Source of the DNA: a virus
Virus record (IMG/VR): IMGVR_UViG_3300047409_000016
Coordinates: 1-24,307 of that record
DNA: 24,307 bases
Direction: 5' to 3' (one strand)
The notes beneath the pieces were generated by a model. It did not search any database. It saw nothing but the letters and a program-made list of their open reading frames with translations, and was not told where the DNA came from. Shown piece after piece: positions 1 to 24,307 of this stretch. The position numbers and the translations under genes are program-made. Position 1 is the stretch's first letter, and each line of letters begins with the position of its first letter.

Positions 1-2021
1 ATGAAATTGTTAGGACCTGCCATCGTTATGTCGCCACCAAGCCACGCGACAGATGTGGCCGTCGAGGCTCCCGGCGCTCTATTGACGCCGAGACGAGAGA
101 CCTGCGCTGCACCGCTGAACGTCGCCGTCGTGCCGATGAGTGGCGCGGTAACGCTAACGGTAGTGCCGCTAAGTGTCAGCGGTTGGAATGAACCGACGCC
201 GGTGGTGTCAACACCATCAATCGTCGTGCCGGTGGCGTTCGTCGTAATACGAACGCCCTTGGTTGTACCGGAAAACAGGCCAAGCAGGTCGCCGTCCGCG
301 CCGGACGACCTGAACTTCGCTGCGCTCGGTGTCCCGCCCACACCAACCGCACCGCTGAACGTCGCCGTCGTGCCGGTGAGCGCGCCGGTCAGGGTGACGG
401 CACCCGTCGAGCGAGTGATCGCAAGCGGCTGGCCGAGAAATGAGCCTGTATCGTCAAAGGCATTGATGCCTAGGTTGCTGCCTGCGCTACTACCGCCCTC
501 GGCGGTCGCAGTCGCTACGATGTTCCAGCGAGCAAGTCCCGCCGTCATAAGTGTTACGCCGCGTGCGGTGCCTGCAGCACCAGTGATATTCAGCGGACCC
601 GTGAGCGTACCACCCGCGAGCGGCAAGTAAGACCCAGCCATCGTCGGTGTCGCGGGCACCCACTGCGAGGAATTGCCGTCGTTGTAGTAGACCATCAGCG
701 TGCCCAGCACGCTGTTCCACCACATCGCCCCGGCGGTCGGTGATCCCGGTGGCGTGTCGCTGATGGTGAGCGAGGCACCGCCGCCGCCGCCCATCACTGT
801 CCACGTCGTCGCACCGTCAGTGTTGACGTAGGGGCCGCCGCCATCGCTGCGCAGATAGATCGAGCCGCGTGCCATCGCTGCGGTCGGCGCACCGGAGCCA
901 AAAATCATGCCGAAGTTGGTGGTGCTGCTGAACAGGTAACCCGCACCGGCCGTGCCGCCTGCCGGTATCGCGGTGGCCGACATGACCTTCTCTGCGCCGC
1001 TGAACGTCGCCGTCGTGCCGGTGAGCGCGCCCGCCAGCGTCACCGCCTTGGTATTGGAAATCCGCATCGCCTCGGCAGGTGCTGCCGAGCCATCAGGCGA
1101 CGTGGCGAAGATAAGTCGCCCCGGCATGTCGTTTAGGCCGGGCGCACCATCGACCTCAGCGCGGATATAGGCACCCTCGACGAACTTCACGCCGTCGCTG
1201 GCGTTGAAGGACAGCGTTCCCATCATGTCGGTATTGATGGCGATGGCCTGCGTTCCGGCTGTGCTGCCCTGAGATTTGGAGAAATTGAGAAGCGGCCCCG
1301 TGGCGACGCCACCGCCAACATAACGTTGAATTGAAAGGCTGGCCTGACCAGCCGTTGCGATCTGCGCGAGCGGGGTTTGGGTCGATCCCGCATAAGCCTG
1401 AAACGGTACCGCCGTGCCGTAGCCGACCAGTTCGCCGCCGCTAAACGTCGCCGCCGTGCCGATCAGCGGGCCGGTGAGCGTGCCACCCGTCAGCGGCAGA
1501 TAAGTGGTGCCTGCGGTCGCCGTCGTCAGGTAACCCTGATCCTTGACGAACTTGGTCGTTGCCAACGTCTGGTTGTTGGCACCGACCGGCACCACCGCTA
1601 TCCGCGTCGGATCGCCTTGAAGGCCCACATCCAGCTTGATCGTCGGATTGGGATAGGTCCCGTCTAAATCGCCGCCTGCCGAGCCGCCCGGTGAGGCACC
1701 GCCTGTTCGCCAGAAAGCATTATTGCCGTCGCTCGTCAGCGTCGTGCCTGCGGCACCGACCGGCAACCGGGTATTGCCGGTCGGTCCGTAATAATAAAGA
1801 TCGCCCTGCGTCGTCAGCGGCGAATTGTAGGGTCCCTGAAGATCGCCCGTGAAGACGATATCGCCGTTGACGATCAGGCCGCCTTCGATGGTCGGGTTGA
1901 TGTTGAAAACGAGCGCACCGTAGCCGGTCGTCGGATAGGGCGAGCCCTTCTGATCGGCAATGCGGACCGGTGTGCCCCCGCCCGAGACGAGGGTGACGTA
2001 CTGAATCGGGTTGCTGCTCAT
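1..2021 (-). CDS. Phage tail fibre protein, partial (C-terminus beyond left edge)
   Basis: The frame opens with ATG at 2021-2019, directly after the TAA of the preceding gene (TAAATG). I checked it codon by codon and found no stop down to base 3, so at least 673 residues are present and the C-terminus lies outside the window. The protein is rich in Gly, Thr, Ala and Ser. It carries fibre-type repeats: LPLTGGTLTGPL near 1465-1505, a close variant LPLAGGTLTGPL near 593-630, and four copies of a segment like LTGTTATFSGA. Such repeats are typical of trimeric beta-structured phage fibre shafts, which usually end in a host-binding tip. Here the tip or any chaperone/peptidase domain would be off the window. 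It is the last visible gene of the ejection/fibre block and probably translated by coupling to the gene before it. The fibre assignment is strong; the receptor is unknown. Confidence 0.8.
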   Translation of the reverse strand, partial: MSSNPIQYVTLVSGGGTPVRIADQKGSPYPTTGYGALVFNINPTIEGGLIVNGDIVFTGDLQGPYNSPLTTQGDLYYYGPTGNTRLPVGAAGTTLTSDGNNAFWRTGGASPGGSAGGDLDGTYPNPTIKLDVGLQGDPTRIAVVPVGANNQTLATTKFVKDQGYLTTATAGTTYLPLTGGTLTGPLIGTAATFSGGELVGYGTAVPFQAYAGSTQTPLAQIATAGQASLSIQRYVGGGVATGPLLNFSKSQGSTAGTQAIAINTDMMGTLSFNASDGVKFVEGAYIRAEVDGAPGLNDMPGRLIFATSPDGSAAPAEAMRISNTKAVTLAGALTGTTATFSGAEKVMSATAIPAGGTAGAGYLFSSTTNFGMIFGSGAPTAAMARGSIYLRSDGGGPYVNTDGATTWTVMGGGGGASLTISDTPPGSPTAGAMWWNSVLGTLMVYYNDGNSSQWVPATPTMAGSYLPLAGGTLTGPLNITGAAGTARGVTLMTAGLARWNIVATATAEGGSSAGSNLGINAFDDTGSFLGQPLAITRSTGAVTLTGALTGTTATFSGAVGVGGTPSAAKFRSSGADGDLLGLFSGTTKGVRITTNATGTTIDGVDTTGVGSFQPLTLSGTTVSVTAPLIGTTATFSGAAQVSRLGVNRAPGASTATSVAWLGGDITMAGPNNF
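111..1470 (-). repeat. Four dispersed DNA/protein repeats in the fibre gene
   Basis: A near-identical segment of about 30 bases occurs at about 111-140, 351-380, 996-1031 and 1437-1470. On the plus strand it contains the core gaacgtcgccgtcgtgccg; the last copy is diverged. On the coding strand it encodes LTGTTATFSGA or close variants. Spacing is irregular (about 240, 645 and 440 bases), so these are fibre shaft modules rather than a tandem array. High DNA identity among the first three copies suggests recent duplication or gene conversion. Confidence 0.75.
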
Positions 2022-2978
2022 TTAGCTGCCCACAAGGCTGCGCAAATAACGAATGCGCCCGCCTTCAGCTTTTTGCTGGGGTTGAGTCTGTGGTTGAGCC
2101 TCTGCCGGTTTGCCGCCCGCCACCGTCCGGAAAAGATCGATGGTGAAAGCCGGGCTCAGGCCGCCGCCCTTCTCCATCTTGGCCATCGCCAGCATCATCT
2201 TGGCCGCCGCGTCGGGATTGGACAGGACCGTGGCCAAGGGCGTGTTTGGATCGATCCCGGCGCTCTGGGCGACGTGGCTGATGTAAGCCGTGGTGTTGTT
2301 TTCAGACGGTGGAGCCCATTTGGCTATCGCCCCGCCCAAGGTCATGTCCGGGCTGGCGGACGCGTAGCTCGCCAGATTGTGGTACATCGCCGCCGCACCA
2401 GCTTCCGGTGTGTCGAAGGTTTCAAAGCCGTTATGTGGCTGTCCCTTGCCCGCCCAGTTGATCCCAGACGTGCGCAGGTTGCCGACGTTGAAGTTGAAGC
2501 CTTCGTTGCCTGAAGCGCCCGATCCCGCTCCGGTGCCGCCATAGACCGCCTTGCCCTGTGCCTGCCCTTGTCCCTGCCCCCCGCTGGTGCTGGACGACGC
2601 TACCGCCGCCGCCATCTTCTGGCGTTCTTCGGCCATCGCCTGAAGCTGGGCATCGATGGCGCTCATGCGGTCGCCAAAGTCGTCCTTCTTCTTGTCTTCC
2701 TCCGGATTGATGGCCCCCGCGAGTCCCTTGGCGATGTTGCCAAGCTCATTGGACTCAGGCAGCACCTTGGGTATGTCCGGCGGCAGAGGCGCGTCCATGC
2801 GGGGCTGCGGCGGTGACTGAAGCATGGAAGACGGGGCCATCGGACGGGCTGCGGGGAACGCCACGGACTTGCCGAACGGCCCACCGGCAGGCCGCACGGC
2901 GGCGCGCATCGCCGCCACCGGAATACCCGCTTCCGTCGTCGGTGATTGGTCGAAAAAGTTGCCCCAGTCCTGTGGCAT
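2022..2978 (-). CDS. Virion protein with lytic (PRD1 P5-like / lysozyme-like) domain
   Basis: The product has 318 residues and starts with ATG at 2978-2976, immediately after the TAA of the upstream gene. The N-terminal half (about 1-150) is Pro/Ala/Gln/Gly-rich with a short helical stretch near 95-128, and looks disordered. Residues about 155-290 form a compact domain with an N-x-G-N-L-R motif, a W-A-P-P-x-E-N-N-T-x-A-Y motif and a G-I-D-P-N-x-P-L motif. I recall this pattern from phage and prophage proteins annotated as structural protein P5 or lysozyme-like virion proteins. The likely role is local opening of peptidoglycan during DNA entry. I cannot point to a proven catalytic residue. The last 25 residues carry the EGGRI form of the motif repeated in the neighbouring ejection proteins. 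Position among internal-virion genes supports a virion rather than lysis role. Confidence 0.6.
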   Translation of the reverse strand: MPQDWGNFFDQSPTTEAGIPVAAMRAAVRPAGGPFGKSVAFPAARPMAPSSMLQSPPQPRMDAPLPPDIPKVLPESNELGNIAKGLAGAINPEEDKKKDDFGDRMSAIDAQLQAMAEERQKMAAAVASSSTSGGQGQGQAQGKAVYGGTGAGSGASGNEGFNFNVGNLRTSGINWAGKGQPHNGFETFDTPEAGAAAMYHNLASYASASPDMTLGGAIAKWAPPSENNTTAYISHVAQSAGIDPNTPLATVLSNPDAAAKMMLAMAKMEKGGGLSPAFTIDLFRTVAGGKPAEAQPQTQPQQKAEGGRIRYLRSLVGS

Positions 2979-5900
2979 TTACTCGTCGCTCTGAGTTCGT
3001 GTGCGCCATGGATAAAGATAAGCCGCCGTAGGGGGCGCGAGACGCTTAGCGGTATTCCAGTCCGCCTCACGGCCCTGATACTGACTCAACAAACTGCGAA
3101 TTTGATCGACTCCCGATTCGTTGCCCGCCTTTCCCGATTGACCAAGAATCTTGGCTGCCTCGTTGGCAACTTCCCGGCGGCGTGGAACAGGATGGGTGAT
3201 CGTATCTATCCACTTGCGATATCCCGAAGGGGCGCTTGGGTTGACCGCAGAGCCTACGATGTTCGACAAGACGCTCGATCCCGAATCATCCATATTCTCA
3301 ATCGACTGCAATCGCTTGGCCGTCTTGCTGTTGCCGAGCGCAGAATTCATTAGCTTGTTCTGGTCCGAAAGCTGGCGAATCTGCTCCACTATGTGCGGCC
3401 ACTCGGCCTGTTTTCCGGGCGGCAACAACGCTTGGTATTTCTCCATCATATTGGGATTATTCATAACGTCAGCCCAATTGTGGGTGAATTTAGTGGCATC
3501 GCTGCCCAGCAACTTGGACTCCAAGGAACGCGCGCCGCCAATACGGAACAGGGATTTTTCAACGTCCGAATTATTTGGATCATTGAGGAAAGCATCAATG
3601 TCCTGCCGCCCCATGCCTTTATCCAACTCGTTCACGTTTTTGCCGAACACATCCTCACGTCCTTTACGCAAGGCTTCGATATGATTTGAAGTATCGCCGT
3701 ACTTCTCCATCGCTGCCTTGTATTCCGGATTAACGTCCATCATCGCCTTGTTCAAATCTGACTTGGCGTGCATGGCCGTCATGGTGTCGAACGTCGGGTC
3801 TTTCGTCCTTTTATCTAGCAGACGTTTGATGTCGTGCAGGAATTGCGTGTTGTAATTGAGATACTCGCCGTGTCGGTTCTGCAAGCCGGTATCGCGCGGC
3901 CCGCCGCGCGCGGCGGCGGCTGATTTTTCGGCCTGCTCGATGATATCCGGCGCAAGAATCTTGATCCGCTCCATCGCATCATCGATAGGGAGGCTCATGA
4001 TTCTCTGGTTATAGGCGGGCTGGAACATCGCTTCAGCATCGGTGCTCAACTTGTTGAGCAACTGCGCCTCGGTGCCCCGGAAATCCTTGGTGCCGAACGT
4101 CCGGCCAAACCAATCTTTGACTTGACCATACTGCGAAGCCGGTCCCTGCTGATCGAGCGGCAAGGTTGGATCATGCTGACGCTTGATGAGGTCCTTGCTC
4201 AGCCTGCCCGCTTCCTCGCCGGGCATCTGGACTGCTGCTTCCGTCATGCCCGGCAGCACGTCGGCCACCTTCACATCCTTGCCGCCCGGAAACTGCTGTA
4301 CTCCTTGGCTGGCCTGCCCTTGCTGGGCAACATCCATCGACCTTGTGCGCTTCAATTGAAGCGCCGCCTTCAATTCGTCGGCCGACATGTTGGCAAAATC
4401 AGGATGGGATGTGTCGATGTTCCCCGTGTATTTATTGCGTATCGAGTCGAAAGCCGGATCGGCGTCATAGGCACTGACACGATCACTCGGCAATTCCTTG
4501 CGCAGCCACTTGGCGACACGATCATCCTTGCTGAAAAGATTGCGCAACATTTCGACGCTTTTAACGCCAGTCAATGCGCCCAAGCCCAGACCGCCACCAA
4601 TCCCGCCCATCATCGTGGCGTCGTGCATACGCTCGTCAAATCCGCCTTCCCCGGCACCGAAGCCTGCAACTCCTCCCACACCGGCACCCTTGCCCAGTGC
4701 ACTCAGAATACTGAGCGCCTTCGGTGAATTGGCCAGCCATGACCCACCGGGCAGTTTGGTGGCAAGTTGCCCGGCCTTGGCGAGAGCCGAAGAAACAGCA
4801 GGAATGTTTTTCGCTGCCGTGCCTGCCGCTCCTAATGCACCCGTAAACGGCAGGGTCAGCAATGCGCCGCCAAGCTGCGCCGCCGTGCTGGCCGCTTCGC
4901 CGTGCTTTGCAGTGAAATCCTTGACGCCTTGGCGCTCGTCATTCAATGCCGTGTCGTAGTCTGCCCCGCCTAGTACCTTCGGCAAAACCGAGCGCACACC
5001 GGCCACCGCTTCGTCGGCAAACGGCAGCACGCCCTGTCCCACCGTGCGCCAGTAATTCTTGTCCGTGGTGTCCACACCCGCTGCGGCAGCGGGTGACTGA
5101 AAAAACGTAAGGCCACCAACGCCATACTCCGGAACTTGTCCGCCGCCCTTAAACTGTCCGCCCTCGGCCAAGCCATCGCCGTGCCGCCTGCGCATCCATT
5201 CCTGCCATCCCATACGATTTGGATTGTCTACGAGCTTGCCCTTTTCGTTGATGACGTAAGCCATGCCTTCCTTCGATTTGGCATAGTCCTTCCACGCATC
5301 GTTGGCCCCGGCGGATGTCTTGTAATAATTGAAATACTGATTGATGAATTTAGATTTGGCGATCTGGTCCTCAAGAATCCGGCGGCGCTGGGCAATCAAC
5401 TCCAGATTCACATCGGCCCTGTGCGCCATGCTGGGATTGGCTTTGTTAAACAACTGGCGCTCGTAATCCGAAATAGCGCCTTGCCCCTGCGGCACCGAGT
5501 GAATCGTGTTGCCGGAAAAAATACTGTCCAACTGTTGAGCCGCATTGGTTCTGTCAGGAAAAATACTATTGGGAAGTCCGTATTGCGGCCCCGACACTTC
5601 CGGATGCGCTTTCAGAATCGCTTCCGCCTGATCCAACCCTTTAAGCTCTTGCGCCGCCTTGTCGGCGTCGGCGGTAAACAGCTTGTTTTCCTTATCGAAG
5701 GCGGCCTTCTCCGCCGGATACATTTTTAATTTCTCGGATGGATTTGCCACTGTCTCGTAAGACGACGGTGCCGACAGAGGCGGCAAGCCAAGGCTCTTGG
5801 CCTTTTCCACATCCTGCGGGGTGCTACCGGGCACGTTAAAGCCACCCTTGGCCGTGTTTGGATTGATATTCGACCGCATTCCTTCGGAGAATCGCTTGAT

Positions 5901-6653
5901 CGATTCTTCCGGAACCTTGAGCGAGCGGGCAACCTGTTCATAGCGCCTGATAAGCTCGGCTTCACGTTCCTGCGGCGTCGTGAAGTAATCCTTGCCCAGC
6001 GCGTCGACCTGTTTCTGGGCCGCCTGCATGGCGTTGTAGTTGGCCTTTTCCTCCAACGTCGCCGCCTGCTGTGCGTCCTTGGCACCCGCTTTGGCGGTCT
6101 GGCCTTCGACCTTGATCAGGCCCGATTCGATAGCCCGCATGCTGGCTTCGTCGCCGTTCTGCATGGCCCGCAGATAGGCCAGCTTGTCCTGCAACGGGGC
6201 ATTTTCGACACCGGCCCGCCGCATCGCCAGTTGCGCCAGCTTGTACTGATAGTCGTCGGCTTCGCTGCGCTGCTTGTCGATTTCCGGCACCATTGCCTTG
6301 ATGCCAGCACCAAGCTGCGTGCCGAAGTTGCCGGGGCTGCTCATCATGCCCGCGCCCAACGCCATCAATCCCGTGTTGGAACGTCCTTCGCGGTTTTTCT
6401 TGAGCGATGCCGTGGTGTCGTCGAGCAGCTTGCTCATCGTGTCGACGTTCATCTGCTGCTTGGAGAAGACGTTGTCGACTTCGCGCGTCCGGGCATCGAA
6501 GTCAGCACGGTGCCGGGCAAGGAAACCCATGCCCATGTCGCGCGCCCCTTCCGGGTTGGTCATCGGCGCTTCGACCACGGGCGCGGGCGCGGCCGGGACG
6601 TTGGCCGCTACGGACGGACTGCCGAAGGGTGAGGGATCGTCGCCGTCAGCCAT
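2979..6653 (-). CDS. Large internal-virion / DNA-ejection-type protein
   Basis: The product has 1224 residues and starts with ATG at 6653-6651, abutting the TAG of the preceding gene. The N-terminus (1-30) is Pro/Ala-rich. Residues about 40-480 are predominantly charged and helical. A Gly-rich copy of the shared motif (EGGQFKGGGQVPEYGVGG) lies near 494-512. Residues about 586-695 contain three hydrophobic Gly/Ala-rich segments that could insert into a membrane, preceded by a Y-D-x-A-L-x-x-E-R element I recall from other phage virion proteins. The C-terminal 500 residues are again helical and charged. Size, domain style and position between another giant virion protein and a lytic virion protein resemble internal core or ejection proteins of podoviruses (compare T7 gp15/gp16 or P22 gp16/gp20), though I see no direct sequence match. 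Role inferred; no enzymatic motif recognised. Confidence 0.6.
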   Translation of the reverse strand: MADGDDPSPFGSPSVAANVPAAPAPVVEAPMTNPEGARDMGMGFLARHRADFDARTREVDNVFSKQQMNVDTMSKLLDDTTASLKKNREGRSNTGLMALGAGMMSSPGNFGTQLGAGIKAMVPEIDKQRSEADDYQYKLAQLAMRRAGVENAPLQDKLAYLRAMQNGDEASMRAIESGLIKVEGQTAKAGAKDAQQAATLEEKANYNAMQAAQKQVDALGKDYFTTPQEREAELIRRYEQVARSLKVPEESIKRFSEGMRSNINPNTAKGGFNVPGSTPQDVEKAKSLGLPPLSAPSSYETVANPSEKLKMYPAEKAAFDKENKLFTADADKAAQELKGLDQAEAILKAHPEVSGPQYGLPNSIFPDRTNAAQQLDSIFSGNTIHSVPQGQGAISDYERQLFNKANPSMAHRADVNLELIAQRRRILEDQIAKSKFINQYFNYYKTSAGANDAWKDYAKSKEGMAYVINEKGKLVDNPNRMGWQEWMRRRHGDGLAEGGQFKGGGQVPEYGVGGLTFFQSPAAAAGVDTTDKNYWRTVGQGVLPFADEAVAGVRSVLPKVLGGADYDTALNDERQGVKDFTAKHGEAASTAAQLGGALLTLPFTGALGAAGTAAKNIPAVSSALAKAGQLATKLPGGSWLANSPKALSILSALGKGAGVGGVAGFGAGEGGFDERMHDATMMGGIGGGLGLGALTGVKSVEMLRNLFSKDDRVAKWLRKELPSDRVSAYDADPAFDSIRNKYTGNIDTSHPDFANMSADELKAALQLKRTRSMDVAQQGQASQGVQQFPGGKDVKVADVLPGMTEAAVQMPGEEAGRLSKDLIKRQHDPTLPLDQQGPASQYGQVKDWFGRTFGTKDFRGTEAQLLNKLSTDAEAMFQPAYNQRIMSLPIDDAMERIKILAPDIIEQAEKSAAAARGGPRDTGLQNRHGEYLNYNTQFLHDIKRLLDKRTKDPTFDTMTAMHAKSDLNKAMMDVNPEYKAAMEKYGDTSNHIEALRKGREDVFGKNVNELDKGMGRQDIDAFLNDPNNSDVEKSLFRIGGARSLESKLLGSDATKFTHNWADVMNNPNMMEKYQALLPPGKQAEWPHIVEQIRQLSDQNKLMNSALGNSKTAKRLQSIENMDDSGSSVLSNIVGSAVNPSAPSGYRKWIDTITHPVPRRREVANEAAKILGQSGKAGNESGVDQIRSLLSQYQGREADWNTAKRLAPPTAAYLYPWRTRTQSDE

Positions 6654-9600
6654 CTATCGACTCCACGCTCTGCGCCATTCCAGCCCTTGCCGGGCGGCGT
6701 CCCATGCCTGCTGGGCGGCGCGCAATTCCTGTACGGTCTGGCGCATCGTCATGCCGGTAGCACCTGCCGCCGGGGACATGCTGCCCAGTGCCGCGAATGG
6801 CGGGTCAAGGGCGTCGATGTAATCGCCCCGCCCGATACGGTCCACCATCTGGCCGACCGGCTTGGCGATGTCGCCATAGACCTGTTCGCCCCAACGGCGC
6901 AGGCCGCCCTTGCTGCGCTCGTACTCCGATTGGGCGTCCATGCGCGCCTGCGCTTCCGGACTCATGTACTGGGGCGCTTGCGGCCTGCGCGCCTGATCGT
7001 CGTCAAATTGAGCCTGTGCCGCCTGCCGCCGGTAGCCCGCCGCGTTGCTGCTGGCATCGAGGAACGGACTGGAACCTTCGCGCGCCCACGAATCATGGGC
7101 TGGAGCCGTACCCGCTTGATACATGTAGCCCGGCAGGCGTTGGCCCCCTTCGTCGTAGCCCGGCAACTGGCCACCACGGGCCAAGAACGGGATGATCTTG
7201 GCGACACCACCGAGCAGCCCGCCAAGGCCACCCATCATGCCGCCCACGCCGCCCATCGTGCTGCCTGCGCTGCCACCACCTCCGCCACCGCCTGATGCGG
7301 AGGGCAGGCCACCAAGCGGACCAAAGCCGGTGTATTGAGCCACGCTGGGATTGACGACTCCGGTATTCAACCCGGTGCCGAACGGTCCCGTAGGGGCTTG
7401 ATCGTCCAGCGCGCTAAGGCCACCGCTGGCGAAATGCGGTATCTGGCCGCCGCGTGCCGCGAAGAGGCCCGTCCCGCCGCCAAAGCTGCTCATATCGAGA
7501 TCGCCGGTCGTGTATGCGCCACCGCCGCCGGTACCGACCGGCGTGATACCCGAGACGCCAAGCTCTGCGTCGGGCGTGCCGGGAGTGGGGCCGTCGCTGC
7601 CGCCAAAGATGCTCTTGCCCGCCTTTATGAGATCGGCAAGGGATTTTCCCGCTGATGCGATGTCGCCGCCGCTGGTGCTGCCACCGCCACCACCGGAGCC
7701 ACCGCCACCCCCGCTGGTCGCCCCGGCCATCGGGCCGAAAGCTCCGAAGTGCGCCACGCTGGTGCCGGGTGCGCCCATCCTGAGCCCGGTGCCGAACGGA
7801 CCGGTCGAAGCCTTCTCGTCCAAGGCGGCACGGTCCGCCGCAGCAACAGGGGCCGCTGTGGCCGCCATCATGCCGGGTGCCAGCAACTCGGCCAAGGTCA
7901 CGGACGAGCCTGTCGCGTAGCCGGGGACGCTGCCGCCACGGGCAAAGAAGCTGCCCGCCATGTCGCCCCACGATCCGGCGTCGGTCACGGCACCGCCAGC
8001 GTCGGACGCCGTGCTGGCGACACCCGCCGCCCCGCTGCCGCCACCCCCGCCAAACAGGCTGCCAAGGCCGCCTAGGCCACCCAGACCGGGGATATTGAAG
8101 CCCTTGCCGGGCTCGCCTTCGCCGGTCGGCTGTCCGGCCGCGCCCATGGTGAAGGTATTGGCGGCATCGTTGCCAATCTGATCGGTGTGGCCTTCAATCA
8201 AATCATCCGCCGCTTGACCGGCAAATCGGCCAATCATCGGTCCCAAGACCGGAATGGGGATCAGCATGCCGAGCGCACTTCCGGCCATCCCGGCAAGATC
8301 GTGGAAGCCGCCACCGCCATAACCGGGTACGCCACCGCCATGGCGATAGGTGCCGCCACCGTCACCTGCATCGGCCGCGCCGCCACTGGTGCCCGTTGCT
8401 GCGCTGCCCCCCTCGCCCGCAGAAGCCGAGCCGCCGACCCCTCCGGTGCCGCTGACGCCGCCGGTCGAATCGCCGCCCGAGCCCGTGGCACCGTTGGCAC
8501 TGGCGCTGAACGGGCTGGCCAGCACGGCCGGGGGCGGCACCGGAGCGACCATGGTGGACGGCAGGATCGGGCTCAGGTCACTGGCTGAACCCAACTTGGG
8601 AAAAACCGAAGCCTTCGTGCCCGGTATCGCACCGCCTTCGGCATAATTGCCGTGCCGACTCTTGCCACTAAGCCAAGCGAACAACCGGTCGAAGAAATTG
8701 CCCTGTGGGGCAGGCTCAGGCACAGGGTCGTATCCCCACGCCCGCCATCCGCTGCGTGGCTCATCCTCTGCCGGGCTGGGTGCAACGGCTGCCCTTCGAC
8801 TGGACGGTGCAGCACCCCTGTTCACCACGGCACGGACTGCTGCCGGTGGCAGCGGTGTCTCGCCGCGCGGCATGGTGGGCATATCGTACTGCGGGTACCA
8901 TTCCGGATGCTGCTGATGGAGGCGGTTGAGAGAATTTAGATCGCGCGGATCAGGCTCTGGCAACGGTGCCCACTGGCCCGGCACAAAGCTGCCACCACCC
9001 TCGGACCGGGGATTGCCCCGCTCAAACCACTGCATGGGATTGACGGGAGACACTTCGTGGCCACCCGAATCGTCGCCATAGTCCGTGGGCGGCGGAAGAT
9101 TGCCGCTGAAGCGCGGCGTCGGATTGCCCCGGATTTCGAGCCCGCCGTAGGCGTAGCCCGGCACCGAACCGCCACGCGCCAGACGCAGCTTGGTCAGTTC
9201 GCCGGTCGTCGCCTTGTGCATGTTGCGCTCATGCTGGTGGACGCCGCGCTCGACCATGGCGCGGTCCTGCGCCTCATCGCCGGTAAAAGGGCTGGCGTTG
9301 AACACACCACCTCGCGCCAGCCGTCGATTTGCGGGATGCGGCAAGGGCTGCGGTGGCTGCGGCATAGGATTAAGTGCAGCCGCCGTGGGGGGTGCAGGAG
9401 GGGGCATACCCGGCATGCCGGTCGGTTGCATGCCGCCCATGCCACCCATCGGCCCCATCGGGCTAGGCGGCGGGGGTGGCTTGCGCATGGCATTGCGCTT
9501 GCGCACGCCCGTGACGGTCGGAACGTAGCCGCCCGTGGCGTAGTAGTTGATCTGGCCGCCGCGCGCCGATTTCTGCGTGCCGTCCGGATTCTTGTTGTTG

Positions 9601-10868
9601 TCGCCGCCAATCGCCCCGGCCAGCGCCGTGCCCGCACCGACAACCTGCCCGGCAATCGAGCCTTGCGGTGCGCTCTGGCTGGTGGTGCTGCTGCCGCCGG
9701 AATTGTTGGTGTTGAGGAAGTTGCTGCTGGTCGGAAGCTGCCAGCCCTGCCCAAGGCTCTGCTGATACTGCAAGCCTTGCAGCGGCATCGACTTCTGCTG
9801 TTGTTCCAGTTGCTGCTGCTGATTGCCCACGCTCAGCAAGGCATTGGCATCGGTGTAACCCGCGTTCTGGGTCGCCGTGCCGAGCCCCTGCTGCGCGGTG
9901 CCCGCCGCCACGTTGGCAGCCGTGCCAAGCTGGCCGATATTGGCGGCGGTCTGGCCCAACCCGGCCTGCGTCTGGATGCCCGCATTGGCCAATTGCCCCG
10001 CCGTCGCGCCCAGTCCGGCCTGCCGCTGTAGATCGGTCTGGGCGGCCGTCATGGCGCTCTGGTAGCCGGTGTTGGCCATGCCAGCGAGCGACTGATCGAG
10101 CGCCTGCTGCTGCTGGTAGACCGCGTTGCCCATCACGTCACCGTGGCGCTCGCGGCCGAACTGCGCGGCATTGCCGCCGCTGAAGGTGTCGTTGATGCGC
10201 TCCATCGGCCCGCCCGGCGCGCTGAACGCCGTGTTGCTGGCCTGCCCGACCGCTGCCATGGCGTTCTGCTGGTACGGGCTCATGTAGTTGCCGACCTGCG
10301 TATTGGCGGTCTGGTCGGCCTGCTGGGCGAACGGATTGAATGCTTCGCTGCCAGTCTGCATCTGACCGGCCTGCTGGACGTAGGGCATCGAACTGTTGAC
10401 AAGGTTGCCAGCGGTGCTGGACGCATTGTTGAACGATCCAGCCGCCTGATTGTAGAACGGCTGGAAGCTGCCCTGATTGTTGCGAACGTCCTGAAAAGCG
10501 TTCTGCTGATCCTGATTGAAACCCGCGATGTACTTGTTGGGATCGCTGAAATCGAGCCCGGCCGCCGTCCCGAGCGTCTGGTCACGCAGTTGATTGTACT
10601 GCGGATCGGCAATGTTGTTGTTGGTCGCGCCCGTGCTTTGCACCGACGAATTCGTCTGTTGCGTCGTCGTGCCGGGCTGGCCGCCAAACAGGCCGCCAAA
10701 GTCGAAACGCGGGACCTTGCCGCCACGCTTCAGCGTCGTGACCGCGCGCACCCGGCCCTTGCCGTGGCCGAACGGGCTGAGCGAAGTGAGCCTGCCGGGC
10801 TTGGTGGAACCGAACGGTCCGCCGGAAGGTCCCACAGCAGCGGGAGTGAGCAGGGGCGTCTTGGCCAT
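6654..10868 (-). CDS. Giant Gly/Gln-rich ejection-module protein with repeated GGxxPGY motifs
   Basis: The product has 1404 residues. Its ATG at 10868-10866 overlaps the preceding TGA by one base (TGATG). Residues about 1-60 are basic and include KRGGKVPRF. Residues about 70-400 are Gln/Asn/Ala-rich with repeated helical stretches resembling internal-virion proteins. About 460-515 is Pro/Met-rich. The remaining 900 residues are Gly/Ser/Pro-rich linkers separating short motif copies of the type ARGGSVPGYAYGG, nine in all. A segment containing TGPFGTGL is duplicated near the C-terminal third. No enzymatic domain is recognisable. The composition suggests a flexible, extended protein. Together with its neighbours it probably forms part of an ejected or tail-associated complex. 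A low-complexity fibre-like or scaffold-like role remains possible. The frame is unbroken despite the many repeats. Confidence 0.6.
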   Translation of the reverse strand: MAKTPLLTPAAVGPSGGPFGSTKPGRLTSLSPFGHGKGRVRAVTTLKRGGKVPRFDFGGLFGGQPGTTTQQTNSSVQSTGATNNNIADPQYNQLRDQTLGTAAGLDFSDPNKYIAGFNQDQQNAFQDVRNNQGSFQPFYNQAAGSFNNASSTAGNLVNSSMPYVQQAGQMQTGSEAFNPFAQQADQTANTQVGNYMSPYQQNAMAAVGQASNTAFSAPGGPMERINDTFSGGNAAQFGRERHGDVMGNAVYQQQQALDQSLAGMANTGYQSAMTAAQTDLQRQAGLGATAGQLANAGIQTQAGLGQTAANIGQLGTAANVAAGTAQQGLGTATQNAGYTDANALLSVGNQQQQLEQQQKSMPLQGLQYQQSLGQGWQLPTSSNFLNTNNSGGSSTTSQSAPQGSIAGQVVGAGTALAGAIGGDNNKNPDGTQKSARGGQINYYATGGYVPTVTGVRKRNAMRKPPPPPSPMGPMGGMGGMQPTGMPGMPPPAPPTAAALNPMPQPPQPLPHPANRRLARGGVFNASPFTGDEAQDRAMVERGVHQHERNMHKATTGELTKLRLARGGSVPGYAYGGLEIRGNPTPRFSGNLPPPTDYGDDSGGHEVSPVNPMQWFERGNPRSEGGGSFVPGQWAPLPEPDPRDLNSLNRLHQQHPEWYPQYDMPTMPRGETPLPPAAVRAVVNRGAAPSSRRAAVAPSPAEDEPRSGWRAWGYDPVPEPAPQGNFFDRLFAWLSGKSRHGNYAEGGAIPGTKASVFPKLGSASDLSPILPSTMVAPVPPPAVLASPFSASANGATGSGGDSTGGVSGTGGVGGSASAGEGGSAATGTSGGAADAGDGGGTYRHGGGVPGYGGGGFHDLAGMAGSALGMLIPIPVLGPMIGRFAGQAADDLIEGHTDQIGNDAANTFTMGAAGQPTGEGEPGKGFNIPGLGGLGGLGSLFGGGGGSGAAGVASTASDAGGAVTDAGSWGDMAGSFFARGGSVPGYATGSSVTLAELLAPGMMAATAAPVAAADRAALDEKASTGPFGTGLRMGAPGTSVAHFGAFGPMAGATSGGGGGSGGGGGSTSGGDIASAGKSLADLIKAGKSIFGGSDGPTPGTPDAELGVSGITPVGTGGGGAYTTGDLDMSSFGGGTGLFAARGGQIPHFASGGLSALDDQAPTGPFGTGLNTGVVNPSVAQYTGFGPLGGLPSASGGGGGGGSAGSTMGGVGGMMGGLGGLLGGVAKIIPFLARGGQLPGYDEGGQRLPGYMYQAGTAPAHDSWAREGSSPFLDASSNAAGYRRQAAQAQFDDDQARRPQAPQYMSPEAQARMDAQSEYERSKGGLRRWGEQVYGDIAKPVGQMVDRIGRGDYIDALDPPFAALGSMSPAAGATGMTMRQTVQELRAAQQAWDAARQGLEWRRAWSR
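7110..10730 (-). repeat. Nine dispersed copies of a GGx(I/V)PGYxxGG coding motif
   Basis: Copies, by approximate plus-strand position: 10693-10730 (KRGGKVPRFDFGG), 9522-9566 (ARGGQINYYATGG), 9283-9320 (LARGGVFNAS), 9139-9182 (LARGGSVPGYAYGG), 8600-8646 (AEGGAIPGTKAS), 8306-8350 (RHGGGVPGYGGGG), 7909-7951 (ARGGSVPGYATG), 7425-7467 (ARGGQIPHFASGG) and 7110-7194 (ARGGQLPGYDEGG). The consensus is a small or hydrophobic residue, often Arg, then Gly-Gly, two variable residues, Pro-Gly-Tyr/Phe, and a second Gly pair. Related forms occur in the adjacent genes near 11180-11260, 5119-5172 and 2045-2075. Spacing is uneven, so this is not a tandem repeat of fixed period. Confidence 0.8.
7370..7815 (-). 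repeat. Duplicated TGPFGTGL module inside the 1404-residue protein
   Basis: Two segments at about 7700-7815 and 7275-7395 share the order L-D-x-x-A-x-TGPFGTGL, then a short variable part with S-V-A, a G-F/A-F-G-P element and a poly-Gly/Ser tail. Each is preceded by an ARGG motif copy, so the duplicated unit includes both. Divergence between the copies is substantial, which argues for an old duplication. Confidence 0.7.
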
Positions 10869-12067
10869 CAGCCCTTATCCTTTCCCCGGCGACGCAGGCC
10901 GTCGCCCATCGGGTTGCCGACAAGGTATTCCTGCGCCGACTTGGCCTTGGGCGAGAAGTTGCCCTTGGCCAGCGCCGCGCCTTTTTGCTTGCGCAGGTTG
11001 GCCCGCATCTCATCCATCTTGCGGGCACCGTGATCGGGATTGCCGTCGCCCAGAAGCGCCATACTCTCGGCATCCATGACGTATTCCTTGGGGCTGAGCT
11101 TGGCGTTCACGTCGTCTGCCCGGCCGCTCGAATCGCCTTGGTTGACGTAGTTCTGGCCGCCCGAATCGAAGGTATGACGGACCGCGCCTTGGCTGCCGTA
11201 AAGCTCCGGGTAACCTCCCCGCATCAAGCCAATCGGGCCGCCGTGGGCATGACCCGGCTGGCCCGAACCAAAGGGCGTGCCGTTACGCCAGCGAATGTAT
11301 CGGTCTACCAAACCACCGGGCGGCGGATCGGTTATGCCGAAGATGGAGCCTATGCCCTGACCAAGACCGCTCAGGGTGGGCTTGCGCAACTCACCCGGCA
11401 CGGGGGGCCTCGTCACAACCGGCTGGCCCGGTACAGGAGGCGCGTCTTGCGGCGGCAGCGGTCCCATGGCGAATTCAGGATTGTAGGGCAATTGAGGGCC
11501 GCCCCCACCATCGCCTCCCGTCATCGGCGGCGGCGGCCATTGGGAGGTTTGTCTGCGATCTTCCCCCGGCATCGCTCCCGGTCCCGGCTCGCCACCAATT
11601 TGCGTCAGCGGGATATAAGGCTGTGAAGGACCGCCCAGCGCGCTCTGCACGATCTTGTGGAGATCGGGCGCGCTGCTGATCTTGGTGACGGGCTTCGGTG
11701 CCGGGGCTGGCGGGCCATACGGGACGGGACCGAACGGGGTGGGGCTGGCCGCCACGTTCTTGTACCAAGCCTCGGCGGCTGGCCCCGTCTGATCGCCCCA
11801 AGGGTCTTTGTAGCTGCCATAGTTGATCGGATTTTCGCTGCCGCCCATGCGGGTCGGATCGCCAAATTGGCGGGCTATCCAGTCGATGGCCCGCGAACCG
11901 CCGGACGGGGCGTAGCTGTGGCCTGAGCCGAACAGGTTGCCTATCCAGTCCAGCGTCCGGTGCAGGGCGTCGGGATTGTAGGCGGACTGAAGCGTTTTAA
12001 GTTGGGCGTCGTGGTTCGCGTCACGAATAGCCGAACGCCGAGCATCTGCCTCGGATTGCGTGGTCAT
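10868..12067 (-). CDS. Ejection-module protein with conserved C-terminal GRADDVxAxLSPxEYVMDAES domain
   Basis: The product has 399 residues with ATG at 12067-12065 and is the first gene after the terminator and AT-rich leader. I see no good Shine-Dalgarno. Residues about 1-110 are mixed; about 115-250 are Pro/Gly-rich and probably disordered. The conserved part is the C-terminal third, containing GRADDVNAKLSPKEYVMDAE at about 318-337, followed by a basic helix. I recall this module in many podovirus-like genomes, where it sits in internal-virion or tail-associated proteins, but I know no assigned function. A degenerate Gly-Gly motif (HAHGGPIGLMRGG) links it to the next genes. Its TGA overlaps the start of the 1404-residue gene (TGATG), so the two are probably co-translated and act together. 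Confidence 0.6.
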   Translation of the reverse strand: MTTQSEADARRSAIRDANHDAQLKTLQSAYNPDALHRTLDWIGNLFGSGHSYAPSGGSRAIDWIARQFGDPTRMGGSENPINYGSYKDPWGDQTGPAAEAWYKNVAASPTPFGPVPYGPPAPAPKPVTKISSAPDLHKIVQSALGGPSQPYIPLTQIGGEPGPGAMPGEDRRQTSQWPPPPMTGGDGGGGPQLPYNPEFAMGPLPPQDAPPVPGQPVVTRPPVPGELRKPTLSGLGQGIGSIFGITDPPPGGLVDRYIRWRNGTPFGSGQPGHAHGGPIGLMRGGYPELYGSQGAVRHTFDSGGQNYVNQGDSSGRADDVNAKLSPKEYVMDAESMALLGDGNPDHGARKMDEMRANLRKQKGAALAKGNFSPKAKSAQEYLVGNPMGDGLRRRGKDKG

Positions 12068-12220
12068 GGGCGAACTCGCGTTTGGTGTTACCGCACCAAG
12101 CCACAGTCGCCGCTGGGCCTTTTAGGGCGGGTTATCTTACGGAAATACAATCAATCTTGGAATGGTATTAACCGGGTTATTATGGACCTCGATTATTGCC
12201 ACTTGAGCTTGACAACGGAC
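12068..12220 (-). promoter_or_regulatory. AT-rich leader of the ejection block, probable promoter region
   Basis: This noncoding stretch lies between the terminator and the 399-residue gene. About 12125-12215 is clearly more AT-rich than the flanking genes, and it contains -10-like sequences in minus-strand reading (CATAAT and GATAAC). I could not find a convincing paired -35 at 16-18 bases. The position after a strong terminator and before a coupled five-gene block makes a promoter here likely. The 10-base sequence taaccgggtt occurs at 12169-12178 and again inside the terminator at 12240-12249. Confidence 0.4.
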
Positions 12221-12254
12221 AAAAACAGCCCCAAACCCGTAACCGGGTTTGGGG
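12221..12254 (-). terminator. Strong intrinsic terminator (minus-strand transcription)
   Basis: An 11-bp perfect stem (CCCCAAACCCG at 12229-12239 with CGGGTTTGGGG at 12244-12254) has a 4-base loop. In minus-strand reading it is followed after three bases by a run of five T (12225-12221). It lies about 50 bases past the stop of the 76-residue gene and ends the head-tail transcription unit before the ejection block. In the 52 bases between (12255-12305) I see only a weak 5-bp hairpin near 12272-12289. Confidence 0.85.
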
Positions 12255-12305
12255 TGGAAATACGGAACCTGAGCGCGCAGCCTCAGAGTTATCGAAGTTA
12301 GCCCC

Positions 12306-12536
12306 CTAATACGGAAACACCGCCTTCAAGTTGGCCGCCCATTCCTGCCAAGTCTCGAAAGGGTCATGGGCTGGCACCTGCGGCTCAACCATCGTCAGGC
12401 GTTCGGCCACCTCGCGCCATGTCAGAGCGACAGTCTCCGTCACCACCCTGACCGCTGCCGGATTAGCCGCCACCACACTGTCGACCCACGTCAGCCAATC
12501 AAGCTCGTAAGGCAGCGGAAGATCGCGCAGCGCCAT
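12306..12536 (-). CDS. Small phage protein of unknown function (76 aa)
   Basis: The ATG at 12536-12534 overlaps the TGA of the preceding propeller gene by one base (TGATG), and the gene ends with TAG at 12308-12306. The protein is acidic and helical-looking, with many Trp (four) and no membrane segment or cysteine. I do not recognise a family. It is the last gene before the strong terminator, and tight coupling to the propeller gene suggests a role in tail assembly or as a minor tail component. It is a credible gene because of the overlap, normal codon use and closely fitting boundaries. Confidence 0.65.
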   Translation of the reverse strand: MALRDLPLPYELDWLTWVDSVVAANPAAVRVVTETVALTWREVAERLTMVEPQVPAHDPFETWQEWAANLKAVFPY

Positions 12537-14122
12537 CAGTCCTGCCTGCGCGCATCACTTGTCGTCCAATGGATCACAGGCGAGCCGAAGATGAAATTAC
12601 CTTTGATCGTGTTGGAAATGATCATAAATGAATTGAGTCGGCCGGTGTGCTTGAGCTTCACAAGTTCCTGATTCTTATCCGGATTAGCCGGTATCACCAA
12701 TTCCTGTGTCATGTGCTGCTCGGCGCGGGCATTCTGCCGCGACCAGATTTGCAATTCCAAATCACCCACCTGATTGAAGTCCGGCTCCAACAGGCTGAAT
12801 GATTGTGCCCTGTCGATGCCCTGCGAGCCGATTTGTTTAGGCACGACGATATTAAACTCGTTGGTCTGGATGAACGCCTTGATCGCCCGGCTGATCGGCA
12901 CCGCACCGCTCACTTCATCAAATCCAAACTCATGCTGCCACATCGAATAACCAACCCCATCGGTATTAGGAGTCGAAGCCGACATGATTGGATAATTGTA
13001 AATCTGCTCATAAAGACCGGCGGAGCGGCCCATTGCAGGCAGCGGCGTGTCGTACCAGTAGCCCTCGTTGTAATTATAGATGATTGCCCAGTTGCACTCG
13101 GTCGCCCCGAACAATGGCGCGCACCACCAGATTTCACCCCACCGGGGCACCTTCATGGCAAACACCTTCTGGCGCATCGCGTAGTTCAGGTTATCGAGAA
13201 AAAATTGAGTGTTGTCGTCGTTCTTCAACGTCCGCATCACGCCGTTGAACAGGGCGAAGCCGCTCACCGTCGCCCAGTAATAGACGCCTTCATGCTCGAT
13301 CACGCCATTCGACGACAGGATGGCGCTGCTGGTGGTGATCGAATCAAACTGCCAAATTGGCAGACCGCCGACAAACTGCATGCGCACCAGAGAATCGAGC
13401 GACCACATCAAACACGCCGGTCCCTGCGTGCCGCGCAACGGCAGGGCGCGAACGATCTTGTTGCCACATGGCCGGGCGGTACCCGAACCTGAGCCGCTGG
13501 TGGTCAAGGGCTGGCCCGGCATGCTCCAGCCAACAAAGCCGTCGTTGCCGAAACGCACAAGATAGGGCCACAGTGAGATAATTCCGCCGCTCACCTTGGC
13601 GATATCGGCGGGCACCGTAGCCGTAAGCTCCAGCAAAGCCGCAGTCGACTGCACGGCACCGTAATAGATCGAGTTGCTGACGGTGTTGGAAATGTCGGCA
13701 ATGTTGGGCACGGCATGAGCGAAGAACAGATTGGCGTCGTTCGCCGTGTCGTACATGATACTGAATTGCCAGTTGTTGTTGTCGTTCCCCGGAAAAGCGA
13801 TGGGTGTGCGGTCAATCAATCCGCTGGACAATCCGCTTGCTACCTCGATGGCATAGCGTTGCAGGACATTCTGCTGGCCGGCATGGACATAGCTGTAGCC
13901 GTTGTATGTCTGCACATCCATCGCCCGCACGATGCCGTTCAAGTTACGAACCTGCTCGCGGTAGCCCATCATCTTGCGCGGAAGTTTTTGATAAAACCGC
14001 GTCCACCTCCCGCTGACATACTGCGTCTGGGCCAGCCGGGTGCCGTCGCGCTGGATGCCCGGCTCCGATTGCATCAGAGTCGGCTGGTAGGGCGGTACTG
14101 CTGGTTGGACGGGCGCGGCCAC
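12536..14122 (-). CDS. Beta-propeller-like tail nozzle / packaged-DNA stabilisation protein
   Basis: The product has 528 residues with a GTG start at 14122-14120, nine bases past the previous stop (14132). A weak AAGAG-type ribosome site lies in between. The N-terminus has the pattern RDGT..A...Y..G.W.RFY...PRK, and the middle has SSNGVIEHEGVYYW and NYNEGYWYDTPLP, which are blade-like repeats rich in Trp, Tyr, Gly and Asn. This matches the style of P22 gp10 and T7 gp12 type proteins. These form the propeller or nozzle that closes the tail below the adaptor and keeps packaged DNA inside. Gene order (adaptor upstream, ejection proteins downstream) agrees. The exact family assignment is from memory of pattern, not alignment. 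Confidence 0.7.
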   Translation of the reverse strand: MAAPVQPAVPPYQPTLMQSEPGIQRDGTRLAQTQYVSGRWTRFYQKLPRKMMGYREQVRNLNGIVRAMDVQTYNGYSYVHAGQQNVLQRYAIEVASGLSSGLIDRTPIAFPGNDNNNWQFSIMYDTANDANLFFAHAVPNIADISNTVSNSIYYGAVQSTAALLELTATVPADIAKVSGGIISLWPYLVRFGNDGFVGWSMPGQPLTTSGSGSGTARPCGNKIVRALPLRGTQGPACLMWSLDSLVRMQFVGGLPIWQFDSITTSSAILSSNGVIEHEGVYYWATVSGFALFNGVMRTLKNDDNTQFFLDNLNYAMRQKVFAMKVPRWGEIWWCAPLFGATECNWAIIYNYNEGYWYDTPLPAMGRSAGLYEQIYNYPIMSASTPNTDGVGYSMWQHEFGFDEVSGAVPISRAIKAFIQTNEFNIVVPKQIGSQGIDRAQSFSLLEPDFNQVGDLELQIWSRQNARAEQHMTQELVIPANPDKNQELVKLKHTGRLNSFMIISNTIKGNFIFGSPVIHWTTSDARRQD

Positions 14123-14131
14123 TGGTTACTC

Positions 14132-15991
14132 TTAAATCTTTATGATCCAGCGCATGACCAAGGTCGGCTGAACGTTCACGCCGTTGAGGGTGTTGCCATC
14201 GTAGGCATTGGTACCACCCGACGCGCCGAACGATGCAAAACCCAGTGCCTCACCACCCGTGTTGACGGAGACATTGAAATTATGCGTGTGCAACACATTG
14301 GCTGCGCCGCCACCGCCGCCCGTAACAGACGTTCCGCCATCGTTGGGATTGCCCGTCGTGCCGTTGAAGTTGACCGACTGCGCGCCAACCGTACTGCCAG
14401 AGAACCCGCCACCGGAAAACCACTGACCAACAGCCACGCCGATGGCCGGAAGATGGAACCCGTTGCTCGCGACCTGATTGCCGCCGACCGCAGCCAGCGT
14501 AGCGGCCACGCCCAGACCGGTCGCCGTGAGTCGTCCGACACCGCTGTCCACCCCGGCAATCGTCCGGCCACGCAAATCAGGCACGGCAAACGTCGTCGTG
14601 CCATCGCCGCCATATGTATTGCCAAGCAACGGTCCAAGGATTGGATAGGAGGGGATAGGGTAAACCGTGCCATCGCAAATCAACCAGAAGGCGGACGGGG
14701 CGCTGGAAGGAGCCCACGGCATGACAACGCCGGTCGGCAAAAAAGCCGACAAATCCGTAATCTGACTGCTCGGTATCGCAATGGCCGGGGCAGTTGCCAC
14801 CAAAATACGGCCCTTGATATCGACCTGTACGCGGCTCGTATGGGTGGCATCGCCATACGTCCCCGCCGTCACGCCGGTATTGGAAAGGCCAAGCGTGCCA
14901 GTGGTAGTGATCGTGCCACCAATCAAATCGGTTGTCGTCGCCACCGACGTGACAGTGCCCACCGCGCCCGAGAACGCCACCTCCATGTTGGTGCCGTTGG
15001 AACGCAGGATCGAATAGGCACCCTGTGGCACAAGCACACCGGGATCAGCCGCACCCGCCTGCGCCGTGAACGTGAAAGCCCCGGTCGTGTTGTTAAAGAC
15101 AAACCAGTAACCGACACCCGTGCCGTATTGAATGACGCGATTACCCGTCAACGTACCGGAAAAATCTTGAATCTGTGCGGCAACCTGAGCGGAATTAAGC
15201 ACCAACGTGCCCGCCCCTGCCGCATTGATTGCAATTCCTGTCACCGTATTGGCAATGGCACGGCCATAACCCAACGTGTGGTAATTGCTGCCGTCGCTGA
15301 AAACGATCAGAGTTTCAGTCGGTGCCAGCGTCTTGGTTGGCGAGCCATCGATGGTTTGCGCCCCGAAGGGATCGATAACAAGATTTCCCGTGCCCGCATT
15401 TATGACATAGACAAACCAACCGTTACCTGCCGCCGTGGCGTCCGGAAACGTGTAGGTGACCGAACCACCCGTGTTTTCCAGTACCGTCGCCCGGTCCGCC
15501 GCCGTAGCCGCATAGTTGCCCGTCAGCGCCGTCGTCTTGAGATTTTGATCCAGCACGGTGCCGTTGGCCCGCAGGCCCGCACCGGCCAGCGCGGCGGCAT
15601 TGCCCGCCGAAGACGTGGCCCCAAACTGGACAGAGCGCCAGACACCGTTAGGCGTCGAGTTGTCGGTCAGGTAGATGAACCATTCGACGCCGGACGGCAC
15701 CGTGCAAATGGTGTTGCCGCCGTTATCGGTGACGATGAACGGATAGACGCCAATCCCGCCGAACATGATGTCCTGCCCGACCGTCACCCTGTCGGCAGGC
15801 GGCATCGCCACTTTGAAATTGAGCCCCTGACAGTTGATATCGACCTTGTCGGCCGTCACCAGATCGTCGGGCGCTGCCTCAAACGCCCACACCAGCGCGA
15901 TGTTGCTGCTGATCGTGTAGGCGACATAGGACAAGTTGGCAGGATTTACATTCTCCCCGCCAAACGTGTTTGTGTAGTTTTCACCTGCCAT
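14132..15991 (-). CDS. Tail fibre with C-terminal phage tail-collar domain
   Basis: The product has 619 residues with ATG at 15991-15989, preceded by a purine-rich ribosome site (GAGGTGGGG) in the gap after the adaptor stop. Three beta-type modules appear in the first 345 residues (about 24-124, 160-243, 275-341). Each has a G..F.V.N pattern and ends in a short strand after an N-G or D-G turn. Residues about 345-405 carry the common fibre motif GTVTSV...GGTITTTGTLGL...VDIKGRI. A tail-collar domain lies at about 418-482 (PTGVVMPWAPSS, then FWLICDG, then FAVPDLRGR). The Gly-rich C-terminus ends in QPTLVMRWIIKI, a usual collar-protein ending. The role is host recognition or fibre attachment. Its place between the adaptor and nozzle genes is less usual for a fibre. 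Confidence 0.85.
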   Translation of the reverse strand: MAGENYTNTFGGENVNPANLSYVAYTISSNIALVWAFEAAPDDLVTADKVDINCQGLNFKVAMPPADRVTVGQDIMFGGIGVYPFIVTDNGGNTICTVPSGVEWFIYLTDNSTPNGVWRSVQFGATSSAGNAAALAGAGLRANGTVLDQNLKTTALTGNYAATAADRATVLENTGGSVTYTFPDATAAGNGWFVYVINAGTGNLVIDPFGAQTIDGSPTKTLAPTETLIVFSDGSNYHTLGYGRAIANTVTGIAINAAGAGTLVLNSAQVAAQIQDFSGTLTGNRVIQYGTGVGYWFVFNNTTGAFTFTAQAGAADPGVLVPQGAYSILRSNGTNMEVAFSGAVGTVTSVATTTDLIGGTITTTGTLGLSNTGVTAGTYGDATHTSRVQVDIKGRILVATAPAIAIPSSQITDLSAFLPTGVVMPWAPSSAPSAFWLICDGTVYPIPSYPILGPLLGNTYGGDGTTTFAVPDLRGRTIAGVDSGVGRLTATGLGVAATLAAVGGNQVASNGFHLPAIGVAVGQWFSGGGFSGSTVGAQSVNFNGTTGNPNDGGTSVTGGGGGAANVLHTHNFNVSVNTGGEALGFASFGASGGTNAYDGNTLNGVNVQPTLVMRWIIKI

Positions 15992-16002
15992 AACGCCCCA
16001 CC

Positions 16003-16653
16003 TCAGTTGGTCGAGCGCATCTGGCCACGGTCGACCATGCGCCGAACGTCTTCCGCATTGATTGCTTGGAAGTTTTCGTCAGCCAAGGTTTTCCATGTCA
16101 CGATGCGACTATCGTTACGCAGGAACGGCTCCATGCCCGCCAGACAGGTGTAAAGCAGCAGGAACGGCGCGTATTTGGTCAGGTAGTTCTGCTCGTTGTT
16201 GTCGTCCAGAAGCGGCGGCAGGATGTAGCACATCGCCTCGAAAGGATAGGCATAGGCCGGTGTCGGCAGCACCAGCCAATGCTCAAGGTCATAGTCGCAA
16301 TACAGATCAGGCGCATTCAGGTTCTGGTCATTGGGATAGACCGACCGCATGTACTCGTAGGACCGCTGACGCAGGTTGGTGCGCCTGTTGAAATGCTCTC
16401 CGGTACCGAAGTTGATGCTGGCCGTCGCCCGCCAATTCTGCGGCTTGGCGATACGATTTTCCGCGACTTTCATCGTGCTGACGTAGGACGCGATATAGCC
16501 CGTTATCTTGAGCTTGTCGGCCAGCGTGCGCTCGCTGTTGTTGATGACACGCGGAATCTGACGCAGCACCGTGTCGTCGTCGTCGTCGCCCCGCTCAAGA
16601 TAGTCTTTGATATCTTGGACCAAGGTCGAATAGGTCATGGCGGCAGCAGTCAT
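16003..16653 (-). CDS. Head-tail adaptor protein (SU10/P22 gp4-like)
   Basis: The product has 216 residues. ATG at 16653-16651 directly follows the TAA of the small gene before it. An AGGAGG ribosome site lies inside that gene's last codons, five bases upstream of ATG, which decides the start over the internal Met6. The N-terminus reads TYSTLVQDIKDYLERGDDD, then a helix with IPRVINNSERTLADKL, then beta segments and a final helical part (KYAPFLLLYTCLAGMEP, then FQAINAEDVRRMVDRGQ). This arrangement matches phage adaptor proteins that bind below the portal ring and extend the DNA channel. Five consecutive Asp residues come from a GTC/GAC triplet run near 16575-16590. Confidence 0.7.
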   Translation of the reverse strand: MTAAAMTYSTLVQDIKDYLERGDDDDDTVLRQIPRVINNSERTLADKLKITGYIASYVSTMKVAENRIAKPQNWRATASINFGTGEHFNRRTNLRQRSYEYMRSVYPNDQNLNAPDLYCDYDLEHWLVLPTPAYAYPFEAMCYILPPLLDDNNEQNYLTKYAPFLLLYTCLAGMEPFLRNDSRIVTWKTLADENFQAINAEDVRRMVDRGQMRSTN

Positions 16654-16950
16654 TTAGTCCTCCTGCGATGGCGGCTTAATAGGCGGCAAGCCATCCGGAT
16701 AGATCGTTATGTCTGTGTCCGGCCGGACAAACGGAAGCTGGAGCCGGTCGGGTGGCGGCGCGGGCAGGCGGAACGGATCATACACGTCATAGCAGCCCCG
16801 GTTGGGCCAGCGCAGGGGATCGCAAACCTTGAAGCCCTTGCCCACGTTGCCATCGTCCACAAGCTCATCGAGACGGCGCTTGGTGTTGCAGCGTTGGCAG
16901 ACTGCAATACCGAGGGTGGGACTTCCTTTGGTGTTGATGAAACGGGACAT
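16654..16950 (-). CDS. Small four-cysteine (zinc-ribbon-like) phage protein
   Basis: The product has 98 residues. Its ATG at 16950-16948 overlaps the preceding TGA by one base. Cys18, Cys21 (a CQRC pair), Cys43 and Cys53 could bind one zinc ion. The C-terminal 40 residues are Pro-rich and probably extended. It sits between two head-tail connector genes and is coupled to both by overlapping or abutting codons, so a structural or assembly role in the connector is likely. I recall small cysteine proteins at this place in related phage genomes, with no known function. Confidence 0.65.
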   Translation of the reverse strand: MSRFINTKGSPTLGIAVCQRCNTKRRLDELVDDGNVGKGFKVCDPLRWPNRGCYDVYDPFRLPAPPPDRLQLPFVRPDTDITIYPDGLPPIKPPSQED

Positions 16951-18020
16951 CAGAACCTATAAACCTCAAGACCCGGATTATAACGCATCGGGGCCGGATC
17001 GCGCTCCTCACCCGCCGCCAAGCTCATCGCCTGCGATTCAGCTTGGTTCAATGCCTGAAACCGCTGCATGTCGGCTTCCGGCAACTCAATGCACAAACGA
17101 CGGGCCAGCGAGCACGTCAGCGCCTCGTTCCAGCGACGGCTTACATCAAGCTCCTGATTCATGTCACTCAGGTCATTCAGGAAGCGCCTGCGCCAGCACA
17201 CCAGTTGAACGTACTTGGCCTGCTCGTTGGGCATCGGCCAGACGAACAGGCGGGGCGTGTCGATATCGCGCTGCTGGTACCAAACCCACGGCACACCGGG
17301 ACTGGTCTTGTTGGGCATGGCGTTCCAGTCGTCCAGCGACCACACGCCCATCGGTATCTCGGTCGGGGTATTGCCGAAATAAAGCTCGGCCACGCTCAAC
17401 ACGTTGTCGCTCAACGAACGGATGCGCCACGCCATGGCAGGCGGGGCACCGGGAACATCGAGCCAAAACCATTGCGGCGAGGCCGTGTCGATAACGATGT
17501 TGTTGGCGTCCAGCGCCACCCACGTCGTGCCGTCCGGCGAGTACTCGTAGAACATGCCGAAAGACCCCGGCTGGTCGAACAGAATGCCGACCGTCGTCAC
17601 CTGCGTCGGCGTGTCGAACGTCATGCCGATTGAGCCGTTGGGCGACGTGTGACGGCACCCCGTGGCAAAGTTGTCGTCGAAGGCCAGCGCCGGATTGCCC
17701 CCGGCGTCGCTGAACGGAGTGCCCACGGCAGCCCGCATCAAGGTCCGCTGGTTGGTGCTGATGATCATGCTGGTGCCCAAGGGACACGGCACCTCGTTCT
17801 GGTTGACGTAGAGCGGCAGAATGACCTGATCGCGCGCCCAAAGCTGGATGCCAAGATTCATCATCTCGGTCAGCATCAGGTTGAACACGTCATAGGCGAT
17901 GGCGACAATTTCGGACGACCATTTCATGGTCGGCACGCCCGAGCGCCGCAGCGCCGACTCAAGCATCTGCCGGGCTGTGTAGGACTGAAGTGCGCCTGTG
18001 TTGTTGCCTGAGAGGCTCAT
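16950..18020 (-). CDS. gp4-like connector protein with apparent discoidin-like insertion
   Basis: The product has 356 residues. I place the start at ATG 18020-18018, which overlaps the previous TGA (TGATG); an upstream extension to 18116 would run through the preceding gene. Residues about 13-65 are helical (TARQMLESALRRSG and a following helix). Residues about 66-92 and 222-285 are a beta part with PRLFVWPMPNEQ, and 286-335 a final helix pair (QELDVSRRWNEALTCSLARRLC). That outer frame resembles tail accessory or connector proteins of podoviruses. Residues about 100-216 look like an inserted F5/8-type C (discoidin) fold: AFDDNFATGCR, IGMTFDTPTQVTTVGI, YSPDGTTWV, and SVAELYFGN. The insertion may bind a glycan or stabilise the particle. 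The frame assignment is moderate and the insertion moderate. Confidence 0.6.
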   Translation of the reverse strand: MSLSGNNTGALQSYTARQMLESALRRSGVPTMKWSSEIVAIAYDVFNLMLTEMMNLGIQLWARDQVILPLYVNQNEVPCPLGTSMIISTNQRTLMRAAVGTPFSDAGGNPALAFDDNFATGCRHTSPNGSIGMTFDTPTQVTTVGILFDQPGSFGMFYEYSPDGTTWVALDANNIVIDTASPQWFWLDVPGAPPAMAWRIRSLSDNVLSVAELYFGNTPTEIPMGVWSLDDWNAMPNKTSPGVPWVWYQQRDIDTPRLFVWPMPNEQAKYVQLVCWRRRFLNDLSDMNQELDVSRRWNEALTCSLARRLCIELPEADMQRFQALNQAESQAMSLAAGEERDPAPMRYNPGLEVYRF

Positions 18021-18949
18021 CAGTACAACGGGCTCCCTATGGCAGTCATGTAGGTGTTGATCGCCGTCGACAGGTTGGCCGCGTCGGTCGCCGTCAAGCT
18101 GGTACCCATGAACCACGCGGATATGATGCCGGTATCATAGGCATAAATCGTGGCGTTATCGACGTTGCGGTAAGCACCGAGAATGAAGCTGTAGGGCAGC
18201 GGCGTGGCCGAAGCCACCGTATTGGTGCCAATCGACACGCCGTTGCGATAAATCGCGTTTGCCGCTGGACCTGATCGATTGGCGTGCCAGAAGCCCTTGG
18301 TGTTGGTCTGTGTCCAACTTAAACCGCCCGCGAAGATCGAACTGGTATTAGGCGAGTAGAGCGTCACGCCGGGCGCACCCGTCGTTTCGATATACAATCC
18401 GCTGCCGCCCACGCTCTGCGTCGATCCAATGGCGACCACGTCGGCCCCGGCAACCCGCGCCGTCAACATGCCAACACCGAAACCCAGCGTGTCCTGTGAC
18501 GACACAGGCGGCACGCCATTGGTATCAACGTAGTTGCCGACCGCGCTGGCGTAGCCCTGATCAACCGTGAACGTCGGTGTGGCGATGATCGTGACCTGTG
18601 TATTGGTGATCAGGTCGACCTTGGCCGAAGTTGCGTTCTCGGCAGCCAAGATGCCCAACCGCAGCAGCTTGGGCAGCACACCCGTGCTGCTCAGGCTGTT
18701 GAACAGGTTGTTGTAAAGCACCTGTCGCGGGGCCGACACGGTGCCGCCCGCCGCCGTCACGGCGGTGAAAAACGACGCGGCGCTACCGCTGACATACAGC
18801 ACGGGGGTCGCCGGACCGCTCGACACAAAGGCGACCGGGGTGCCCTGTGCCAGTATGTCGGTGATCACGGTGGCTTGGCCGCTGGTCACCTGAATGACCG
18901 GCGTCACTTGCCCGCCTGTGGCCGCTGTTACTGGCGTAGCGTTGGCCAT
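18020..18949 (-). CDS. LamG/ConA-like surface protein of the virion
   Basis: The product has 309 residues, with ATG at 18949-18947 one base after the stop of the 102-residue gene. Residues 1-60 are made of short V-T-P-V and S-G-x-A-T-P-V units, like a thin beta stalk. Residues about 60-115 include VSAPRQVLYNNLFNSLSSTG. About 120-305 is a beta-sandwich-type region ending in DAANLSTAINTYMTAIG, the ending I associate with LamG/concanavalin-like domains in phage proteins. Such domains usually bind sugars. Location just after the capsid genes suggests a head fibre or capsid-associated lectin, but a tail location cannot be excluded. Confidence 0.6.
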   Translation of the reverse strand: MANATPVTAATGGQVTPVIQVTSGQATVITDILAQGTPVAFVSSGPATPVLYVSGSAASFFTAVTAAGGTVSAPRQVLYNNLFNSLSSTGVLPKLLRLGILAAENATSAKVDLITNTQVTIIATPTFTVDQGYASAVGNYVDTNGVPPVSSQDTLGFGVGMLTARVAGADVVAIGSTQSVGGSGLYIETTGAPGVTLYSPNTSSIFAGGLSWTQTNTKGFWHANRSGPAANAIYRNGVSIGTNTVASATPLPYSFILGAYRNVDNATIYAYDTGIISAWFMGTSLTATDAANLSTAINTYMTAIGSPLY

Positions 18950-18950
18950 G

Positions 18951-19259
18951 CTACCCCGCTTGGATTACACAAACCCCGACAGTGCCGGTCCCGGCATTGA
19001 CAATCCGAATAGCCGTTACCGGAGCCGCGTTGATAACCGTGTCGAAGGCAGCCGTCTTGCCGGTCATCAGGCCATGGTCGATCCACGCCGGAACAACCAC
19101 CGGGTTCTGCACGTCGTCGTAGGTATATTGGAGCTTGTAGCTCACCGCGCCGGAAACCACGGACCCGACAATCGACACCTGAAACGGCGTCTTGAACACA
19201 TCGAGCGGGATCGTGGAACCGTTTACCGCACCAACAACCGTTGTCCTGATCGGGTTCAC
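18951..19259 (-). CDS. Small beta-rich structural protein (102 aa)
   Basis: I choose the GTG at 19259-19257 as start because a GGAGG ribosome site (19270-19266) lies six bases upstream; an upstream start at 19289 would run through the hairpin. The protein is beta-rich (KLQYTYDDVQNP, then AFDTVINAAPVTAIRIVNAG) and ends in VIQAG. I recall this ending and layout from small proteins that follow capsid genes in many phages, possibly surface or decoration proteins, with no assigned function. It starts a run of coupled genes toward the tail and lies directly downstream of the capsid hairpin. Confidence 0.65.
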   Translation of the reverse strand: MNPIRTTVVGAVNGSTIPLDVFKTPFQVSIVGSVVSGAVSYKLQYTYDDVQNPVVVPAWIDHGLMTGKTAAFDTVINAAPVTAIRIVNAGTGTVGVCVIQAG

Positions 19260-19265
19260 GGGACA

Positions 19266-19270
19266 CCTCC
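19266..19270 (-). promoter_or_regulatory. Ribosome binding site GGAGG deciding the GTG start at 19259
   Basis: GGAGG lies six bases before the GTG codon and only four bases after the T run of the capsid-gene hairpin. Ribosome loading here could therefore be affected by whether the hairpin terminates or is read through. Confidence 0.75.
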
Positions 19271-19274
19271 ACAT

Positions 19275-19309
19275 AAAAGCGCGGCCCATCCCTTACGGGG
19301 ACGGGCCGC
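19275..19309 (-). terminator. Hairpin/terminator after the major capsid gene
   Basis: A 12-bp stem (GCGGCCCGTCCC with GGGATGGGCCGC, one G-U pair) spans 19309-19281 with a 5-base loop, followed by GC and four T in minus-strand reading. It begins about 21 bases past the capsid stop. The stem is strong but the T run is short, so partial termination or transcript stabilisation is as likely as full termination. Confidence 0.75.
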
Positions 19310-19330
19310 GAGTCCCCTCGTCAAAGGAGA

Positions 19331-20245
19331 TCAGGTCCCCGGAGTTCCCCACACCGTGCGCCAGTTGGTCCAACCGGCATCCCAGCGGGACGTGCACTTA
19401 TAGCGCATCGAATCCGTCTGGAAGTCGCCTTCCATGGACTTCTGCGCCATGCGACGGGTGATGAACTGGAGGCCCATCTGTTCGTCGGTCTTGATGAACC
19501 AAGCCGTGGGCGACAGCAGGCGAGTGATCACCTCGTAGCCTTCCGGCAGCGCCTTGGTCGACGCGATGGCGTTGATGGCGTTGGTGCCAATCGTGCCGGT
19601 CGACAGGGCCGACTTGGTGATCTGCTCGGCCTGCCACTCGTTCTCCGGTGCCACCAGCAGCTTGCGCGGGGTGATCCGGACGAACTTGCGGTCGTTGTCC
19701 ATCGACTTGCGGATTTGGGTCAGCATCGACTGGAGGCTGGTTTCCGACAAGGCGGCGGAAGCCGTCAGAAGATTGCTGCCCGTGCCACCAATGATCGGGT
19801 GGGCGTTGCTGCACAGCGGCTGACCGTCGCCGCCGAGATAGGCACCGTTGAAGGCGCGGTTAAGGACATTGGCGGCAACCGTCTCTTCGGTTTCCGCCAT
19901 GCCTTGGCCCATCTGCTCGGAGTAGATGCGACCCATCGAAATGTGATCGCCGTCCTCGACCAGCACCTTGGTCAGGCCGAAAGCGATGCCGTACTGCGTG
20001 AAGGTGTAGGTCTTGTTGAAGACCACGCCGCCGGACTTGTAAGTGACCGGCCCGCCCTCGCCCATCGCGGGCGCGGAGCCGAGGCCATACATGACCGGTT
20101 CCATCTGGTACGACCGCTGGATACCGGGCTTGACGCGGAAGTATGTGCGGAACTCCTTGCGGAGGTCGTACACACCATCGAAATGTTCAGAAAGAATCGG
20201 CTCGACCAGAATGCGAAACTGCGCACTATTCATAGGGGTGGGCAT
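19331..20245 (-). CDS. Major capsid protein (HK97-fold type)
   Basis: The product has 304 residues with ATG at 20245-20243, preceded by GGGGA about eight bases upstream. Family-like features in order: charged N-terminal helix region (1-45), GGPVTYKSGGVVF near 64-76, the long helix region SMGRIYSEQMGQGMAETEE (103-121), VLNRAFNG (127-134), DGQPLCSNAHPIIGG (140-154), LSETSLQSMLTQIRKS (166-181) with ITPRKLLVAPENEWQAEQI (191-209), and the end YKCTSRWDAGWTNWRTVWG. This combination is characteristic of Mu gpT-like and related phage major head proteins. There is no obvious prohead-protease delta domain, and a separate scaffold gene exists. A hairpin lies on each side, which may set a high, independent transcript level. 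This is the best-supported gene of the window. Confidence 0.9.
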   Translation of the reverse strand: MPTPMNSAQFRILVEPILSEHFDGVYDLRKEFRTYFRVKPGIQRSYQMEPVMYGLGSAPAMGEGGPVTYKSGGVVFNKTYTFTQYGIAFGLTKVLVEDGDHISMGRIYSEQMGQGMAETEETVAANVLNRAFNGAYLGGDGQPLCSNAHPIIGGTGSNLLTASAALSETSLQSMLTQIRKSMDNDRKFVRITPRKLLVAPENEWQAEQITKSALSTGTIGTNAINAIASTKALPEGYEVITRLLSPTAWFIKTDEQMGLQFITRRMAQKSMEGDFQTDSMRYKCTSRWDAGWTNWRTVWGTPGT

Positions 20246-20306
20246 CGATTAGTCCCCAAAATATCAACGTCTCAGGCCACATACTCGGGCAGGGCCGTAG
20301 TGCCAG

Positions 20307-20336
20307 AAAAGCTCAACCCGGCCCCGAAGGACCGGG
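20307..20336 (-). terminator. UUCG-loop hairpin between decoration and capsid genes
   Basis: In minus-strand reading an 8-bp stem (CCCGGTCC with GGGCCGGG, one U-G pair) closes a UUCG tetraloop at 20336-20317. Four T follow after six bases (20310-20307). It lies just past the decoration-gene stop (20342). The gap before the T run makes it a weak terminator; it may instead be a processing or stability element for the capsid mRNA. Confidence 0.6.
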
Positions 20337-20341
20337 GAGGG

Positions 20342-20899
20342 TTAGGCGATAGGCGGAGCCGGGAATATGCGGACCCGAACGATGGTGAAGGCATCACCCC
20401 ACGCATTGTCCGCATACGGGGCCACGTTCTGGACGATGAACGTGCCAACCGTGGCACCCGTCGTCGTCGCAACAAGGGCTTGGCTGCTCTTGCCGGTGTA
20501 GATCGAGCCGCTGACCGCGCCGATATTGATCGCCTCGCCGTTCTTGGTCTGGGCGACCGGACCATCGGCCTGTCCTTCAAGGATGGCTTGCGAATCGAAC
20601 GGCGTGTACCACGCGTTCATGGTCGTCCCGGCGTCGTAGGTCTGTCCGGCTGGCCAATAGGGCAGCAGGAACGGCCGGTTGCCGGAAATGAAGAAACATC
20701 CAGTGAAAACGCCGACGCAGGGCAGGGCAGACCCTACCGGCTGCAACATGCCGGTCGCCGGATCGATACTGACCGGTGTGCCGGTGTAGATGGCGCTTGC
20801 CTGCCCGGAGGCGATGCCGGGAGTGAGCGTTTCGATTCGGGGCTCGCCCGAAGGATGATAGACGTAGCGAAGGCCAAATGGCGCAGCGGCTGCACTCAT
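20342..20899 (-). CDS. Head decoration-like protein
   Basis: The product has 185 residues. I place the start at ATG 20899-20897, because GGAGG (20912-20908) sits eight bases upstream; the TTG at 20914 is part of that ribosome site region and is not a credible start. The protein is beta-rich with no helices of note. Landmarks are APFGLRYVYHPSG at the N-terminus, PCVGVFTGCFFISG in the middle and YWPAGQTYDAG after it. I recall this pattern from proteins encoded next to capsid genes that coat the capsid. It directly precedes the major capsid gene, as decoration or stabilisation genes often do. Confidence 0.6.
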   Translation of the reverse strand: MSAAAAPFGLRYVYHPSGEPRIETLTPGIASGQASAIYTGTPVSIDPATGMLQPVGSALPCVGVFTGCFFISGNRPFLLPYWPAGQTYDAGTTMNAWYTPFDSQAILEGQADGPVAQTKNGEAINIGAVSGSIYTGKSSQALVATTTGATVGTFIVQNVAPYADNAWGDAFTIVRVRIFPAPPIA

Positions 20900-20907
20900 G
20901 GAGCTTC

Positions 20908-20912
20908 CCTCC
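20908..20912 (-). promoter_or_regulatory. Ribosome binding site GGAGG deciding the decoration-gene start
   Basis: GGAGG lies eight bases before ATG 20899-20897. It favours this ATG over the upstream TTG at 20914, which overlaps the site. Confidence 0.75.
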
Positions 20913-21155
20913 AAGGAGAATCAAGGTTGATTGATTGCTCGCGGAGGTGGCTATCGACCCGTCGCCACGGGGAACTGCCTGCCTGAGTCGCCGGGTAAAT
21001 CCAAGTCTTTGCGGGGCTCTACTGCACATCCACCAATGATCAGTCGGCGGACTCACAACGGTTTCCCGTAAAGACCAGACTCCTCCCCGGCGAGGGATGA
21101 GCCTGCGGACTTTGGCTCAACAAGTTGTGCCCGTCAATCACCCAACTCACAGTTC

Positions 21156-21164
21156 TGGTATAAT
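21156..21164 (+). promoter_or_regulatory. Extended -10 promoter of the lysis cassette
   Basis: TGGTATAAT at 21156-21164 is a perfect TGn plus TATAAT extended -10. No good -35 is present at normal spacing, as expected for this promoter type. The predicted transcription start (about 21170-21172) falls on or next to the ATG of the holin-like gene at 21170. Confidence 0.65.
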
Positions 21165-21169
21165 CAATA

Positions 21170-21406
21170 ATGGACAACCGTCCGCCCTTCGATACGGTCA
21201 AATGGTCGTTCCTTTTGGTGGCAGGCGTAATCAGCGTACATTGTCTTGTTGTCCTGTCAGGCGTCGCGTTTTGCTGGCTACATCCCGAAGCCGAACACAT
21301 GGAACGGTGCAGCAGGCTGGGCAGTCAATTGCTCGAAATGTTGACAGCAGCCCTCGCCGCCGCGCTCGCCTTCGCGGGCGGTTTTTCACGAAAAGGGGAC
21401 AAATAA
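21170..21406 (+). CDS. Holin-like small membrane protein
   Basis: The product has 78 residues. Two hydrophobic segments (about 13-36 and 54-72) are separated by a short polar part containing HPEAEHMERCSR, and the C-terminus is basic (FSRKGDK). This is the layout of a two-segment holin. Its TAA overlaps the ATG of the endolysin by one base (TAATG), a typical lysis pair. There is no Shine-Dalgarno before ATG 21170; the promoter sits so close that the transcript may be leaderless. Other small membrane proteins could look alike, but the coupling to a cell-wall peptidase supports the call. Confidence 0.7.
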   Translation: MDNRPPFDTVKWSFLLVAGVISVHCLVVLSGVAFCWLHPEAEHMERCSRLGSQLLEMLTAALAAALAFAGGFSRKGDK

Positions 21407-21864
21407 TGCCGACCGTGATGTTGTCCGACCATTTCTCATATCAGGAAATGACCTATTCCGAGACCGCCTCGCGCGAAGGCTTGAGCAACAAACCGGACAA
21501 GGCCGCGCTGACCAACCTGCAACGTCTGGCCGAAGTGATGGAAAAGGTCCGTACCATATGCGGCGATTTCCCCGTCACCATCACTTCGGGCTACCGCAGC
21601 CCGGAGGTCAATGCCGCGACCGGAGGCTCATCGACCAGCGCCCACATGTACGGGTTGGCCTGCGATTTCATCATTCCGGGTTTCGGTGATCCGCTCGACG
21701 TGTGCCAAGCCATCGAGCCAAGAATGGATGAATTGGAGATCGACCAGCTAATCAATGAGTACCCGGAAGACGGCTGGATTCACCTAGGCTTGAGCGAAGG
21801 CGAGCCGCGCTGCCAATGCCTGACCATAACCAATGGCGGAACGACCGAAGGTAGTTTCGTCTAA
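21406..21864 (+). CDS. Endolysin, M15-type zinc peptidase
   Basis: The product has 152 residues with ATG at 21406-21408, overlapping the holin stop; AAGGGG lies about eight bases upstream. A long open frame reaches further upstream but only by running through the holin gene. The peptidase motifs are ITSGYRSPEVNAATGG (59-74), SAHMYGLACDF (78-88) and WIHLGL (124-129). His80, Asp87 and His126 fit the zinc ligands of the M15 family (VanY/D-Ala-D-Ala carboxypeptidase-like, L-Ala-D-Glu endopeptidases). No cell-wall-binding domain or signal peptide is seen, so release would depend on the holin. The last bases overlap the convergent neighbour by four (CTAA). Confidence 0.85.
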   Translation: MPTVMLSDHFSYQEMTYSETASREGLSNKPDKAALTNLQRLAEVMEKVRTICGDFPVTITSGYRSPEVNAATGGSSTSAHMYGLACDFIIPGFGDPLDVCQAIEPRMDELEIDQLINEYPEDGWIHLGLSEGEPRCQCLTITNGGTTEGSFV

Positions 21865-22571
21865 GTCATGAACTGCTTGGGCGGTCTGCGGAACTGACGC
21901 AACGTCTCCATGCCGGGGGACATAGTGGTACGCCCACCACCGTCGCGGATTTGCGCGCCCGCCGCCTCAAGCTGGTCATAGATGCCGCGTTCCTGATCCA
22001 TCGGCCGGTCATGGTGGTTTTCCCGCATGATAATGCGGAACCCTTCCTCATCGATCTCCATGGCGATCATTTCGCGCCACATCAGAAAGCCTTTGTAGAT
22101 GCTGGTAGCGTCGGTGACGGCATAGTCATCGCTATGCCAGTTTTCCTTCTGGGCCTGCTCGTGCTTGAAGAACCAGTAGCCCATTCGCATCCGGCGCTGC
22201 GGGGTATCGTTGTTGTGGGTGGTCGAAACCCAGACCCGGTGAAACCCGTCACGATGCGGTAATTTGGGCAGGACGGTATCGTCCATAGCTTCCTGAATGC
22301 GCCTGCGCCGCTCGGGATCGCTATGTTCGGAAGCCCGGTCCCACTCGTCGTTCGACCAAGCTCCCCGGTCGCCGCCGCGCGCCTCGCCTACGCCCGTGTC
22401 ACGATAGGCCAGACGAGCCTCCTCCTCGGCCACCAGACGACGAGCATCGGCGATCCGTTCCTGACGCTCGTGCGCTTCCCGCCGCCGGACTTCCGCTTCG
22501 GCTACTTCCTCGGCAGTCGGCATGCTCATGTCTTGCGAACTGGGTATTCCGGGCTGAAGGGTCTTGGCCAT
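21861..22571 (-). CDS. Conserved phage head-module protein of unknown function (236 aa)
   Basis: ATG at 22571-22569 is preceded by AGGAG seven bases upstream, which lies in the short gap after the scaffold-like gene. Residues about 18-56 form a charged helix. RLAYRDTGVG (53-62) closely matches a motif of the neighbouring scaffold-like protein. Residues about 110-190 hold the conserved part: FHRVWVSTTHN, RMRMGYWFF and FLMWREMIAMEIDEEGFR. I recall proteins with a W-V, G-Y and L-M-x-x-P/E pattern between scaffold and capsid genes of many phages, but with no assigned function. It ends with TAG 21863-21861, overlapping the convergent endolysin stop. Confidence 0.65.
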   Translation of the reverse strand: MAKTLQPGIPSSQDMSMPTAEEVAEAEVRRREAHERQERIADARRLVAEEEARLAYRDTGVGEARGGDRGAWSNDEWDRASEHSDPERRRRIQEAMDDTVLPKLPHRDGFHRVWVSTTHNNDTPQRRMRMGYWFFKHEQAQKENWHSDDYAVTDATSIYKGFLMWREMIAMEIDEEGFRIIMRENHHDRPMDQERGIYDQLEAAGAQIRDGGGRTTMSPGMETLRQFRRPPKQFMT

Positions 22572-22581
22572 GGTCAGGCTC

Positions 22582-23727
22582 CTAATTCATGCGGCGGCGC
22601 AGGGTTTCGGCACCCTTGCGCCACTTGGAGACGATACGATCACGCTTGGCGATATCGGCCTCGCTGAGCTTGTCTTCTAGCAATCCCTCGTCGCGCAAGG
22701 CGTCACGCTGCCATTCCGACAGGGCAAAACCGCCACCATTGGGCCGGGTTGACCGTCCGGAGCCGGTCGGCGGACCGCCCCGGCGCAACGGCACATCTTG
22801 GCCCAGAAGCGGCCTGCCGCCACCATTGGGCCGCCGGGCCGGACGCTCGTCGTCGTCCTCGCCGCTGTTGGGGGTCAAACCGTAGCTCGCCATTTTCTGC
22901 TCCATCGCCTGCCAAAACGCCGTCTGGTGTCGTTGAAGACCCTGCGTCGTCAATTCAGCGTCGATGGCACGCACGATGTTGCAATCGGCATCCGGACTGG
23001 TCGGATCGAACCACGGAAAGCGGTCCTGAAATCGATCAAACTTGTCGGCAACTATTTCCGCGACGGCCGGATCGGGACGAGTCTGCTGCTGGGGCGGCGG
23101 CATCTGTTGCTGCGGGGGCTGCTGGACCTGCCCGCCCTCGCCCATCCGTACCCGCTGCTGCTTGCTGTTCCACAGGCGGGCGACGACCTCGTCACGCAGC
23201 CGGTTGACCTCGGCGTACTTGTCGCCATTGTTGGTTTTCACCGCATCGGCCAATTCCTGATCGGCCATGCGGAGCGCCTGCTCCAGACTGCTGATCTGGC
23301 CATCGAGGCTGTTGGCCGCCAAGCCAACCTGCCCATAGGTCAGCCGTTGGACGACACCACCCAACTGCTGAAGCTGCTGGGTGAGCATGTCGATCTGCTC
23401 AGCCTGTTGTCGGGTATATTCGCGATTTCGCGCGTTGCGGCGGGCACGGCGCGACTTCGATTCACGCTCCTCGGGCGGCCCTTCCCCGGTGTCCTCGTAG
23501 GCCAGCCGGGAGTCTTCTTGGTCGAACTCCTCGGCTGGCTTCTCACGACTTGTCGGTTTGTCCTTGGGCACATCCCAGTCGGTCTTGTCTTCGGAAGGAT
23601 CGATGTCTAGGTCGGCACCCTCGGAATCGCCGCCAACCATCGCCACATCCGGGTTTTCTTCGGCTTCCTCGGGCAGGGAAAATTCTTCGTGCTTCCCGCC
23701 GTCGCCGCGTCTTACGGGTACTGCCAT
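22582..23727 (-). CDS. Scaffold-like coiled-coil head assembly protein
   Basis: The product has 381 residues with ATG at 23727-23725 and AGGAG six bases upstream. Layout: acidic disordered N-terminus (1-85), a basic patch (91-103), a Gln-rich coiled coil (about 104-192), a Pro/Gln linker (200-218), a conserved F.DRFPWFDP..PD.D..IV.AID segment (232-256), Gly-rich linkers with PNGGGR twice, and a basic helical C-terminus (335-378). Acidic disordered ends, coiled coil and a basic C-terminal helix are hallmarks of phage scaffolds that bind capsid protein. The place upstream of the capsid gene and near the portal position fits. It could also be a minor head protein that stays in the virion. Confidence 0.65.
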   Translation of the reverse strand: MAVPVRRGDGGKHEEFSLPEEAEENPDVAMVGGDSEGADLDIDPSEDKTDWDVPKDKPTSREKPAEEFDQEDSRLAYEDTGEGPPEERESKSRRARRNARNREYTRQQAEQIDMLTQQLQQLGGVVQRLTYGQVGLAANSLDGQISSLEQALRMADQELADAVKTNNGDKYAEVNRLRDEVVARLWNSKQQRVRMGEGGQVQQPPQQQMPPPQQQTRPDPAVAEIVADKFDRFQDRFPWFDPTSPDADCNIVRAIDAELTTQGLQRHQTAFWQAMEQKMASYGLTPNSGEDDDERPARRPNGGGRPLLGQDVPLRRGGPPTGSGRSTRPNGGGFALSEWQRDALRDEGLLEDKLSEADIAKRDRIVSKWRKGAETLRRRMN

Positions 23728-23736
23728 GGGGAACTC

Positions 23737-24213
23737 CTAAAGTAATGTCTTGATCGTCAGCGGATCGCCATAGATCACACCAATCACATCGGAGTCGTTC
23801 ATCGTCATGAACAGGGCGTCCCGGTTCCACTCATCCTTGAGCGGGACGGCAATCCGGTCGCCGCCGTACATCGGGCAACGGATGAACTGGCCGGGTACGC
23901 ACCAGTCGCCTTCCGGCCACGGCTCCATGGTCGCGCGATTGCGAAAAGCCGCCGGACCCATCGACCTGACCAAAGCGGTCTGGGTGCGGAATTTCTCGGC
24001 ATCGACCGATTCATCGGGATACCAGAGCGTCTTGCCGTTGGTCAGTTTCTTGAAGGAGCCCGGAGTGCGAAGCTGGACCAGAATACGGGTCCCCACCGGA
24101 TGATACGGCGGCACTACATCGGGATAATTGGTCTGGTAGTCCTCGGTATAGATTTCCCCGAGAAGCTCTTTAACGGTCGGAACCGTTGGTATTTTGATGA
24201 TGTCCCGTGGCAC
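23737..24213 (-). CDS. GroES-like (co-chaperonin-fold) phage protein
   Basis: The product has 158 residues with a GTG start at 24213-24211 that overlaps the preceding TAG by one base (TAGTG). The best ribosome site, AGGGAG, is about 11 bases upstream, so coupling probably matters. Residues about 38-50 read HPVGTRILVQLRT, like the first strand of GroES. TALVRSMGPAAF (79-90), EGDWCVPGQFI (101-111), YGGDRIAV (116-123) and the ending MNDSDVIGVI (138-147) follow the GroES order of strands and the conserved D-x-x-G-x-I end. The stretch 51-78 would correspond to the mobile-loop region. It may act as a co-chaperonin for capsid folding, or the fold may have been reused in a head protein. Confidence 0.55.
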   Translation of the reverse strand: MPRDIIKIPTVPTVKELLGEIYTEDYQTNYPDVVPPYHPVGTRILVQLRTPGSFKKLTNGKTLWYPDESVDAEKFRTQTALVRSMGPAAFRNRATMEPWPEGDWCVPGQFIRCPMYGGDRIAVPLKDEWNRDALFMTMNDSDVIGVIYGDPLTIKTLL

Positions 24214-24307
24214 TAAAATTCGCGCTCCCTTCTGTCTTGTTCAATCGCCACTTCCTCGACGTGCTGCGCAAGCTCACGCTGCATCGTCTCAAGGGCGAAC
24301 ATAATCC
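24213..24307 (-). CDS. C-terminal end of an unidentified phage protein (partial)
   Basis: Thirty codons and a TAG (24215-24213) are visible, and the rest lies beyond the right edge. The residues are charged and helical (LAQHVEEVAIEQDRREREF). No in-frame stop occurs before the edge. Position directly upstream of the GroES-like and scaffold-like genes suggests the portal protein, which is an inference from gene order only. Confidence 0.5.
   Translation of the reverse strand, partial: IMFALETMQRELAQHVEEVAIEQDRREREF

Follow-up and report, generated by a model that had tools for sequence, protein, structure and literature searches.

A glycine-rich motif of the form [RE]GGxxPG[YF]xxGG, carried by neighboring proteins of a phage ejection block, is an order-specific sequence element that occurs broadly in phage DNA and mainly in tape measure proteins. 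It was described in a 24.3-kb virus record (the window, by which we mean the whole stretch of DNA analyzed, itself a fragment), where four adjacent genes, here called A to D, lie on the minus strand and are preceded by a nozzle-like gene. A preliminary description had regarded the motif as particular to these four genes and to their coupling, and this was not supported by the wider comparison. The explanation that we favor, at about even chances, is that the motif is an order-specific element of a disordered, glycine-rich tether that stands beside an anchor module in A and has been amplified in B.

The ejection block and its motif copies

The four genes are tightly packed, A and B sharing one base, B abutting C and C abutting D (Table 1). 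The block has the look of a short-tailed phage: a nozzle-type protein of 528 aa matches a PHROG virion structural family, SU10_adaptor is found by Pfam only below the cut-off, no tail tube gene was recognized within the 24-kb window, itself a fragment, and synteny and homology connect the block to related short-tailed ejection blocks. As a putative set of ejected proteins that includes a peptidoglycan-degrading domain, it resembles gp14, gp15 and gp16 of T7 (PMC8954989), but that review describes neither the glycine motif nor the hook module discussed below, and A to C are without visible sequence homology to T7. Protein A as a whole has no PHROG or Pfam family match, protein C as a scan query found no relatives, and C and most of B gave no tblastn match in phage records. 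Glycine makes up 18% of B, whose extension (window positions 6654-9350) uses one block, TGPFGTGL...PSVA...FGP, twice (around residues 1023 and 1160). The domain of D matches PHROG 873 (E 2e-27) and Gp29 of PDB 9vvp (E 5e-14). Beyond D, window positions 3 to 2021 hold, on the minus strand, an open-ended, Gly/Thr-rich ORF of 673 aa that is tail-fibre-like and repeats blocks of the LTGALTGTTATFSGA type.

Table 1. Proteins, motif copies and C-terminal module in the window
Feature	Residues	Positions	Strand	Remarks
Protein A, 399 aa		10868..12067	minus	helical N-terminus, long middle predicted to be disordered, tape-measure-type module at C-terminus; homologous to gp66c of Caulobacter phage RW
Motif in A, HGGPIGLMRGG, degenerate	275-285	11213..11245	minus	edge of conserved C-terminal block; relative has EGGNVPGFMRGG there
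Hook-like module of A (...DSSGRADDVNAKLSPKEYVMDAESMALLGDG...)	about 305-384	10916..11155	minus	common to tape measure proteins
Protein B, 1404 aa		6654..10868	minus	conserved domain about 43-505, then Gly/Pro-rich extension of about 900 residues, absent in relative
B copy RGGKVPRFDFGG	48	10692..10727	minus	kept in relative as KGGKIPGYFLGG
B copy RGGQINYYATGG	436	9528..9563	minus
B doubtful copy RGGVFNASPFTG	519	9279..9314	minus	below 5/8
B strict copy RGGSVPGYAYGG	565	9141..9176	minus
B degenerate copy EGGAIPGTKASV	744	8604..8639	minus
B copy HGGGVPGYGGGG	843	8307..8342	minus	copy and flank resemble relative's protein A
B copy RGGSVPGYATGS	977	7905..7940	minus
B copy RGGQIPHFASGG	1139	7419..7454	minus
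B strict copy RGGQLPGYDEGG	1231	7143..7178	minus
Protein C, 1224 aa		2979..6653	minus	two-protein fusion; relative has separate genes (522 and 731 aa)
Motif in C, EGGQFKGGGQVPEYGVGG	497-514	5112..5165	minus	at fusion junction
Protein D, 318 aa		2022..2978	minus	endolysin/transglycosylase-type domain, residues 162-278
EGGRIRY in D	305-311	2046..2066	minus	not above chance, not conserved

The strings that had been quoted for A (HGGPIGLMRGG), C (EGGQFKGGGQVPEYGVGG) and D (EGGRIRY) are all present at their places, but they are not of equal standing. In full, the motif occurs only twice in B; seven copies in B retain at least six of the eight fixed positions and six retain at least seven, while 500 shuffles of B within 60-residue blocks gave an expectation of 0.2 and a maximum of 2. 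The count of nine copies given for B is thus reached only if the degenerate RGGVFNASPFTG and EGGAIPGTKASV are included. The copy in C retains six of the eight positions, a value reached in 11 of the 500 shuffles and so above chance, and one form in A is credible as well; D, on the other hand, has no match at five or more of the eight positions, and EGGRIRY does not rise above chance. As the string is also absent from the protein at the position of D in the closest relative, we rejected D as a member of the set: EGGRIRY probably falls outside the motif family, and what D brings to the block is, judging from its sequence matches, probably the endolysin/transglycosylase-type domain and not the glycine motif.

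Chance and low complexity are ruled out as the source of the motif by the shuffles and by reversed controls, the latter giving, within B, six matches in the forward order and none in the reverse. At sites where the B copies have the same residue, the third codon base differs in 48% of pairs, compared with 57% for random same-residue codons of B; such divergence indicates that the peptide has been kept and that the DNA was not recently copied. A recent tandem duplication as the origin of the copies is ruled out by this codon evidence together with the absence of blastp self-matches.

Distribution in viral and bacterial DNA

A degenerate DNA scan for GGx[VIM]PG[YF]AxGG recovered at least 120 stretches from 2.9 million viral contigs, whereas the codon-reversed pattern, and likewise a longer reversed variant, gave none in the same contigs. 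The corresponding scan of bacterial and archaeal DNA covered 257 billion bases and returned 109 stretches. Exact matches to a DNA pattern translate into the motif by construction, and hence we asked whether the frame of the motif is the longest open frame at its locus: this is so at 73 of the 80 viral loci among the matches listed, against 23 of 78 loci in bacterial genomes, and many of the latter 23 look, by eye, like tape measure or prophage genes. Equal frequency in unrelated proteins, which the preliminary description had named as the outcome that would speak against the motif, is not what these counts give.

The same asymmetry bears on another account of the motif, a flexible glycine-rich spacer whose exact sequence is irrelevant. 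Such a spacer would suit the glycine content of B and the predicted disorder of the region in A, but its order should then matter little, and the reversed form is absent or rare, both in the viral contigs and in B and also at the loci of A homologues, which hold 26 forward motifs and one reversed. Order specificity thus argues against a mere spacer, and we consider it unlikely.

Among 56 nonredundant viral carriers, 23 of the 25 PHROG families matched most are annotated as tail length tape measure protein, and the Pfam matches of the carriers include PhageMin_Tail, Tape_meas_lam_C, TMP_2 and TMP_3. There are also carriers outside recognizable tape measure proteins, and nine of ten hand-picked likely exceptions have no PHROG match. 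Fifteen of the 80 listed viral loci carry homologues of the nozzle or capsid genes of the window or of gp63, gp65 or gp68 of phage RW, and six further loci of the 80 have a match to the C-terminal module only. That its carriers are mainly tape measure proteins speaks against a role confined to the four genes; judged by the sequences that carry it, the motif is a general one of tape measure proteins and, in short-tailed phages, of proteins of the ejection type. Common as it is in phage DNA, we found no description of it, and no name for it, in the open-access literature searched. At three loci (L073, L076 and L034), the strict motif stands at the extreme C-terminus (e.g., GGQVPGFATGGVANLFRKRK) together with a conserved basic tail.

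Conservation among relatives

The closest relative found, IMG/VR contig 3300024254_000008 (G001; L050/L321), was recovered by the motif scan itself. It resembles the window in the nozzle (67% identical), the major capsid protein (83% identical), the C-terminal block of A (66%), B (41%) and the two halves of C (35-40%), but its B has 643 residues instead of 1404, its C is encoded as two genes, and the protein at the position of D has a different C-terminus. The motif takes homologous positions in the two. At the beginning of the conserved block, HGGPIGLMRGGYPELY in A of the window is matched by the canonical EGGNVPGFMRGGYPELY in A of the relative, which adds a second copy, HGGSIPGYAEGG; B of the relative keeps the N-terminal copy (KGGKIPGYFLGGLFGG vs. 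RGGKVPRFDFGGLFGG in the window) and has one further copy, DGGYVGDYADGG. The last 900 residues of B in the window, which hold five of its seven good copies, have no counterpart in the relative. In C, the fusion junction coincides with the motif site, and the first of the two proteins of the relative ends in SRAKGGAIKLGSEYD. One copy in B, that at residue 843, and its flank match A of the relative at 58% over 24 aa (E 0.005), a sequence likeness hinting that motif segments have been exchanged between genes.

Farther out, a similar order of nozzle, A, B, C-type and lytic protein is found in the Caulobacter phages RW, GB2A, RLK and KcrB and in phage DSL-LC04. The conserved domain of B is detectably related in this group, the C-terminus of A is 51% identical over 78 residues to RW gp66c, and the major capsid protein of RW stands at 52%; unlike the window, however, RW gp65c (333 aa) is without the extension of B and without its motif copies, and gp66c has only MARGGYAVKGPGTGRSDSI. 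The motif is enriched in the ejection proteins of related phages: a loosened form is found 12 times in A homologues, where 3.2 are expected, and nine times in downstream ejection proteins, where 2.9 are expected, while upstream genes are near expectation (5 vs. 4.6). In the close relative, the copy of A and the N-terminal copy of B are kept, but more distantly the pattern is patchy: the loosened motif is found in 10 of the 34 homologues of A and in 7 of the 82 proteins downstream. Of the roughly 23 B homologues that are more distant, none has it, the copies in B being limited to the window and the close relative.

Two further observations concern the proteins of such blocks. The lytic-type protein at the block end appears to differ between close relatives (window 2022-2978 vs. 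L321:10537-11349), suggesting from the sequences an exchange of the lytic domain at this place. In MW202545, the ejection-block proteins (L002:3833-5071 and 5075-6994) are extremely cysteine-rich, with runs such as CCCSCCCSCC, in part at places where glycine stands in relatives.

Conservation is also where the main rival to the tether reading can be weighed. In this alternative, the motif would be a short linear motif for docking, its copies in A, B and C binding each other or one shared partner, which might be the nozzle, adaptor, portal or a chaperone. The motif has the features of a short linear motif, being order-specific and not compositional, placed in predicted disorder and recurrent in several proteins; it sits at the edges of conserved domains in three neighboring proteins, and its residues are kept between copies while the codons differ. 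Most of its carriers, however, are tape measure proteins from phages whose partner proteins differ, and homologous ejection blocks conserve it patchily, which leaves docking a possible but rather doubtful explanation.

The C-terminal module of protein A and a possible tether

The tether reading draws on what accompanies the motif. In the C-terminal region of tape measure proteins, GGx[VI]PG[YF]AxGG is often followed by SDxIxAxLSxGE[YF]V, and the latter element also ends protein A, in a module (GRADDVNAKLSPKEYVMDAESMALLGDG) of the form GPGTxxSDDIxAxLSxGEYVxDA; in GB2A, the equivalent of RW gp66c carries the annotation of tail length tape measure protein. In the window, by contrast, the phage is apparently short-tailed, A is only 399 aa in length, and several genes carry the motif, with an amplified set in B. 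When 20 tape measure segments are aligned, DxVxAxLxxGEFV comes after the motif, and a GE[YF]V-type or GExGPE element stands no more than 120 residues downstream of the motif in 28 of 72 nonredundant carriers; the other 44 have no recognizable GE element within that distance, some because the available sequence ends. The module of A was aligned with three more phages and found at 78 more viral loci, 29 nonredundant proteins of which were inspected. B and C have the motif without the module, and with most carriers lacking the GE element, motif and hook are separable.

Profiles of the module segment match the tape measure protein gp16 of mycobacteriophage Douge (8zdo, two copies) at E 4e-23 and 1e-10, and they match gp46 of phage JBD30 (8rk3) weakly, at residues 1022-1056 (E 0.027), which is the start of a proposed hook at 1022-1066. 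All appear to share a sequence of the GPGTGTSDSI type, but the two known proteins belong to siphophages, where the proposed hook would sit in a baseplate and not in a short tail, and the module is without a solved structure: for Douge, only the last 42 residues (1658-1699) were built (PDB 8zdo/8zdq), and the module is not among them (PMC13033339). For JBD30, the authors predict an unstructured chain at 930-1021 followed by the hook, with a pair of helices and a short hairpin, and they speculate that the hook anchors the protein in the baseplate once the C-terminal domain has been expelled (PMC11445458). An anchor role for the module of A, resting on this published prediction and on a weak sequence match, is itself a prediction with about even odds.

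Tape measure proteins also bring in proteolysis, and the motif could be a processing site of ejection proteins. Those of T5 and lambda undergo cleavage close to the C-terminus (PMC10038345), and for JBD30 a cut at 1066, just past the hook, has been suggested (PMC11445458). That cut, however, would lie downstream of the module and not at the glycine motif, and B would need up to nine cuts; processing strikes us as highly improbable.

The structure predictions are compatible with a tether, although, with a mean pLDDT of 54 for A and 56 for tape measure segments, the models are too poor for claims about folds. In the model of A, helices span residues 2-46, confidence is low over 48-327, motif included, and it rises to 84-90 for the module helices; the region of the hook-like module has helices at 333-339 and 344-367, predicted with good confidence, and no strands. 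In the model of a tape measure segment, pLDDT stays under 50 over the motif and is about 78 at the GEYV element that follows. A Foldseek comparison with viral models returned only nameless phage proteins at low TM-scores. Of the segments of A to D, one, in B, passes the hydropathy cut (about 858-876), and it follows a motif copy; as the carriers are expected to enter the envelope, this could be taken to speak for contact with the membrane or the peptidoglycan as DNA enters the cell. But the motif has no hydrophobic character of its own, the segment in B is the only one to pass the cut, and the domain of D is a more plausible source of peptidoglycan activity, so that we give such contact very little probability.

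If the tether reading is correct, A would be a tape-measure-like anchor protein of the short tail. Its N-terminal part would leave the particle, the stretch with the motif would act as a tether, thin and flexible, and the module at the C-terminus would remain in the channel of the nozzle or adaptor. In B and C, the tether element would occur without the module: in B at the N-terminal margin of the conserved domain and as an expanded array in the extension, in C in the C-terminal tail of one fusion partner. There, the tethers may act as flexible, weakly adhesive linkers, such that the ejected proteins stay thread-like and associated with each other. A more far-reaching alternative is that GGx[VI]PG[YF]AxGG is a tag, read by a conserved partner during assembly or ejection across tailed phages, long- and short-tailed, and multiplied here in one protein to gather the ejection complex; this, too, we regard as unlikely.

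Tape measure proteins and the ejection proteins of podoviruses are usually treated apart. A common, order-specific motif of a putative tether and the C-terminal module of A suggest that the two kinds of protein share parts, and the tether reading predicts that a protein of a short-tailed phage would be anchored in the nozzle, as has been proposed for the tape measure proteins of siphophages in the baseplate.
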